64,000 nt of DNA, taken from contig OZ020267.1 in assembly GCA_963971225.1 (NCBI GenBank), positions 47,935,993 to 47,999,992 of the forward strand. Reading direction: 5' to 3'. Made by a program: the position numbers and the translations under genes. Positions 1-64,000 of this stretch are shown one piece after another. Numbering within the stretch: the stretch's first letter is position 1; every line of letters begins with the position of its first letter. The DNA is from Melieria omissa. Lineage: Eukaryota; Arthropoda; Insecta; Diptera; Ulidiidae. Below the pieces are notes generated by a model. It saw only the letters and a program-made list of their open reading frames with translations, was not told the DNA's origin and made no database searches.

Positions 1-239
1 TTATATGTGATTACAAAAGTTCTGTTATTTTTGGTAGAGAGGTGCTATGGCTGCAAAGGCGTTATGTTTTTAACCCTGCAAAACCCTGGGTTAAACCCTG
101 CAAAACCCTTTGCAAAATTGCGCTATTAAAATTGTTTAGAGCTAAATAAGCTATTTTAAAAACTTGGTAAATAACACGGCCACAAATTTTACCATTTCTG
201 GTTTGGCATCAGTTCTAGGCTAGTAAGGGGTCGCTAAAT

Positions 240-600
240 TCGAATCCGCAAACCATTTTTGAAACAAAGTTTGGGTTTTGGCAAAACGTGGGCATGTTAC
301 TTTTTCGAATTTTCCTTGACTTTTCGATATTTCAGACCGTAACTTCTAAACCAATAAACCTTTGAACATGATTTTGCAATTACAACATCGCATGGCTTCT
401 TTTCTGGTAGTACTCATTTTTATGCGTTCTTAAATGCCGTGGTAATCGGGCTTCAAAGTCAGACATTTTGGAATTTCAAGGTGTTTCTTTTGATGGCGAA
501 AATAATACAGATTTTTCGTTAATCAAGTAACGAGGTATATATACCATATCTAACAGTTGTAGTGCTCAACAACAACATTCGCATCGACATAATACCAAAA
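240..600. repeat. Unclassified interspersed repeat, copy 1
   Basis: AT-rich stretch resembling 32740-33040 and, more weakly, 61440-61560. Shared pieces include TTTTTCGAATTTTCC, a CTTGACTTTT-like run, TTTATGCGTTCT, and a tail with CATCGA(C/A)ATAATACCAAAA. No coding capacity or clear termini are visible. I infer a diverged, probably non-autonomous repeat. Confidence 0.4.
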
Positions 601-605
601 GTGTG

Positions 606-1440
606 CTAAGAAGTATATGTGAAAAGGGGATAATAAACGAAAGGTCTGTACGGGCCAGGAACGTACTTTTTCTGTAGTGCGTAGTGCGCTGGAACATCGT
701 TTCGACGTGGAATGCATGTTGTTGACGTTGCACCCGCCTTAGGCCCACCTTCAGACTGGCCGCTATTCTGGGGTTTTCCCCGTCTTAGCAACCAGTGCCT
801 GAGTACACGTCCTGGACTTTTTAATTTCAGGACGTTGGGGGGGAGTGATGTTGTCGCTCCCCCTCTTCCTTGGTTGAGTCGGTTGAGCAGCCGTCGCCGT
901 AGCTGTGGGGCCTCCCATGCACTACCGCCTTACTCCTGGCTTCCTCCTTACTCAGTCCTGGCCCGATGTATCAGAGGTACCATTTGACCTTAGCCCCGCT
1001 CAAATCACGCCTTAGGGGGTCATCCAGGTCGCCTGGTTGCCCTAAGGGAGGTAGTTTGGGTAGCTGTTTCCTGGGCTTATCTGTCCCTACGTCAGCAGTT
1101 CGGCCTACTGCCAGCGGCGAAGCGGTGGATGACGGTGGTAATTCCTGTGCAGTCGCAGCGACGCTAGCACTATGAGCCGAACCTGTGGGTTCTGCCCCAC
1201 TACCAGTCTGGACGGAATGCCTCCTGGACCAGTAGGGAGTGTAAGAGACTTGCTCACCTGACTTGTGGTGGGACGAGTGCTGATTGATGCTGCAGTACTT
1301 GGTACGGGCTCTGCACCAGACTATTCCACTACGTTCATCACTCGGAGTGGACTCGTCTGCGGTGGCCCTGCCGGCGGCAAGCCCCCACACAACGACAAGG
1401 TGACTAACCTTGTGGACGCTTCTTAAAAAAATTTTTGGAT
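606..1440 (-). pseudogene. GC-rich remnant, possibly a LINE ORF1 (gag-like) N-terminus
   Basis: This block is much more GC-rich than its surroundings. Its best reading direction is minus: an open frame of 139 codons (1390-971) rich in Ser, Pro, Ala and charged residues, followed in another frame by a stretch containing SDNITPPQRPEIKKSR. Low-complexity, basic, proline-rich segments of this kind are typical of the ORF1 N-terminus of Jockey/R1-like LINEs. No zinc knuckle, endonuclease or RT is adjacent, so the clade is open. It could also be a relic of another retroelement gag. Stops and frame changes show it is decayed. Confidence 0.4.
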
Positions 1441-1700
1441 TTTCAGTTTCGTGTTCAGCGGCCCAAAGTTAGTCTAAAATGCACTTTTATTTTTGGGTGC
1501 ATTTTTCGAAAAGTTTTTCCAAGTTTGAAGTCAATAGACCAGTAGATTCATGTGTTTTCGCAGTTACTTTAAACAATTTCTTAATTCTTCGCTGACCTGC
1601 CAAAAGTCTACTTGCGAAAAAGTTTAAAACACGTATCGAATTATTTCACATGTATTTCACCAAGTTTGAAGCCTAAGTCCATCAAAACTTCTGTCTCCAT

Positions 1701-1870
1701 CAGGCGTGGATTCAGAAAAATATTTCGGGGGGGGGGGGGGGGCGGGGTTCAAAACATAATTCTTTAATATTTATAAAATGCCTTTTAATTTGAATGTTGT
1801 TTTAAAGTTGGTCCAAATATTTCGAAGGGGTTTCAACACCCAAACCGACCCTCCCCTGAATCCGCCACTG
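1701..1870. mobile_element. Short hAT-type MITE with 8-bp target duplication
   Basis: The ends are CAGGCGTGGATTCAG and CTGAATCCGCCACTG, an imperfect 15-bp inverted repeat beginning CAG. They are flanked by GTCTCCAT (1693-1700) and GTCTTCAT (1871-1878), an 8-bp duplication with one mismatch, as expected of hAT insertions. A long G run starts near 1727. At 170 bp with no ORF, it is non-autonomous. Confidence 0.7.
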
Positions 1871-2006
1871 GTCTTCATATAAAAATCTTAGCCCACTGTT
1901 AACCCCATTAGATTTTTGTTTAGCACAAATAACACGTTAACGTGTTAATCAATAAATATGTATCAATAAACGCTTTATTTATAAATTATAACTCTTTCTC
2001 TTCCAG

Positions 2007-2104
2007 GTATTCCTGTTTGGGTAGGAAGAAAGTTGCTAGACCGTTACAAAAGCAACACCAAGCAAAAGCGAAATATTTCCGTGACAATTGGCGTAGCAGC
2101 ATCT
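2007..2104 (+). CDS. RNF19-type RBR E3 ligase, internal exon (transmembrane linker)
   Basis: The exon is preceded by a pyrimidine-rich tract and CTTCCAG and followed by GTATGT. It supplies the last two bases of a Gly codon and 32 full codons, beginning IPVWVGRKLLDRYK and ending VTIGVAAS. Vertebrate RNF19A/B has the equivalent stretch (a VGRK motif, a basic linker, then the second membrane segment) just after its RBR domain. Phase is 2 at the start and 0 at the end, joining in frame to the exon at 3586. RNF19 proteins are ER-membrane RING-between-RING ubiquitin ligases. The RBR exons would lie upstream of this window. Splice sites are read directly; the family call rests on recognised similarity. 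Confidence 0.75.
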
Positions 2105-2600
2105 GTATGTATTTGGGTATTTTACAGTAATGATACTACTTAGGAATTTTGTTCTGTTTAGACAGCCAAGTAAATTGAGGCAATTTAGCTCTGAATTGAG
2201 CAAAGCTCAATTTAGCTTACACCTCAATTTAGCTGCTATCGATAATGTTATTGAACATGTTATGGTTTTGACGGAAGAAAGGTTTTTTCTGTTTGTGTAT
2301 AAAAACGTTCTTAAAGGCATTAATTTAACACTCAGTAATATTTAATCAGTAGCCGCCGTATATACGCCGGCATATATATATATACATATATATATATATG
2401 CTCATTTTCATAAAAGCTAACGGTATATTTGACAGGAATTTCTAGGAATATTAAATTATGCCTTAAATTAAAACTGATACTTCACAAAATTATTCTGCGT
2501 TTTTGCTTTTCTAAAAAAAATTACTGTTTAGATTTGGCGAAGCTGCAAAGTGAAATTTTCTGAGTGTCTTATAATTATGTTACGCACCTTACTAACATAT

Positions 2601-2643
2601 AATGCAAAAAATATACATTACATTTTAGTTACATAAACGAAAT
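2601..2643 (+). mobile_element. Fragment of a Helitron 3' region
   Basis: About 42 bases match the subterminal sequence of the Helitron ending at 39616 with only a few mismatches, sharing TTACATTTTAGTTACATAAA and CGAAATGG. The terminal hairpin and CTAG are absent here, so this is a truncated fragment. Confidence 0.55.
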
Positions 2644-2689
2644 GGAAACGAATAATAATAGGATAATCAGAAGAATTTTATTGGGCTGA

Positions 2690-3250
2690 ATTTATTTTTC
2701 AGCAGGAAAATGCTGCCATTCACAGTTCTAGAAAAACAATTAACTTTTTCAAGGACGAAAATATTCAAGTTTTTGATTGGCCAGTTCCAATTCTTGACTT
2801 AAATCCCATCGAGTACTTTTGGGTTCTTGCTCGAGGTGTTTACGCAAAAGAACGACAGTTTTATTCAAAGATTGACTTTAAAAAGCGATCAAATAGATTG
2901 GGGCTTGCATACCGACACAAACTCTTCAGAATCTTATTTTATTTGTGTCTAAAATGTTTTAAACCGTAATGAGAAATGGACAAATTATTTAAAAAAAACT
3001 ATTTAGAGTACCTTGAGCTATGAAAGCATTTTTACTCTACGCAATTTTATATTTTTTTAAGTACTGAGTTTATGTGAATTGCCACCTCAAATTGTGCCAT
3101 TTTTATGAAACTGATTTTCTATTTCTTCTTTTAGTTCTTATCGACTATATTTTAAAATAAATATTTCAGTAAACTATTTTAACTGAATCAATTTAAAAAA
3201 AAATGTAAGAAAAACCAAGTTAGGTGAGATTTTGGGACTTGCCACCAGTG
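2690..3250 (+). pseudogene. Tc1-like transposase C-terminal relic and 3' end
   Basis: Frame +2 reads FQQENAAIHSS, then DWPVPILDLNPIEYFW, the Tc1-family signature around the second and third catalytic acids. The canonical Gln-Asp-Asn is Gln-Glu-Asn here, so the second catalytic Asp appears lost; the Glu of PIE is kept. The coding trace fades after about 2960. The element appears to end with ...GGGACTTGCCACCAGTG followed by TA at 3251, which looks like a Tc1 inverted-repeat end. No matching left end was found nearby, so the 5' half is missing. Confidence 0.65.
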
Positions 3251-3585
3251 TACGTAGCCCCTACCAGGTAGTGAATGTGTTAGAAGTGCAGTACACTATC
3301 TTAGCGTTTGTGTTCGTCGTTTTCCCGCTCATAACGTTCGGTATCCGTTTTGCACACGAACACAAATACTATAAAACGAACTAACGTTCGTCTTAATTCT
3401 TGTAAGAAATGTGATCGTGTACTGTACGCATTGAAGTGCCGTACAAAACAGTAAATTACCGTACCATAGTGTATTTTTCTCCGTACCCTGATTGAAAGTG
3501 CCTAAGCTCAGTGCTTACTATAATATGTAAACATTAATTACTAAGAGAATATTTACACCACTGATCGAATTTCTTTACTTTTTAG

Positions 3586-4071
3586 ATATTAATATCGCCG
3601 CTTTTAGCCGGTATAGCAATTGCTATTGGTGTACCCATCTTACTTTTCTACGTGTATGGCATTGTCCCTGTGTCACTTTGCCGGGCTGGTTGTGGAGCAT
3701 CAGCGAATGAAGAATATAAATTTGACGCGAACATGACTGATGAAAATCGGATTAAATATAATATTGATGCTGTTAGTCTGGACGCAATATCAAGAATAGG
3801 TGAAACTAGCATAGGAGATGTTAGTTTAAGTGCAGCAAGTGGAAGTTTCATTGATGTTATGAACTCAAACACAGTCCGTAGCATTCAACAGTCTCATCGA
3901 GAATCAACAATTGCTCTAGCTGGTAGTGTAAACAACCAAATAATAGAGTGTCGCGATGATGACTCTGCTGGAAGTACATCAGCAGTAACATGTAATAGTG
4001 AGAAATCGTCAAACATGAATGATACTAATTCTACTATTGTTTTGGCCGGTTCACTGACGAGTTACAAACAG
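3586..4071 (+). CDS. RNF19-type RBR E3 ligase, membrane segment and Ser-rich tail exon
   Basis: This exon starts after TTTTTAG and ends before GTAATT, 162 codons in phase 0. It opens [20 protein letters not shown], a hydrophobic membrane segment, then [17 protein letters not shown], closely matching the RNF19A/B pattern of a final transmembrane helix, YVYG.VP.SLCR and a cysteine-rich turn. The rest is hydrophilic and Ser/Asn/Asp-rich with repeated ST(I)xLAGS motifs, like the RNF19 cytosolic tail. RNF19 proteins ubiquitinate misfolded clients; that role is known for the family and inferred here. The reading frame is intact across all 486 bases, unlike the transposon relics around it. The next exon, which must begin in phase 0, was not located. 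Confidence 0.75.
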
Positions 4072-4241
4072 GTAATTACCAACCTTAATAACAAATATTA
4101 TTAATGTTGCAGAGGATGCTTATAAGTATTTTTATATGGGACATGCGAATGCTCTACCCTATTAGACTTTTAAAAAAATTATGTAAAGGGTTTGAAAAAT
4201 CGTAAAAATTGTATAAATTTGTTTCCTTGTCTATTGTATAT

Positions 4242-4520
4242 TGTTACGAAAATTAGTTCTGACAAATAACACAGGCGTATTTGTTTCTCAAGATTGCGCG
4301 TTTGAAAATAAAACACTAAAATTTTTCAACGCAGGTTTTAACTAGTAATCACTTAATTAAAAAATTGTCACTCAAGTTTTTCTACACTAATTACTCACTG
4401 CACTATCCGCCCTAACTATTGCCCTGCTGCTAGCCAAAACCAAACTCTTCTCTCTGCGCTTTACTTGCCAACCTTTCATACTTTATGGTTTTTCCAAGAT
4501 TTTGTTCGACAAAATTAAAA
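4242..4520 (+). mobile_element. LTR fragment, TGTTACGAAAATTAG family, copy 1
   Basis: Begins TGTTACGAAAATTAGTTCTG, the same start as 36061. It shares further landmarks with that copy: AAAATAAAACACTAAAAT, TTCAACGCA and CTCTGCGCT. The 3' end is not clear. No internal retroelement sequence adjoins it, so it is a solo or broken LTR. Confidence 0.6.
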
Positions 4521-4899
4521 TATATACCAGCTCAGAGGGGGTTTTGGGGTTCGATCCACCCAATAACAAAACTTGCTGGTAAAAAATATGATATAAAATG
4601 TATCGGGCTCAAAAGCTGTACGCAAAAGCCCCCAAAATAAAATCATGTGTGCGTCACTGTACAGGTCGTTAAATCAAAAGGGAGCGTCAATTACAATTTT
4701 CTGAACAGAGGGTTGAACATAGTACCATGGATACATTTTTATCAGCCTCTTAGCAGTATTGAGCGCATAGTTCTTACATTTTTCAACATTTATTTTTTAA
4801 CTTATAAACATAGCTTTAGCTTTACATAAAGCTTAGCACCTTATAAATCATATATTAACTTTAATGCTCCAAATTTGTCCAGATGACACATTTTTGACT

Positions 4900-5127
4900 G
4901 ATCGTTCCTATGGCAGCTATATGATATCGTTGGGCAGCCGGGTGCAGCGCAGAGGGGACAGTCTTATTTGAACAAGCAAAGTAGTAACAAGTGTAAATAC
5001 ATGCAAAGTGTAAATCTGTAAATAAAGTGATTGTTTGTTTCTGACTGCGTTTTGCGCTGAGTAATTGAAGTGGTTTTGTTTTTAAGCACAATCCAAAAAC
5101 GAACTTAGGGAGCTAATTTTCGTAACA
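4900..5127 (-). mobile_element. LTR fragment, TGTTACGAAAATTAG family, copy 2 (inverted)
   Basis: Read on the minus strand from 5127 it starts TGTTACGAAAATTAGCTCCC, includes an AAAACAAAACCACTT-like region and TTTGCGCTGAGT..., and further on CTCTGCGCTGCACCCGGCTG, as in the copies at 17971 and 36061. Its far boundary is vague. It faces copy 1 in opposite orientation. Confidence 0.55.
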
Positions 5128-5710
5128 ATATTAATATTACATATTAGTGCAATCGAAAAGTAATAATGTTATATTACATATTACTTGAAAACTAAAGTTA
5201 AAAACAAGATATATGACTTTCAAAATTTTGTAATAATATTACTGGTAATTACTTACTTAAAAAGTAATATATTACTCTTAAAAATGCAGAATATGGCAAA
5301 TATATGATTAGCTATTGCAAACAGTTTTGTTTGCGTTGATGTAGTTTAAATAAATCTGGCTTTAAAATTAATTTTAAGTCCCTGCAGCCAAATTTACTAC
5401 CCACAAACTCTTGTGATATTCATTCATTTACTAGAATAAAAAAAAAAATTATTCCCCATGATGATTTTTTCACCCCCTTTAGCGTTTGATTCCCGAAAGG
5501 CTTAACTTCTGCTGTAAATATATGCTGATTAGAAAGTAGAAAAAGAAAGAAAAGTAGAAGAAAAGTAATGTAGTAATAAGTAACGTGGAAAAAAGTAATG
5601 ATATTACTGTGGTTATTACTTGTGGGGAGAATAATACGTTGAATTAAATGTTGTCGCCAAAAGTAATAATATCACGTAATGTATAATATTACATAATATG
5701 TATATTAAAT
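5128..5710. repeat. TAATATTAC-rich repeat tract
   Basis: The tract is dominated by degenerate repeats of AAGTAATAATATTAC and GTAATATTACT in both orientations. A similar tract occurs at 41825-42015. The self-complementary motif suggests a MITE or a degenerate satellite. No gene is seen in it. Confidence 0.4.
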
Positions 5711-6364
5711 CCCACACTGATAGTAACTGCTTCCCACACTCTTCGGGTACGATGTAAATGCGTATAAAAACAGTGACGTCAGGAAACGAGATATGAAAGA
5801 CAATGTGAACTTTTGAGTGTCGCGCAGGGGCCTCAAGAGCCTTCTTCTCTTCACAATTTAATTTTTAAGCCAAAGCAGCCACACATGCTAATGAAAGTTG
5901 CTCTTCTAATGCAGAATATTTCTATTTTGAACTTCAATTGTTTCTTTACGCCGGTTTTTGCGTTTTGTGTCAACTGCTCTGACAAGTGTCAGATAAAGAG
6001 CTTTTAAAAAATTCTGTGGTCAAAAGCAATAACCGCCTAAGTCGAAAATTCCAGTTTCGAGCAATCTCGTTTTAAAGTTTTAGCGCGTAGTGTGTTCGTT
6101 ATGGGAATGCGAATAGGTTTTTATTAATAACTTTTTTTATTTTAAAGTTACAAACTCCCCGATTTTACACAAACGTAGAGCACAGTCAAGGGAACGTGGT
6201 GGCATCCATAACTCAATTTCTTCTTAAGTCGACTTAAGCGGTTATTGCTTTTGACCACAGAATTATGAGAATACGAAAATCTAACAATTGATAGAATTTG
6301 TTCAATTGTTAGCATGGTGAGTTTTGTTAGGTTTGCCAGAATAGGGCTGTAAGTCTTGACCCGG

Positions 6365-6790
6365 AACCCATAGAAGCTTTCAAAAAAGTATTTGAGGATG
6401 TCCTGTTATATTACTCAGACTGTTCCTATTAGACTATTCGAATTACCGACAGATGTCTCCTCCAGCGCATTTTGCGCGGTACTGTCGCAGAATGGTTGCC
6501 CTATCATAATCATTTATCGAAAAGCAAAAGAAAACTACGCTAATAATGAGCGTGAACTGTTAGCAATTGTATGGGCCTTGAAAGCTCTTATTTATATGGT
6601 ATTATCAGTGTCATTATCTATATGGTATTAAGGACATTCATATATTCACTGACCACCAGCCATTAATATTCGCAATTTCAGAAGAGAATCCAAACCCCAA
6701 AATCATAAGATCAATCAGTTTAAGAACCAGGTTTATCTCGAAGGCAGAGCATTTACACAAGTCGACCAAATTTATATTTCAAAAATTTGT
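6365..6790 (+). pseudogene. Errantivirus/Ty3 pol RNase H relic
   Basis: Successive frames carry RNase H signatures: an ELPTDVSSSAFCAVLSQNG block (canonical TDAS.....VLSQ), then NYANNERELLAIVWAL, and IHIFTDHQPLIFA after a frame break near 6610-6630. These are diagnostic of Ty3/gypsy-type RNase H, the 17.6/297 group in flies. The order is collinear with a normal pol but interrupted by stops and at least one frame change. No RT precedes it here, so this is a relic, not an active gene. Confidence 0.75.
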
Positions 6791-6972
6791 TCAACATAAA
6801 ATAGAATCCTTGGTACAACTTCGAAAGTGCCTACATTGGGAAATATGCAAAACGCGTTAATAGTTATTTTTCTTCAGCAAAATTTATACAAATAGAAAAA
6901 CTTATCGTCGACTTAACACATAAAGATGACCAGTTCGAAACCGTGAATATGGAGCATAGTCGCGCTCATCGC

Positions 6973-6993
6973 TCTTTCTCTCTCTCTCTCTCT
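6973..6993. repeat. CT dinucleotide microsatellite
   Basis: A run of CT repeats about 20 bases long lies between the RNase H relic and the env relic. Confidence 0.85.
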
Positions 6994-7289
6994 GGGAACC
7001 ACAGTACGTCTAGACGGTAGGCAGGTGCTTAAAAGCAGTCTTAGATAATAAGATTCCGAAAAAAGATTATAAATTAAATAGTTAAATAGTTAGGTTAAAT
7101 GGTGAACACTAATTTGTTTCCTTTCTGCTATCTTTAGCTGTTTTGCTGTATATAGAAAGCGTATAAAAGCATCCTTAGAATAATAAGATCAATTTCCTTC
7201 CTCTTATTTGCAGAATTCTAATTGCGTTATGGACCAGGGGGTCATACGGTAAAATAACCGACTTCACTAAATCAAATCATATACCAATT

Positions 7290-7770
7290 ATGGATGGGAA
7301 AGTTGCCATTTAAGAAAATTATGAGTACTTGATTCATTGCACGAATTTGACGGCAAACCGCAACATTGTTAATGAGACAGCGGACATACTACCAGTTTTT
7401 CCGAATTCTCATATGAAGAAAACTAAACAAGCTGTCATTGACCACATTTCCCGTAAAATTGAGACTTCAAATTCACCACCGTCACGCGAGAAGTATAAAC
7501 AACAGGTATTGCACTAAAATATTTTGCAGGAACACCAGACGCTGGCGATGTGAACAAAGCGAAATATAAATAACAAGCACTCGTTAAGGCCAACGAGTTC
7601 TCCATAAATACACAAATACAGAAACAGATCAATAATCATACTGAGACAGTTAACAGAATCCTTAAGACTACAAATGCGAAAGAAATAGACACAGGGCATC
7701 TATTCGACTTGTTAATGCCCAGAAATAAAGCAGTCGTAATAGATTTAAACAGTGTTTGAATTGCTGAGTT
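7290..7770 (+). pseudogene. Errantivirus env-like relic
   Basis: An open frame at 7329-7517 followed by fragments in shifting frames fits errantivirus Env as I know it. It has an early Asn-rich extracellular segment, then a region ending in paired basic residues, then a stretch with a GTPDAGD core followed by an Asn/Gln-rich heptad-like segment (SINTQIQKQINN). It lies about 500 bases after the RNase H relic on the same strand, consistent with one decayed provirus-like insertion. Integrase is missing between them. At least one stop and one frame break are visible. I describe it only as a broken, old copy. Confidence 0.55.
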
Positions 7771-7783
7771 CAAAACAGCAGAC

Positions 7784-8280
7784 TACACGAATTTCTGGTT
7801 TGCTCCCCGACTACTACTACTGAAAATGAAGAAGCAGGAGCACGAAAGCAAAATGGATGCACTCGGCTCTACTACGGAGCCGTGATAGCAGCAAGAGCGA
7901 CTCCGTAGCCGTTTTCTGAAATTAAATGCTACAGCTCTCAGCAGCAGCCGATGGTTTCAGAAATGCAGTTCCCTGCTACTGCTCTGCTACTTCATGTTAG
8001 GTAGTCGGTAGCCGAGCAATGCTTCTTCGGCTCTTTTGCGGCTATTTTTGGAGCCCGAAAATAAGTAGCCCAGCAATACCACTTTGGCTCTTTTGCCACT
8101 TTGACTACTTTTGGAGCCTTGATCGTAAAAATGCAGCGGCAGAAATCCTTTTCAACAATATCAGCTTTCAACAATGTCAATCGCCGCCTACACAAATGCC
8201 AGCACCGCAGCACCAACACGCCGCAACAAATAAATAATAGATCGGCCGATTACGCGAAGGCAGCGTAGTTTAGTTTTGGC
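7784..8280. other. Gene-free stretch with short CT/AG-rich direct motifs
   Basis: Contains repeated near-copies of GGCTCTTTTGC and TTTTGGAGCC plus CAGCAGC runs. No sustained coding signal is seen; probably repeat-derived. Confidence 0.3.
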
Positions 8281-9036
8281 ATCGCATTACCAGCCCACAA
8301 CAACAACAACAGCGATGGATCGTCCGTGCAGCGCAGCCGAGTGCGAGAAACGACAGAACTTAAATTTTAGAACTGGAACGGTGCATATTGGTACTATGAC
8401 ATTTGAATAAACGGTGCATAGCAACGATAAAACATATAACCAACGATTCTTATAACTGATATGAAAAAAATTATAAGTTAATTTTGAAAACAAAAATAAA
8501 TTAAATGCAACATTTAAAGAAATCATTTCGTTTTTATGCATCTATATTTAGAAAAATACGCAAACAAGTTTTGTTTTTCATTCATTGCGAATACCAATAT
8601 CATTCGGTTATATCATGTTTAAACTGACGACTTAAACCTGTTTAATGAGCTTAAATGAACGAAACGTGTTTAGTCACATGCAATTATTGTTGGAAATTTA
8701 ACAAGCCATTTACACGATCAAAACCCAGCTCGGCGCAGGTTTGTATTCGAAAACTTTCTATAAAACAGCTTTTTAGCAACGAAACACAGCTATTTATGTA
8801 TAAAACACGTGCCTCAAAATACAGCTATTACTTCTCCAAAAAACACAATATGTACAAAAAGCTGTTGTTTTCTATTGTTGTAACTAAATAAAATGTAAGC
8901 AAGCAAGAGAAATTTTTGTATTCACACTTTCTAGTTTTTTTACATGCTTACACACACAAACATACACATACAACACTCATACATATTCAGATATGTATAA
9001 ATTCATCAACAAAAATATATAAAAAATAAATATTAA

Positions 9037-9518
9037 CCCTTTCGTTACAGGTTTTTACTGCGGAAAGTTAAAATTTTAAAGTTTACGTTTTAGGCTTCTA
9101 TGTGGTTATATTCCAAAAGACATTTTTATTTTGTATACCCGGACCCTGTATTTTAGAGAGTTTTTCTATGAGAGCAACCACATCGTTGTGACTGTAAAAA
9201 TTATTCAAACATAAAACTTTATACGCATAACGGAAATATTAATATTTCTTCATTTACTTCAGCCAAAATTAAAAAAAACAAAAGTATCTAAATTGAAAGT
9301 AAACGCCAAATTAAAAAGTTAACTAAAGTTTTCCTCTTCTTTCTTTACTATGTCAAGATATTCATTAAAAAAACGTGTATACTTCTCTTCTTTAAACTTT
9401 AATATTCAGTTTTTTAATTTCGTATTTTTCCCAAAACTTCAAACTATTCTGAAACTACAGAGGGTTTAGACGTCCACAAAAAAGCAATGTGCCATATGGC
9501 AACAAAATAGCGACAGGG
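9037..9518. mobile_element. TTAA-flanked MITE, family A, copy 1
   Basis: The left end is CCCTTTCGTTACAGG and the right end TAGCGACAGGG, with TTAA directly outside both (9033-9036, 9519-9522). TTAA duplication and a CCC start are the piggyBac signature. Its interior closely matches the copies at 28699 and 37746, including CTTCATTTACTTCAGCCAAA and TATGTCAAGATAT. There is no transposase. Confidence 0.8.
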
Positions 9519-9932
9519 TTAACTAGCACAATCCCCGAATATCCTCTTTTTTTAAACCATGGTCTGGCCAATCCATTGGGCATCAACTATGAGGTTTTAA
9601 GTGGGTACCAACAGAAGGGTTAAGGGAGTCAGTTTGAATATGATATTACTGGCCTTTACTTGTACAATCACAGAGTGACTCACAAAATATGCAATTGATT
9701 TTTTAATTTTGGGTACTTAAATTTATAAGAAATATAAAAAATATGTTTAAATATGCATTTTATTGTAGATATGCAAAAATATGCCTTCAAAGAGAAAAAA
9801 GCTTAAAATAGGCTAAAAAAATATGCATGTTATTGCAAATATGTCAAACATGCATTAAAAGCGAATTATGAAAAATATGCACTAACAATTAAATGTAATT
9901 TTTAATAAAATTTCCTGATTTTGAAAGATCTT

Positions 9933-9990
9933 CAGCCCTGTTCCAGAATCCGAATCGGATTCGAATCGAAATGAAATCCGATTCCGATTT
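9933..9990. repeat. TIR of CAGCCCTGTTCCAGAAT repeat, left-facing copy
   Basis: Starts CAGCCCTGTTCCAGAATCCG followed by repeated GAATCGGATTCGAATC-type motifs. The reverse complement occurs at 13962-13999. The two may be the ends of one element later invaded by LTR elements, or two separate MITE fragments. No target duplication could be matched. Confidence 0.5.
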
Positions 9991-10313
9991 GAAGAGGTGT
10001 TCTGCAACCCGAACGGAATTGTCACATTCAAAGTTTATTTCGAATCCGATTGTTAGCAAATTAAACAAAAGTTCAATCAGCTGTTTGCTTGAAATGTTCA
10101 AATGAAAAAGGCACTTGTAAAACTTTGTGAGATTTTTTATTTTATTAAATGAGTTCGGTTATTTTATTGGCAGTATTGCTGGGGAACGAACAGTCCGCCG
10201 TTGAAAAAGTAAAGTGCAGAATTTTGCGAGGCCACAGCAATCCGATGGAATTGTCAGCTTCTTCGTAACTAGTACAATTTATTTCAGTTATGTTCAAAAT
10301 TTCCTATTTAAGG

Positions 10314-10497
10314 TTTATTGCTCAGTACCGCCTTAACAAAGCAGCATTCAACATGATCTTGACCGAAGTGAGACCTTTTCTTTGGCAATGCTCCATTCCG
10401 CCAGAATTAAAATTGGCGATGGTGTGCGATTTCTCGCCGAAGGAGGCTATCAACGATCGGTAGAAAAGGCAACCGCCTCTTCCATTTCGGGAAGTGT
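10314..10497 (+). pseudogene. PIF/Harbinger (HARBI1-like) transposase N-terminal fragment
   Basis: One frame reads YRLNKAAFNMILTEVRPFLW and IPPELKLA. A shift near 10410 leads to VRFLAEGGYQRSV in another frame. The order YRL.K..F......IPP..KL...LRFLA.G.YQ..V matches the N-terminal region of Harbinger nucleases. It stops at about 10497, long before the catalytic DDE region, so it is a truncated and frameshifted remnant. Confidence 0.6.
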
Positions 10498-10586
10498 GTG
10501 CTTCTTAAAAGGTCCGCCGCCGGTCGAAAAAAGCTTCTCGTCTGTTATATCGTGGCCGTCAGTGGTCGAGGAAAGAAGAAGGAACA

Positions 10587-10731
10587 TGTGTGTTCAGTTC
10601 AGCATCTTTATTCAAAAGTGACATTGTCTGGTAACTACGCTACTGGCGCTACCACATTCTAAGCGCTACGTTGTAAGCGCGTCTTCTACTTTGTAAGCTC
10701 GACTAGAACATAGTAAAGCGCGTCTATTACA
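10587..10731 (-). mobile_element. Probable 3' LTR of the adjacent Ty3/gypsy element
   Basis: On the minus strand a polypurine run (AGGAGAGGAA) is immediately followed by TGTAATAGACGCGC, a plausible polypurine tract and LTR start. An AATAAAG signal and a ...ACACACA end follow about 145 bases further. The 5' LTR is not in the window, so the outer boundary is uncertain and may extend to about 10490. Confidence 0.4.
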
Positions 10732-10740
10732 TTCCTCTCC

Positions 10741-12110
10741 TGCCAGCTTAGTCAATTGTAAACAAACAATATATCTTTTTGGGAGTCGTCGAACTCGGTT
10801 ACTGTGTCGTATCGGTGGGGTTGCTGCTGCTGGTGAAACGACTGCATCCCTTGGCTCTAGTGGCGCCACTATTCGTGATTGTGTTCGCTCTTGTTCCTGT
10901 TCGTCTGCTGCCTCTTTGTTTTCGATGTGTGCTATGATCGTTAATTTCCGTTGGCATGGCTCTTTCGTCCGGTACTAACGAGGTGTCTGCTGCTGGCCTC
11001 GGTTTTTCGTGCGCCTTTTCTTTTTGTTCGCAGCTGGTCGGCGTGTCTTCTCATAGTGACCCCATCAGCTGTGCGTATCTCGTAGGAGTACGGTCCTGTT
11101 TTGTCTATCACCTGACCTGGTACCCATTGTTTGTCAACGTATGTCCTACTGTAGAGATCTTGACCCGGTGGGAACTGCTTTACGCGTTTTGAGTAGTTTA
11201 CCTCCGACTGTAGGTATTCGAATTGTAGTTGTTTCTTTTTGTTTGGTCTCAAACTGTCAAAAATATTGCGAAAGCGGCGACCGAACATGACATCCGCGGG
11301 TGTTCTCGATGTCGTAGCGTGTGGCGTGTTGCGGTAAACGAATAGAACCTCACGCACGCGTTGTTTAAGCTTCTTGTCGCCCTGGTTTGACAACATTCTT
11401 GACTTGAAAGCCCTGACGAATCGTTCAGCCAATCCATTTGTCCTCGGATGGTACGGTGTTGATGTGATGTGTTTGATGCCAAAATGTCTGCAATATGCTC
11501 GGAATTCTTGAGAAGTAAATTGAGTTCCATTATCCGATACGATTACCTGTGGATAGCCGAATGTTGAGAATACATTCTCTCTGGCGGTAGTCATATTTGT
11601 CATGATGCGAACGTCAACCCACTTGGACAATGCATCTACGATGATGAGCCAATTTCGCCCTTCGAATGGTCCCGCGTAATCGGTGTGCAGTCTTTCCCAT
11701 ACGGGATCCCGTAACGACCACGAATAAACTGACATGTGTGGTCGTTGCTCCTGACACTTCCTGCATGAGTTGCAAAAAGCTTCGGTGTTTGCGTCTAAAT
11801 GTGGCCACCAAATGTAAAATCTGGCGAGAGCTTTTGTGGCTGTGCTCCCTGGGTGGCCCTCATGTAAGCGGTGCAATACGGCTGTTTGTAGTTGTGTCGG
11901 GATAATAAGTCGGCCAGACCACATTAAGATGCCGTCTTCTACTGCGAGGTCATTCCGTCTTTCGTAGAATGGTTTCACTTCCGTTGTAGTACCGTGTGCA
12001 TGTCAATTTGTCCGCATGTTGCTCACCACCTTCTTCAGAATACTATCTCTTTTGGTAGACTCTTTCAGTGCCTCATAAGTTAGTTTCTAGTCATTGAATG
12101 TCTCGAAACC
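10741..12110 (-). pseudogene. Ty3/gypsy pol, integrase and C-terminal part
   Basis: The open frame 11978-10941 (345 codons) is a Ty3/gypsy integrase. It has an HHCC zinc region at about residues 36-75 (LHEGHPG, then CNSCRKCQ). The core has Asp100 (LHTDYAG), Asp149 (VSDNGTQF) and Glu185 (NGLAERF), with the normal 35-residue D-E spacing. A GPYSYEIR segment lies near the C-terminus. A further frame at 10869-10666 carries RHSNRVRRLPKRYIV, a typical gypsy pol end, after a frameshift. Upstream to about 12110 the frame is broken by stops. RT and RNase H are absent because the copy is cut where plus-strand BEL sequence begins. The catalytic triad looks intact, but the element is not complete. Confidence 0.85.
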
Positions 12111-12129
12111 TTGTTATGAAGACACGTGC

Positions 12130-12725
12130 GCAATGTGGGCTTCCAACACCGACCATCCCACAAACACGAAATAAATGGAACTAATCATTGGATTACAAAT
12201 CGCTTCCAACCTGGTCACAATGCACTCAGGTTTGGAACGCCATTGTCAGTTTCTGCACTCCCCCGAGTCATCACTGCAAGGTAACACTGATTCGAGCAAG
12301 CAAACTCGCTCAGGCAATCGTAAGCAAAGTTCGTCATTTGCCATTACTAATCCCAACTGTCTCCTTTGTTCCAGCTCTAACCATAAATTGTTCGGATGTT
12401 CGCAGTTTAAGGAAATGAACACGAACCAACGTTTTGACCTAATAAAGGTCAGGTGCATCAACGGCCATAGGCTGGCTCAATGTCCATCAAGGAACTGCTG
12501 TCGCTCTTGCAACCGAGCGCACCACACTCTGCTTCATCATGAGAAAACGTCCCAGACTGCTCAGCCAACGCAATCAGCTGTTCCTGCTTTCCAGCCCTCA
12601 GAAGCTACCTGATCGATTTGGCAGACCTCATCCCAAGAATTGGCAGCAACCCACTCGCACATGGGTGCATCGAAAGACAGCCAGGTTATTCTTGCAACTC
12701 AATTTCATTATCGCTGACTTCGCAC
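12130..12725 (+). pseudogene. BEL/Pao gag zinc-knuckle region and start of protease
   Basis: An open frame at 12175-12612 contains C-x2-C-x4-H-x4-C (CLLCSSSNHKLFGC), then a CINGHRLAQC and CRSCNRAHHTLLHH region. This is the compound zinc-binding block that precedes the protease in BEL/Pao Gag-Pol. After a frame change, SKDSQVILAT at about 12665-12695 matches the segment just before the BEL protease active site. The rest of pol is absent. It abuts the minus-strand gypsy pol near 12115, so one broke or invaded the other. Confidence 0.7.
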
Positions 12726-13007
12726 CGATGGCTTCGCCTTCGTCGTGAGAAACATCAGGTGGGAGTTCGCAGCATTGGTGAATCGCTAACCAATATACAA
12801 CCGTACAACTACAACCATCAAATCGCGCACCGCAGCATTCCAATGTTCACTTCAATTCGGAATCATTTCGCACAAGCACGCACCCATTATTGCACTCAAA
12901 ATTTTCTTGCACTTGTACACACTTCACATGAATTTCATTGTTCAATATAAGTCTATCATTCGCACGCATCGGTTTGGTTGTTTTACTTTCTCTCGAGGTC
13001 AAATACC

Positions 13008-13100
13008 TGTTACGAATATACAAGTTATTTTTTAGTGCACTTCTATGCTTTATTGAGTCGAAATCACCACTGACTGAACGCTTTACTTACTGCTAAGTCG
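13008..13100 (+). mobile_element. Possible LTR start next to BEL relic
   Basis: TGTTACGAATATACAAG at 13008 is an LTR-like start sequence, lying downstream of the BEL relic and interrupted at about 13101 by a MITE. The other LTR boundary is not identified. Confidence 0.3.
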
Positions 13101-13101
13101 T

Positions 13102-13546
13102 AAGGCTTAATTACACGTAACGAGTAGAGTGAGAAGACAGCAATTCGAACGAGTACTCGTTTCGTCTAAACGGTAAGGCGAGTTCTTGATTGAGTCAGTC
13201 ACCGATGAAAGTGGCGAGAGAGCCACTAGAATTACATTTTGTTTGCTAGGCCGATCGACCACTACTTTACCGTTATATTTTTCTCTATTCGCAGCGATTC
13301 GCGCAATCGCTCGTCACATGCGGAATCGCTCGTGACATGCGGTATGCGTCACACGCCACTTTTCGCTCGGTTGAGTTTAATTGCGCGAGTTGCTTAGTTC
13401 ATTTTGTGCATTGTAAAACCGAACTGACTCGCCGCGTGTCGAAATACGTTTGAACAACTCGTCGCTTTTGCTCGCTATCCCAATTCTTTCGGCCTAGTAC
13501 CATTTTGATGTCTCGTCACTCGACTCGTTACATGTAATCAAGCCTT
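13102..13546. mobile_element. MITE with long imperfect TIR (AAGGCTTAATTACACGTAAC)
   Basis: The left end is AAGGCTTAATTACACGTAAC and the right end is its inverse with few changes (GTTACATGTAATCAAGCCTT). The repeat arms are about 35 bp. The inside has repeated CGCTCGTCACATGCGG-like units. No ORF, and the target duplication is not certain. Confidence 0.65.
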
Positions 13547-13789
13547 TAGCCTAAGCGGCTTGCCGCCGTCGCTGTTTGTTGACGTCGCTGTTGGTCCGCT
13601 GCCCGTTGCGCGTGCAGTATCTTATTATATCGATCGTTACCTAACTTCGTGTGTTAGCAAATCCCAAGGCTTAAGGCTTGGAGTGTTGGTCATGACCTGC
13701 CTTGGTGGTCGTCGTCGGCGAGGTATGTGGCGATATTGCTTTGTTATTTAGACAATATCGCTGACGAAGTTCGCTGCCCATTATCATGA

Positions 13790-13999
13790 GTAGCCTAGAA
13801 AAACGATTCTTAGACCAAACAGGAATATTTTCGACAAAAATTTCCGATAATCGGAATACAGAACACCAAATTCGTTCGGACTTAATCGGATTTGAGAACA
13901 GGGTTGCATCGGAAAATATTTCCGATAATGGGAATGTCGAACACCGACGGTCGGAATCAAATCCATTTCCGATCCGATTCGAATTCTGGAACAGGGCTG
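13790..13999. repeat. CAGCCCTGTTCCAGAAT repeat, right-facing copy
   Basis: Ends ...TCGAATTCTGGAACAGGGCTG, the inverse of the end at 9933. Internally it has several TTCCGATAAT.GGAAT repeats, indicating a repetitive non-autonomous element. Confidence 0.5.
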
Positions 14000-14285
14000 A
14001 TTTTGTCCATTTTGTTTAGAACACTAAAAAAATGCATTTGCATGAAAATCCGCTCCCTACTCATAACAAATCATTTTTGCAACATATTCGAAAATATTTC
14101 AAACATTTACGAAGTAATTAGAAAGTGTTTTCAAAAAACAAAAAACATTGAATTACATGAAAAAAGAAAAAAATGTTTTCGTTTTAATTACAATAAAAAG
14201 GTAATAAGTCAATAAATAAAATAATTCACTGTTAATCATAGTAGTCCAAAATGCGCATCTCTTTGTGATGAACTAAGTAGTTTAA

Positions 14286-14913
14286 CACCAGAATGCCCAA
14301 TGCATTTTGACAACATTGAGGTCTTTTATGGTAAATAAAAAATAAACATAAATTTATTGCATCGCTTTCTACAAAAATATCTTACGTGACTTTTACTAAT
14401 TTTTAAAGCTAAATGGAATAAGTAAATTAAAAATATCGTAAACAAATTTGTTACCCCAATGTTGCAACATTTACCTTAAATGCCCAAAAGGAGTCATTTT
14501 GATTACCTATATACATTTTCAGCAAATCCTACTGATAAATAGACAAATATGCATCTTGAATTGCGAAATCTGAAAATTTGAAATAATTGTAAATATTTAA
14601 AAAACAATATCATACTAGGTTGTGACAATTTCCAATTTTTTCAATCCAAAATTCACTCACAAAATTCATTTACAAATTCCAAATTTCATTCCATTGACGT
14701 GTAAAGTACGCTATTATACTTAAATAAATTTTCTTTGTAAACCATAAAAAATAAAAATAAAGTACTTATTTTAATTGAATCTCATGTGCATTTATTCATA
14801 TTTGCTACTTAAAAACCAATAAAATACAAAATAGTCAGTAAACAATATCGTAAGTAGTCAAAATTACTACATATGGGCATTTTAGGCAGGTCAGATTGTC
14901 GGGCATTCTAGTG
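14286..14913. mobile_element. TTAA-flanked MITE, family J
   Basis: The left end is CACCAGAATGCCC and the right end GGGCATTCTAGTG, inverse with one mismatch. TTAA flanks both sides (14282-14285, 14914-14917). It is 628 bp, AT-rich, with no ORF of note. Confidence 0.7.
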
Positions 14914-14977
14914 TTAAAGTCGCTTTCGTTTCTTGATATCACTGACAACGGATTCTGATAGGGCAAAAAAATATATA

Positions 14978-15213
14978 CAGTCGTGTATGGGTCACCCTAT
15001 ATAGTGAACACCTCGATATAGTGAACACCCAAATTTTGACATCGAGCCTCTAACATAAATATAGAAAAAAAATTTTCAAGCAAAAAACAAAAAGTGTATT
15101 TTGAGAAAATAAAACGAGTTTTTGAACAAAAATGTTAACCTTGATATAGTGAACAACCTCAATATAGTGAACAGGCCTTGCAATAATTAGTTCACTATAT
15201 CCAGACTCCACTG
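14978..15213. mobile_element. pogo/Tigger-like MITE between TA dinucleotides
   Basis: The left end is CAGTCGTGTATGG and the right end CCAGACTCCACTG, both flanked by TA. Just inside both ends are direct and inverted copies of GATATAGTGAACA. CAGT-type ends with TA duplication and internal ATAGTGAAC motifs resemble pogo/Tigger MITEs. Confidence 0.55.
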
Positions 15214-15393
15214 TACGTGTATCGGCGTTTTGAAAGTTTTCGTCCGAATTTTTTTTAGGGGGTCAAAGTTTTCCCTTTTTTGCACATTCTTATGTTGAAT
15301 CGGCATACGAAAACCATGTAGCCTTACATTTTAGGTATATGATTTTATGAGCAATTTGATGTTAAATACTATGAAGAGCATTTTTGTGGAGCA

Positions 15394-15550
15394 TTTTAAC
15401 CCTGTAGCTCCCATGTTTTAGGGTCAATTTGACCCTTTTTTTTCTATAATGCCAAAAATGTACAGAAAATAGGGCTTTTTAAGGACAAAATGTACCACGA
15501 AAATATTCGCCAAAAAATTTTACTATAGGTCTCTGAAGAGCAGGTCTCTC
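15394..15550. repeat. Repeat end beginning TTAACCCTGTAGC, broken by LINE
   Basis: TTAA followed by CCCTGTAGCTCCCATG looks like another TTAA-MITE terminus. The following 125 bases (GGGTCAATTTGACCC, ACCACGAAAATATTCGCC, TATAGGTCTCTGAA) recur at 63036-63125 beside another copy of the same LINE. Confidence 0.45.
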
Positions 15551-17635
15551 AGCAAGACACTTCGCCACCACGTCTCTCGGCTCACTCGGGTGAGGCATGC
15601 TTCTAGCATTCTAGATGTGCGCACGTTCCGAGGACCCAACATCAACTCGGACCACTACCTTGTTGCAGCCAAGGTACGCATCCGTCTTTGCGCAGCGAAG
15701 ACCGCGCAACCTAGTTTGCGAAGAAAGCTGGACATCAGTAAGCTGCGATCACAAGGGGTAGCCGAAGCCTACTCCGCTCAACTCTCCAAGCAGCTCAATC
15801 GCTACCCCTCTCCTACAAATGCTGCCTACAAGAATACCCTGCAGTCGGCTTCCGCGAGCCGTGACAAATAAATACCGGGAGGAGAGGAAAAAAGAGAGGT
15901 GCCTTTTTAGACGTAAGAAACGGGAGCAAGAAAGGCGCGTGCATGAGGAAATCGGGGAGTGCAGGTACAGGAATGACGCCCGAAAATGCTTCCAAAAAGT
16001 TAAGCGTCTCACGGAAGGGTTTAAGCCCGGAGCATCTTCTTGCAGAGACGAAAACGGGGATCTGGTTACGGATGCGCAGGGTGTACTGAGGTTGTGGAAG
16101 GAGCACTTCACCAAGCTGCTCGCAGGCGACGAAGGGAACAATACCGCCAGTGGTGAAGATGTCCAGATGGCACCAATTGACAACTATGGTGTGGATGTGC
16201 CACCGCCCACCTATGACGAGGTCCGCGTCACTACCCAGCGACTCTAGAACAATAAAGCTGCAGGGCCGGATGGGCTACCAACTGAATTGTTCAAGGCCGG
16301 CGGCGGTGAGCTGATTGGGTGCATGCATCAGTTCATCTGCAAAATAAGGCTGGAGGAACGAATGTCCAACGATTGGAACCTCAGTGCCCTTTGCCCTGTG
16401 CTGAAGAAAGGCGACTCAACAGCCTACTTGCCATTGCATACAAGGTCCTGACGAGCGTACTATGTGAAAGATTAAAGCCACTCGCCAAGGCGCTGATTGA
16501 ACCCTATCAGTGCGGCTTTAGACCTGGTTAGTCCACCATCGACCAGATATTCTTACTTACTTACTTAACTGGCCATAACAACCCGTTATCGGGTTACGGC
16601 CTGCCAGATATTCACTCTACGCTAAGTCCTGGAGAAGACCCATAAGAATCATACACACCATCTCTTCATCGATTACAAGGCAGCATTCGATAGCCCGATA
16701 AGGGACCGCCTATATGCCGCATTGTCTGAACTTGGTATCCCTGCAAAGCTCGTGAGACTTTGCAGAACAACGTTGAGCAATACGCGCAGCTCCGCCAAGA
16801 TTGGAAGTGACCTCTCCGAGCCCTTTGATACCGTTCGAGGTTTCAGACAGGGCGATCCTTTGTCATGCGACCTCTTCAAATTCACCATGGAGAGTGTTCT
16901 GCGCAAGGCCGGTGTACATCGTAATGGCACAATTTTCAATAAAAGTGTCCAGCTCCTTGCCTACGCTGATGACATTGATGTCACCGCTGCCTTTGCGGCT
17001 ATCGAAAGAGAATCTGCCAAAATGGGTCTGGTGGTAAATGTGGGCAAGACGAAGTATATGCTCTCTACACGCAGGGACTCGCAGCGGCTAGGGTCTCACG
17101 TCGAGACCGACAGTTATACCTTTGAAGTTGTCAAGCAATTCGTCTACCTTGGTACCGCCATCAACAGCAGCAATGATGTCAGCCTGGAGATAAATCGAAA
17201 GATTACTCTTGCCAGAAGGTGCTACTACGGTCTCGGTAGGCAATTGAGAAGTAGAGACCTCTCTCGACCGACAAAACTTACGGTCTCGGTAGGCAATTGA
17301 GAAGTAGAGACCTCTCTCGACCGACAAAACTTGCACTCTATAGGACGCTTATGTTGCCCGTGCTGCTCTATTTCGCTGAAGCATGAACAATGACGCGAAA
17401 CGACATAGCGGCCCTTAGAGTGTTCGAAAGGAAGGTACTTCGCAAAATCTTCGGCCCTGTTCGTGTTGGTGACGACTATCGTATAGGAACCAATAACAAG
17501 CTGTATGAGCTGTATAAGGACATGGACGTAGCTCAGCGAATTGACATCCGGGGGCTACGCTGGCTCGGTCATGTCTGCCGCATGGACGACGAAGCTCCGG
17601 CGAAAAAGGTGTACGATGGAAAATTTAGAGAACAG
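15551..17635 (+). pseudogene. LINE (non-LTR retrotransposon), EN C-terminus plus RT, copy 1
   Basis: Frames in order: an endonuclease C-terminus (15590-15871: LDVRTFRGPNINSDHYLVAAK, with the SDH catalytic motif); a basic linker (15819-16247); and RT blocks, including KAAGPDG-like text near 16255, PYQCGFRPG at 16500-16530, FRQGDPLSCDLF at 16840-16880 and the catalytic YADDID at 16961-16978. A C-terminal domain carries RWLGHVCRMDDEAP at 17548-17600. Frames change repeatedly. About 15 codons are missing after YADDID compared with copy 2, a direct 62-base duplication occurs at 17218-17337, and the GFRPG stretch is followed by a stop and a nested 51-base insertion. A SINE cuts off the 3' end. The order (EN, RT, no RNase H) and TAAG tail fit an RTE-like clade; I do not assign the clade firmly. 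Confidence 0.8.
16553..16603 (-). mobile_element. 51-bp LINE 3'-tail insertion inside LINE copy 1
   Basis: The insert is the inverse of the LINE 3' terminus seen at 61034-61086, ending in TAAG repeats (TTACTTACTTAC on the plus strand). It is flanked by an exact 10-bp duplication CCAGATATTC (16543-16552 and 16604-16613). This is an extremely 5'-truncated retrotransposition event. Confidence 0.85.
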
Positions 17636-17639
17636 GAAG

Positions 17640-17940
17640 AATTGGCTCAGTTGGTAAGTGCGTTGGACCGCGAGTCGAAAGCAGCGACCCAGGTTCAAAT
17701 ACTGCCTGTAATAACACCTAAAAAAAATAACGGGAAAACTCGTTTTCTCTTTCGGTGGCTGTCCTCTCAGCTGGAAATGGCAAACCTCTGAGAGTAAAAA
17801 TTGCCCAACCTGCCGTTCGGAACCGGCATAAAACTGTAGGTACCTTCCACCCGCGTACAAATTCACACGCACAACACGGGTGTTTGCGGGAAGCTAGGCC
17901 TTAGTCTCGTGTAAGCGGGCTGTCGTGCCAGTCAATTAAA
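17640..17940 (+). mobile_element. tRNA-derived SINE, copy 1
   Basis: The head has a pol III A box (TTGGCTCAGTTGGTAAGTGC) and B box (GGTTCAAATAC). The body contains TAACACCTAAAAAAAATAAC, CTTTCGGTGGCTGTCCTCTC and CGGCATAAAACTGTAGG, and the tail has GGGCTGTCGTGCCAGTCAAT. Same family as 59221-59568, in the same order. It lies at the broken end of LINE copy 1. Confidence 0.85.
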
Positions 17941-18124
17941 TTAATTAATGCGATATATGCATTTCGATAATTTTACGAAAATTAGTCTAGTTATTTAGGC
18001 TTTCGCGTCTCTGCATTGTGCTTGAAAAATAAAACCACTTTAATAACTCAGCGCAGAACGCAGTTAAAACCCAACAATTAATTTATTTACAGATTAACTC
18101 TGCTTATATTTACACTTGTTACTA

Positions 18125-19413
18125 ACACTTCGTTCAATAATGTGTGTGACTGACACATAGATGGCGGCACTAATACTAAATCAATATTTTTTTCGAAATT
18201 GTGAACCTTTTTAGGCTTACTGTCAAAAGTATATGTCAATCCGACCATTAGTTTACAAGTTACAGTGCTTTAAGTGACACTACTTTTGAGTTTTCAAAAA
18301 AAATGAATTCAAAGCAATTCCGTGTGCTGATTTATCATTGTTTTTTAATGAAAAAAAATACTGTTCAATGCCAGGAATGGCTTGAAAAACATTATTCGGA
18401 CTCTGCTCCATCAAAAAGAACCATTTGTTATTGGTATGCCGAATTCAAACGTGGTCATACAGACACCGATGACATTCCATCTACTGGACGGCCAAATGAC
18501 GCTGTTATTCCGGAAAACGTTGAAAAAACACTGAAAATCATTATGTCCGACCGTAAAGTGAAAGTGGGGAGATTGCTGACATTCTAAAGATATCAGCAGG
18601 CAGTGTACACACCATAATACACGAACATTTGGTTATGAAAAAGGTGTTTTCGAAATGGGTGCCGCGTTTGCTCACACCGGAGCAAAAACAACAACGAATC
18701 GATGATTCAAAGAGCTGTGGACATGTTTACGCGCAACAAGTCGGAGTTTTTGCATCGGTACATCACAATGGATGAAACATGGATCCACCATTTCACTCCA
18801 GAGTCAAATCGGCAGTCTGCTGAGTGGCATGCAACCGGTGAAAGCCGCCCAAAGCGTCCAAAGGCACAAACATCGGCTGGCAAGGTTATGGCGTCAGTAT
18901 TTTGGGATGTGCACGGAATAATATTCATCGACTATCTTGAGAAAGGGAAAACAATCAATAGCGACTATTATATAGCGTTGTTGGAACGTTTGAAAGAAGA
19001 AATCGCGATTAAGCGGCCCCATATGAAGAAGAAAAAAGTGTTGTTTCACCAAGACAATGCACCGTGTCACAAGTCGATGAAAACGATGGCAAAAATGCAT
19101 GAATTGGGCTTCGAATTGCTCCCTCATCCCCCGTATTCTCCAGATCTGGCCCCCAGCGACTACTGGCTCTTCGCAGACCTCAAAAAGATGCTCCGTGGTA
19201 AGAGATTTGGCTCAAATGATGAAGTAATCGCCGAAACTAACGCCTATTTTGAAGGCAAAGAAAAATCGTTCTACAAAGGCGGTATCGAAAGATTGGAAAA
19301 GCGTTGGAATGATTGTATCTCCCTAAAAGGGGACTATGTTGATGAATAAAAACGAATTTTGGCAAAAAAATTTGTTTTAATTAGTTAGTCACACACATTA
19401 TTGAACGAAGTGT
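18125..19413 (+). mobile_element. mariner element, irritans-type, copy 1
   Basis: Terminal inverted repeats are ACACTTCGTTCAATAATGTG at the left and its inverse at the right, flanked by TA on both sides (18123-18124, 19414-19415). The length, about 1.29 kb, is standard for mariner. It sits inside the LTR 17971-19708, so it is younger than that LTR. Confidence 0.92.
18303..19349 (+). pseudogene. Irritans-subfamily mariner transposase, frameshifted
   Basis: The transposase normally has a helix-turn-helix DNA-binding N-terminus and a D,D34D catalytic domain. The start [14 protein letters not shown], the linker [18 protein letters not shown] and the catalytic motifs [24 protein letters not shown] and [13 protein letters not shown] are all present, close to Himar1-like proteins. 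Compared with copy 2 it lacks one G in the G run near 18568 and two bases near 18717 (AGCTGTGGAC versus AGCTGTTTGGAC). The region between is therefore out of frame, while the catalytic half is open (18702-19349). The protein is not functional as written. Confidence 0.9.
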
Positions 19414-19708
19414 TACTTTGCTGGTTCAAATAATACTGTCCCTCTGCGCTGCACCCGGCTGCCTTTTATACCTGTGTGGTTATCGCACCGACTGTTCTCG
19501 CACATTCCAATTGGACTATATATAGATCGTTCTCGCACATTCCAATTGGACTATCTCTCGACCGTTCTCGTACATCTCTTTACCATCGCAAGCCATCCTT
19601 GCCGTATCGAAATTATAGCAAGTCGGCCGTCCTCTAAAGTGCGTGCCTAAAAGTAGGCCCGTAAAAGCATTCATGCATGGCACAGCGACAGAGTGCCTCA
19701 TCGTTACA

Positions 19709-20302
19709 ATATTTAATTAATTCAGTACTGCGATGAAAATTACTTTTATATTGTGACTTAAAAAATAAAAATCACTGACTGATTTTTGATTTTTGTTGAT
19801 TACTTTTATAAATAAAAGTCACTTAATAATAATAATTGACTGGCACGACAGCCCGATTACGAGACTAACTAACTACCCGCAATAGAGTGTCCCAGGCAAT
19901 TTTTTTTTTTGCGAATGGATTAAATAATAAATATTATGGCGATCGGATAACGATAACCCGTGCCGACTTGATGTCAAATTTTAGAATGAAAAGTTAGTAT
20001 GGAAGCCGTAGAGAGGTTTTAGATCTAATACTTATTACAGTAAATGAAACACTGTTTTACCCGTATATAATATTAATTAAGTATTTATCATTAAAAGAAT
20101 ATTATTTACTAAATTTTCTTGCAGTCCGATAGACCTGTCTTTGTTCTTGTACGCAACGTAGTAAAAATTGCTTTTTTTCCTCGTCTGTCAATTTTGAGTC
20201 GATTAAATACGGCCTGTATAGGAAGCAGTGGTATCACAACAGAGAATCTGCACTTTTTCTTCAAGATTCCAATCAACCATAGTGTTGAAACAAACTTCTT
20301 CT
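19709..20302. other. Degenerate ATAAAAGTCACT tandem repeats and unique AT-rich DNA
   Basis: 19735-19830 has about two units resembling GATTACTTTTATAAATAAAAGTCACT. The same unit recurs at 20634-20730, beyond a SINE. A SINE tail fragment lies at 19825-19881. The rest shows no gene. Confidence 0.5.
19825..19881 (-). mobile_element. SINE 3'-end fragment
   Basis: On the minus strand, GCGGGTAGTTAGTTAGTCTCG is followed by GGGCTGTCGTGCCAGTCAAT and an (ATT)n-like tail. This matches the SINE 3' end only; the head is missing. Confidence 0.65.
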
Positions 20303-20606
20303 TGACTGGCAGGACACCGATTACGAGACTAAGGCCTAGCTACCCGCAACCATCCGTGTTGCGCGTGCGAATACACGGATGGAAGGGACCTACAGTTTTA
20401 TGCCGATTCCGAACGGCGAGTTGGGAGCTTTTTCATAGGCAGCTTTACTCTCAGAGGTTTGGCATTTCCTGAGAGGACAGCCACCGAAAGAAAAAATTCC
20501 TGTTTCTTTTTTCTTTTTTGTCGGTGGTAACGCAACGGAGTCTTGAACCTGGGTTCGAGCGTCGCATTTGACTTGCGGCCCCACGTACTAGCCGGCGGCC
20601 GCAAGT
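20303..20606 (-). mobile_element. tRNA-derived SINE, copy 2
   Basis: Read on the minus strand: a head with CCGGCTAGTACGTGG, a B box CAGGTTCAAGACTCC, then TTTCGGTGGCTGTCCTCTCA, GGCATAAAACTGTAGGTCCC and a tail ending GGTGTCCTGCCAGTCAAG. More diverged than the 59221 copy. Confidence 0.8.
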
Positions 20607-22692
20607 CTCTTACTGATTTTTTTAATGAATTGTAAATAAAAGTCACTTACTTACTTATTTTTATTGATGACTTTCATAAATAAAAGTCACTAACTGTTTT
20701 TTATTGATGATTTTTTAAATAAGAGTTACCAGTAATAACAGTTATAGGTCAAATAAAATAAAAAAATGAAAAAAGTGTTATTTGTGAACTAATAACAAAA
20801 AATAAAAAATAATTGTTATTATACGATTTTTAAAATATAAGTAAATTAAAAATAACTATTATTTGTTATATACTGTTGAGTCAAAAAATAACTTTTAAAC
20901 ATTAATTTTTATAATAAAACTTATAACTGTTACGGTCCGAGATATATATGTATAGTACTAAAAAAAGTGTTTAAGCAATAAAATCTTCAAGAAGATCATA
21001 ATTTAATAATTTAATTGTTTTCAGCGTTTTTAAAAGTTTAATGTTGCAATTATAGCTGCACCCCATCATTTAAATGAGGTTCTACAAGGTACAGACCACG
21101 AAACAAGTAAGTAAATACAAATTTAAACAGTGGAACAGTAAATTTATTAAATGCGATATTTGCTTAGTTCATAAAAAAAGTATTTGTATTATTTTGTGTC
21201 ATTCAATTAATTATTAGATTATTCATGTAAACAATAAAGCTGGGTATACATATAGTACATCTTGGTATAGTATATCTTGGGCCATGTTTTATATGTTTAT
21301 GTAGGCTATGAAGATATTGGTATCTGCAGCCTCATTGCGTATGTCAATGAAACTTATAAATTAAATTAATTTCAGCACATTGTTTGCTCGCTCCACTGAT
21401 AACTAAAAAATTCACCACCTATACAAATTAACAACATATTTTTCACCGGATTAATCGACTCCAACAACATTTTGTAGTGAGCAAAAAATGTTGTTGGAGC
21501 AATATATTTATATTAAGTAACATATTGCTTATATGTTTTATAAATCCTACCAAAAATCATCTAAAATATGAGTTTTTAATCATTAACACGATTTGACAAA
21601 CAGTTACTTCTTCTACAATACCGCATTAAAATATCAATATGTACATGATCGCATGGCTTAAATGTAGTAAAACTTGTAATTACTATTTGCATAGGCATTC
21701 AATTTGTAAGCTAATCTAGTAACAAAGGCTAAACTTAACTGTTTTTCTTTCTTTTACGTACATCCTCATAGTTACATACGAGTAGTTAAATTTAATTAAT
21801 TTGATTTGTTCATTTATACGGTTTTTAAATTGTTGTTTTCGTCGGTACTTGCATTATACATGCCATAAATCTATGAAAGGCTTAAATTAAGTTCCTACAT
21901 ACTCGTGTTAACATTGTCTACACATACATTTTTTATAAAAGTGGCTGAACGTAGAAACTTAATTCTGCTTAAAGAGCTGCAGTCGACACAATTACGAATG
22001 TGGTGCAGTAACGATAGACGCAAAGCCGTTCAGATATTTGCGGTACGTTATTGTGCCATGCCAAAATACGAATATATCCTATTCGAATGTTTTTAAAGTT
22101 TTCATTTTATTTTAACCTTGACTGCACGAAAATTTACTGCGTGACACAAATAGTGTCACGGTTACAGTATTTTGTTTGAATTTTACATCGATTTTAATGA
22201 GCATTCATTAGAAATACTTCCTTGATACTTCGACCGTTAACTATACAATTTTTGTAATAATTACCGCAAGAAATACTTTATTGTTAAATGTTTTCATAAT
22301 TTTCATGGACACATTTTTTAAGTCTATGATGTCCTTCTTCAGATAAGTAGATTTCAAAAATTGCATTTGTTTAGCTTTGAAATTATGTACGAACCTTTTT
22401 CCGGTGAGTTAAAGATAAAGGCGCATTATTACAGTCACAATAAAGTACGCTTCAAGATCAATAAAGTATACTTTTAAATAAAGTAGGCTTTAAATCAATC
22501 ATAGTCGAGTTGGAGCATACTTTAACGCTTAAAGTGTACTCTAGCTTTAAAACAAACAAAAGCTGTTGCTAAACCAGTTCGCAATGAGTCTAAATGCGCC
22601 GAAATGTCACTTTTATAAAATTCTTCATCGTGTATGTGTTTGTGGTTCACTACCTTGTTGTTTCGTTTTGAAGAAATTGAAAAAAGATTGGA
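20607..22692. other. AT-rich non-coding stretch
   Basis: Holds ATAAAAGTCACT repeat units (20634-20730) and a region of self-complementary TAATAACAGTTATA and ACTTATAACTGTTA motifs (20731-20942), similar to 27700-27910. The rest is unremarkable AT-rich DNA with no exon-like frame that I can support. Confidence 0.4.
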
Positions 22693-22768
22693 GCATAATC
22701 ATAGTCCCGCAAATTACTAAAAAGATAAAGTCGACTCTAATTTTGCAGTTACCAAAGTCAGCAGTCGA

Positions 22769-22902
22769 AGCTGCCGTAGCTCAACTGGCTAGTGCGGTGG
22801 ACCGCAGGAAATGACAAACCCCTGAGGGTTTGGGGTTCGGAATCGGCATAAAACTGTAGGTCCCTTCCAACCTTGTACAAATTCGCACGCACAACACGGT
22901 AG
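22769..22902 (+). mobile_element. Internally deleted SINE
   Basis: The A-box-like head CTGCCGTAGCTCAACTGGCTAGTGC passes quickly to GGCATAAAACTGTAGGTCCC and CACGCACAACACGG. The middle, including the B box, is deleted relative to 59221-59568. Confidence 0.7.
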
Positions 22903-23545
22903 TCAGTTTAGAACTTGCTGCTACGTAGCAGCGACTTTTTGAAACAGCAAACGAATCCAACGACAACTTCACAAAAACTAGTGATTGGGAGTTACAAATT
23001 TTGAATTTATTTTCAGATTTTTACCAATACCGATTTATTTTGTGATCAGTTGTTTTGAAATATTTGTTTTCCTGACCACTAATAAGCAGTTAAAAATTGA
23101 TCTCTACGGTCGACTACTTGTTAAAAACAGACGGCAACGTAAAAAATTCGATTGCACAGTTTTCCGAGGCTTAATCTGTCCATTTCTGACATAAACAAAA
23201 CATAAACGAACAGCTGATTGATTTGTTGCTTACTTTACGGGGCAAAGGGAACAATTGTATTCAAGTTTGGTGTAAGTTAGCAACATCACTTATAAAAACA
23301 ATTCTTCCAAGTGCAGAGGACTTGTATATTTATCGGTACCGGAAGGCCGCTGCTTGCTGCTTAGTTCTTGAATATTCAAGTCATCAATAAATTGAGCAAA
23401 TTGTCCAAAAGATCAATTACAAACTGAGCAACAACTTGATCGAGCAGGTAACGACAATAGAAGTCATCATCGAACTCGAAAGGGTCGATGCGGTTTTCAT
23501 ATATTTTTCGCCGTCTCTGCATACTGTCGTCGTTGAAAATATTAA

Positions 23546-23985
23546 CCCATTGCTGCCTAATGGGTAAAATTGTACCCATGAAAACTGACTTTTTAAAAAA
23601 ATCACAGAAAAGTTCGTGGTAGAGATATCTCAAAATTATTGATAGGGATGGTTGGGATAAAGATGGAACTACCTTAGTCTAGTGGAGGTCACCCTAAAAT
23701 TCCGCCATCTAGCTAGAGTTGCCAGACTCCAAAAATTGTGAATTACCTTAAAAAAATCTGCCTCCTAACTCACCTGTAAACAATACTTCTTTTGTTCACG
23801 TGTTTAGCTGATCACTTTAAAAAGTATGGAAAAAAGCTACCATTGCTGCCTAATGGGTGCAAAATACCCAATGAATATCTCAGCAACGTGCAGAGATAAA
23901 AAGCTGAAATTTTAGGTCAATTACAGGTCGTGTATGAAATTTTATCAAAATCGTATGGGTAGAACTGGTACCCGGCAGCAATGGG
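23546..23985. mobile_element. TTAA-flanked MITE, family C, copy 1
   Basis: The ends are CCCATTGCTGCC and GGCAGCAATGGG, a perfect 12-bp TIR, with TTAA on both sides (23542-23545, 23986-23989). Subterminal CTAATGGGTAAAATTGTACC and GGTACCCGG motifs flank an AT-rich core. A second, inverted copy is at 37172. Confidence 0.8.
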
Positions 23986-24208
23986 TTAAAATGTTTTTCA
24001 ATTTCTTCAAAACGAAATATTTCACTTTTTTTCCTCCCGTTTTACACAAAAACCACATTCACGACGAACTGAGCATTTTAAAAAAGTGAGAAATGTCGCT
24101 AATTTTGACATAGGCTGAGGAATCTTATTCCTCGCATGTTCTAAACTGACTATGGTAACTGAGAAATTAAAGTCGACTTTATCTTTTATGCGGGACTATG
24201 ATTATGCG

Positions 24209-25125
24209 CCGTGCGCTTGTTGTTGGCATAACTTCTTACAATTTAAAACTGCTGTCCTCATGTTTTATGCATATTTACGGTTATTGCTTTGGGTTACTTT
24301 GCAAGAGTGCCTTAAAATGGTTTCAATGTTGCACAGCAAACTTTTACAAATCGACAATTTTGCATAATTTGCTCTCTCTACAACGAACAAATTTTGCAAA
24401 TGAATATTCAACTATTAGGCATTTTTTATCTCCATATACTCAAAAGTTGTTCAAGTAAACATAAATTTAAGCATCTTGTCTTTCAGAACTTCTCTTAATT
24501 CTCTCCCTATATCTATCTCTACCTCTTCTCATTTTCTGTTTCTTCTTTTTTATCTCTTATTATTCTCTATTTAATGTTATTTCAACTTATTGATTAATTG
24601 TAATTCTATATTTTTGTAAATGTTTGCGGTTGTACTTTGTGGCAATTAAAAAAAAAATCTGGTATGCTAAATGTTAAATAATAAATAAATGCTGTTGCAA
24701 ACTATTTTTTTAAATAATTATTTTAATGCATATTAATGCATTGCAGTACTTCGTACCGAGAATGAAGTAAATATGTTTAATTGGAGGTTCCCAATAGTAG
24801 AAAATAATGACACAAATGACATTGCAAAGAGTATCCCACCACTACTAATTTTCACAGCAGTTTCCTTTCTCCAATGACCGTTGAATTAATGGATGGTGAT
24901 AAGAAACTACAAACATTGGGACACACGTAACGACTACTTCGCCAAATGTTTTGAGAGGCTTTTCGCTGTTTGTTTTGTTGAAAAATGGAAGAGTGTAATT
25001 CAAACTAAAACATTTGAAACATCATAATTTGTTTATAACCAATTTTTCTATAATTTGCTAGAGAAGTTAAACTGCAATACTACTGTATGACTGCTGCACA
25101 GTTGCCTTGCAATTGACAATTAACG
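24209..25125. other. AT-rich stretch, no gene seen
   Basis: Includes a pyrimidine-rich run at 24480-24560 (CTCTCCCTATATCTATCTCT and similar). No coding or structured feature supported. Confidence 0.4.
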
Positions 25126-25703
25126 CCAGGTTTCGAATTGAGCGATCCGTGAACGTATCGGCAATCGTATGAAAGAAGATTCCGTGATACGTTAATCGTG
25201 TGAAATAAATGGGATGATGGCATACGAAAGAAAACGGATCGTAGTTATTTTAAAGTGTAAAGTCCTCTTTTCTACAGTCTACAGCGGCTCAACCAATGCT
25301 GGAACTAGCAGCAGCCCTTGCTCTTCTAGCAAGTGGCGGTTACCAACAGTCAGTTGGTTGCAACTATTTGATTGGAATGGCACATAAATACTGCAATTAG
25401 CTCCTTCTGTGCCGCATTTATTTTATTTGTATTTGTCCTAAAATAATCCTTTTAGCAATATAATTGGTTTTTCATAATTTTTGTTTTTTTATTTCTTACA
25501 CTATTTTTCTTTTCTTGTCTTTTACGAACACAATTTTTTGATGGAATGACAGTTCATAAGAAAATACTCGTTAACGTACGCACTTTCGGAAGGCATCATA
25601 CCGAATTACTTTAGCGAGTACTCGTTCACGTATAGCGTAATACGAAATCATAACTTTTACGTGACCAGTTGTACGTTCACGGAACACTCGATTCGACCCC
25701 TGG
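25126..25703. repeat. Inverted-repeat element (CCAGGTTTCGAAT ends)
   Basis: The left end CCAGGTTTCGAATTGAGCGA, then TCCGTGAACGTA, is mirrored at the right by TACGTTCACGGAACACTCGA, then TTCGACCCCTGG. The arms are about 33 bp with several mismatches. The target duplication is unclear; likely an old MITE. Confidence 0.5.
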
Positions 25704-27169
25704 AGTAAAATGCGAATTTGTGTCATGTGGCTGAAGCTGAGTCTGGAACGTGCCAATCGACAGAGCTCAAAATTTTGAACTAAATGATGAAGGGTACTTT
25801 ATAGTCATGGCATGGTTATCATGGTACGGTTTGCAGAAACTATAAATAGTTGTAGGTACTATTATAATTTCATACATAATCGTAAGGGAATTGTATTTAA
25901 CTCTGAAAATATTTAGTATTCCACATCAAAATAGTGTATCTTCCTTTTGCCAAAAAATAAATTAAATTTTTGATAAAATTTTGTGCACAGTTTTTATATA
26001 CAATTTTAATATGGCAAACCAAATTTGGAAAGAAAGAAGAAAATAAATTCAAAAATGTTATATGTTATTAACATTACGAAAAGCACTAGACAGCTTTCGT
26101 TTCTGTTATATCACAGAACAAACAGTACCGAGATTAGAAGCATTGATCGCATGCGACTGTGTGAAGCATTGAAGGGAAAATAGCATCAGGCTGTGGTTGC
26201 TGTTGTTGTCGGCTGTTGCTGTCTTTCGAAAAAAAATCCGTTAAAAAAAATTTTATAATAACATGTTTTATCACACAATGCACATCAGAAGAAAGGTATG
26301 AAAAATACCTTTCGTTTGATACCCATATCGTGTAAATCAGTTGGAGATTACTTGCGTTTTTTTGATAAAAACTTTGACCCCGAGCCACGCCTTTTTGGGC
26401 GTTTCCCAGGCAAAACTTTTAGTTTGGTAAATGCAGGAGGCAACCCTCTATATAAAAGCATACTCATTTAGTTTTTTTTTTCACGAGGGTTAGCTATACT
26501 GCCTCGACGAAATAGTGGGGTTTTTGGGACATTTTTGTCGAAAACACAGTTTGAATGTATTTTTTTTGGATTGGTGTCTTAAGCAAATATGTTGGTCGTT
26601 AAAATATCTACAAACTTGCCGAAGACAGTAAAGCGATATTCAGAACGAATACTTAAGCGAACAACCCGACTGAAATGAGCAAAATTCAAAGTCGGATTTC
26701 TCTTAAACTAGAGCCAAACGCCTGGCGAGTTTTATGTACAAAGTGGCACACACAATATATATGAAAGCGGGAAGCTTAGTTTAAATCGAAAATTAAAAAT
26801 AAGATATGGTTTCGTAAGTTAAAGCTCTAAAGTACGAGTTTTAAATTGAATCGAATTATTTAAAGGCCACAGCCGGACAGGAATTAAGAATTTCGGTATA
26901 ATCACCAATGTTTTTGTTTTATATTTTCCTCAATATAGTGTTTCCCATAAGATATTTTGTCCACATTTAGGTTTCACTTGCGTAATTCTTAAAAAATACA
27001 ACGTTTATTTTAAACATTAAAATTTTTTTTTTAATTTTATTGCCTACAAAAATTTTTTGAGATTGAGTTGGCCTTAATTGTTCTTTAATTTTGATGCCAT
27101 ATGTAAGTCGTTTAGTTTTTGCATACGCGGACAAGCGTCCTCAGCATATAGTAGGGCAGGAATTAAGAA
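25704..27169. other. Non-coding stretch, no gene seen
   Basis: AT-rich, with stop codons in all frames at short intervals. No splice-bounded conserved exon or terminal repeat was recognised. Confidence 0.4.
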
Positions 27170-27600
27170 CGAATTAAGACAAGGAGAAATTCACATTATT
27201 GAGAAAAATGCTTTCTCAGTAAACTACTGAAAATACGAACTTTTAAGCATGCCTTTCGGATTGAAAAATGCTCATAGTATCTTCGACAGAGCAATGAATG
27301 AATGAAGAAAACATTAGGCAGTAGGCAGTAATACATTGAAACTTCTTTTTCTGTGGAATTAGTTCCCCACTTGTAAATGTAGTAGTTAGTACGCGAGGAA
27401 ATATCGTATGATATTCGGATGATTTATTCAGCGATCGGCAAAACTCTTGAGTGCAAAATTAAAAATGTATTCAAGTTCAAAAACTTACCACCACACAAAT
27501 GATGTTGTGAAGTTGCAAACTTTTGGGTTTCTACAAAGTAGAATGTATTGTCGATACCCCATTAACCTCTCCGTTTCAAATATAATTGCAATCGTAATTG
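27170..27600 (+). pseudogene. Ty3/gypsy reverse transcriptase relic
   Basis: LSMPFGLKNAHSIFDRAMNE at about 27247-27305 is the gypsy RT block preceding the active site. Around 27418, YSDDLFS corresponds to the YxDD catalytic box. QTFGFLQSRMYCRYPINLS-like text at 27510-27570 corresponds to the block after it. The frames are broken by stops and a deletion. It resembles the errantivirus-type relic at 6365-7770, but the two are 20 kb apart. Confidence 0.65.
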
Positions 27601-27699
27601 AGTGCTATGAAGAAATGATTTGATTTTTGTGGGAAAATGTGAAATGCGTATTCCTTGCCAACCAAGTTTGCCACAACAGTTATGCGATGACGGATAAAA

Positions 27700-27910
27700 T
27701 AAACGTTACCGAGCAACGTAAAAACTATTTCTTGCTGATAATAGTTATTGGGCAACAGAAAAAATATTTGTCACGAATAATAGTTATACATAGATGTGAA
27801 AATAATTATTTCAAAATAATAATTATAAGTAACAATTAAAATATTTGTTACAATGAAACAGTTATTTTTCAACTTGTTGTCTAAAAACGTTATAACTGTT
27901 ATGTCCCTGT
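27700..27910. repeat. ATAATAGTTAT / GTTATAACTGTTA repeat
   Basis: Several spaced copies of GAATAATAGTTAT and related self-complementary motifs, similar to 20731-20942. Probably an AT-rich MITE family. Confidence 0.35.
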
Positions 27911-28176
27911 TATTTTCACATTCAATTTCTTGTTTTTAAGTACTGAGTTATGTTCACCTTCAACTATTAAAACAATCATGGTATGTGCACACATGTGCCT
28001 ATTGTGTTATATTGCTCTTCGAATCTTTTTAATAGTAGCTAAAATTTAACATTTCAGTTTCCATTGCTCTAACCTGTTTTGTCACAATTATTATTTATAA
28101 ATTATTATTATTGATATTTGTGTATATACATACATATACGTATATTTATATACATTATTGGTACGCTGCTCTTTAA

Positions 28177-28694
28177 CCCTTCGCTGCATGGCATTGCATA
28201 TATGCAATGTTAACTTTTCATTGATCTGTAGACTATTCTATTCACCCTTTTACAGTTATTTATTCTTCAGTTGTGTCTTTTATGTTAAAACATTTGATTA
28301 CTAACGGAATTTTGCGAATAATATTGAAAGTATGTTCAACAGAATCGAAAAAACAACAAGTGTTTCGATTCGGTGAAATAATTTTGGTTATTGAAGGCGA
28401 TGGTTACTTGGCGATCGCCGTCGCTCAGTTGTTTAGTGCATTGAATTACGAGTATACAGTGACGCCTGACCTCAGATCGACTCCCCGTAGTAGCCAACAC
28501 TAAAAAATAGATTAACCCGACTTTCATTTCGGCGGTAGCGTTCTAACCAGGATACGGAAAATGTCCGCAGAACTTCTTTCATAGATACAGGAATTCAACA
28601 AAATTTCATTTTTACCATCAGAACTTAACAAGCAACAAGAATTATATAACAAAAATGTTTTTTCTTCACGGAAATTAAATCATGCAGCGAAGGG
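28177..28694. mobile_element. TTAA-flanked MITE, family B
   Basis: A perfect 14-bp TIR, CCCTTCGCTGCATG and CATGCAGCGAAGGG, with TTAA at 28173-28176 and 28695-28698. Inside, 28412-28500 resembles a SINE head (GCCGTCGCTCAGTTGTTTAG). The right TTAA is shared with the next MITE. Confidence 0.8.
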
Positions 28695-28698
28695 TTAA

Positions 28699-29186
28699 CC
28701 CTTTCGCTACAGGTTTTTGCTGGAGAAAGGCTTTTTAGGCTTCTATTTGGTTATATTAGCAACGTTCCATAAGAAATTTTTTCATTTTTATACTCGGTTC
28801 CTGTATTTTAGAGTGTTTTTCTATGAGAGCAAACACATCGTTGTGGATGTAATAATTACTAAAACATAAAATTGTTTACGCATAACGAAAATTTGGAATA
28901 TTTCTTCATTTACTTCAGCCAAAATTAAAAAAAAGGTATCTAAATTGAAAGAAAACGTCAAATTAAAATTGTATCTAAAGTTTTCTGCTTCTTCTTTCTT
29001 TACTATGTCAAGATATACCATTATCTTCTCTTCTTTAAACTTTAATATTCAGTTTATTAATTTCGTATTTTTCCTGAAACTTCAAACTATTCTAAGGACC
29101 AACAAAAAATGTATTCTTGAAGCCACAGAGGGTTCAGACGTCCACAAAGAAGCTGGTTGCCATATGGCAACAAAATAGCGAAAGGG
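28699..29186. mobile_element. TTAA-flanked MITE, family A, copy 2
   Basis: Ends CCCTTTCGCTACAGG and TAGCGAAAGGG with TTAA on both sides (28695-28698, 29187-29190). The interior is collinear with 9037-9518. Confidence 0.85.
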
Positions 29187-29866
29187 TTAAGGGACTCAAG
29201 CCGACATTATCACCAATTATGTATTTTGTGTGCGCGACTTGGTACATGAACGGAAGAAGCAATCACCGACCGCAAGATATATTCTACTGTAAGGTCGACC
29301 AGTACCTGCTGTAACGATAGCCGCAGAAAAATGACCTAAGGCGGCCACCGTGTGGGTCCACATATTGTCACATTTTCTTAACTAGCGTTAGTCCTTTGTG
29401 TCTCAACAGAATAATTCATTCAAAGCGCAGTTTCTTTTGTTTTCAAACATATTGAAATTTCAACTTAATTATAAAATTGTACAACATACCTATTCGGATG
29501 GTATTTATAAATTGCTACTAATATATATATATATACATATGTACATACATATACATATTTAAAGAGCGTCATGATGCATGTCTTTTAAAGTTATTACAAA
29601 TTACCTAACATTCACACACCCTGCTGCAATACAACATTTTCAAAATATATTCTTATACGTATGATGTGTATTGCTTCATTTCGTTTAACTTTGCTTAGTT
29701 CGTCGTATTTAGCTTCACTTATTTCTATGTAGAATTTGAACTTTTGACTTCTAGTTCCGTCACATTAGTTAAAAACTCTCTATAATTCGTATATGCACAT
29801 AATTTCTCATAACATGTATACGTTAAACAAATGCATACATTTCTGACTCAAAGATATGGAATGCAA
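29187..29866 (-). other. Snap25 3' flank / probable 3' UTR
   Basis: Sequence directly downstream of the Snap25 stop codon, on the minus strand. A canonical AATAAA was not clearly found here, so the poly(A) site is undetermined. It contains a TA-rich microsatellite at 29519-29560. Confidence 0.4.
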
Positions 29867-29929
29867 TTATTTGAGGAGCTGATGAGCCCTTTGATTCGCC
29901 ACGGCTATCCTCGCTTCGTTTGATTCTCC
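29867..29929 (-). CDS. Snap25: Snap25 last coding exon
   Basis: Acceptor TTTCAG, then 20 codons reading [20 protein letters not shown] and TAA at 29869-29867. This is the C-terminal end of the second SNARE helix. It joins in phase 0 to the exon ending at 31611. Confidence 0.95.
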   Translation of the reverse strand, partial: GESNEARIAVANQRAHQLLK

Positions 29930-32900
29930 CTGAAATCAGTCAAAGAAAGCGCAAGCATTTTATATGTGTAGTAAGAAAATATCAATGTACACATGTACAC
30001 ACAATACATACAACTAGATTAGTAAAGGTGCCGTCAGATTATGCAAGTAAAGTACTTTTGGGATGTGATCGACAGTAATTTGTGAGTACTTCTTGCTTTT
30101 CAAAAAACAACAAAAAGCAGAAAAGAGGCTTTCCAAAAATATTTTGTGGCTAGTCACAGTATGCAAGTCCAAGCAATTTCGCGAAATACTTTTTGAAAGT
30201 AATTTGCGAATGTGTGCGTTATGACGAAGCTGTCATTTCTGCCTAACATTGTTGACTTAGTTTTGCGGTTTTGGCATCGCGGCGTAGAAAATCCGCAAAT
30301 TTGGTGAGGGGCCTGGGCGCACAGGAAATTAAGCACATGACACTTAGGAGAAATTTGTGTTTTTGTGTGACAAAGTGCGACCACTCGTCCAGAAGTGAAA
30401 TATACCAATGCGTGTGCCCATCACCGTGGAAAAAAGAGTTGCACTGACGCTGAAATATCTTGCAACTGGCCACACCCTGCCGGCAACTCAACTAACTTTT
30501 AACGCACTTTAATCTAACTAATTCTCAACCAGTTGTGGTTGATAGTTGGATTATTTTCAATGGAGCCAATTGACTATTTTAACATTGCGATGGCCTAGGC
30601 AGTAGTCAATTGTCCGACTATGCATGACTTTTCAACTAACTTAAAGTTAGTTGCTTAAAAGTTAGCTAAAAGTTATCTAATTTACGGTTAGCTATAAACT
30701 AGTAACATTGCAGTTAGCTACAAGTTGATTTTATTTAAATCAGCTATAACTCAACTATTAGTTAATACGTTGCAGTTAAATCTTTATCCATAAAAATGAA
30801 TGTTTGTAGGATTGTTTTTAAAATTTAAAATTTTTTAATTTCCTTTTTAATTTGAAAAATATGTACATATAATGTATTTCGATAATCAAAATAATTAAAA
30901 TACCAATCACTGATTTTTTTTTAAATGTTTTTTTTGTTGGACATTGCTAACACTTATATTTTCAAAGTAGTAGCTGCAGCTACAACACGCTATTTTCAAG
31001 TGTTTCCAATGTCGCGGACATCTGTCGGCCGCTGTCACCGATATTTCATAAAAATTTCAATTCGAACAGCTGCCGGATTGTTTGGAAAATTTCAACACCT
31101 GAAAAACTTGCTAGTGTCAGCAGCATGTGACAAGTATTCCCAAAAATTCATTTGCTTTCAAAACTGAGCAGTCACACTATTCAAGTTCTGTTTTTAAAAA
31201 TATATTCAAAACAGTCGAAAAGTGAACTTACTTTTGATGGTCACACGTGCAAGTTTTGTTTTATGAATTTGAAATGCCTTCAAACAGTACTTTATTTGCA
31301 TAGTCTTCCGATACCTTAAGAATAATAGAAATAATAGATACGCTGCTTATGTGCATGCTAAGCTCAATTAGCTCAAAGTCCACTGATCATTAATTCATAT
31401 TTAAATGTTTTATTTCTGAAAATTGATCGATTGTTCACAACCCATGCTGTAGTGCAGAGCATGGACTATGTAAATAGAAGAAGGGTTTAATTATATAAAG
31501 TTTGTTTTTATAAGTTTGGCAATTGATATTAGCATATACATATGTAACTGCGTATGCTTTCAGTTCCACAAAGCGAAGCGTGCGTTTATATATAAAACGT
31601 TTTAAGTTACCTTTCGATTTATTCTGTCAATTTGTCTGTTCTGGTTCTCTAATTCTGATCCCATATCCAGAGCCATGTTTCGTAAATTTCCAATCATAGT
31701 ATTCACTTGGCCCATGTTTTCTTCCATTTCATCTTCTCGGGCATCATTTGTAATTCTATAAACAATTATTAAACACAACACAACGTCAGAAGTGACTGGA
31801 TTGGTATTTTTAAGAATCATATTTATAAAACAAAATACGTACAACATTTAAGATTTACCATCCCTAATAAGACTTAATGATACTGTGATTGTGTTGTTAT
31901 GTAGTGGTTCACTCTATGACGCGATATGTTTTGTATAAATTATTTGTTATGTATGTATGTTATGGCATTAAATCAAAAGCGATGGTTATAAACATCAGCA
32001 GCGAAATAGACTCATAATAAGTGGTGATTTTTATGTCCAAAACATATATTCTGGGGATCCAGAATGTAGAGACAATCAAGTATACACTAGGAAACATTTC
32101 ACATGGAAACATGCTATTGGAAACACATCATAACATAAATGTTCCTTGTTATTCGGAAACATATTTTCAGTACCTTGTACACTAGAAATAAAAATCATCG
32201 GAAACACGTTGCCGGAAACAATTTATAATGTTTCAAAGTTCTTCCCCTACGATGTTTCCGATGTTTCTAACCCGGTATGTTTCTGGTCTTTGTACACTAC
32301 GTCATTGTACAATGTTGTTGAAAACATGTGGTGCTTGATTTCAACGTTTGAAATTTGTTATTGTATGTCGGTGAGTGAAAAAATATTGGCAAATACCTAA
32401 ATGAAAACGGAATAAACAAATTATTTTCAGCAGTATATACTCTGTATGCAAAAAAAGAAAAGCGAAAACGACGTTGGTGGACAAGACCTTGCATTCAACG
32501 TCGTGACGCTGAAGGATTATGCGCCAAATTACTACGAGAACTATCCACGGAATATTCGATCCAGTTTTCGAATTTTTTAGAATGTCGACTCGTCGAAGTC
32601 AAGTGAGAGTTTCAATCGAATTAATTACACTGGACAACAGCATGTCTGTTGCATAAAGATTTTTACATGAATCTGAATAGTTTTTCCACGCTGTTTTCAA
32701 AACCATATTCCGTTTGTATGTAACAGCTCTAGTTTTCGTAAAAAATGGGCGTGTAATTTTTTCGAATTTTCCTCGACTTTTTCACGTTTTCAATTGTAAT
32801 TTCTCATCTCACGCCTTCTTCTCTGACATTAATAAATTTTATGCGTTCTAAATTGGCGTGTTAAAAAGGTTTCAAAGTAGGAAAATATGAAATTTAAAGG

Positions 32901-35900
32901 CGAAAATTGTACATATGTTTCATAAATCAACTTACGAAGTGTATGAATATCTTAAGAAGAAACATCATGCAATACAACTGAGGCAGCATTTTTGGCGGAA
33001 TACTAATTAGCATCGAAATAATACCAAAATGTGTTTATGCCAATTTCAACACTTTTCAGCGATTTGTCAATGATTTACGTAAAAACAAAGGCCTTCAAAA
33101 TATGCAAAGTTTTTGTTTTTATTTGCCACCGCTTGCCAAACCGAGAGCTTATTTCCGCATGACTCGTGCTCAGGGCTGGAAACGTTCCAAAGGGAACGGT
33201 GTTCCACCGCAGAAATAAGTTCGGATTGGCATCCATCGCTCCAATCAAACAATTCGCTCGCAACTCGTTGACTCTCGCTGAAGTCGGGGAGGATTTCCTC
33301 CCCGATTTTTAAACAGAACATTGTGTGTGTAGAATTTTAGGTTTTGCGGAATTTATAATTACGCAGAACATTGAAAGAAGATTGCTATACAACCCAATCA
33401 CTACTTCTTATGTGAATTATACAATTTTATATATACCTTCCAATGTATCCTGCTTGCGCCATCATTCCATTTCTATCATCCATTACTCTTTGCGGCTGAT
33501 TATTAACAACTTTTCCATCATCATTGCCTTTCCATGTTCCATCATCTTCTTTGAAAGATTGACTCCTTAATAAAAGAGGAAATAAATATTGCAAAAAAAA
33601 AGTGTCAAATTAATGCGTTTAATTTAATGCGCCAAAAAATATAAAAAATGTCCACAAGAAACATGCGATACCACAGCAATATATATAAAATAGAATAGGT
33701 GAGATTTCAGGCTATGCAAATAATGGCCAAATCGTCAAAGGAAGAGAAATTAATACCTAACCAAAAATTATAAGGAATCGTCGCCCAAAATGTATAGAAA
33801 TTATAATCGGAAGTTATTAAATCTATCCAAAATAGTTGAAACCAAAATTAGAAAAAAAAACCACTTTCCCTCGAGAAAAGACTATATGCACTCGTACAAA
33901 ATTTCGCTTGAACTCAGAACATTTACTGCAGCGTAAAAACTTGAAGGCTCTCAGCAACCTCTTGACGACATGTTGGACATGAGTATTTAGCGTTGCCGTT
34001 TGCTAACCTCTGAGCCAGCAGTTTAAGTTCGTGTTTATTGCAATTTCACTAATGCTTGCATGACAACAAAACAGTATCTGAGCGGCAATTTATACCAAAG
34101 ATAAAGATTTTGATCAATTTCTTCTCAATCATTCAAATTCCCTTGGGCCTCTTCTGTGTTCGGTAATGCCACAAATATAAGTGTAATTTAAGAAAGAATG
34201 CTTTTTTTTGAAACAAACTATTTCGTCCAAAAACACCTGTGATGTGATCAATTCATTTTTAAGAAGACCCAAACCTTCAAATATTTTCTTACTTTTTTCA
34301 ACAATTGATAAGAATAAGTGAGAGGTTTCTACCTTCTATAAATGGTTCGTCCTGAAATACTTTAACAAATTGAAAATTCTTCCCATTGTTTTCAACGAAG
34401 AGTCCTAAACCCCCTAAACCTAAAAAAAAAAAATAAAAAGGTACCAAAAATCATAATCATACAACTTTAGGTCGAAAATTACGTCTAGACGAGCAAGCGG
34501 CGCGGGATGCCGTGGGTGGTACGGAAGGAGGCGAGTGGCGTGTAGCGGGCAAGCAGCATTTGGCGCTTTATCGGAAAATACGACCCGTGGCGCCACGTCG
34601 CTCCGGCGACACCTTTTTACGTCGCAAAACACACATACTAACACAATTGTATAATCGCACTTCTTACTCTCAAGTAGGTAAAATAATATTTATACTGTTA
34701 TTTTTCATTTTATAAAAAATACATAAATAACTGCCCACAAGTCCGAAATGACCGATCATAAATTTTTTTTAACTTTGGACGATTGTTCATTAGGATTCAA
34801 CACCCAAAATTCAAAAATGAGTTTTTGGGTCATTGTCTATTTTTGTGCCTTGGGCGATTATTCGCAAAGCCATGATATCACTTCTTATGCCCCGTTCTGA
34901 CTATGTCATATATGGTGTCATATTCACTGACGACAAACACTGCCATATATGTCATGTTCGTCCTATGTCGTCAAATGTGTTCTCATTGCACGGCAAAACT
35001 GACCAAAAATACATATGACAAAGTTTGCCAGCATGTTGACATTTTTGGTTTTCTCATCAAATGTAGTCAAATCGTTTGTTCGACACATTCGATCGTTCTC
35101 ATTTGATTGTCGTTTCGTATGGCAAATTGTAGTCATACATGCAGGCAAACGCAAATGACACCATATGACAACCCGTTCTCATTTAACTGACTACAAATGA
35201 CACCATATATGGCATAGTCAGAACCGGGCATTAGAGTTTTTAAACATACATAAATTTCAAATATGCTCAAAAGTGCGTTTTATCAAAAATAATCATTTAA
35301 TGCTAAAATGTACAAGATATACATTAATTTGTTACGAAAATTTGCGGAACATCACGCATTAAGCTAAATTATTTTAAAATTTTCATTTTTAGCTAAAGTA
35401 TGCACACTCAATAATATGTCTCATAAAAAAGCTTTCTCGATTCGTTAAGATAATATTTTATCAGTTCCGTGTTAAGCTTTATAAATGAATTTAAATACAT
35501 ACTTAGTTTTCAAATAGGGCATATTGACTGTATTTTTAATTTAATTTGAACTGCTATTAATCTGCATAGTTATGTTATGTTATGTTTGCTTACTTGTTAC
35601 ATGGCAGCACACAAATACCGCAACATTTTTCCATTCCACTTAAATTTTTTTCTGCCTCTCTCATATCGGCATTAATTTGGTCCATACCCTCTTCAATCCG
35701 GTCCAGTTGCTCTGAAAATAGAAATAAGAATATTTAAGTTAGTAAATATACCTACATGCTATTCTCCAAATTATGCCAAAAATAAATCGGGATTTTCGAA
35801 CTTAAATTCGACATTACTCTTACGGTCACAATGTTTGTGGTAACGTCTACTTTGCAAACTCAAAACCAACATTTTTATTAATAATTTTATTCAATCAGCT

Positions 35901-38900
35901 GCCAGTTCATCCTTGTCTACATTTTTACAGCGCCCAAAATATTCCACAAAACCATGTAACAGAGCTACAAAATACGTAAGCCTGTGAGGATCAGTGTGAT
36001 GAAGACAAAAGATATTCACAAAAATGTCGAAAAAATACTTTGAATTCCTAAAAAAAACACTGTTACGAAAATTAGTTCTGCTTCCCAACGCAGACGTAAT
36101 TCGTCTCTCTGGATTGTGCTCAAATATAAAACACACTAAAATTCTTCAACGCAATTTAAAACTACATAGTACTCGCTTTATTTACAATTTTACACTCAAT
36201 TGTTTTCCTAGTCACTTTACACACTGTATTGCACCTTTGCTAATCAAAACCAACTCATCCCTCTGCGCTGAACCCGGCTGCCTTTTATACGTTTTTACCC
36301 GGAGCGCAGCTCATTCTCGAACATTCCAGTAACGTTTCGAGTCGTCTCTGCGACTAGTCCATCAAAATCACCATGCCGCTGAAAGTATGCAATGTCGCTG
36401 GGGCCCTGCAATTGCACAGTGAGGGCGAGGTCACAATATTATAAAATTGCCGAATATTTAACTAATTGTTGCTTCCTGTGGAGCTAAAAAAGATTGCCCC
36501 GCCGAAAGACGGGCTTGGGCCATTAATTAACTGACTCGAGCGTCGCATTTAACTCGCAGCTCAACGCACTAGCCAGCTGAGTCGTGAGTACTAAAAAAAG
36601 TGCAATCTGCAATGCAATTCAAACTTTATTTTTTTAACAAAAATCAATGAAAACAAATCTATATACAGTGGACGTCCAGTATAACGAACTTCCCATTTAA
36701 CGAATTTTCGATTTAACGTACAGCCAAATTTGGGCTGCAAAACAAAATCAAAAAGATCAAAAGCAAAATAAGAAAAGTAAGTTAGACTGGACGAAGGGAG
36801 GAGGTTTGTAGCTATAATTACAAATTTAAGTAACAGATGTGGGCATTTAAATCTTACATTCTTTAAACGCAGAACCGTACACACCGAAAGAATAATTTGT
36901 ATAAAATTTCATTAAATGCGGTAGTTGCAGAGGTCAGTTATAGCCACCTCGGTGGCTTGATCAGTGCATGTTCACAATGTAATGCGAAGCATTGCGTATC
37001 CGAAAAGGTAATGCTTTCCTTTCTACGTTAATTTGTGTTGCTAAATTGAATTTCATTTCTGTCATTAGACAAACAATCGTTCCGGTTCCGGTGTTGCCAC
37101 GGTGGAAAAGTAAAAGTACCACCAATACGTGCGCCAGAATTTTTTGAGTCGATCCTGAAAAACGATCTTAACCCATTGCTGCCGGGTACCAGTTGCGCCC
37201 ATACGATTTTGATAAAAATTCATACACGACCTAGAATTGACCCAAAATGATCAGAAACAGTTCCAGCTTTATATCTCTTTGTACCCATTACGCAGAAATG
37301 GTAGCTTTTTCCATACTTTGTGAAGTGATCAGCTAAACACGTGAACAAAAGAAGTATTGTTTACAGGTGAGTTAGGAGACAGATTTTTGTGAGGTTCTAG
37401 GGCCACTACGTTTCGCCACATTTTCCACCTCCGGAAAATTCTCGATTTTTGGAGTCTGGTAACTCTAGCTAGATGGCGAAATTTTAGGGTGACCTTCACT
37501 AGGTTAAGGTAGTTCCATCTTTACCCTAACTATCCCTATCAATGGTTTTGAGAGATCTCAAACATTGACTTTTTTGTTATTAAAAAAATTAATTTTCATG
37601 GGTAAAATTTTACCCAAATTGTAGAGATATTCATCAAAACGGCTCGCGATTCGGTGGAAAAATTATTATTTTAGCGAAGACTTCAGGCAAGATTTACCAG
37701 TGGTGCCAAATTGTGCGCGTGCTGCTATAGTTAGCAATTGCTTAACCCTTTCGCTACAGGTTAACATTCTATAAGAATTTTTTTATTTTATACTCGGACC
37801 CCGTATTTTAGAGTGTTTTTCTATGAGAGCAAACTCGTCGTTGTGGCTGTAATAATTACTAAAACATAAAACTATTTACGCATAACGAAAATTTGAATAT
37901 TTCTTCATTTACTTCAGCCAAAATTAAAAAAAAAAGTATCTAAATTGAAAGAAAACGTCAAATTAAAAAGTTCTCTAAAGTTTTCTGCTTCTTCTTCCTT
38001 TACTATGTCAAGATATACCATTACAAAAACGTGTATACTTCTCTTCTTTAAACTTTAATGTTTAGTTTATTATCAACAAAAAATTTATTCTTGAAACCAC
38101 AGAGGGGTCAGACGTCGAAAAAGTAGCAATGTGCCATATGGCAACAAACTAGCGAAAGGGTTATAGCGTTGTTCTTTTGGCCACTTTTTAAGCAGTTCAA
38201 ATTAACTACGAATATGCGGCCCAATGAACTCGAATACAGCAATTTTCTTATGCGTGTTGGAGATGGCCGAGAAACGGATAATTGCAAAATAAAATTACCA
38301 GATGCAATTAGTTTGAAAACTGGCTATTTAATTGATTGGGTCTTCGAGGCTCATTCTGTTGTGATCGACCAGCGTAGCTTAAGAGAGCGAGCAATATTGT
38401 GTCCAAAAAACGATCAATGCGCAAAAATTAATTTAAAAATAATTCAAATGCTACCTGGGTGAATACAAATTTATCTCAGCGCCGATAGTATTTCATCGGA
38501 GGACTCCGTAATGCAGTAAGGTATCCCATGGATTTCTTTAATTCACTTAACCTTAGTGGGATTGCACCACATGAATAAAAATTGAAAATAGGAACAGTGC
38601 TGATGCTAATCCGGAACTTCAACACATTAGAGGGGTTAATTCAATGGTACTCGACTAATCGTAAAAGAAATGTATTCAATTTGTTTAGACGTCGAAGTTT
38701 TAACCGGTGAAGCGCAAGGAAAGCGACTTATACTACCTCGCATAAATTTGCAACCAAGCGAGACAAAACTTCCATTTGTTTTAAAACGTCACCAATTTCC
38801 AATAATTCCATCATTCTCTATAACAATTAACAAATCGCAAGGTCAAACTTAGACAAGAGTTGGAGTCGTTTTAAAAGAGGATTGCTTCACTCATGGCCAA

Positions 38901-41900
38901 TTGTATTTAGTGTTAACCCTTTACACGGCAACAGCGAATTTTTTTATCAAATGTTGTTTTTTTGATATAAACCTAAATTTGCAAAAACACGTATTTTTTT
39001 ATTTTTTAAAACACTTTAATTTTGTAAGGTTTTTTTGTAAAAAACATTAAAAACAAAAAAAAACAAAAAGCATTAAAACTTGTTTTTTTATTTTTATATG
39101 TTTAGTTTTAAATGAAAATTTTGAAAGCAATTAATGCGTTTGTTGTAGCATAGTCCTACTCCGCATTTTTCGCAACGTGTTTGTGTGTTTTTTATTGATA
39201 AGTTTTAATCACTTTTGTTTCACTAAAATAAATGCGTGCAACTTTTCGCAAAAACGGTCAAATAAGTGCCGTCAAGTAAAATTTAGCTTCTTTTCCCACG
39301 TTTAATGCCAGTGTTTCAAAAAAGGAACCTTGCATAGTTGTAAAATCGCAAGAAAGAGTCGTTTTGATAGTTACTTCCGAAATTACGGGCAATTTTACGG
39401 GGGGTTGCAGATATGCAACTGTACCGTGTAAAGGGTTAAGTCGGGTACGATCATCATTAGATATAAGATTGCAAAAGTGCATTGACAAATAAATTAAACA
39501 CAACGGCGAATGTAGTATTTCACGAAGTAGTACAATGCAAAAAGTATATATTACATTTTAGTTACATAAACGAAATGGTAGTTTTTTTTACACCCGAATT
39601 TCGGGGGTTCAACTAGTTAAATTTAATTGAAATAGAATGAAAATTCAGATTAGTGAAAAAATAAGTTGTATGTTTGATTGACGGGCATATAAATAAATTT
39701 GTTCGGCTAGGAACTCTAAAAACTAATTGGAAGCAAAATATTGAAAGCAATTGAGTAGCGTTTTGAGATTAGTCAGATCAGCGGGCACTTCTTTTTTACC
39801 ACGAAAGACAATTTCGTTCACATGCAATTGAAGATTTTTCGTTTTACAAATCATTGCTTTGAATTCAAGGGAAACATTGTTCATGCCGATGAAGAAGCGA
39901 CCACATCATTATCAAAATCACTAATTTTGCTAAGGTTTATGCTCCTAATTTCTGTCAAATTCGAGCAGTCATTAATCAGATCGCCCATATCATCAAAAGA
40001 ATGATGGGGATTAATGTCATCATCACTTTCAAAATCCTCTCCTTCACTAAGTAGTTTCAATGCCGGAGCATATTGGATTCATCAATTCTTAAATCTAGGC
40101 CTCCTACATGGGGGACAGATTATAAAGTTCCTTACGGCGTGACATAACTAATTACAACCAACAAAGTTACATTTAGTGAATATTGCAAAAAAAATACACT
40201 AAATCAATAACACTTCGTTCAATAATGTGTGTGACTGACACATAGATGGCGGCACTAATACTAAATCAATATTTTTTTTCGAAATTGTGAACCTTTTAGG
40301 CTTACTGTCAAAATTATATGTCAATCCGACCTTTAAGTGACACTACTTTTGAGTTTTCAAAAAAACTGAATTCAAAGCAATTCCGTGTGCTGATTTATCA
40401 TTGTTTTTTAATGAAAAAAAATACTGTTCAATGCCAGGAATGGCTTGAAAAACATTATTCGGACTCTGCTCCATCAAAAAGAACCATTTGTTATTGGTAT
40501 GCCGAATTCAAACGTGGTCGTACAGACACCGATGACATTCCATCTACTGGACGGCCAAACGACGCTGTTATTCCGGAAAACGTTGAAAAAACACTGAAAA
40601 TCATTATGTCCGACCGTAAAGTGAAAGTGGGGGAGATTGCTGACATTCTAAAGATATCAGCAGGCAGTGTACACACCATAATACACGAACATTTGGTTAT
40701 GAAAAAGGTGTTTTCGAAATGGGTGCCGCGTTTGCTCACACCGGAGCAAAAACAACAACGAATCGATGATTCAAAGAGCTGTTTGGACATGTTTACGCGC
40801 AACAAGTCGGAGTTTTTGCGTCGGTACATCACAATGGATGAAACATGGATCCACCATTTCACTCCAGAGTCAAATCGGCAGTCTGCTGAGTGGCATGCAA
40901 CCGGTGAAAGCCGCCCAAAGCGTCCAAAGGCACAAACATCGGCTTGCAAGGTTATGGCGTCAGTATTTTGGGATGTGCACGGAATAATATTCATCGACTA
41001 TCTTGAGAAAGGGAAAACAATCAATAGCGACTATTATATAGCGTTGTTGGAACGTTTGAAAGAAGAAATCGCGATTAAGCGGCCCCATATGTAGAAGAAA
41101 AAAGTGTTGTTTCACCAAGACAATGCACCGTGTCACAAGTCGATGAAAACGATGGCAAAAATGCATGAATTGGGCTTCGAATTGCTTCCTCATCCCCCGT
41201 ATTCTCCAGATCTGGCCCCCAGCGACTACTGGCTCTTCGCAGACCTCAAAAAGATGCTCCGTGGTAAGAGATTTGGCTCAAATGATGAAGTAATCGCCGA
41301 AACTAACGCCTATTTTGAAGGCAAAGAAAAATCGTTCTACAAAGGCGGTATCGAAAGATTGGAAAAGCGTTGGAATGATTGTATCTCCCTAAAAGAGGAC
41401 TATGTTGATGAATAAAAACGAATTTTGGCAAAAAAATGTGTTTTAATTAGTTAGTCACACACATTATTGAACGAAGTGTTACTAATACTGAAATGCACAA
41501 ACAAATTTCACTTGGCGTCCCAGCTCGGCCTACAGACGGCCTCACGAAATCTTTGAAATACACTTCAGAAAATCAGTTCCAAAAGTACACGATAAAGAAT
41601 AGTTAAATTTACTTACAAATAATTTCTTTCTTTCGGTACGATAAGAGATTTTATTTTAATTTTTGCAATATTTCCTATTCGACTGAAAATTTTAAAACGT
41701 CCTATTTCGGCAAATTCGAACTTTCAAATGATTTAACTGCCAAAAACACGTGCCGTAGCTACGATTTGCGAAAATAGCTTCACTTGTGCTGTAAAGTATT
41801 TATGCTGACAAAAAATGGAAAATTAAAGAAAAAATAAAAGTAATATAGTAATAAACAGTGTTGTGACTAATATATTAAAGTAGTGTAACTAATTACGTAG

Positions 41901-44900
41901 TATGTATATTACTTTTGCTTTAAAAATGTAGTGTAACTAGTTACTTTTCCCATAAGTAATCACCTTCAGTAATATTACTACTTTTTTCAAGTTACTTATT
42001 ACAATATTACTTTATAGTCAACAAAGTTCTAATTTTCATGTAAAACAGCAGCACTGATAACATGATTAAGGGGGTCGTCTACGTATGGCCCGATTTTCGA
42101 GCCTTTTTTTTCAAAATTTATTACGAAAGAACAAAAAAGATATTCACTAACTTTGTTTTGTTTTTTGTTTATTTAATTGTAATCTTTCAAGTGGCAAGAT
42201 CATAAAAATTATATTTCTACATATTCGAGTGCGGGATGACCTTGAACCTGCCCTCATCAGAATTTTTATATTAATTTCCCTGCACGATTTTGGGAAAACC
42301 ACGTAACCTACAACAAAAAATGAAACTAATCTATAATTGATATTACATCAGCTATACTTAGACACGAGCTTTTTGTAATATTAAAAAATCTCTCGAAATG
42401 GTGGACATTTTGAAAAAAAAGTTATTTTTTTCCTTTTTTTTCAAATGTTTATTGCCTGTTATAATAAACAAAACAATATTTTGTCAAAAGCTCGTGTCTA
42501 ATCATAGCGACATGTTTTCTGAGAAAGTAAAAAAAGAAATCGAATCGATGCGTGTAAAACTTTTCTTAAAATCGTGCAAGTAAGTTAGAAAAATACGACT
42601 TTCGGGAAAACGCGTTTAAAAATCACAGGGAGTGTGCGGAAACACCGTGAGCGAGCGTGCTCAATGCTCTACAGCTCAATAACCGTGAAGAGTTGACCCA
42701 AATCCTTTGGATATAACATTCCTCACGTCTTCCAAATGAAAATTATGTAAAAAAAACGATTTTGTAAAACTTTGTACGTAGACGACCCCCTTAAGATCTG
42801 TTACAATTATACAATGCTGCACTTGTTCAATCTAGATATAGCTGGCGTCTTTCATTTCCAACTGGGTTTGGTAATGGAGAAACAATTAACATTTACAAGC
42901 GAATTCAAGCGGTTTTAACAAAAAAGGTGACGAAATTCAAATTGTAATTCAAAACGAAATAAACATTTAACCTGGTTGTTTCTTTTTCAGAATGACTACT
43001 TTTAACCCATTAGGGACCAACGTGACGTATACGTCATGATAGCATATCCCATGTTTATGGGCCGAGAAAAAAAATTTAAAGCTTACAGGGTGATGATGAA
43101 GGTTTTGAAAATTGTATATAGAGCCTCTCGATGACCCTAAGGTGTCCGTCAATATCGTCCTTTAATCCTTTTAAGGATCCATTCATCAAGGATGTTCTTG
43201 ATTCGTCGTCTCTTGGACGACGAGAAAAGACAGTTAAGACATAATTTATTTACTTCAATTCAAGTTTTGCTTGGTTTGAAACAGGGGGGCTACCATGGCA
43301 CTGGTGTAATAAGAGACACTTTATGATACCTAAATACTGCCCTTTGCCTGAAAAAAAGGCACTGAAAAGAAACAAAGTGATCACATAGAGAGCATTAAAC
43401 TAGAAAGTGCTGTTTTTTCTATAGCTTTAACTTTATGGATAACATCGCGTATCCAAAGTCGGTGGAAAGAAATTGTGGTGGTCCATATTTACTAACATTG
43501 ATTCCACCAAAGACCAAGGTATATTAACAAGGTACGCCAGGCTCAGAGAGCCGTCAAAATAAGGGGGCCAAATCAGAGTTGCTTTTTAAAAGAAAATACA
43601 TAATTTTAAAAGCGTTTTTCTCAAAGCTTCCGTTTAAAATCATCAGATTTTCGAGAAGACGAATCATGAACAAGTAATTTATTTTAAAAAGTTTTTATGA
43701 AGAAAATATAAATTTTTATAAATTTTAATTTGGTAGGCTGAGATTGATTTTGGACCAATTTTGGTACGGGAGATGAAGACGATGTTCTGTTGTCGTTACG
43801 CTGGCGAAAAGCTGAAATTGTAAAACGATTTCTATTTTCTGGCTGGCTTTTGTTCTTCTTCTAGAAGTCTGCACGGCGTCGCATATTGCTCCCGAACTCA
43901 CTGCCGACTGCAGTGTGCGCGAAATCATAGAAAATAAATTAAAATGTGGTTGGCATCCCAATTTATATGATCGCTACAAGTAATTAATAATAAAAAGTAA
44001 TCAACGAAGACAACCAAAAGGGAAATGGAAAGAAAGGAAGACGTTTTTATTAGCCCGCAATAATTTGTAAAGTCCCGTTGTTTGGAACTTTTTTTTCGGG
44101 CCACATATAATTCTTGCGTAGAAGAACTACAATTAAAGAAATCTTGGATTTTAAATTTACTGTCCCATTATTTGTTACTAAACCATTCTGAAGCAAAATT
44201 CTTGCATTAATCGCATATATGTATGTATGTACATATATCCCTCAATACCGACTTTTTCGGCTCCGATTGAAAGGTTGTGAAAAAAACCAATCAGCAGCAC
44301 AAAAAGCATACACACAAAAACTACAAGAACAAAATCATTAGCGTTGTTTTGAATCACGTTCGTTGAAACGACGATCGTTGCGCTGGCAAAGTGATCCCAT
44401 TTGTCCATTTGCTGGCGATAAATGAAAGCAGAAATTCGCACAAAAAATGATTGAGCGACCAAAGCACCAACATTGCAGCACATTGGCGTATCCAGGAACA
44501 AATTTAGAGTGGAGAATAAATACATTTGAAAATACATATTTAATGTAGAGTTCAAATAGAATAGAACACAGAATTCTATATATTTATAGAACATAGAATT
44601 TCGAATTTTTGGTCATTGTCCGCTACCCTGATACGCCCATGTGTACACAGGTGAAGCGGCACTATTATTTCATGTGTGCTTGTTGGGTGATGGTACAATA
44701 ACAAGGTATGCCAAGTAGACAAATCTCCCTCTTTTTTCGTTTGTTTACATTTGGAAATGCTGTCAAACAGAGATATTGGAGTTGCGTGTACGCTAGTATT
44801 TAGTACCTTTTTCCATGCATACGATACCTTTTGAAAATGTCCATGCTAAACAAACAAGAAATATGCACTAGCTGCCTTAGAGTGAAAAGGTGCTAAATCC

Positions 44901-47900
44901 ACTTTTTCAAATTTTACAGGAAAGACAAACAACTAAGTAAAAATAATTTATATTTATGTTTATTGTTTGGACTTTCTTTGCTCTGGACTTTGTGCACTTT
45001 TCCACGAAGCAAGACTTTTTCTTTTTCTCTCTTTTCATGCATGTTCCGCCGACTTATGACGACATTTTATGCCGTTATTTTTAATTTGTGCAAAGAGATT
45101 TGCGTACCTGAAAATGTAAAAAGCTTGTTTTTCAAATGCAGAATTTTTTTCAGAATCAAATTTTTAAACAAACTCAAAGAAAATGAACTTAAAAAAAACT
45201 TCTAATAAAAAAAAACTGTTGAAGACAGTAACATAACTAATTTGTTTCAATTTTTCCGCAAGTAGCTGGTACCGGACATGTTTTTTACGTCCGAAACTTA
45301 TTTTTGGCAGAAATATGAGCATTTTTATACTTTTTGCAAAGAAAAAGATACCTATTAAAGTTTTTCTGTCTATTGTAAAAACTTTATGCTTTTCAGTATT
45401 TTCTGTGCAGCCCTGCGCACGACTCCCATTCATAAGCACCTCTAATTTTTGTCGTTTGACATTCACATCTCATAGTACATGAAAAGTACTCTCCCTATCT
45501 GGCATACCTTGTTATTGTACCATGCAAGTGAGCATAGACGCAGCATTCGTGTTGCTATGATTCGCGCTCAGAGCATTGTGCTCTCATTTCAAGTGTTACC
45601 TCTCGTTGCCTACCCCCCGCATCCTAAAGAAGGGTGGCGATATCAGCACCCACATTCAAATGTTTGCTTGTACGTGATGCACACTCTTTATGTTCTATAC
45701 TTTTTGTTACAACATATTATTGACGGCGGCGGCTTCAGCAAATGAAACAACAATATTTCAACATCCAATATGTTATTGAAGAAGTTTTATATCTAAAACA
45801 AATTATGTTATTCACTACAGTACAGTATACTATTCACAACACAACATGAAGAATTTGCAATTGCATTAATGAAATAGAATATTTTCTTACCTCCTTGTTC
45901 ATCCAGCATAACAATGCTCCTCATTCCAACCTCCGCGCTCTAGATAAAAATATATTTTATGATTCATATTTTTATTTCAAAAAGCAATACAAAAAAAATT
46001 TTTGCAGCCAGTATTTACGTTTGATTTTGTATTTGTTTTGTAGTGGTTGTGTCCTTAAGCAGTGTTATGCAGATGAAAAACAGCAAAATTCTGGAAAAGT
46101 ATCTTAAAACGTTACCTCTGTACACTCACACATTGGTCGGATTTCATATAACTACTTAGTATATATAATTAAGTAAGATACTCGATAGTTATTTATGGTT
46201 TCATATCTTGATTTCATGTTATTTGAACTCATAATGGCAAATCGCATTATTTCGGCGTAATATACCGTTTAATATTTTGAAAGAACAAAGAATTTGGGTG
46301 CAAAAACTATTAAGACAATTCCATGCATGGTCTGCGAAGAAATATCTGTCCAACCTAATTGGACTATTTTCGATTTCCTCTAAGAGAACTGCTTGTAGCA
46401 ATCATTTGTAAAAGAATTAGATGTTTCAACAGATCAAAATCCATATTGAAGCAGAAAACAAAACCATGAATGAAAGAAATTTTCAATTTCAAAATATTTT
46501 TATGACGAACATGTGACTTTGACGTTTTGACGTAACGCGCTTATTTCGGAATGTCGCCTCACTCAGTTCTGTAGACAGAAAACGCAACACCGAACGTTCC
46601 AATTTGGGTTCGGCTCTTAATCATACATATTAGGGGGTGCAATCCCGAAATCTTGAGATCCCAGACAAGTTCAGTCCTGAAAAATCCTGGGACTGACAAA
46701 ATCCGACCTCAGGACCGAAACATAAAATAACTTAGTTTTTACTTTTGTTACTTTAATTTCGAAAAAGACAAACCTTGTTAATTAAACCAAAAAATAAACT
46801 GTCTGTGACGTTTGAATAAGTTTCAATGCAACAGCTTTGTTTGTGTACCGATACTTTGTACAAATTTGTACAAACTAGCTCTCTTTCTTTTTCTTACAAA
46901 ACCACATACAAATAAATTGTTATTATATAATAATAAAAGCAAATTTGTTATCACAGAAAAATTTATCCCCAGTAAACTTTAACAAGTAAAAATGAAATGA
47001 ACAGTAGCATTCAAGCAATCAGTTTATTTTTTACCTTCAATTAAATTTACTTGAGAAAACTTTCTTCTTTATCTTCAATTAAAATCACTTGAGAAAACTT
47101 TGTCCCTACTGTGGCGCTACTACTACTACGACGCAATTATACTACCAATAAATTGTTGAAGGAGCGGAAACATAATTTCATTAAGACCATTTGTTTTTCA
47201 AAAACATCCTCGAAAATTTCTCCAAATCAAGATTTTAGAAATTTTGATTTTAGTTCGAAATTTCGCAATGCTCACCATTCCGCTTCTAGAGCTTCTATAT
47301 TATCTTCTTTAATCAAATTTGGGAATATTTCCATCTGCGGTATTAACCCTTTCAATACTGCGGGGATATATAAGTCCCAGATAATGTCCAAAAATTACTG
47401 GTGCGAAAAGTATTCGCTTTTAAAGTGCTGGGATGGATTCAGCTGTACAACACACTTCGAAGAAATCACGTATTTTTAGTGGAGGCGTCACAACCAAATA
47501 GGCACTTAAAGGCAAAAAATTACTTCGGATTATGTTAAAACATACTTTTTTGAGTAATTCAGGGTTGAAACTAAAAAAGTGTTTTTTCCGTTTTTTAAAC
47601 TTTTTTCCACCAAACTTTTGGTTCTTTGTTAGAAGACAATTTTAAAGCACAAACCAAAAAATAGTACTGCCATACAGGAAAAATTCCAAAGTTTTATTTA
47701 ATATATAACATGAATATATTAGTACATAAATTCTATTTTTATTTGATTTTTCACTCAGCATGCAGAATTACCCACAAACTTGAAACGAATGCGTATTTTT
47801 TAACATTAACTTTGAAACTACATAAAAATGGAACGGAGTAGGATATTGAAGATCGGAAAAGATCGGATTTTTCTTAGTTGAGATATTATCTGTCCATTGT

Positions 47901-50900
47901 CATATTCATTTTAATCATTTTGTAACATTGATTTTTACCATTTTTGGCCACGACACTATGCGCTGCCGTGCAGGGCGCGCGGTGTGTAACTTTATTTTTA
48001 GTGTCCCTCTTTTAACGTGGAAGCTTATACATGAAACTAATTTAACCCGATTGTGCCAGAATTCTTTTTCCTTCAATTTTACCTAAAACATTTTTTTTGC
48101 GATTTAATGTGACGTGATTTGTGACGTGACGTGAATTGAAAAATTATATTTTTTATGCAATTTTAGTGAGATCATCTAGCCACATTACACGCGACTGGTT
48201 GGCCAAGCTACAACATTCTACAGATCTTCTCTCTCTAAAACAGAGCCCAGATCCAGGACTTGATCCAATTGCACGCATGTAAGAAGGCTGTGGCTGTTTT
48301 CGAGCGACTTCTGCCGCAGCAGCATGGACGTGGAAGAGGAGGAAAATACACTTCACCTTCTATGCACTTGTCCTACTTAATCCAGTTAGAAGAATAAACT
48401 AAATAGGCAATTTCTTATAGTCTAGGGGATCAAGCCGACAATACCATTTGCTGGTTTAAAGAGTAAGCGGTTTTCTGCTTGATCGCATGTGGTATCACAA
48501 TGGGCATTCATGGCCTAAGTGGGCTCCGCTTTGGGCCACGCCTATCTGCGTACTGAAAAATTGCTACAAGTTCGAACTCTTATAAATTTGAATCTTCCAG
48601 AAATTCGAACCTCATATTTTACAGCTTGAATGCTGTAAAATTCGAACTGGCGAATTCGAATTTGTGAGCGTTTGGCTTTATTTTCCTTGCACTAATTAAA
48701 TGAAAGAGTGGAATTTGTAATGTTTGGCCGCACGCACGTCAAATAAACTTAAAAACAATATTTGATGTTGGACGTTAAAATTTAAATTTTAAAAAAGTTT
48801 GTTGAAGGTGTACAGGCAAATCGCTTAGCTGTGGATTTATGGATAATATCGCACACCCACTTAAAAAGTGACACAACTCAAAATTTTCAATTTTCGGGTT
48901 TATGTGTTAATACTGTGCACAATGAATTTCTCTACCAATAATCAAAAGCTCAGTACATTTTGTTGTTGTTAACTGTTTTCAAAAAACAGTTAGATCTCTC
49001 TTCATGTCGAGAATTTTGATGCTATTTGATCGCTGCAGCTAAATGCAAAAGAGTCCTAATTCAAATTGTGGCACTTTTGTAGACATAAATACCTTTTGGA
49101 GTTAATTTTAAGTAATGTTATAACAATTTTAGTTTAATTAATTAATTAATTTTGTATTTGCAAAATTTGTCTTCTACCTTTTTACTATGTTGGTGTACCC
49201 TCATTAACAATACATACCTAATAATTTTGTTTCAATCACGTCCAGTTTTTTTTTTTGACAACTACATATTCATTTCTGACCTCATATACGTGTCTTTTTT
49301 TGAATAACTTCATTCATACGACTGTATAACTATTGCATTCGACTAACTTGCATCATATATACGTTTGTTACATCGTAAACATGCCACGAAAGTGTTCTAA
49401 CGACCCCGACAGTTTTTGTTATGTGTGTGGAGAATTAACTTTTAAATCTCAGCGTCGATTAATTGAACAGTGATATTAAGACTATTTTGGATTTCCTGTG
49501 AGGAATCAAGATAAATCCTGGGTTCCACATAAATGTTGTGTAATGTGTGTGAGACTGCTGTTAGGTTGGGCTAAACAAGAACCCTTTTGACTCAAACAAA
49601 AGGCATTATACAACCAAGTCCAAACACACTACCCAGTATCCAAACTTGTCTAAAACTAAACTTCCTTCAGTGCCGCTTGCTCATGATTCTGATATGAAAG
49701 AGACTTACGAAAATACGAGATTTATTCTTGAAAAAATTTAATACAGTAAACACGCTTGGTAAATTTTTGGCGATTTTTAAGGCATTACACTTTTGCTTGG
49801 ACTACAGCTTACACAAAATTTTGCTGTTTCATTTGCGAATGGGACAGTAGGGACAGAAAAAATCACTATACAAAGAAAGTGTGGCCCAAGCGTAAATCAT
49901 TCACTCCATAAAAATGTTAATAATGATCCTTTAGTTTGCCCTGATGAAATTCTTTTACCACCATTGCACATAAAGCTCGGCCTGATAAAAAATGTAGTAA
50001 AAGCTATGCCTAGAGATGGCAGTGGAATTGTATGTCTGAAATATAAATTCCCCAAACTCAGCGAGTCAAAAATTTAAAAGGAAATATTTGTAGGTCTACA
50101 ACAGGGGTCGGCCAAATTGACAATAAAATGGTGTTAGTGAGCGCAGTGAAATTTCTCTCCACTGTGTAAATTATGCCTGAACAATGGCTGATTGAGAGAG
50201 CGTACTGTGTATGTGTGCTGAGCGTACTGCTCATAAGAGCAGTGTTGCCAGATCAGGAGATTTCCTCCTAGATTTAGGAGATTTTTGACCATTTAGGAGA
50301 ATTTTGGTTAGGAGAAAGTTTGGGGAATTTATATTTTATATAAGGTGATTTTTCGGATCCTTAGTAGATTTTTGGATAACGAAGTATGATGTATTGGGAA
50401 CACTGGCAACAGAACGTATTTTGGCAACTATTTTAATAGTGAAAGTATCCTATTGTGTTAAACATGTTTAAGCTTACAAAATGTTGGCTCGTTCTATCTA
50501 GTTCTCACGTGTTGCTGTCACAATTAAACCGTCAAAAATTACGCTTTTTACACAATTTTACAATTTTAGGAGATTTTTTTAACTTTTGGGAGAATATTTC
50601 AATATTTTTTTTAGGAGGAAGTCATTTCAGCCATCTGGCAACACTTCATAAGAGTAAGCTTTGCCGACCGCTGGTCTACAAATACGACAACTGATAAAGG
50701 ATAAGAGCTTTGAAGAAAAACTGCATGATCAGGAAAAACTCGCCTGGAAATGTTTTGTGAACGTTGTCCAAAATTTTCTAGGAAACCATAAATCGGAAAA
50801 TTACAAAGACTTAATAAATGAACTTATAATGTCATATAAAGCTTTGGGGTGTAATATGTCTTTAAAAATACATATGCTTGACTCTCATCTGGATTTATTT

Positions 50901-52852
50901 CCCGCAAATTTGGGTGCTGTGAGTGACGAACAATGCATCAGGACATTTCCTTAATGGAGAAGCGCTATCAAGGGAAATGGAGCGCAGAAATGCTAGCAGA
51001 TTATTGTTGGAGACTTAAAAAAGACCTTCCAGAAACCAAATATTCACGAAAATCATAAGTATTTTTTTATATTAAGAAATAATTTCTCTAACTGTAGCTA
51101 ATGTTTGTACTTTTTAAGAAAATATATGTTTTGATGTCACAAGGAAAGCTGACGTGTAAATTTTTTTTACTCACATATTATTGTTTAGTGGCCCTAGTAC
51201 ATTAAAAATTTGATATAAGTTTTCATGTGACAAAAATAAAGTTAAAATTTTTTTAACCAGTGTTATTGAATTAAAATATGATCAAAACAGTCACAACTCA
51301 AAATTTTGTATGTTTTAGTGTAAAATTAAAAATAAATTACTGGACCTTATCCTAAAGCATAATCCGTAAGGATTTTCTACTAAATGGTCTATACGTTATT
51401 TATTCAGCGCAAAACACTTTTTTTGCGTTTTCTGAACAATTAAAAATTTTGAGTTGTGTCACGTTTGATGCAAATTTTAAGGGATTAATAAAAATAGATT
51501 CGTATGCGAACAAAATTTCTTAGATTTTTTAATGCGAAGAACAAATGGCATTACATTCAAGTTATTAGATGTAGTTTCAATATTTTTTTTACTTTTTCCA
51601 TAAATTAAAAATGTCCACTAATTCGAACATCTAAATAAAGATGCCTCGCTAAATTTCAACGGTGTCCGACTTACCCCCAGACTCCACTCCCCCACCATAG
51701 CCTATCGCCAAGTCATAGGGCCCCGAATATGGGGAGTTGATGAATAGAATGCGATTTTTAGTAAAAAAAATCAGTCAGTGGTTCTATTTGCCTCCAAATG
51801 TTTCCGGATGCCTGCTTGAATCAGCATTGCATGATTTTTCAACTAATTAGATTGGACTAATTTAAAACTATAGCTGTAACTTAACCAATTACAAGTTATT
51901 ATTTTGTACCTTGTTTTAAATAGTAATTCGTAGTTCGTTGAAAGCACGATCAACTAATTAAATAAATTTTTGGATAATCACCATCTATAAAAATCAGTGT
52001 TTGACTGTTTGCCCTTTATAGCCGCTGTGGCGAAGAAAATAATTTAGTGAGCTACACTAAAACAAAGTCAATAATAATCCGAACAATATCATTCTCAGAA
52101 TGTTCAGAGCAAAAACGCGGTTGATACAAAAACAAACGCGCTGAAGAACTGACGCGAGCCAACAACTTTTGTGTTTGTTGTAGTTGAGCCAATTGCAGTG
52201 CCAGATTCTTTACTATAGTACTTTACTATAGTACTTTACTATAGTAAAGGCCAGAATATATATATAACCAACACCAAAATATAAAAAATAACAAAATTTC
52301 TTTCGGTAGCAACCTTTAACGTGGCAAGCTTCTGAGAATAAAATTGTGATTAAAGAAGCTTCCATCTCGGCGTTCCGAATCGGTGTTAATTAAAGACTTT
52401 TTCACGGGTGGTTCCGGTCTTAGTCTCGTTATCGGGCTGTCGTGCCAGTTATGCATGTATGAAATTATTACCCACTATCGACCAATGAAATCGAAGAGAG
52501 TAATCCGACAACTCACACAAACTGCTTACGTATGAATAAAAATTAGCCTTTAATCCCGAAATATCCTAGTTTCCAATCGTATCTTGCCACGTTTCGTTCT
52601 ATCTAAGTATATTCTAAGTAGTATTCTCCATTTTTGATCGAACGTTATAAGCATATTACTAAATCGAAGTTTGATTTTCATTCCAATATATTTACAAAGT
52701 TTGTAAAAAATCATATATGTTGGTTAGAAGTGTTGAAATGGTGGTAAACTGTATTTTGTAATGGACTAGATTTATGTTAGAGTATGTGTAATAGTGAACT
52801 CACCTCCCTGATCATCCAGAGCTACTAGGGTACGAATCCCTGCTTCCTTACT
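29867..52852 (-). CDS. Snap25: Snap25: SNAP-25 t-SNARE, partial spliced gene (C-terminal ~166 residues)
   Basis: SNAP-25 is the Qb,c-SNARE of the presynaptic plasma membrane. With syntaxin and synaptobrevin it forms the four-helix bundle driving vesicle fusion. The gene here is the join (minus) of 52852-52804 or 45939-45891, then 35711-35594, 33565-33437, 31755-31611 and 29929-29867. Every junction is in phase (1, then 2, then 2, then 0 at the last junction) and has GT-AG sites. The product covers the end of the first SNARE helix, the palmitoylation cysteine cluster, the linker and the complete second SNARE helix with the stop. Exons for about 45 N-terminal residues lie beyond 64000. Introns run from about 1.7 to over 10 kb and are full of transposons. 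In Drosophila, Snap25 also lies in pericentric heterochromatin with long introns. The frame is intact throughout; I am very sure of identity. Confidence 0.95.
30025..31317. mobile_element. TIR element in last Snap25 intron
   Basis: The left end is AAGGTGCCGTCAGATTATGC, then AAGTAAAGTACTTTT. The right end reads inversely AAGGTATCGGAAGACTATGC, then AAATAAAGTACTG. The arms are about 33 bp with several mismatches. The centre (30485-30790) holds a second layer of GTTAGCTA/AACTAACTT repeats, partly shared with 51830-51950. No transposase is recognised. Confidence 0.6.
31611..31755 (-). CDS. Snap25: Snap25 exon: second SNARE motif
   Basis: Acceptor TTTATAG and donor AAG|GTAACT. One base completes an Arg codon, then 48 codons from [16 protein letters not shown] to QIDRINRK. 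This is the bulk of the Qc SNARE helix, with the ionic-layer glutamine expected within the heptads. Conserved without lesion. Confidence 0.95.
31756..32639. other. Snap25 intron with GGAAACA repeats
   Basis: At 32085-32290 the motif GGAAACA (or TGTTTCC) recurs about ten times, probably a degraded repeat. No other feature is supported. Confidence 0.4.
32640..33040. repeat. Unclassified interspersed repeat, copy 2
   Basis: Resembles 240-600: TTTTTTCGAATTTTCCTCGA, TTTTATGCGTTCTAA, and CATCGAAATAATACCAAAATG at the end. Non-coding. Confidence 0.4.
33284..33305. other. Perfect 10-bp hairpin
   Basis: TCGGGGAGGA and TCCTCCCCGA are separated by TT. A GC-rich stem in AT-rich intron DNA. Function unknown. 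Confidence 0.7.
33437..33565 (-). CDS. Snap25: Snap25 exon: inter-helix linker
   Basis: Acceptor TATTAAG, donor GGAAG|GTATAT. One base plus 42 codons plus two bases. Encodes [18 protein letters not shown], a [13 protein letters not shown] segment and MMAQAGYIG. This is the flexible linker between the two SNARE helices. Intact. Confidence 0.95.
33566..34440. other. Snap25 intron, no feature seen
   Basis: AT-rich intron sequence with no recognised repeats or reading frames. Confidence 0.4.
34460..34680. other. GC-rich patch in intron
   Basis: A short GC-rich block (34490-34625) with an open frame on the plus strand (34512-34715, [16 protein letters not shown] residues upstream). Composition differs from both sides, suggesting a retroelement scrap, but no family is recognised. 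Confidence 0.3.
34888..35230. mobile_element. PIF/Harbinger-type MITE with TTA duplication
   Basis: The left end is TGCCCCGTTCTGACTATGTC and the right end GCATAGTCAGAACCGGGCA, followed inside by ATATATGGTGTCAT arms of over 30 bp. TTA lies on both sides (34885-34887, 35231-35233). A TTA target duplication is the PIF/Harbinger hallmark. 343 bp, no ORF of interest. Confidence 0.75.
35594..35711 (-). CDS. Snap25: Snap25 exon: end of first SNARE helix and Cys cluster
   Basis: Acceptor ATTTTCAG, donor AACAA|GTAAGC. 118 bases: two bases completing Glu, 38 codons, two bases. Encodes [20 protein letters not shown] and, after [17 protein letters not shown]. The four cysteines in CCGICVLPC are the palmitoylation cluster that anchors SNAP-25 to the membrane. 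This corresponds to vertebrate exon 5, the exon duplicated in vertebrates; only one version is seen here. Confidence 0.95.
36061..36435 (+). mobile_element. Solo LTR, TGTTACGAAAATTAG family, copy 4
   Basis: Starts TGTTACGAAAATTAGTTCTG, ends ...GGCGAGGTCACA. Contains AAATATAAAACACACTAAAA, TTCAACGCA, CTCTGCGCTGAACCCGGCTG and CCTTTTATAC. No internal sequence flanks it, so it is solo. Located upstream (in transcript sense) of the Snap25 Cys-cluster exon. Confidence 0.7.
36495..36592 (-). mobile_element. SINE head fragment
   Basis: On the minus strand, GACTCAGCTGGCTAGTGCGT then TAAATGCGACGCTCGAGTC resembles the A-box head of the SINE at 59221. The body is missing or heavily diverged. Confidence 0.5.
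36666..36725. repeat. Isolated pogo/Tigger-like terminus
   Basis: TA followed by CAGTGGACGTCCAGTATAAC, then GAAC and TTTAACGA motifs, resembles a Tigger-type end. The partner end was not found. Confidence 0.35.
37172..37615. mobile_element. TTAA MITE, family C, copy 2 (one end truncated)
   Basis: Starts TTAA (37168-37171) then CCCATTGCTGCCGGGTACC, collinear in inverse with 23546-23985 through to CATGGGTAAAATTTTACCCA. The final 15 or so bases and the second TTAA are missing. Confidence 0.7.
37746..38160. mobile_element. TTAA MITE, family A, copy 3
   Basis: Ends CCCTTTCGCTACAGG and TAGCGAAAGGG. TTAA at the left (37742-37745) and TTAT at the right. Shorter than copies 1 and 2 through internal deletions. 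Confidence 0.8.
38164..39616 (+). pseudogene. Helitron: helicase C-terminal relic and intact 3' terminus
   Basis: Helitron helicase motifs are recognisable in order: [15 protein letters not shown] and [18 protein letters not shown] (38180-38460), then, after a degraded stretch, ARGKR-like [36 protein letters not shown] (38715-38845), and HGQLYLVL at 38893-38914. The frame resumes with [12 protein letters not shown] after an inserted MITE at 38917-39435. The 3' end has a CCCGAATTTCGGG hairpin followed by GGTTCAACTAG, the CTAG-type terminus of Helitrons, with T next. Multiple stops show decay. The rolling-circle Rep domain and 5' end are not present. Confidence 0.85.
38917..39435. mobile_element. 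TTAA-flanked MITE, family I, inside the Helitron
   Basis: A perfect 12-bp TIR, CCCTTTACACGG and CCGTGTAAAGGG, with TTAA on both sides (38913-38916, 39436-39439). It interrupts the helicase frame between HGQLYLVL and SRVRS, so it is younger than the Helitron. Confidence 0.85.
40210..41479 (+). mobile_element. mariner element, irritans-type, copy 2
   Basis: The same ACACTTCGTTCAATAATGTG ends as copy 1, flanked by TA (40208-40209, 41480-41481). About 1.27 kb. It is very similar to copy 1 but has a short deletion in the 5' leader. Confidence 0.92.
40366..41415 (+). pseudogene. Irritans-subfamily mariner transposase with start loss and nonsense
   Basis: Aligned to copy 1, the initiator ATG is CTG at 40366, although an in-frame ATG exists upstream at 40318. 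The frame is otherwise open through the helix-turn-helix region and both first catalytic blocks ([11 protein letters not shown]). It meets TAG at 41092-41094, where copy 1 has AAG. It reopens with [12 protein letters not shown] and [11 protein letters not shown] to the normal end. The D,D34D residues are present as codons, but the protein is truncated before the second Asp. The lesions differ from copy 1, so the two copies decayed independently. Confidence 0.9.
41825..42015. repeat. TAATATTAC-type repeat tract
   Basis: Degenerate GTAATATTACT and TAGTGTAACTA motifs, like the tract at 5128-5710. No gene. Confidence 0.4.
42070..42790. mobile_element. TTAA-flanked MITE, family H
   Basis: A perfect 16-bp TIR, GGGGGTCGTCTACGTA and TACGTAGACGACCCCC, with TTAA on both sides (42066-42069, 42791-42794). 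Inside, TTAGACACGAGCTTTTTG (from about 42358) is mirrored by CAAAAGCTCGTGTCTAA near 42500. 721 bp. Confidence 0.85.
42791..44689. other. Snap25 intron, isolated repeat ends only
   Basis: TTAACCCATTAGGGACCAACG at 43002 looks like another TTAA-MITE end without a found partner. AAGGTATATTAACAAGGTACG near 43517 resembles the TIR of the element at 44690. No exon supported. Confidence 0.4.
44690..45523. mobile_element. 834-bp element with perfect 24-bp TIR
   Basis: The left end begins ATGGTACAATAACAAGGTAT and continues GCCA; the right end is its exact inverse over 24 bases. No target duplication is evident outside, and no transposase. An unclassified non-autonomous DNA element. Confidence 0.7.
45891..45939 (-). 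CDS. Snap25: Snap25 alternative exon (divergent version)
   Basis: Acceptor ATTTTTATCTAG, donor GGAG|GTAAGA. 49 bases, 16 codons plus one base, reading [16 protein letters not shown]. It has the same length, the same phases and the same protein position as the exon at 52804-52852 (9 of 16 residues identical, others mostly conservative). Including both would shift the frame, because 49 is not a multiple of three, so they must be used one at a time. It encodes part of the first (Qb) SNARE helix. The VMLDEQG end resembles the vertebrate SNAP-25 sequence. Usage is inferred from structure only. Confidence 0.88.
45940..48159. other. Snap25 intron between alternative exons, repeat ends only
   Basis: TTAACCCTTTCAATACTGCG at 47345 looks like a TTAA-MITE end; its partner is not found. 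AGGGGGTGCAATCCCGAAAT near 46631 is another possible transposon end. No exon supported. Confidence 0.4.
48160..48560 (+). pseudogene. LINE 3' relic (Jockey/R1-like C-terminus and 3' UTR)
   Basis: Plus-strand text contains [15 protein letters not shown] at 48329-48375, matching the Cys/His motif near the ORF2 C-terminus of Jockey-, I- and R1-like LINEs (usually ETLxHxLxxCP). Degraded DQADNTI(C)-like coding and a 3' UTR-like stretch GGCCTAAGTGGGC follow. Stops are frequent. Only the last few hundred bases of such an element would be present. Confidence 0.45.
49381..51056 (+). pseudogene. Repetitive CxxC protein family ([18 protein letters not shown] type), decayed
   Basis: Begins [20 protein letters not shown], a start with a Cys pair that recurs in many repetitive, uncharacterised invertebrate proteins I have seen. 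[20 protein letters not shown] follows at about 49513-49575 after stops. A middle portion appears deleted: [11 protein letters not shown] is joined to [37 protein letters not shown] at 49972-50010 and KLSESKI are well kept. A hAT MITE sits at 50102-50673. The tail [20 protein letters not shown] and [18 protein letters not shown] then follow, ending near 51056. Its biochemical role is not known to me; a transposition role is only suggested by the flanking TIRs. Confidence 0.65.
50102..50673. mobile_element. hAT-type MITE with exact 8-bp duplication
   Basis: Ends CAGGGGTCGGC and GCCGACCGCTG, inverse over 11 bases with one mismatch. Exact duplication GTCTACAA at 50094-50101 and 50674-50681. The interior has repeated TTTAGGAGATTTTT and TTAGGAGAA motifs. 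It splits the reading frame of the CxxC family pseudogene; removing it and one duplication rejoins the region between GLSESKI-like text and the QIRQLI segment. Confidence 0.88.
51463..52208. other. Snap25 intron, repeat fragments
   Basis: 51828-51960 shares GCATGA.TTTTCAACTAA and AACTAATTA motifs with 30615-30790. No gene seen. Confidence 0.4.
52209..52247. repeat. 14-bp tandem repeat, nearly three units
   Basis: TACTATAGTACTTT repeated in tandem; each unit is itself palindromic at TACTATAGTA. Confidence 0.8.
52299..52452 (+). mobile_element. Diverged SINE 3' half
   Basis: TTTCGGTAGCAACC, GTTCCGAATCGGTGTTAAT, then TTAGTCTCGTTATCGGGCTG and TCGTGCCAGTTATGC follow the SINE body and tail order. 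The head is missing. Confidence 0.6.
52804..52852 (-). CDS. Snap25: Snap25 exon, canonical version of the alternative pair
   Basis: Acceptor CACACCAG, donor GGGAG|GTGAGT. 16 codons plus one base read [16 protein letters not shown], as in the standard fly SNAP-25 first SNARE helix. It joins to the exon at 35711 to complete Glu and continue QLDRIEEG. It is upstream, in transcript order, of the divergent version at 45891-45939. Confidence 0.94.
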
Positions 52853-53645
52853 CTGGTGTGCGGCAAAATGGAAATATTTGTAAAATGTAAATGTGTGTCA
52901 GTAAGTGTTCATATACAAAAGCATCTAAATATGAATATTATAGCAACAATAAAAGTGTTAAGTTACAATTAAACCTAAAAAGAATAATTTTATACTTAAG
53001 TGGTAAAAACTCTTCTTATGCTTCAATTATTGCAATAAAACATAATGTTTTGATTGATTGAAAACTTCGGCTCATTTAAAAATAACTTCAGCTCCTTATT
53101 TCTCGAATCCACATTGCAAACAAACTGCACAGCCGAATAATGAATCAATTATTTTGACACAAACCAATAGACCTTCAAAAGGACCGGTTTAATTAAGTAA
53201 CATAGTTTAATACATAACATAAAATAGTGTTAATATAAAAATAAAAGCACAGAACAATGTAGCCAGTGGTGCACACAATATTTCATTTTGGAGGTTTGCG
53301 TACAACTTTTGAGCTTAGTACCATTTAAACCATATTTTTCACCAGGATTGTTTGTGTTTGGGCGGAACTCCCAATTCCCCCAACCCCACCCCCCAGTGTG
53401 TTGCACTGAATTAATTAATTAACTTAAATCAATAACCAACGACTGATATGACACATGCAGCTTTAAGAAGAAAAGTAAGCCAAAAATCAAAGGCCACCAT
53501 TTTAAAAAGTTCAACACCACGTTGCACGTTATTAGCTTAAAAAAAAGAAAACAGGAATCTCTAGGTTATTCGGTAAACCAGAAAAAAACCCTTCAACTCG
53601 AAACCAAAAATTTGAACCACAAACACATGTTTCTCCATACAAAGT
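52853..53645. other. Snap25 upstream intron, no exon found
   Basis: I looked for the preceding Snap25 exon (ESLESTRRML region) on the minus strand here and to 64000 and did not find it. Confidence 0.4.
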
Positions 53646-53745
53646 TTTAACCCTTTCGTAACCCTTTTAGATTTTTGATTTTCCTCACGCTCGCGCTTTT
53701 CTTGTTCCTGTTTCTTGAGTCTACAAGAGCAGCTCTCCGTAAGTC

Positions 53746-54160
53746 ATGCATAACAGACGAATGCCGTATTATTTACATATACAAACATATATCAAAACTA
53801 AATCAATTGAAACCCTAATTTCCCTGTCGGACCTGAGACAACTGGTCTCCAAAATTAAAGTCTCCACAAAACAACAAAAGCAATGTGTAGTCAAAACTTT
53901 TGAAACTTACAAAATTGGAGGCAAAGACAAATATACCAGCTATCTTAAAAGAGGCAAAATACCCCTTGATTGCTTGATGAAATGTCTCTTGGTGTTGCAA
54001 TCAATTTAGAAAAGAAGAAAGATGTTAAACTATTGGAAAAACATTATGGCCAAAAGTGGTCAAACATTTCGGTGTTAGAATTTTAGACGAAGAAGGGAAT
54101 AATTCCAATGAAACCGATGATATAACCTTATGTGACTGTTTGGAGGAGGACACTTGAATG
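53746..54160 (+). other. Unrecognised ORF, 87 codons plus trailing frame
   Basis: An open frame at 53746-54009 encodes a Lys/Thr/Gln-rich peptide (FETYKIGGKDKYTSYLKRGK near its end). After the stop, a similar coding-like composition (KKDVKLLEKHYGQKWSNI) continues in another frame to about 54110. It lies just after an isolated TTAACCCTTTCG MITE end (53649). I do not recognise the family; a decayed transposon gene is likely. Confidence 0.3.
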
Positions 54161-54518
54161 AGAGTGTAACACAATGTTGATTTTATTTTAATAATTGAAT
54201 AGTTATATACTTTTGTAATACTTGAATGTACTTGTGCAATAGAACGAAACTTATGCAATTCAAATCAAAAATATTTTATTTCTTTGTTATTCACAGCAAA
54301 AAGCCACAATTCCAAACCTAGTTCATATCAAAACGCAACTTCTCCATAGAGTTCATAACAAAGTAAAATAAATACTACGTATCGGACCAAAACGCAACAT
54401 TTCCAAATTTTTTTTCTAAATAACTAAACAATTAATTCTAAAATAAATAAACTTATTTATGATTTGTGTTGTTTCTAGAAAACTATTATTCCACAACAAC
54501 TATTTAAAAAAATATATA

Positions 54519-55725
54519 CAGTGTGTTCAACAATAAACGTTCTTCGCTTATTCGGTTAACTTTTAAGTAAACATTTACCGATTCTATTTTTACATAAGTG
54601 CACATTGTTGCGGTTGTCGACGCATAAATTTTAATCAATTCTCTTGGTATTTTCCGCTGCGACACGTGTAACCGAAATGATTGTGCTATTTAAGAAATGT
54701 TTCGAAGCGAGCTTTTTGACGAAGTATCCTAAGGAGCGTAAATGGTCAGTTGAAAGATCTGCAAAATATCTTAAAACCACTTCCACGTTTGTTAAGAGGT
54801 GGTCTGAACATTATGCAGAAACAGGAAACGTTGACGACGAACCAGGAAGAGGCCGAAAACCCACCACTTCTAAGCGACAGGATAAAGTCATTGTTGGGCT
54901 TTTTGAAAGAAACCCAACGGTCAGTCTGAGAAAAGAAAACAAAATATTATCGGAGAAGGGCTTGGATATATCCTTAAATACGATTCGCGACAGGCTTCAA
55001 CAATCAGGCATAAAACGTAGCGGTACTTTGCCGAAACGGTTGCTTTCAAAAAAGCATATTGAAAAGCGTCTTCAGTGGGCTTACACAAATATCGACCGTG
55101 ATTGGACTAAAGTAATATTTATAAATGAATAAACTTTTGTATTGTTTAATACAATTAGACATGTTTGATTGAAAAAAGGTGACAAAATTATTCAACGAAG
55201 TGAAAAGCATACCAGTAGGTTCATGTGTATGAATGCTTCTCTGCCCAAGGGTTTGGCGCTCTAAAGTGCTTCACCGGAAATATTAAAGCAGTTAGAATGG
55301 TGAAATTGTACAAGGATTGTTTATTGAAGTCTGCTGAAATATTATATTGGAAAAATTACACCGATTGGATACTACAAGAAGATAACGACCTGAAACACAA
55401 AAGTATACTATGCACTAAGTGGAAAGAGCATCACAATATTGCAAATTTGGATTGGCCCTCACAGTTACCAGATGCAAATGCCATAGAGAATGTGTGGGCT
55501 ATAATGAAAGCTAAGATATCAAAAAAGAATATAAAATCATCAAAACATTTGGTCTGACGCACGTGACATTTATCAATAAGCATGTATTGTCTTGCGAGAT
55601 TTCAGTTGAAATTTAACGTTGTTGGAACAACAATTAGTTGAAGCAGCAAAAGCAGTTGGTATTGTAATATATTTAATTAATTTAATTTGAAATAAACTAA
55701 TTTAATTTTTTGCAGATAAAAACTG
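54519..55725 (+). mobile_element. Tc1-like element, 5' end present, 3' end unclear
   Basis: TA is followed by CAGTGTGTTCAACAATAAAC at 54519, then the transposase relic. No matching inverse end was found downstream. Confidence 0.55.
54677..55557 (+). pseudogene. Tc1/mariner-superfamily transposase, broken, first catalytic Asp lost
   Basis: The N-terminal half (54677-55129) has two helix-turn-helix-like regions (WSVERSAKYLKTTSTFVKRW and a GRGRKPTTSKRQD linker) and ends VIFINE followed by a stop. The usual motif there is F(S/T)DE, so the first catalytic Asp is Asn. After about 95 bases in disturbed frames, 55225-55557 supplies ILQEDNDLKHKS (second Asp) and WPSQLPDANAIENVWAIMK (final Glu, with Asn-Pro-Ile changed to Asn-Ala-Ile). 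This is a DD34E-type Tc1 layout, inactive by several lesions. Confidence 0.8.
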
Positions 55726-56323
55726 TTCACTCTTGTTAGGCGGGAAATTACAAAAGCTCAGCGTTGTTTCGTCGGTTGAAGAATTGTTTAAAGACAACTG
55801 CTTAACGGATTTTATTGTTGTTGTTGGTTATTGTTTATTTATTTGTTGCATACGAAGTCGGGGATGATAAAAAACTGTATATTATATAGGGTTAGGACCT
55901 TGTTTCTACAGTTAGTTATGGTTATTTAGCAACTGGTTGAAAAACTGGAATCGGACCATTCAGAATTCCTGCAGGGTTGTGACAATTTTCTATCATTCGC
56001 GCTCCAATTAGTTGTGATGAGCAGCATTCAGCAAATCCTCATTTCGATTTGTTACAACGTAATATATTTACCAAGGTACTAGCCCAACAGTTCGGTTCAT
56101 TGTTAAAATCGAAGCAAACATGAAATAAACTATTACATATTGGATGAGTGCATAACTTCGTGCCCGATTTTACTAGGTGGCGTTTTAATCGTTCACGGTT
56201 GGTACTCATGACTGAAATGTATGCTCGTTGAAATTCTTTGTAAAGGTGACAAATCAAACTTTGAATTAATCGCCAAATCATTTTGATTTCTTTGAGTTTG
56301 CTTGTTGGAAAAGCGCAGTGAAA
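55726..56323. other. Stretch before mariner transposase, likely its 5' region
   Basis: No gene. The part nearest 56323 is likely mariner leader, but the TIR was not identified. Confidence 0.35.
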
Positions 56324-57402
56324 ATGGATAACGAAAACGAACATTACCGTCATATTATGTCATACGAGTTTCGGAAGGGAAAAACTGTTGGCGCCGCAAC
56401 GAAAGCTATTCAATTCATTATTTGGATCGTGCACCAGCGCTTCGCACAGTGAAGAAATAATTTGCCGAATTTCGAGTTGGTGATTTTAACCTCAAAGACC
56501 AACCTTGCGCTGGATGGCCTTCCGACCTTGACAACGACGTTATTCGCACTCTTGTTGAGAACAACTCACGCATTTGAACGGAAGAGGTTGCCCAAGAACT
56601 GAACGTCAACAAATCAACTGCATTTCGTCATTTAAAAAAGGTTGGGTACACTTTGAAGCTCGATACTTGGGTGCCGCATCAGTTGAGTGAAAAAAATAAA
56701 GTGGACCGTGTAACAACAGCCATTTCTTTGCTTCGACGTATCAAAAATGAGCCTTTTCTGGATCGGTTTGTGACAGGTGACGAGATATGGATTCTGTACA
56801 ACAATGTCCAACGAAAACGAACATGGAAACAGGCACACGAGAAGGCGGAACCGGTCTCCAAAGGTGGATTGCATCCGATGAAGGTGATGCTGTGTGTTTG
56901 GTGGGATATCCGAGGAGTGATATATTTTGAACTCTTGCCCGTTGGCGAAACGATTACCGCGAATAAGTATTGTCAGCAATTGGCCCAATTAAAGAAAGCA
57001 ATTGAAGAAAAACGTCCGATTTTGGCCAATCGCAAAGGAGTCCTCTTCCACCACGACAACGCCAGGCCACATGTTACAAAACCGACTCTGTCCAAACTGA
57101 AGCAGATGAACTGGGAAATCATGTCGTATCCTCCATATTCACCAGACATCGCGCCTTCTGATTACCACTTATTCCGATCATTGCAGAACAATTTTAATGG
57201 AAAAAGATTTAAAACCGTAAACGACGTTAAAAACCACCTTGCCCTCTTTTTAACGAAAAAAAGCGTGATTTTTATGAATCCGGCGTCCGTAAGTTGGTTG
57301 GTTAAGGATAATCTTACTAAAACGTTCCAATTGACAAAAAATTTCATGAAATTAGGGAAACTTTTGGGAAAGCACATTTGTAATTTCAAAAAGCCATCTT
57401 AA
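56324..57402 (+). pseudogene. Mellifera-type mariner transposase, broken
   Basis: Begins MDNENEHYRHIMSYEFRKGK, typical of mellifera/mauritiana-type mariners. A frame break occurs near 56405. Stops TAA at 56458-56460 (where Trp is expected in KKWFAEF) and TGA at 56575-56577 interrupt the DNA-binding half. From 56653 the frame is open for 249 codons with FVTGDEIW, LFHHDNARPH and YSPDIAPSDYHLF, giving D,D34D with all three Asp codons present. The N-terminal lesions make it inactive. A second 3' fragment of the same family is at 63555-63750. Confidence 0.88.
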
Positions 57403-57589
57403 ATCTCGAAAAACAGAAAATCTTGCTTCGTTACTACGATCCGGCCATTTTCTTAAACTACCCGAGCAAGAGAATTAGATTGTTTGCTATCAGTGCATCA
57501 TAATCTAAGCCCAGTAGCACTGACTTTATAAGAAAAGTCCTAAAAAAAACATATTTCCCCTACATAAAAACATGTAAGAAGCCCATATT

Positions 57590-58521
57590 TAGCTTACTTA
57601 CAAAGAGCACAGATTTGCTTTCGTAAAAGAGTCCATCAAAGAGTCTAGAAAACCGGATTTCCGGGACGATATGTTGTTATCTATAGAAAGAGGGACGATT
57701 CATTATTATCTGATAATGGTTTGCCATATTTGGCATTAAAAGGCATCAACTAATGTGAAGAGGAACCTGTTAATAACAAAAATCTAAAATTAACAGGGAA
57801 GCATAGCATATGTGGGGGTATGGTATGAGGCTGCATGTCAGAAAAAGGGAGTGATCAGGCTGTTTTTTTATTCAGAAATGCTTCCGAGGGGTTATTTACA
57901 TATTGTAAGAGCTTATGTAAGCCAAGGTTTCAAAACTTTGGATCAGATTCAAACATTTCTTTTCAACTTTACGATGACCTTAGGGCGCAATGCATACGAT
58001 GTGAAGCTATGTGTGCTATTAACTAGCTCAACAGACAAAGTTCCTCCCAAGTCACCTAACGTGCATCTAATTGAGTATATAAGGGGTTTACTTGAACCCT
58101 ACGCCCAACAACACTCCATCTTCAAGGATATTGTAAACCAATATAACAATTCAAGGATATAACAAAGTAACCGCTGAAAAAACACCGAATTTAATAAAAT
58201 TTACCCCGAAACTTCTAAGGGGAGTTCAAGCGAGAACAGCATATTCACAAAGTTATTAAATTTTGGACAAAACTTAGTTTCAATTAAATTTTAACTACAT
58301 AACCTTATCTTGTACGCAAACTTTTTCTGAGGTGAATTCATAACATATTTTCTTTTTGGCAGTTTGGTCAATTTTTTGATAATATTATCTTAATGGAATA
58401 AAAGAACAAAGCTTACGGAAGAAATTCAAAATATTTTGTTTTTGAAAAATTACTTTAAGGGATTTATTTTTCATAAGAAAAAACTACGCACCCTTTGTAC
58501 GCAAACTTATTCTGACTAGTG
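57590..58521 (+). pseudogene. Tc1-like transposase relic with 3' TIR
   Basis: Around 57812-58162 a frame reads GVWYEAACQKKGVIRLFFYS (Tc1 VWG..S..G...L.F region), and PKSPNVHLIEYIRGLLEPYA, a decayed form of the PDLNPIE.(I)WG.LE motif with the Glu kept. Upstream, KEHRFAFVKESI at about 57601-57636 resembles the pre-catalytic linker. The catalytic Gln-Asp-Asn region is unrecognisable. The 3' end TTTGTACGCAAACTTATTCT, then GACTAGTG followed by TA (58522), fits a Tc1 terminus. GTACGCAAACTTTTTCTGA at 58313 is an internal near copy. Confidence 0.65.
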
Positions 58522-58886
58522 TATGTAGCTTGCCGCCAAATTTGACTGACTTCGTAGACTCATGTTAGCTTGTCTTCTTCGCAGCATTGTTATTAATACT
58601 GTAAAACGACACGGAGTGGTTTTCAAATCTCAAATCTGTCGTAATTTCTCTGAGAACTTTACAATATTGAAATCCTCAAAGTCCAAATACGGTTTTGTCA
58701 AACCTGGCAAAGTTAATAGATATACGTTAATAGAATGGTTAATCAAAATTAAAGTTCGCAAAACGCAATTAAATTCGCTTTGCTAATTCGCTAATAGTAA
58801 TTTCACACAATCGCACGTAATGAATAACAGTTATAGCCCGATTATGCTCAGCACACGGACGAGAGAAAATTTAATGAAAAATAATA

Positions 58887-59109
58887 CAGTACTTTCCGGA
58901 TATAAGGAACCCGGTTACTAGATTTTCCCGCTTTTAAGTTAACCAAATTAGGTCACGAAAAATCCCCATAAACAATACAGGAAAATTCCCGGTTAATGTA
59001 TTTTCCGCTTAAAATTTCTACCCGCTTATAACGTTGAAAATGTTTGAAGCATTTGAAGAAAAGACATATGTTTGTTGAGTTATGGCGGCAACTCAACTTC
59101 GTAGTACTG
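58887..59109. repeat. Possible pogo-like MITE
   Basis: CAGTACTTTCC preceded by TA and AGTACTG followed by TA form a short 7-bp TIR. Between them are repeated CCCGCTTATAA, CCCGGTTA and TTTTCCCGCTT motifs. Short ends make this uncertain. Confidence 0.35.
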
Positions 59110-59220
59110 TAGTAAGCACGAAAGTTAAGCTTCAATATGGGACCTTCGTGCATAGGCTTTGCTGTCATTTTAGAATTGCCTTTCTCTTTTCAGTTTATTA
59201 TAATAAGTATTTTTGTCTCT

Positions 59221-59568
59221 AGGCAGCCGCCGTGGCTCAGTTGGTTAGTGCGCGGTCCAAGCGAGTCGCATGCAGAGCGACGCTAGTTCGAATTCTGCAT
59301 GTAACACCTTAGTAACACCTAAAAAAAAAATAACGGGAAACTCGTTTTCTCTTTCGGTGGCTGTCCTCTCAGCTGGAAATGGCAAACCTCTGAGAGTAAA
59401 AATTGCCTATGAAAAAGCTCCCAATCTGCCGTTCGGAACCGGCATAAAACTGTAGGTCCCTTCCACCCGCGTACAAAATTCACACGCACAACACGGGTGG
59501 TTGCGGGAAGCTAGGCCTTAGCCTCGCGTAAGCGGGCTGTCGTGCCAATCAATTATTATTATTATTAT
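59221..59568 (+). mobile_element. tRNA-derived SINE, full-length, perfect 13-bp duplication
   Basis: The head has A box TGGCTCAGTTGG (59232-59243) and B box AGTTCGAATTC. The body contains CTCGTTTTCTCTTTCGGTGG, AACTGTAGGTCCCTTCCACC and GGGCTGTCGTGCCAATCAAT, then an (ATT)n tail. It is flanked by exact TATTTTTGTCTCT at 59208-59220 and 59569-59581. The best-preserved copy, about 348 bp. An open frame inside is not meaningful. Confidence 0.95.
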
Positions 59569-59974
59569 TATTTTTGTCTCTTTTGCCAATGGAAATAAAT
59601 TTTTCAATAAAATTCTCGTCTGCGTTATGTTATTAATTAATCATTTATTTTTACAATTTTGCCAACATTTTGAAAAATTGCTAAAAAAAAATAGTTGCAA
59701 ATGCCTGTTTTCAAATAATTTTCGGTTAAAAAATGAACTTTTTGATATTTGTGCTGCCGTGGATATCCATTTTTTTGGTTCCAAATTAAACTGCAGCACA
59801 ACGTCCTGTTTCATGAGAACATTTGACGACATCTGTCATTTCTCGCACGTCAATTTTCATGGCTCTCCGTTCTAAGTCTCCTTGTTATCATGGTAGGTAC
59901 ATCATTTCACGCATTACACAGTAATGTACGATTCCTACATGCTAACTATTCGATTAAGAAAACATATATGCTTT

Positions 59975-61086
59975 TGGTATCTCTTCATCGATTACAAGGA
60001 AGCATTCGATAGTCCGATAAGGGATCACCTATATGCCGCATTGTCTGAACTTGGTATTCCTGCAAAGCTCGTGAGACTTTGCAGAGCGACGTTGAGCAAT
60101 ACGCACAGCTCCGTCAAGTTTGGAAGTGTCCTTTCCGATCCCTTTGATACCGTTCGAGGTTTCAGACAGGGCGATCCTTTGTTTTGCGACCTCTTCAACT
60201 TCACCATGGAGAGTGTTCTGCGCAAAGCCGGTGTACATCGCAATGGCACAATTTATAACAAAAGTGTCCAGCTCCTTGCTTACGCTGATGACATTGATGT
60301 CATCGGACGTAACAAGCGAGATGTCACCGCTGCCTTCGCGGCTATCGAAAGAGAATCTGCCAAAATGGGTCTGGTGGTAAATGAGGGCAAGACGAAGTAT
60401 ATGCTGTTCGTGTTGGTGACGACTATCGGATACGAACCAATAACGAGCTGTATGAGCTGTATAAGGACATGGACGTAGCTCAGCGAATTAACATCCAGCG
60501 GCTACGCTGGCTCGGTCATGTCTGCCGTATGGACGACGAAGCTCCGCCGAAAAAGGTGTTCGATGCGATGGAGGGAGGCCGTGTCTCCGGTGGAAGGTCC
60601 AAGTTGAAGAGGCCTTGTAATTTCTTGGTGTGACCAACTGGAGAATGAATTTAATAATTGATTGGCACGACAGCCCGCTTACGCGAGACTAAGGCCTAGC
60701 TTCCCGCAACCACCCGTGTTGTGCGTGTGAATTTGTACGCGGGTGGAAGGGACCTACAGTTTTATGCCGGTTCCGAACGGCAGGTTGGGAGCTTTTTCAT
60801 AGGCAATTTTTACTCTCAGAGGTTTGCCATTTCCAGCTGAGAGGACAGCCACCGAAAGAGAAAACGAGTTTCCCGTTATTTTTTTTAGGTGTTACTACAT
60901 GCAGTGTTCGAACTTGCGTCGCTCTGCATTCGACTCGTTGGACCGCGCACTAACCAACTGAGCCACGGCGGCTGTATGACCAACTGGAGAAGGCGCGCGC
61001 AAAACAGAGGCGCCTGAAGAGAAGTTTTGCGGCAGGCCGTAACCCAATAACGGGTTGTTATGGCCAGTTAAGTAAGTAAGTAAGTA
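59975..61086 (+). pseudogene. LINE copy 2: RT and C-terminal domain with 3' end, SINE-interrupted
   Basis: Starts inside RT (LFIDYKEAFDSPIRDHLYAA) and runs open through GFRQGDPLFCDLFNFTMESV and LAYADDIDVIGRNKRDV to 60478. It then lacks the section between YMLS and the GDDYRI region relative to copy 1, continues with the RWLGHVCRMDDEAPPKK domain near 60505, and is interrupted by a SINE at 60646. It resumes at TGACCAACTGGAGAAGG and ends GGCCAGTTAAGTAAGTAAGT, a TAAG-repeat tail. The catalytic YADD is intact. The element is truncated at its 5' end and has a large internal deletion. Confidence 0.85.
60646..60976 (-). mobile_element. tRNA-derived SINE inside LINE copy 2, perfect 15-bp duplication
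   Basis: On the minus strand: CAGCCGCCGTGGCTCAGTTG head, AAGTTCGAACACTGC B box, body and tail as in 59221-59568. Exact duplication TGACCAACTGGAGAA at 60631-60645 and 60977-60991. Near full length, and younger than the LINE. Confidence 0.95.
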
Positions 61087-61379
61087 TATGTTTTTGGCAT
61101 ACATACATATGTATTTTCATAAACCACCAACCAGGGAAGAATAACTTTTCGTAAGATATCGCCGATTAAAATTCATGCATAAAGTAATGCATAGCTTGCA
61201 TGCAAACAGTCATTCCTACGCATTACCTTATCCTTCTAGGAATTTTCCAAAAAATATTTTTCCGAATTACGCTCAAATATGAGTGTTTCTAGGTTTTCGG
61301 TGTCAGTTCTCATATATTAGTACGTAAACGATGAAAACGGGTATCATAAGTTCGGCATATAACGCAAGGCAACAAAATT

Positions 61380-61680
61380 CTACTTTATGCCGCCATTTCC
61401 ATTTTAACATCAGTTCCAGGGTAAATAGGGAGGTAAATACTTAATTTAGGATTTCGATGATTACTTTTGTCACTTTTTCGGATTTCCCGTGTCTCTTTTC
61501 ACGTTTTCGATTGTTATTTTTAAACCAACAAACTAATTGACATTATTTTCACTTTGTAGCATTAACAAAACCTACCCAATCGCACATTGGAACGAAATAA
61601 AAAGTTACCTAAACATCAAAAAAGAAGAGCTACCGAATTCTACCGGGGTTTGAAGAAAAATTTACAAATAAACTAGAAAT
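61380..61680. repeat. Unclassified interspersed repeat, copy 3 (weak)
   Basis: TTTTCGGATTTCCCGTGTCT, CGTTTTCGATTG and CATCAGTTCCAGGG resemble parts of 180-600 and 32740-33040, at lower similarity. No gene. Confidence 0.3.
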
Positions 61681-62273
61681 GTTTGGCAACATTTTCAAGA
61701 TAGTTATTATTTTTTGTAAAAGGTACGGTGTAACAATTACTTAATAAGATACAAATATTTAGATAAAAAAAATTTTGGACTATATTTGAGCTGAATATTT
61801 TTGCGGTTTTAATTTTGGTGAAATTTTGTGTTATCTTTTGTTGTTGAGAATTTTTTCTTTGTTGCTGTCAGTTTCTAAAACCAAAGTGATATTATAAAGT
61901 CGTATTCATGAAATGTAGGAAAGATTTTATTGTGTTTTATACTCATGGAAAATTATAAATTAAATATGTTTAATACTGGCTTAACATTAATCCATATTTA
62001 CATAGACACCACGAACAGATTTATGAATGATTTTTAAGTTATATATCCAATATAAAAATTTGGAATAAATGCGTATGACAAAAGTTTGACCTTTTAAAAC
62101 GCAAATGTAATTTTTATTTTAATAAAATCGTAAGATCTTTTATATATGAACTTTTAAATAAAGCTTACAAATTTATAGCTGTATGTATCTCGTTAAATAT
62201 ATCCTTCTTTGTCTTCATAATTTCTATTACATAAAGCGTTTCCATAGAATAACTTCTTCACTCTTCACTCTTC
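61681..62273. other. AT-rich stretch, no gene seen
   Basis: No recognisable repeat or reading frame. Confidence 0.4.
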
Positions 62274-63010
62274 AACTTCACCATGTTGCGTTTCATCGTA
62301 ATGGCACAATGTTCAACAAAAGTATCCAGCTCCATACTTACGCCGATGATATTGCCGTTATCGGTGGTAAACGACGGAAAGACGAAGTAGGTATATGCTG
62401 TCTACACGTAGGGACTATAGTCTAACGTCGAGACAGTTGTACTTGTGAAGTTGTCAAGGAATTCGTCCACCTCGACACCGCCATAAATAGCTGCTATTTA
62501 ATTATTTCAGCATGGTGATAAAGCGAAGGATTACTCTTGCTAATAGATTCGACTACGGTCTCGGTAGGCAACTGAGTAGCAGAGACCTCTCTCGACCAAC
62601 AAAACTTGCACTCTATAGAACGCTTATTCTGCTTGTGCTCCTCTATGGGCCGGAAGCATGGACGTTGTCGCGACTTAACAGCCCTTGAGGTCTTCGAGAG
62701 GAAGGTGCTTCGCAAAATCTTCGGCCCTGGTCGTATTGGCGACGACTATCGTATACGAACTAACAACGAGCTGTATAAAGACATGAACGTAACACGGCGA
62801 ATTAACATCCAGTGGCTACGCTAGCTTGGCAATGTCTGCCGTATGGACGAAAGAGCTCCGGCGAAAAAGGTGTTCGATGCGATAGATGGAGGTGGAGGTC
62901 CACGGCGAAGAGGCAGGCCGTGTCTTTCGTGAAAAGACCAAGTTGAGGTCCTTCCACAGGTCTCCTGGTGTGACTAACTGGAGAAGGCAAACGCAAAACA
63001 GAGGCGCCTG
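62274..63010 (+). pseudogene. LINE copy 3, heavily decayed
   Basis: The order follows copies 1 and 2: HRNGTMFNKSIQL..YADDIAVIG at 62290-62365, FEVV-type text near 62440, LTLYR-like tract to 62640, then LEVFERKVLRKIFGPGRIGD at 62680-62740, INIQWLR near 62805 and a GGGGPRRRGRP-like region near 62890. Several frameshifts and stops. It ends near ACAGAGGCGCCTGAAGAG without the TAAG tail and continues into the 63036 repeat. Confidence 0.75.
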
Positions 63011-63035
63011 AAGAGAGCTTTTGGCTCTTATTTTT

Positions 63036-63125
63036 ATGGGTCAATTTGCCCCTTTTTTTCTTAAATGCCAAACAATTTTTTTTAAACAGGACTTTCCACG
63101 AAAATATTTGCAATAAAACTCTACG
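63036..63125. repeat. Repeat shared with 15421-15545
   Basis: GGGTCAATTTGCCCC, AATGCCAAACAATTTT, CACGAAAATATTTGCAA and GATAGGCCTTTGAA match the 15421-15545 sequence in order. Both flank the same LINE, here at its 3' side and there at its 5' side. Confidence 0.55.
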
Positions 63126-63332
63126 ATAGGCCTTTGAATACACCAAAAACAAAATTTAACTTTAACACCAAAAATATGTCAAAACTAAAGAAATATTTAA
63201 GAGTAAACTTCGTACTTATTCAAGTTTGATGCTAAAATGTCTTACAAATTTAGAGGGTTAGTGAGTATGAGATAAATGTTTAACGTAAAAGTTCATTTTG
63301 AGTCATCGTACACTAGGACTTTTATTTTTATG

Positions 63333-63410
63333 ATCATATATAAAAACCAGAGTGGCGGCTTAAGGTGTTCGGGGGCCCGGGGCGGCGACGGCTGAGGGGC
63401 CCCCACAAAA
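63333..63410. repeat. GC-rich transposon terminus
   Basis: CAGAGTGGCGGC followed by a GGGGGCCCGGGGCGG and GGGGCCCCC run resembles CAGTGGCGGA-type DNA transposon ends. Only one end is seen. Confidence 0.3.
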
Positions 63411-63554
63411 CGATGCGGAATAAGTTTGCGTACAAAAAAATAATAAAAATTATAATAAATAAATAATAATAATACAAAATAAGGGGAATTTCCGGTTAAG
63501 CATTTTCTATATGTGCTTGAAAATTTATAGCAAGCAATAGAATCCCAGAGAAGA

Positions 63555-63750
63555 AATGAAAAATGGATAAAGGATAATCTTACTAAATCTTTCCAAAATT
63601 GATAAAAACTTTCGTGAAATAAGGAAATTTTTTGAGAGAGCACATTCGTCATTTCACAAAGCCATCTTAAATCTCGAAAAAAAATAGTAAATCTTGCTTC
63701 GTTACTACGAGCAGGAGGATTCGATTGTTTTGCGATCAGTGGATCATAAC
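63555..63750 (+). pseudogene. Mellifera-type mariner, 3' fragment
   Basis: Collinear with 57300-57510: GGATAATCTTACTAAA, AAAGCCATCTTAAATCTCGA and AATCTTGCTTCGTTACTACG. This is the transposase C-terminus and 3' UTR of a second copy. Confidence 0.75.
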
Positions 63751-64000
63751 ACTACTAATTGGTCAATCGCATGCACCTAAAAATAAAAGTGTTTTCTAGA
63801 CTAACTTTGGCCGCTGAATTTCGTATTCATATACTGAAAATCAAAAAATTTTTTTAAGAAGCGTTTTCGAAAAATTTTCGAAAAACGAGTTTTTTTTCCT
63901 GTTGTTTCAGTTATGATCACATATCATCTAAAAGAATTATCCGATTAACACGAGCTACCCGTCGTTCAGAAGATAATACCTTAGCCTTTTTAGTGATGTA
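63751..64000. other. Window end, no feature seen
   Basis: AT-rich sequence with no recognised element or exon. Confidence 0.4.

Follow-up and report, generated by a model that had tools for sequence, protein, structure and literature searches.

The Snap25 gene of the fly Melieria omissa was found to carry two versions of exon 4, both 49 bp long and both coding for the same part of the Qb SNARE helix, and it is very likely that they serve as functional mutually exclusive exons. A switch between them that is enforced by the reading frame and that retunes the meeting of the SNARE bundle with the calcium sensor is, in our assessment, probable, and the chance that it acts mainly through synaptotagmin coupling we put somewhat short of even. 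The exon pair itself is strongly supported, while usage in this species and the consequences for function are what we infer from the sequence. Such a switch is ordinary as a type of splicing but unusual with regard to the gene, the position and the age of the pair.

The window, by which we mean the whole stretch of 64,000 nucleotides that was analysed (G000:C1:47935993-47999992 of a 490-Mb assembly with 164 contigs), contains Snap25 exons 5 to 8 and the two 49-bp exons, all on the minus strand, the order of transcription being exons 2, 3, 4A, 4B, 5, 6, 7 and 8. Exon 2 (67536-67438, 99 coding bp) and exon 3 (65601-65560, 42 bp, ending in phase 0), given here on the scale of the window, lie past its right end and were not part of the first-pass annotation. 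Exon 4A (52804..52852, SKEAGIRTLVALDDQG) is entered in phase 0 and left in phase 1, with a CAG acceptor and the donor GTGAGT, and is separated by an intron of 6864 bp (45940..52803, from the exon coordinates) from exon 4B (45891..45939, SAEVGMRSIVMLDEQG), which has the same two phases, a TAG acceptor and the donor GTAAGA. These are followed by exon 5 (35594..35711, 118 bp, starting in phase 1), exon 6 (33437..33565, 129 bp), exon 7 (31611..31755, 145 bp, with the second SNARE motif) and exon 8 (29867..29929, 63 bp, stop included), the codon at the junction being made up of one base left by either 49-mer and two from exon 5. The first-pass annotation had placed both 49-bp exons correctly, and the strand, the passage from phase 0 to phase 1 and the intact AG/GT sites were all confirmed.

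When spliced in silico, the transcripts with only 4A or only 4B gave an open frame of 645 bp (214 aa and a stop), whereas the inclusion of both exons (694 bp) or of neither (596 bp) shifts the frame and leads to early stops, which bears out the earlier claim that joint use would break the frame. Equal length and phase, compatible splice sites and non-productive joint inclusion or skipping are what is expected of tandem homologous exons, and a conserved pair was also seen, at the protein level only, in 11 labelled taxa among the matches listed. The predicted protein has the two SNARE motifs and the cysteine linker of the SNAP-25 Qbc SNARE family, and isoform B could be aligned with a solved SNAP-25 chain (3j97_M) over residues 17-213 (E 1.8e-68).

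We propose that exon 4 was duplicated in tandem long ago and that the two copies are spliced mutually exclusively: each productive mRNA would have exactly one of 4A and 4B joined to exon 5, the frameshift would make double or zero inclusion non-productive, and which copy is chosen may be regulated by cell type. Both exons have ordinary GT-AG sites and the frame logic by itself makes mixed products non-productive; the gap of 6.9 kb between 4A and 4B argues against steric exclusion of joint splicing. Fifteen inverted-repeat pairs were found between positions 35500 and 64000 of this one genome, none of which, by our reading, clearly pairs the flanks of 4A with those of 4B.

Between 4A and 4B, 9 of 16 residues and 30 of 49 bases are the same, and the bases coincide at 24 of 32 first and second codon positions but at only 5 of 16 third positions, in agreement with the residue match and nucleotide divergence described previously. 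In order to judge how often such a resemblance may arise by chance, all open, AG...GT-bounded 49-mers in the locus of about 90 kb were scored against 4A: among 107 candidates on the minus strand 4A itself scored 77, 4B scored 49 and the next one -2, the best of 121 candidates on the plus strand scored 5, and the top score in 100 simulated sequences of 90 kb was 20. The resemblance between 4A and 4B is far beyond chance.

A 349-bp probe around 4B, for which only the best candidates were scored, revealed no further copy of the exon in the 490-Mb assembly, and its three other matches were all confined to its downstream intron part. A Snap24-like paralogue in the same genome (L001, C1:3221419), with an open frame of 210 residues that is 73% identical to D. 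melanogaster Snap25, belongs to the same family but has only the 4A peptide and is thus no source of 4B. In tblastn scans of the locus no convincing additional copies of the other Snap25 exons were obtained, and exon 5 was present as a single copy in the roughly 90 kb scanned.

The alignment with the solved chain places exon 4 at residues 39-54 of mammalian SNAP-25, a numbering which we assume and which agrees with published residue names, and the positions that we take to be layers of the bundle core are 39, 43, 46, 50 and 53. At these five, 4A and 4B are identical except for one T to S change; the full set of differences is K40A, A42V, I44M, T46S, L47I, A49M and D52E. Across the 69 distinct exon-4 peptides collected from relatives (see below), the core set is among the 4 least variable of the 4368 possible five-position sets, itself counted, under a parsing rule that needed Q at 53 and that led to the loss of only two records. 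Positions 40, 47, 48, 51 and 52, which form the interface set, had a mean variability of 1.64 bits, compared with 1.32 bits at the other non-core positions, an excess that was not significant (105 of 462 sets were as high). K or R at residue 40 is absent in all 26 distinct peptides with A or G at 44 (C-like, as defined below) and in 40 of the 42 with V42, the two that keep it being those of Dreissena/Pecten and of Strigamia; residue 40 is A, H, T or Q in 4B, and E or Q in 4C, often together with H at 52.

The relatives were collected by three protein searches, from which the best 120 of 358, 964 and 586 matches were pooled into 195 distinct records. A usable exon-4 peptide was present in 193 of these, P0174 (no recognised stretch) and P0176 (misparsed) being dropped, and by simple rules 81 of the matches listed are B-like, 69 A-like, 36 C-like and 7 of another kind, proportions which mirror the choice of queries in a sample shaped by B- and C-type queries. 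Many of the sequences are automatic gene models with "isoform X" names; P0005 (254 aa, longest contig 1183 bases) and P0059 (231 aa, 1028 bases), one of them B-type and the other C-type, appear to be transcripts, because their contigs barely exceed the length of the frame. Among the matches listed, the 4A peptide of this fly is identical in Drosophila yakuba, D. virilis, Megaselia, Copidosoma, Cloeon and others, and its 4B peptide recurs unchanged in D. yakuba, D. santomea and D. innubila, the first two being close sister species. The absence or decay of the exon in relatives, by which the first-pass annotation could have been overturned, was therefore not seen. The 4B-type peptide is STEVGMRTIVMLDEQG in Aedes albopictus and SHEVGMK(T/S)LVMLDEQG in beetles, moths, bees, aphids and a mayfly, and related forms occur among the matches listed in a gall midge, butterflies, thrips, a cricket and a stick insect.

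A third version, 4C (e.g., SEDVGANTLMMLDHQG), was found in Hymenoptera, Hemiptera, a cockroach, stick insects and mayflies, as well as in the nematoceran flies Bradysia and Lutzomyia, and Copidosoma and the mayfly Cloeon have A, B and C together. No 4C was found in the approximately 90 kb of this fly's locus with two C-type query peptides, the highest-scoring splice-bounded candidate apart from 4A and 4B reaching 11, on the plus strand; taken with the C-like peptides of the two nematocerans, this suggests that 4C was lost within Diptera. Outside insects, two exon-4 versions with identical flanks were present in five labelled mollusc genera, Pomacea, Physella, Babylonia, Mercenaria and Littorina (among the matches listed), the form in Limulus is SQDVGVKTLVMLDEQG, and the Trichoplax record, TQEVGMRTLVMLDEQG, is B-like.

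These versions belong to the same gene rather than to paralogues in most of the taxa concerned: for 9 of the 11 labelled taxa with several versions, at least one pair of the records listed shows no difference in the aligned sequence on either side of exon 4, as in Copidosoma (46/46 and 149/149 residues), the A and B records of Cloeon (44/44 and 152/152), Pomacea (40/40 and 156/156) and Mercenaria (44/44 and 156/156). The flanks are nearly identical in D. yakuba (46/46 and 131/132) and Aedes (46/47 and 40/40), and P0162, which holds the C version of Cloeon, shows 3 differences from the A and B records in 44 upstream residues and 1 in 152 downstream ones. Where one record holds two versions at once, A comes ahead of B in Aphis and Exocentrus and ahead of C in Cotesia congregata and Cloeon.

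Since mayflies have the pair, it is, as far as the protein records go, at least as old as winged insects. The earlier interpretation stands in so far as it recognised a frame-exclusive, conserved exon pair of the Qb helix beside the exon that is duplicated in vertebrates; its proposal that flies evolved the switch is contradicted by 4B-type peptides across insects down to a mayfly and by two-version genes in molluscs, and was wrong in timing. That the arthropod and mollusc pairs arose by separate duplications and converged, instead of descending from one ancestral pair, has a probability that we place only a little below one half, given that 16 residues hold little signal and that, of its 16 residues, the common 4B peptide of insects shares 13 with mollusc version 1 and 12 with version 2; a single ancestral pair is favoured by the combination of V42 without K40, which is common to insect 4B, the Limulus form and mollusc version 2. 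Judging from the B-like Trichoplax sequence, the missing K40 could be the older state.

The functional reading is based on interface data that are mammalian. A stapled peptide built on SNAP-25 residues 37-53, EESKDAGIRTLVMLDEQ, blocks calcium-triggered fusion via the primary interface between the C2B domain of synaptotagmin-1 and the SNARE complex; K40, D51 and E52 are named as contacts, and the same paper speaks of an interface conserved in all species (PMC8967716). An interface-breaking mutant published elsewhere combines five changes, including K40A (PMC9811660). Human K40E and V48F, two variants at the synaptotagmin-1 interface with a pathogenic or likely pathogenic classification, disturb evoked release while SNARE stability is not significantly reduced; G43R and L50S, in contrast, make the complex less stable (PMC10102358). 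Spontaneous release is increased with V48F and not significantly changed with K40E, which according to a modelling study cited in the same article is predicted to weaken contacts within SNAP-25 itself (PMC10102358). The core residues 43 and 50 are kept in both 4A and 4B of this fly. SNAP-23, which in mammals differs from SNAP-25 at or near the interface (K40Q, L47I, V48T) but does so through a separate gene, is still functional with Q40 in a synaptotagmin-2 system (PMC8967716), and neurons in which it replaces SNAP-25 show asynchronous release and more spontaneous events (PMC4244210).

With V48 and D51 the same in 4A and 4B and the charge preserved in D52E, the interface change in this fly amounts mainly to K40A plus L47I. 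Because exon 4 forms the outward Qb face on which synaptotagmin C2B docks, and because the buried residues are kept, the passage from 4A to 4B would alter calcium-sensor coupling and not bundle assembly. This narrows the earlier suggestion of "possibly tuning fusion" to the face of the helix that would serve as the synaptotagmin-1 primary interface. Since the interface positions were not significantly more variable than others, the synaptotagmin reading draws its support from what is known about the segment and about K40, and a change at residue 40 need not abolish docking, given the activity of SNAP-23 with synaptotagmin-2 and the conservation described for all species. A wider scenario, in which 4A keeps the docking face for synaptotagmin-1, 4B and 4C weaken or redirect it at positions also affected by the K40A-containing interface mutant and by human K40E, and splicing sets the balance of synchronous, asynchronous and spontaneous release, with such switching dating from before the divergence of winged insects and perhaps from the ancestor of protostomes, is offered tentatively and seems to us rather doubtful.

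The outward residues of exon 4 may be open to several partners, and the exons could be truly alternative while mainly affecting complexin, Munc18, disassembly by alpha-SNAP/NSF, or tomosyn. To this explanation, which we regard as unlikely though still of some weight, the predicted effect of V48F on alpha-SNAP binding (PMC10102358) and the absence of excess variability at the interface positions both lend support, but K40 is a named residue of the synaptotagmin-1 primary interface (PMC9811660, PMC8967716), and K or R is missing there from every C-like and nearly every V42 peptide, as counted above. It is very improbable that 4B is a poison exon which, when joined to 4A in one transcript, serves to disrupt the frame and reduce the dosage of SNAP-25: double inclusion does lead to early stops, and some gene models, such as that of Exocentrus, hold both exons, but 4B is conserved at the protein level, occurs alone in otherwise normal SNAP-25 records and has a conserved SNARE-core pattern for which a poison exon has no need. 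Slighter still is the chance that 4B is an unused relic of the duplication in this fly, considering its intact splice sites and phase, the identity of its peptide with that of three Drosophila species and the fact that 4A and 4B are far less alike at third codon positions than at first and second ones.

Exon 5 of the fly (118 bp) is presumably the counterpart of vertebrate exon 5. In vertebrate SNAP-25a/b, as in the fly, a duplicated exon in the Qb SNARE region of the same gene is used mutually exclusively, but there it is exon 5 (5a/5b) that is duplicated, whereas the fly pair represents exon 4, its upstream neighbour; its authors state that the exon-5 duplication was not described in Drosophila, and the available text nowhere uses the term "exon 4" (PMC2581893). 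Tandem exon pairs of comparable depth, arthropod- or protostome-wide, are found in cacophony (Cav2) and in a T-type calcium channel, which are likewise ancient and likewise belong to invertebrate excitability genes, but these are channel genes, and the words SNAP, SNARE and synaptosom are absent from the main text as available (PMC9741552). The microexon of vertebrate Snap23, by comparison, is an in-frame insertion of 11 residues and not a homologous exon pair (PMC12064062). Among the papers listed in searches of the open-access literature, none was seen to deal with Snap25 exon-4 alternatives, and a term search of the main texts of papers on microexons and mutually exclusive exons (PMC8042270, PMC3303723, PMC3228551, PMC3923563) found no SNAP names. 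Public protein records already hold the 4A, 4B and, for a number of insects, 4C isoforms, so that the same exon-4 peptides are on record for insects and molluscs without functional comment. Hatje and Kollmar reportedly charted the mutually exclusive exome of Drosophila in 2013, and Snap25 may be listed there.

SNAP-25 is part of the core release machinery, and exon 4 covers a face that has been described as conserved in all species (PMC8967716). If exon choice varies between neurons, nature would have been experimenting with residue 40 of the interface from the origin of winged insects onwards at the latest, and the exon-4 pair would be an old parallel to the neighbouring 5a/5b switch of vertebrates. 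The single-synapse physiology available in Drosophila is well suited to probing the synaptotagmin-SNARE interface in evoked versus spontaneous release.

Variation was also observed towards the 3' end of the gene. The C-terminal tails of the D. yakuba records P0002 and P0042 diverge after exon 7, which suggests further 3' alternatives or annotation errors, and the last coding exon, containing the end of the second SNARE motif, exists in two versions (e.g., KGMSNETRITEANKRATKILKEN and KGESLNSRVDNANKRANQILRNQ) in Pomacea (P0173/P0181), Littorina (P0167/P0168) and the gall midge Sitodiplosis (P0030/P0031). When this fly was briefly scanned with two other last-exon peptides, of which one had a partly wrong end, a second version was not found. 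On the plus strand, at window-scale positions 75461-75532 (L010), there is a short sequence similar to the end of SNAP-25 with an internal stop, DRLNVKGEHL*TRMDNWDKRVGDL, which may be due to chance or be a pseudogene fragment.

Several repeats were noted in the window. Near-identical readings at 41134-41265 and 19068-19199, two copies in the same orientation, are probably derived from a transposon. At 59224-60974 there are inverted arms of 37 to 155 nt with 90-100% complementarity, which lie on either side of a segment that overlaps a reverse-transcriptase-like reading (YADD, 60221-60352), and the outer arm, in our reading, resembles a tRNA-like promoter as in SINEs.
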